Shown here: positions 1-5,765 of the stretch, one piece after another
Position numbering within the stretch: position 1 is the first letter of the stretch
How the letters are laid out: each line of letters starts with the position of its first letter
Assembly (NCBI GenBank): GCA_025458465.1
Contig: JALOSK010000136.1
Coordinates: 1 to 5,765, forward strand
From: Sandarakinorhabdus sp.
GTDB lineage: Bacteria; Pseudomonadota; Alphaproteobacteria; Sphingomonadales; Sphingomonadaceae
DNA: 5,765 nucleotides
Reading direction: 5' to 3'
Position numbers and translations under genes: made by a program
The notes under the pieces: model-generated
What the model saw: only the letters and a program-made list of their open reading frames with translations
Databases searched by the model: none
Told to the model about the DNA's origin: nothing

Positions 1-551
1 GCGCCATCCAGCTCGTTGGCCGAAGGCTGGCGGCTGCCATCGCCGGCGGCCAGCGTGCTGGCGCCATAGGGCGTGCCGCCGCTGATTTCGGTCATGATGG
101 TGTTGCCGGCAAAGCTGTAGGGCAGGCCCACGATGATCATGCCGTGATGCAGCAGCGTGGTGTGGATGCTGGTCAGCGTGGTTTCCTGGCCGCCATGCTG
201 GCTGGCGGTGGAAACGAACGCGCCGCCCAGCTTGCCGATCAGCGCGCCCTTGGCCCACAGGCCGCCGGTCTGATCGAGGAAATTGCGCATCTGCGCCGCC
301 ATGTTGCCAAAGCGGGTGGGCGTGCCGATGATGATGGCATCATAATCGGCCAGTTCATTGGGATCGGCGATCGGGGCGGCCTGCTCGGTCTTGTAGTAGA
401 AGGCTGCGGCCGTATCGGCGGGCACGAGTTCCGGCACCCGCTTCACCACGGCTTCGACGCCGTCCACGCTGGCCGCGCCCTCGGCCACGGCATTGGCCAT
501 GGTTTCGATATGACCCCAGGAGGAGTAATAGAGAACGAGGACGCGGGCCAT
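1..551 (-). CDS. wrbA: NAD(P)H:quinone oxidoreductase, WrbA family (3' end cut by window edge)
   Basis: A cytosolic flavodoxin-fold FMN enzyme. The WrbA family reduces quinones by two electrons with NAD(P)H and so avoids semiquinone radicals. The 183 visible codons start [19 protein letters not shown], where the SSWGHIET loop (residues 10-17) is the FMN phosphate-binding loop. Further WrbA hallmarks follow: GTPTRFGNM (76-84), FLDQTGGLW (91-99), the [10 protein letters not shown] loop (114-123), HHGM (135-138), GGTPYGAS (158-165) and GDGSRQPS (170-177). E. coli WrbA is 198 residues, so only about 16 C-terminal residues should lie beyond position 1. The ATG at 551 has a modest GAAAGG ribosome site 7 nt upstream. 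The gene starts 16 nt after the receptor stop codon, which suggests cotranscription. Family assignment is secure. A specific role in this cluster, such as handling a quinone made during catabolism or general redox protection, is inference. Confidence 0.95.
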
Positions 552-558
552 GTGACTG

Positions 559-564
559 CCTTTC
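559..564 (-). promoter_or_regulatory. Ribosome binding site of wrbA
   Basis: On the minus strand GAAAGG lies 7 nt before the ATG at 551. It sits in the 16-nt gap between the receptor stop codon and wrbA, with no room for a separate promoter there, which supports translation from a shared transcript. Confidence 0.55.
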
Positions 565-567
565 AGA

Positions 568-2775
568 TCAGAAGTTGAAGCTGGCTTCGATGCCATAGCG
601 GCGCGGGCGCGCCTTGAACACGAAGCCACCGGGGGAAAATTCGGCGTTGTAGATTTCGTTGAACAGGTTCTGCGCAAACGCCGTCACGCTGAATTTCTTC
701 GACGAAACGCCCAGACGCATGTTCACCAGATCGACCGGATCGCGGCTGGTGGAGTTTTCGACATCCCACCAGGTGCGGCCGATGCGGTTGTAATCCACCC
801 GCCAGTTCAGATCGAGATCGTCGGCGATCGGGCGGCTGTAGTTGATGCCAGCGTTCAGCGTGTAGCGGCTGATCAGCGGCAATTCGTTGCCGATGAAGGC
901 CGGGTTGGCGAACTGCTTGATATTGCTGTCCGTAAAGCCAAGGCCCACGTTGATATCAAGCCCCTTCATCGGACGCAGCGTGGCATCAGCCTCGAAGCCC
1001 TTGATCTGGGCCAGCGGCACGTTGCCCAGGTTCTGCGTCGAGTTGGCGGCCAGGAACACGAAGAAATAGCTGTTCTCGGTGCGCGTGCTGAAGGCGGCGG
1101 CGTTGAAGGTCAGCAGCCGGTCTTCGGTCTGGGTCTTGACGCCGACTTCCCAGGTCTCGGCCACTTCCGGCTGGAAAATGTCGCTCACGCCCACGATGCC
1201 GTTGGCTGCCGCAACCGCGCCCACGCCGGTCTGGTTGAAGCCGCCGGAACGGAAGCCGCGGCTCCAGCCACCATAAAGCGTCACATTGTCCACCGGCCGA
1301 TAGCTCAGGGTGAACTTGGGCTGCCACGACTGGAAGCTCTGGCGCCGCACTTCACCGGTCACGCCCTGCGGGAAACCCGGCACGTTGGGCAGGAAACCGG
1401 TGGGGGTGAGCGTGGTGTTGCGACGGTTGTCGCGGTCATAACGCAGCGACGCATCAAGACGCAGCTGTTCGGTGATCTTCCAGCTGGCGTTGCCGAACAC
1501 GGCCCAGGCGAAGTTGCGCTGCGCGTCCGACAGGAAGCTGAACTGCGGGTTGTTGCCGGTCAGGCGCGGTTCGCGGAACACCGGGAACACGCCATTGCCG
1601 GTGTCCACCATGTTGCCGGTGGAGATGAAGCGGTTGGTGCCGACCATGTAGGTGCCCAGCGTCACCTGCACAGGCTTGTCGGCCGGGGACTCATAGCGGA
1701 ACTCGTTCGACCAGGCGTCCACTTCCAGGAACTGGCTCTGGTTCAGGTCGAAGCCGTTGCCCGGGCCAAGGATTCCCTCGAACAGGTTGAAGAAGAAGCT
1801 GTCCGGGATCGGCTTGAAGTCGAAGGCGTCGCCGGTCAGCACTTCGGTCAGGCGGTCATAGCTCAGTGTGTTGCTGAGCGTGCCCCAATCGGCCTGATAG
1901 CGCACCTTGACGGCGGCATTCCACATTTCGCGGTCGTTCTGGCCGGGGTTGTTCACCTGCACCGGCAGCGAGGTGTCGTTCACGTCGCCGACGATGTTGA
2001 AATAGAGTGCCTGGGTCTGCAGGTTCGAATAGGCGACGCGCAGATCGACGTCGAAGTTGCTGGTGGGCGACCACAGCAGGTTGCCGCGCAGGTTGAGATC
2101 CTTGATGGGATCGGCCTTCTCGCCCAGGAATTCGTTCTGGATGAAGCCATCGGTGTCATACCAGCTGCCCGACAGACGGAACTTCAGATTTTCCGCAACG
2201 GGCCCGGAAAGATTGCCGCGCACATAATAGCCAAAGCCATTGTCGATCCCGGCCGTCACCTTGCCCGACAGATAATCGGTGGGGGCCTTGGACTTGATGA
2301 TGATGGCACCGCCGATGGCGTTGCGGCCCCACAGGCCGCCCTGCGGGCCCTTCAGCGCTTCGATCTGCTCGATGTCGAACAGTTCCTGGTTGAACTGCGC
2401 CGGGTTCACCTGCTGGATGCCGTCCACGATCACCGCAACCGAAGGCTCGCTGTTGCGGGCCTGGGTGATGCCGCGGATGATCACGAACGCGTTGCCGGCG
2501 TTCTGGGTCTGCACCAGATTGACGTTGCTGGTCAGCGCTATGAAGTCGGCCGGGCGCTCGATGCCGGCCTGCTGGATGGTGGCGGCATTGAACGCCGCGA
2601 TAGCCGCCGGGGTTTCCTGCAGCGTGCCCGAACGGCGCGTGGCGGTGACGATGATCTCGCCGCTGTCTTCGGCTTCGGCTGCGGCCGTCGCGGTCTGGGC
2701 GAAGGCCGGCAGCGCGGCAGCGGCCAGCGCGGTGGTGACCATCAGGCGCGCAACGGTACGGAAATTGGCTTGCAT
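568..2775 (-). CDS. TonB-dependent outer-membrane receptor
   Basis: An outer-membrane beta-barrel transporter of 735 residues that would import a substrate using TonB-ExbB-ExbD energy. A Sec signal peptide (residues 1-26) ends in ALPAFA before Q27. A TonB-box-like EIIVTATRR is at 40-48. The plug domain follows to about 160, with [15 protein letters not shown] and the conserved [17 protein letters not shown] at 142-158; the commoner family form has TLYGRN instead of GLWGRN. The rest is aromatic-rich barrel, including [15 protein letters not shown], and it ends in ASFNF with the terminal Phe expected for BAM recognition. I chose the ATG at 2775 because a strong GGGGAGGT site lies just upstream. 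An in-frame TTG at 2790 would add five residues (MGRFL) and would overlap that site. The substrate is not evident: no siderophore gene is nearby, and the receptor shares a predicted operator with a CoA-transferase and a citryl-CoA-lyase-like gene, so a carbon source is more likely than iron (inference). Confidence 0.95.
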
Positions 2776-2780
2776 CAGAA

Positions 2781-2788
2781 ACCTCCCC
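2781..2788 (-). promoter_or_regulatory. Strong ribosome binding site that fixes the receptor start
   Basis: GGGGAGGT on the minus strand, with the GGAGG core about 6-7 nt from the ATG at 2775. It decides for that ATG over the upstream in-frame TTG at 2790, which has no comparable site. Confidence 0.8.
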
Positions 2789-2798
2789 AAGTGCCGCG

Positions 2799-2814
2799 GC
2801 CGGTTTCATCCGGC
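2799..2814 (-). other. Small hairpin in the receptor mRNA leader
   Basis: GCCGG and CCGGC arms (5 bp, extendable by weak pairs) surround a 6-nt loop, 11 nt upstream of the ribosome site. It could form in the leader transcript, but GC-rich DNA makes such stems common. There is no U-run, so it is not a terminator. No riboswitch fold was recognised. Confidence 0.25.
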
Positions 2815-2870
2815 GGGACATTGACCCGATTGCCACGCGAACCAGAGGCCGGTGACACATCAGTGCGCGG

Positions 2871-2897
2871 CCTTAACCCTTCGTCATGCGAAGTCAA
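2871..2897 (-). promoter_or_regulatory. Candidate promoter of the receptor-wrbA operon
   Basis: Minus strand TTGACT (2897-2892) is a good -35 box lying in the spacer between the two operator palindromes. About 15-16 nt downstream is TTAAGG (2876-2871), a weak -10 candidate. The divergent region has a similar arrangement, TTGCCT then TAAGG, relative to its own operator. If correct, the leader before the receptor ATG is roughly 90 nt and a bound regulator would cover the -35 box. The -35 match is visible; the -10 is poor. Confidence 0.35.
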
Positions 2898-2911
2898 GTT
2901 CGATATGCGAA
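2880..2911. promoter_or_regulatory. Predicted operator B: two tandem TTCG-N5-CGAA palindromes
   Basis: Two 13-bp palindromes, TTCGTCATGCGAA (2880-2892) and TTCGATATGCGAA (2899-2911), are separated by 6 bp. They lie in the non-coding gap 104 nt upstream of the receptor ATG. The same four half-sites with the same 5-6-5 spacing occur at 5248-5279, and the second palindrome here is the exact reverse complement of the first one there. The 19-bp repeat period puts the two dyads on nearly the same helix face, which suits a dimer-of-dimers regulator. IclR proteins of the PcaR/PobR type bind sites with TTCG-like half-sites, so the regulator encoded at 3030-3830 is the obvious candidate. The repeat is seen directly; the binding partner is inferred. 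Confidence 0.75.
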
Positions 2912-2950
2912 TATGACACGCACATTTCGCCGCACATGAACCGTCGAAAC

Positions 2951-2966
2951 ACGGGGCAACCCCGGC
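2951..2966 (-). terminator. Weak hairpin after the IclR gene, possible terminator
   Basis: On the minus strand, CGGGG-TTG-CCCCG forms a short stem with a 3-nt loop, about 65 nt past the regulator stop codon, followed by only GTGTTTCG rather than a real T-run. It may attenuate transcription from the CoA-transferase/iclR operon before the receptor promoter. Intrinsic termination here would be weak, so Rho-dependent termination or read-through is equally possible. Confidence 0.2.
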
Positions 2967-3029
2967 AAAACCAGCGAAAACCGCCTGATTACCGTCAAGA
3001 ACGCGCCCGAAATGCCATGCACTAGATGA

Positions 3030-3830
3030 TCAGGCGCCAGCCAGGCTCCGGGCAAGCTTTGGAAAGCGGCGCAGTTCGGCCTCGATGGCGCCAGCGGCTT
3101 CCTGCAACAACGGCAGGCGGGTGCGCACCAGCTCATCCTGGCTGATCCGCGTGGTGGACGTGGAGCAGTTGATCGCCGCCACGACATGGCCGGCGGCATC
3201 GAACAGCGGCACCGCCACCGAAACAATGCCATAATCCAGTTCGTCGAGCGCGCTGTCGTAGCGCCGCTCCACCACGGTGCGCAGGCGGGTGCGGAAACTG
3301 TCGGGATCGGTGATGGTGCGCTCGGTCAGGCGGGCAAGCGGGCCGCCTTCCAGATAGGCCTCAACCGCTGCATCGCCCTGAAACGCCAGCAACACCTTGC
3401 CCATCGACGTGGCGTTCAACGGAAAGCGCGTGCCCACACCGGCGCCAAGCCGAATGCGCCGGTTCGACGGGATATGTACGACATAGAGGATCTCGCGCCC
3501 TGACCGTACCGCCAGGCTCACCGAATCGCCCGTCTGCGCCGACAGCGCCTGCAGTGGCGGTACCGCCACCGTTTCGATGTTCATCGAGTTCAAATAGGCC
3601 GATCCGAACGCCAGCACCTCTGGCGTCAGCAGGAAGCGCCGCCCATCCTGCCTGATATAGCCCAAGGCAACCAACGTGTTGAGGCAGCGCCTTGCCACGG
3701 CAGGCGGCAACGCCGTGGCCGCAGCAACTTCCGACAGCGCCATTTCCGGCCGCGTCGCATCAAAGGCCCGCAGCACCTTGAGGCCGCGTTCCAGCGTGGA
3801 CAGATATTCCGGATCCTTCTCGCCACCCAT
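3030..3830 (-). CDS. IclR-family transcriptional regulator (PcaR/PobR-like)
   Basis: A cytosolic DNA-binding regulator of a catabolic pathway. From the ATG at 3830 it has 266 residues. The N-terminal winged helix-turn-helix (about 8-70) contains YLSTLERGLKVLRAFD, then LSEVAAATALPPAVARRCLNTLVALGYI as the recognition region. The C-terminal IclR effector-binding domain (about 85-255) carries GVGTRFPLNATSMGKVLLA (131-149), LDYGIVSVAVPLFD (198-211) and VVAAINCSTST (216-226). This pattern matches regulators of protocatechuate and 4-hydroxybenzoate catabolism (PcaR, PcaU, PobR). It ends with TGA at 3030. An in-frame TTG at 3866, directly after the CoA-transferase TAG, would add 12 residues (TAREKAGQVSR in front of the Met). 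It has a GGCGG-like site about 5 nt away, whereas the ATG lacks a clear one, so the start is open. Likely ligand: the CoA-transferase/lyase pathway substrate or an intermediate. Likely targets: the paired palindromes at 2880 and 5248. Confidence 0.93.
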   Translation of the reverse strand: MGGEKDPEYLSTLERGLKVLRAFDATRPEMALSEVAAATALPPAVARRCLNTLVALGYIRQDGRRFLLTPEVLAFGSAYLNSMNIETVAVPPLQALSAQTGDSVSLAVRSGREILYVVHIPSNRRIRLGAGVGTRFPLNATSMGKVLLAFQGDAAVEAYLEGGPLARLTERTITDPDSFRTRLRTVVERRYDSALDELDYGIVSVAVPLFDAAGHVVAAINCSTSTTRISQDELVRTRLPLLQEAAGAIEAELRRFPKLARSLAGA

Positions 3831-3866
3831 GCGGCTGACTTGGCCGGCTTTTTCGCGAGCCGTCAA

Positions 3867-5033
3867 CTATTCCGCCGCCTCAGCGCGCCGGCCCAGTACG
3901 GCCTGATTGTCCTGCCCCAGCAGCGGCGGCGCGGTGACGGCCAGATTGCGCTGTCCATCAAAGGAAATTGGCGAGCGGATGGTGCGGAACTCGCCCATCG
4001 GCCCCGGCGCCGAAACCTGCAGTTGCAAGTGCCTTGCCTGTTCGTTTTCCAGCACTTCCACCGTGGTGGCCACCGCCGCCGAGGGCACCTCCAGTTCGCG
4101 CAGCCGCGCCAGCCAGTCGGCCCGCGGGCGGGTGGCGAAGATCGGCGCCAGATAGGCGACCACATCCTCATAATGGGCGATGCGGGCATCCCGGCTGGCA
4201 AAGGCCGGCTGGGCCAGCATGTCCGCGCGCTCGACCGCTTCGGCCAGGTTTTCCCAGAACTTGGGCGGGCTCGACATGTGCAGGGCCAGCCACAGGCCAT
4301 CGCTGCACTGGAACACATAGGATTGCGAAACATGCGGGCGGCTATAGGGGCCCATCACCTGATCGGCGGCAAAAAGATGCGTGAAATCATCGAGGTTAAA
4401 GTGGGCCATGGCCTCGAACATGGAGGTTTCCACAAGCCCGCCCTGCCCGGTCTGCTGCCGGCGATAGAGCGCGGCGAGCACGCCCTGCGCGGTGTAGAAG
4501 CCAGTCATGGCATCGGCGATGGCGGGCCCAACCACGCGCGGGTGTTCGGGGTTGACCAAAAGGCGCAGGAACCCGCTGGCGGCCTGGGCCACGGTGTCAA
4601 ACGCCGGACGGTCGGCATCGGGGCCGCTGCTGCCAAAGCCGGAGATGCTGGCATAGACAAGGCGCGGGTTGATGGCTTGCAGCCGATCGAAGTCCACGCC
4701 AATCTTCTTCGCCACGCCGGGCCGGAAATTTTGAATGAACACATCGGCTTCGCTGACAAGCTTGTCGAATGCCGCCAGATCATCGGCGCCCCGCGTGTCG
4801 AGCGTGATCGATTCCTTGTTGCGATTGTAGGTCTGGAAGTGCGGGGAATAGAGCGTGCCCTTGTACGCCCGGAACGGATCGCCGGTGCCCGGCTGCTCCA
4901 CCTTGATCACCCGTGCACCCAGATCGGCCAGCAGCATGCCAGCGCACGGGCCGGTGATGAACGTGCCCATTTCCAGCACCGTCACACCCGCCAGCGGCAG
5001 CACCGCGGTTGTCGCAGCTGTTTGCGTTGCCAT
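3867..5033 (-). CDS. Family III CoA-transferase (CaiB/BaiF type)
   Basis: A cytosolic enzyme that moves CoA from a donor thioester to a carboxylic acid through an aspartyl mixed-anhydride mechanism. The 388 residues match the usual ~390-430. Signature stretches in order: LEMGTFITGPCAGMLLADLGARVIKVEQPGTGDPFR (20-54), NRNKESITLD (70-79), VFIQNFRPGV (98-107), ASISGFGSSGPDADRPAFD (128-146), and VGPAIADAMTGFYTAQGVLAAL (168-189), in which Asp174 aligns with the catalytic Asp of formyl-CoA transferase. The C-terminal part is complete (WLARLRELEVPSAAV, SPISFDG, PLLGQDN). I start it at the ATG at 5033 because AAGGGG lies 7 nt upstream; a GTG one codon earlier is too close to that site. The stop codon abuts the regulator gene. 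Donor and acceptor are unknown. The divergent lyase suggests a citrate- or citramalate-like hydroxy acid as acceptor (inference), but members of this family are not predictable by sequence alone. Confidence 0.95.
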   Translation of the reverse strand: MATQTAATTAVLPLAGVTVLEMGTFITGPCAGMLLADLGARVIKVEQPGTGDPFRAYKGTLYSPHFQTYNRNKESITLDTRGADDLAAFDKLVSEADVFIQNFRPGVAKKIGVDFDRLQAINPRLVYASISGFGSSGPDADRPAFDTVAQAASGFLRLLVNPEHPRVVGPAIADAMTGFYTAQGVLAALYRRQQTGQGGLVETSMFEAMAHFNLDDFTHLFAADQVMGPYSRPHVSQSYVFQCSDGLWLALHMSSPPKFWENLAEAVERADMLAQPAFASRDARIAHYEDVVAYLAPIFATRPRADWLARLRELEVPSAAVATTVEVLENEQARHLQLQVSAPGPMGEFRTIRSPISFDGQRNLAVTAPPLLGQDNQAVLGRRAEAAE

Positions 5034-5040
5034 CACCCAT

Positions 5041-5046
5041 CCCCTT
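5041..5046 (-). promoter_or_regulatory. Ribosome binding site of the CoA-transferase gene
   Basis: AAGGGG on the minus strand, 7 nt before the ATG at 5033. It favours that ATG over the GTG at 5036 (spacing 4) and over an out-of-frame ATG at 5040. Confidence 0.65.
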
Positions 5047-5140
5047 CACCAGCAGCGCCGAAGCATCCACAAACGGCGCCTTCCAGGGCCATGTTGTCCC
5101 GGCGAAGGCACCAAACTCGCAGGCTTTGAGCGCTTGCGGA

Positions 5141-5173
5141 CACCCGAAACGCACCATTTGCGTTGTTCGTGTG
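5141..5173. repeat. Imperfect inverted repeat upstream of the CoA-transferase gene
   Basis: The perfect core is AACGCA-CCATT-TGCGTT (5148-5164). Pairing continues outward after a 2-nt bulge, with CACCCGAA (5141-5148) opposite TTCGTGTG (5166-5173), giving arms of about 12-13 paired bases. It contains CGAA and TTCG half-sites, though with spacing unlike the operators. The octamer CCCGAAAC at 5143 recurs at 5176. It could be a second regulator site or a hairpin in the CoA-transferase mRNA leader. Confidence 0.45.
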
Positions 5174-5230
5174 CGCCCGAAACCTGCTGGACAGACCCCA
5201 CAGCATCAGCCGCGACCCTGCCCGCCCAGC

Positions 5231-5259
5231 TTGCTTCCCTTATGCTTTTCGCATATCGA
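5231..5259 (+). promoter_or_regulatory. Candidate promoter of the lyase gene
   Basis: TTGCTT (5231-5236), a 17-bp spacer and TATCGA (5254-5259) are arranged like a sigma-70 promoter. The -10 box lies inside the first operator palindrome, so a bound regulator would block it, and transcription would start near 5266. The -35 and spacing are acceptable; the -10 is a weak match. Confidence 0.35.
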
Positions 5260-5265
5260 AGGCAA
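5237..5265 (-). promoter_or_regulatory. Candidate promoter of the CoA-transferase-iclR operon
   Basis: On the minus strand TTGCCT (5265-5260) occupies the 6-bp spacer between the two palindromes plus one base, and TAAGGG (5242-5237) follows after 17 nt. The receptor operator has TTGACT at the equivalent place with TTAAGG downstream. The parallel is suggestive, but the -10 is poor, and a nearer promoter inside the long leader is not excluded. Confidence 0.3.
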
Positions 5266-5279
5266 GTTCGTATTTCGAA
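5248..5279. promoter_or_regulatory. Predicted operator A: two tandem TTCG-N5-CGAA palindromes
   Basis: Palindromes TTCGCATATCGAA (5248-5260) and TTCGTATTTCGAA (5267-5279) are separated by GGCAAG. Half-site order and spacing are identical to the copy at 2880-2911, whose spacer is GTCAAG. The element ends 16 nt before the lyase ATG and 4 nt before its ribosome site, a position suited to repression of the lyase gene. It also lies upstream of the divergent CoA-transferase-iclR unit, so it may allow autoregulation. The IclR-family protein of this cluster is the most likely ligand (inference). Confidence 0.78.
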
Positions 5280-5283
5280 TTTT

Positions 5284-5287
5284 GAGG
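5284..5287 (+). promoter_or_regulatory. Ribosome binding site of the lyase gene
   Basis: GAGG lies 8 nt before the ATG at 5296, and the stretch between operator and start codon is too short for other signals. It supports that ATG as the start. Confidence 0.6.
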
Positions 5288-5295
5288 ATCACATC

Positions 5296-5765
5296 ATGCG
5301 CATCGGCAAGCAGGACGCTCCCTTCACCGCCATCTGCACCTCCGACACCCACCACATCAAGGTGCGCGGGAAGGATCTGACCGGCGAAATCATCGGCAAC
5401 ACCGATTTCACCACCTATTTCTGGATGCTCGTCACCGGCCAGGTGCCCACCGACACCCAGAAGTTCTTTGCCAATGCCGTGCTGTGCGCCATTGCCGAAC
5501 ACGGCCTCGTGCCCTCGGTGGTCGCCGCCCGCATGACCTATGCCGCAGCGCCCGAAGCCTTCCACGGCGCTGTTGCCGCCGGGCTGCTGGGCTGCGGCAG
5601 CGTGGTGCTGGGTTCTGCCGAAGTCGCCGGGCGCTTCCTGGCGCAGGTGGTGGCCAGCAGCGATCCGGCCGCCGAAATCCGGCTCTTGCGTGCCGAAAAG
5701 AAGGCCATCCCCGGCTTTGGCCATCCCCAGCACAGCGAAGGCGATCCGCGCGCCAACCTGCTGCT
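5296..5765 (+). CDS. Citryl-CoA lyase-like / short citrate-synthase-fold protein (3' end cut by window edge)
   Basis: The 156 visible codons belong to the citrate synthase superfamily. H90 in the APEAFHGAV segment corresponds to the first catalytic His (E. coli GltA His264), and H143 in IPGFGHP, followed by DPRAN at 150-154, corresponds to the second (His305 in GFGHRVYKNYDPRA). The catalytic Asp (GltA Asp362) would lie past the edge. The first His is reached after only 90 residues, against 264 in GltA, so the long N-terminal part of true citrate synthase is absent. This matches the short (~260-270 residue) proteins annotated as citryl-CoA lyase, which resemble the C-terminal domain of ATP-citrate lyase and cleave citryl-CoA to oxaloacetate and acetyl-CoA. 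The openings RGKDLTGEIIG and FWMLVTGQVPT also fit that group. The divergent CoA-transferase could supply the CoA-ester substrate. The real substrate may be another 3-hydroxy-3-carboxyacyl-CoA, and a condensing activity cannot be excluded. Confidence 0.88.
   Translation, partial: MRIGKQDAPFTAICTSDTHHIKVRGKDLTGEIIGNTDFTTYFWMLVTGQVPTDTQKFFANAVLCAIAEHGLVPSVVAARMTYAAAPEAFHGAVAAGLLGCGSVVLGSAEVAGRFLAQVVASSDPAAEIRLLRAEKKAIPGFGHPQHSEGDPRANLL

Follow-up and report, generated by a model that had tools for sequence, protein, structure and literature searches.

The window analysed here, the whole of a 5765-base contig, contains two copies of a 32-bp paired palindrome, TTCG-N5-CGAA-N6-TTCG-N5-CGAA, and both are predicted to be operators of the IclR-family regulator encoded in the same gene cluster. 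The proposal as a whole is that this IclR protein would repress the receptor-wrbA, CoA-transferase-IclR and lyase units until it is released by an effector, and we put the probability of this reading, from sequence comparison, at roughly 0.7. Binding of the IclR protein to both operators is the firmest part of the proposal and is very probable.

The source genome is incomplete (2.5 Mb, 75.9% complete), and among named genomes it stands nearest to Sandarakinorhabdus (Sphingomonadales). Four genes of the window are on the minus strand, namely a WrbA-type NAD(P)H:quinone oxidoreductase (3..551; NF002999 and TIGR01755 above cut-off), which is cut by the contig end, a TonB-dependent receptor (568..2775, start at 2775; PF00593 and PF07715), the IclR-family regulator (3030..3830, stop at 3030; PF09339 and PF01614), which is the likely binder of both operators, and a CaiB-type family III CoA-transferase (3867..5036, start at 5033 or 5036; PF02515). 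A citryl-CoA-lyase-like protein with a citrate synthase fold is encoded on the plus strand (5296..5765, ATG at 5296) and is also cut by the contig end. A full-length relative of this protein was closest among PDB sequences to citryl-CoA lyase 6hxp, and the names among the best 120 of 7965 matches in the lyase search were citryl-CoA lyase and citrate synthase only. By the ORF coordinates, the CoA-transferase gene is followed after a 36-bp gap by the IclR gene on the same minus strand and the two are probably one transcript. In the four relatives searched (G001, G004, G008 and G011), match coordinates place a VOC gene ∼100–120 bp beyond wrbA on the same strand, so it is probably part of the receptor unit in this genus. 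The window contig stops before the VOC position and the VOC homologue of the window genome is on another contig (C372). Because of the gene families in the cluster its pathway seems to be catabolic; no description of it was found in the excerpts of open-access literature searched.

Operator A (2880..2911, minus strand) lies in non-coding DNA between the start of the TonB receptor and the stop of the IclR gene, before the receptor-wrbA unit. Operator B (5248..5279, assigned to neither strand) is also non-coding and lies between the divergent CoA-transferase and lyase-like genes, with 16 bp between its end and the lyase-like ATG. Each operator consists of tandem palindromes with centres 19 bp apart, and all four palindromes are exact. 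These were the only matches in the window at up to three mismatches. In 200 dinucleotide shuffles of the window the mean was 0.03 matches and the maximum one, two being found in none, thus the two exact sites originally predicted at these positions are far above chance. It had also been claimed that TTCGCATATCGAA (5248–5260) is the exact reverse complement of TTCGATATGCGAA (2899–2911), and this was confirmed by the sequence. The further claim that the half-site bases and spacings are identical held, but the treatment of the linker bases as free did not, since the linkers GTCAAG and GGCAAG agree at 5/6 bases and a TTG in the linker is near-invariant in relatives. An imperfect inverted repeat with 18-nt arms, 72% complementary, and a 5-nt gap was also seen at 5136–5176, between the CoA-transferase start and operator B.

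Within the incomplete window genome, the exact pattern occurred only at the two window sites. Allowing up to three mismatches gave six places (two exact, two with two mismatches and two with three) and the reversed-pattern control gave four, so only the two exact sites stand out.

The predicted binder belongs to the IclR family, as both domains scored above cut-off (PF09339, 62.1 bits; PF01614, 148 bits). As the original prediction had it, this is the one obvious regulator of the cluster, being the only one among the five window proteins scanned. The description of it as a PcaR/PobR type was right in that the best NCBIfam model was TIGR02431 (PcaR/PcaU/PobR), but the score of 255.2 bits is below the cut-off of 284.75 bits and membership of that subfamily was rejected. 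Judged from the gene content of the window (TonB receptor, WrbA, CaiB-type CoA-transferase and citryl-CoA-lyase-like protein), the regulator does not appear to control beta-ketoadipate genes, and the cluster genes are not pca or pob. When 81 orthologues were compared, the most frequent residue had a mean frequency of 0.907 over residues 41–58 (turn and recognition helix), as against 0.821 in the whole HTH domain, 0.743 in the effector domain and 0.757 over the entire protein. The recognition helix was thus better conserved than the other stretches compared; A44, R47, R48, C49, L50 and T52 are invariant in it, and the aligned segment of 8eju, a Pca-regulon regulator, is RAAVRRCLHTL.

The operator fits the published kind of IclR group 1, having a core of TTCG-N5-CGAA mostly without the outer G/C. 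Group 1, which in the excerpts consulted of PMC8222616 (Suvorova and Gelfand 2021) includes PcaR, PcaU and PobR, is given the motif class GTNCG-N5-6-CGNAC. The TNCG-N5/6-CGNA core of this class is present in the four window palindromes, but the outer G and C of GTNCG-N5-CGNAC are mostly absent; in the profile of 56 A sites column 0 was T in 37 and G in 1, and column 14 was C in 32. The same excerpts describe tandem palindromes with centres 18–22 nt apart in 94 IclR orthologous groups, a range that contains the 19 nt of both window sites. They also place IclR sites near the translation start and state that most known members control their own operon and one or two adjacent ones (PMC8222616). 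The PcaU site is given as TTTGTTCGATWATCGMACAMA and shares a TTCG-N5-CG core with the operators found here (PMC8222616, in part). The PcaU site has three boxes, in contrast to the two palindromes of each operator here. PheR of Sphingobium sp. SHPJ-2 is, in the part of PMC13273656 drawn upon, an IclR-family repressor of a catabolic operon in a sphingomonad with effects on TonB functions, but its pathway differs. Its recognition motif is given there as GCAACG; this is absent from operators A and B and PheR-type recognition was rejected. The passages obtained from PMC5343134 and PMC6771000 concern other regulons or general lists.

Co-occurrence of the motif with the IclR gene was scored in 24 genomes drawn from the genus and 397 drawn from the family, 11 being common to both and 410 distinct. 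A match with E at most 1e-60 counted as an IclR orthologue (56–100% identity in the family genomes), and scoring in the family search was limited to six first-look candidates per genome. The exact motif was found in 17/24 genus genomes, and those with the IclR orthologue were exactly these 17; distant IclR paralogues with 35–38% identity are also present in the genus. For the family the motif was found in 37/397 genomes and the IclR orthologue in 35/397, with the motif in 35/35 of the latter. For the 410 distinct genomes combined, the exact motif was present in 43/43 with an IclR orthologue and 2/367 without. The reversed pattern was found in 1/397 family genomes. Both exceptions belong to one genus (G312 and G147) and have an identical site with AAAGGAGG in the linker (5166–5197 of L131 and 4986–5017 of L132). 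IclR and lyase matches were absent from these two genomes at the cut-offs used, a CaiB relative (33%) lies a few kb from the motif in L131, and the motif in both was treated as unrelated to the IclR operator. One genome (G019) had two contigs, L102 and L135, each with an IclR gene and a site A, perhaps because of duplication or a mixed assembly.

As the motif adjoins the IclR gene, this co-occurrence is partly linkage. It may be argued that the motif is the operator of some other regulator travelling with the cluster, the IclR protein doing something else, since the two sites stand on either side of the IclR gene and linkage alone would give co-occurrence. The main control for linkage was therefore provided by genomes with the lyase but without the IclR gene, all from this family. 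The lyase was found in 53/397 family genomes, of which 35 had IclR and motif and 18 had no IclR orthologue, and the exact motif was present in 0/18 of the latter. All of these 18 lyase loci (L246–L263) were fetched and their best motif matches had 4–5 mismatches, within the range of 3–6 obtained from shuffled sequence. A CoA-transferase relative was beside the lyase in 16/18; in the vicinity, at least one MetE-like relative was labelled in 13/18 and a VOC relative in 11/18. A scan of 10 proteins from L258, L260 and L262 revealed no recognisable DNA-binding regulator. In L258 the lyase has beside it a GMC oxidoreductase, a P450 and two metallo-beta-lactamase-fold proteins. The absence of the motif from these genomes speaks against another regulator, as do the lack of any second regulator among the scanned window proteins, the persistence of the motif in gammaproteobacteria with rearranged clusters (below) and the half-site core and tandem spacing, which are as published for IclR proteins (PMC8222616, in the excerpts consulted). 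This alternative is regarded as improbable and binding by the cluster's own IclR protein is preferred.

Conservation was examined further in 81 loci, comprising the window and the best 80 of 95 relatives from an IclR scan of named genomes (52–89% identity); these are partly the same genomes as in the genus and family sets. The relatives kept were sphingomonads, erythrobacters, other alphaproteobacteria and gammaproteobacteria. The exact motif was present in 79/81 loci and L162 and L212 had it with one mismatch, the best match in one shuffle of each of the 81 loci having 3–6 mismatches. Varying the spacing gave 140 exact matches at an inner spacing of 5 and a linker of 6 and none in these 81 loci at the 111 other combinations (inner spacing 2–8, linker 0–15). 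Eleven other half-sites, obtained by permuting TTCG and adding palindromic partners, gave no matches at 5/6/5, and over all spacings scanned only GCTT and TGTC gave a match, one each. The idea that the pattern is chance or a repeat artefact without function has practically nothing left to it, as 0.03 matches would be expected in the window, the reversed control was found in 1/397 and 0/20 genomes and the spacing scan gave 140 against 0. These figures and the shuffles led to the rejection of a chance or low-complexity origin.

In the neighbourhoods of 42 relatives, site A was before the receptor and site B between the CoA-transferase and the lyase, save for early-ending contigs and rearrangements. 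The sites are thus kept before orthologous genes, and the lack of such conservation, which had been named as grounds for giving up the original prediction, was not found. Gammaproteobacterial loci, where IclR identity falls to 52–57%, had the exact motif in 12/12 cases, nine of them between the lyase and the receptor. The receptor-wrbA unit of L118 is inverted and on the opposite flank of the cluster, preceded by its own site, and that of L119 is ∼2 kb from the IclR gene and has kept its own site. L109 has site B only; its genome (G264), 100% complete in two contigs, gave no match to the receptor at E 1e-60. The operator has therefore moved, been inverted or been lost together with the receptor operon. 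This rule fits L128, L129 and L130 less well, where the cluster is rearranged and the sites, some of them weaker matches (one or two mismatches), precede other genes. The receptor match was in two pieces in L107 (7121–9224), L120 (7043–9156, oriented) and L162 (7168–8865), which may reflect frameshifts or assembly errors.

The range of the regulon was examined in 20 of the 43 IclR-bearing genomes. All 39 forward matches at up to one mismatch were inside the IclR cluster, no distal member outside it being found in these 20 genomes at this threshold, and the reversed pattern was found in 0/20. The regulator thus looks local. Scatter of the motif through the genome had also been named as grounds against the original prediction and was not seen, the exact motif of the window genome occurring only in the window and the matches in the 20 genomes only in the IclR cluster. 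A census of positions, using two overlapping sets with 123 loci, contained 235 sites at up to one mismatch. There were 101 in the gap between CoA-transferase and lyase, 99 before the receptor, 13 in the gap between receptor and lyase, eight before a VOC-family gene, two before MetE-like genes, one before the CoA-transferase alone, one between IclR and the receptor and 10 with no assignable gene. The VOC-family gene has its own operator at up to one mismatch, 85–144 nt upstream, in L120, L121, L153, L154, L160, L166, L167 and L204 and at two mismatches in L129 and L212; MetE-like genes have their own operator in L121 and L175 (one mismatch) and in L120 and L214 (two mismatches). It had been proposed that the receptor-wrbA and CoA-transferase/lyase genes form one regulon and that the motif would serve to find further members. 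The comparative tests (43/43 against 2/367, and 0/18) argue for the single regulon, but as a finder of members the motif gave none outside the cluster in the 20 genomes at up to one mismatch, and the extra members were neighbouring genes in other species.

The location of the operators relative to possible promoters was examined by aligning 72 A sites and 61 B sites. Of the A sites, 60 were alphaproteobacterial, 11 came from gammaproteobacteria and L212, and one, an overlapping second site in L168, was dropped; the profiles were made from the 56 A and 55 B alphaproteobacterial sites left after removal of similar ones. The half-sites were selected for and are hence uninformative in the profile, but the linker and flanks were unselected. 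The linker of operator A has a putative -35 element on the minus strand, TTGACT (2892..2897), and TTGAC was present in 58/60 alphaproteobacterial A sites. It would be followed after a 16-bp spacer by a putative -10 element, TAAGGC (2870..2875), a weak match to consensus, with TA at columns 37–39 in 57/60 A sites against 0–13% in windows further down. For operator B, in the CoA-transferase direction and again on the minus strand, the candidate elements are TTGCCT (5260..5265; TTG at columns 15–17 in 60/61 B sites) and, after a 17-bp spacer, TAAGGG (5237..5242; also a weak consensus match, TA at column 38 in 59/61). Placing the -35-like TTGACT at columns 15–20 gives spacers of 16–18, nearly always 17 for B. 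The 11 other A sites had TTG in eight and TA at columns 37–39 in 10, with a higher background (0–36%). TTG is missing from the linker in L162 (A and B), L207, L209, L214 and the second overlapping site of L168, and also in L128/L199, L129 and L165. A consensus promoter scan of the window found no promoter at operator A or B, so the promoter claim is one from conservation. The conserved TTG(A/C) of the linker and the TA are likely -35 and -10 elements, and the operators would then overlap likely core promoters.

This overlap suggests repression and is the reason why, given binding, repression relieved by an effector is considered the probable main effect. Two IclR dimers would bind each 32-bp operator, one per palindrome. 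With 19 bp, about two turns, from centre to centre, they would lie on the same side of the helix and form a tetramer. Towards the receptor and towards the CoA-transferase, the linker between the dimers would hold the -35-like TTG(A/C) and the second palindrome would occupy the spacer as far as the -10-like TA; the -35 region would then be hidden under a bound tetramer. Towards the lyase gene, the region covered at operator B would be the -10 or the start. The IclR gene is directly behind the CoA-transferase gene, and operator B would therefore make the regulator control its own expression as well. Release of the IclR protein by an effector, which probably comes from the pathway, would switch on all three units.

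The same operators and regulator could instead act mainly in effector-dependent activation, perhaps with repression of the lyase direction only. PcaU and PobR, both relatives within the IclR family, work as activators; PcaR of P. putida reportedly does both, activating and repressing from the -35 and -10 positions. The window protein is nearest to the PcaR/PcaU/PobR model and its PDB matches include 8eju and 5hpf (effector domain, p-hydroxybenzoate hydroxylase activator); moreover, the distal palindrome would be centred near -43 if transcription started ∼7 bp after the -10-like hexamer. However, the proximal palindrome fills the spacer between the putative -35 and -10 elements in both minus-strand promoters, which suits blocking, as does the distance of 11–22 nt from operator B to the lyase start in 40/60 cases; it is 29–195 nt in the other 20/60. 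Activation as the main effect is accordingly thought rather unlikely, and repression is the favoured reading.

A broader interpretation, on which we are evenly balanced, is that the operator and the promoter make up a single movable cassette. In it an IclR operator of four half-sites would contain the -35 box in its linker and be followed at once by the -10, and the cassette would have accompanied receptor and enzyme operons on their way from alphaproteobacteria to gammaproteobacteria. Such a cassette would mark an undescribed uptake-and-breakdown pathway with the TonB receptor, WrbA, the VOC protein, the CaiB transferase, the citryl-CoA-lyase-like enzyme and MetE-like proteins. The analysis gives a clear predicted regulator-operator pair and a gene list for the pathway. 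The motif has enough specificity to identify this regulon in raw genomes, and a natural control is available in those genomes that have the same enzymes and lack the regulator. The substrate of the pathway could then be sought via the compound that releases the IclR protein.
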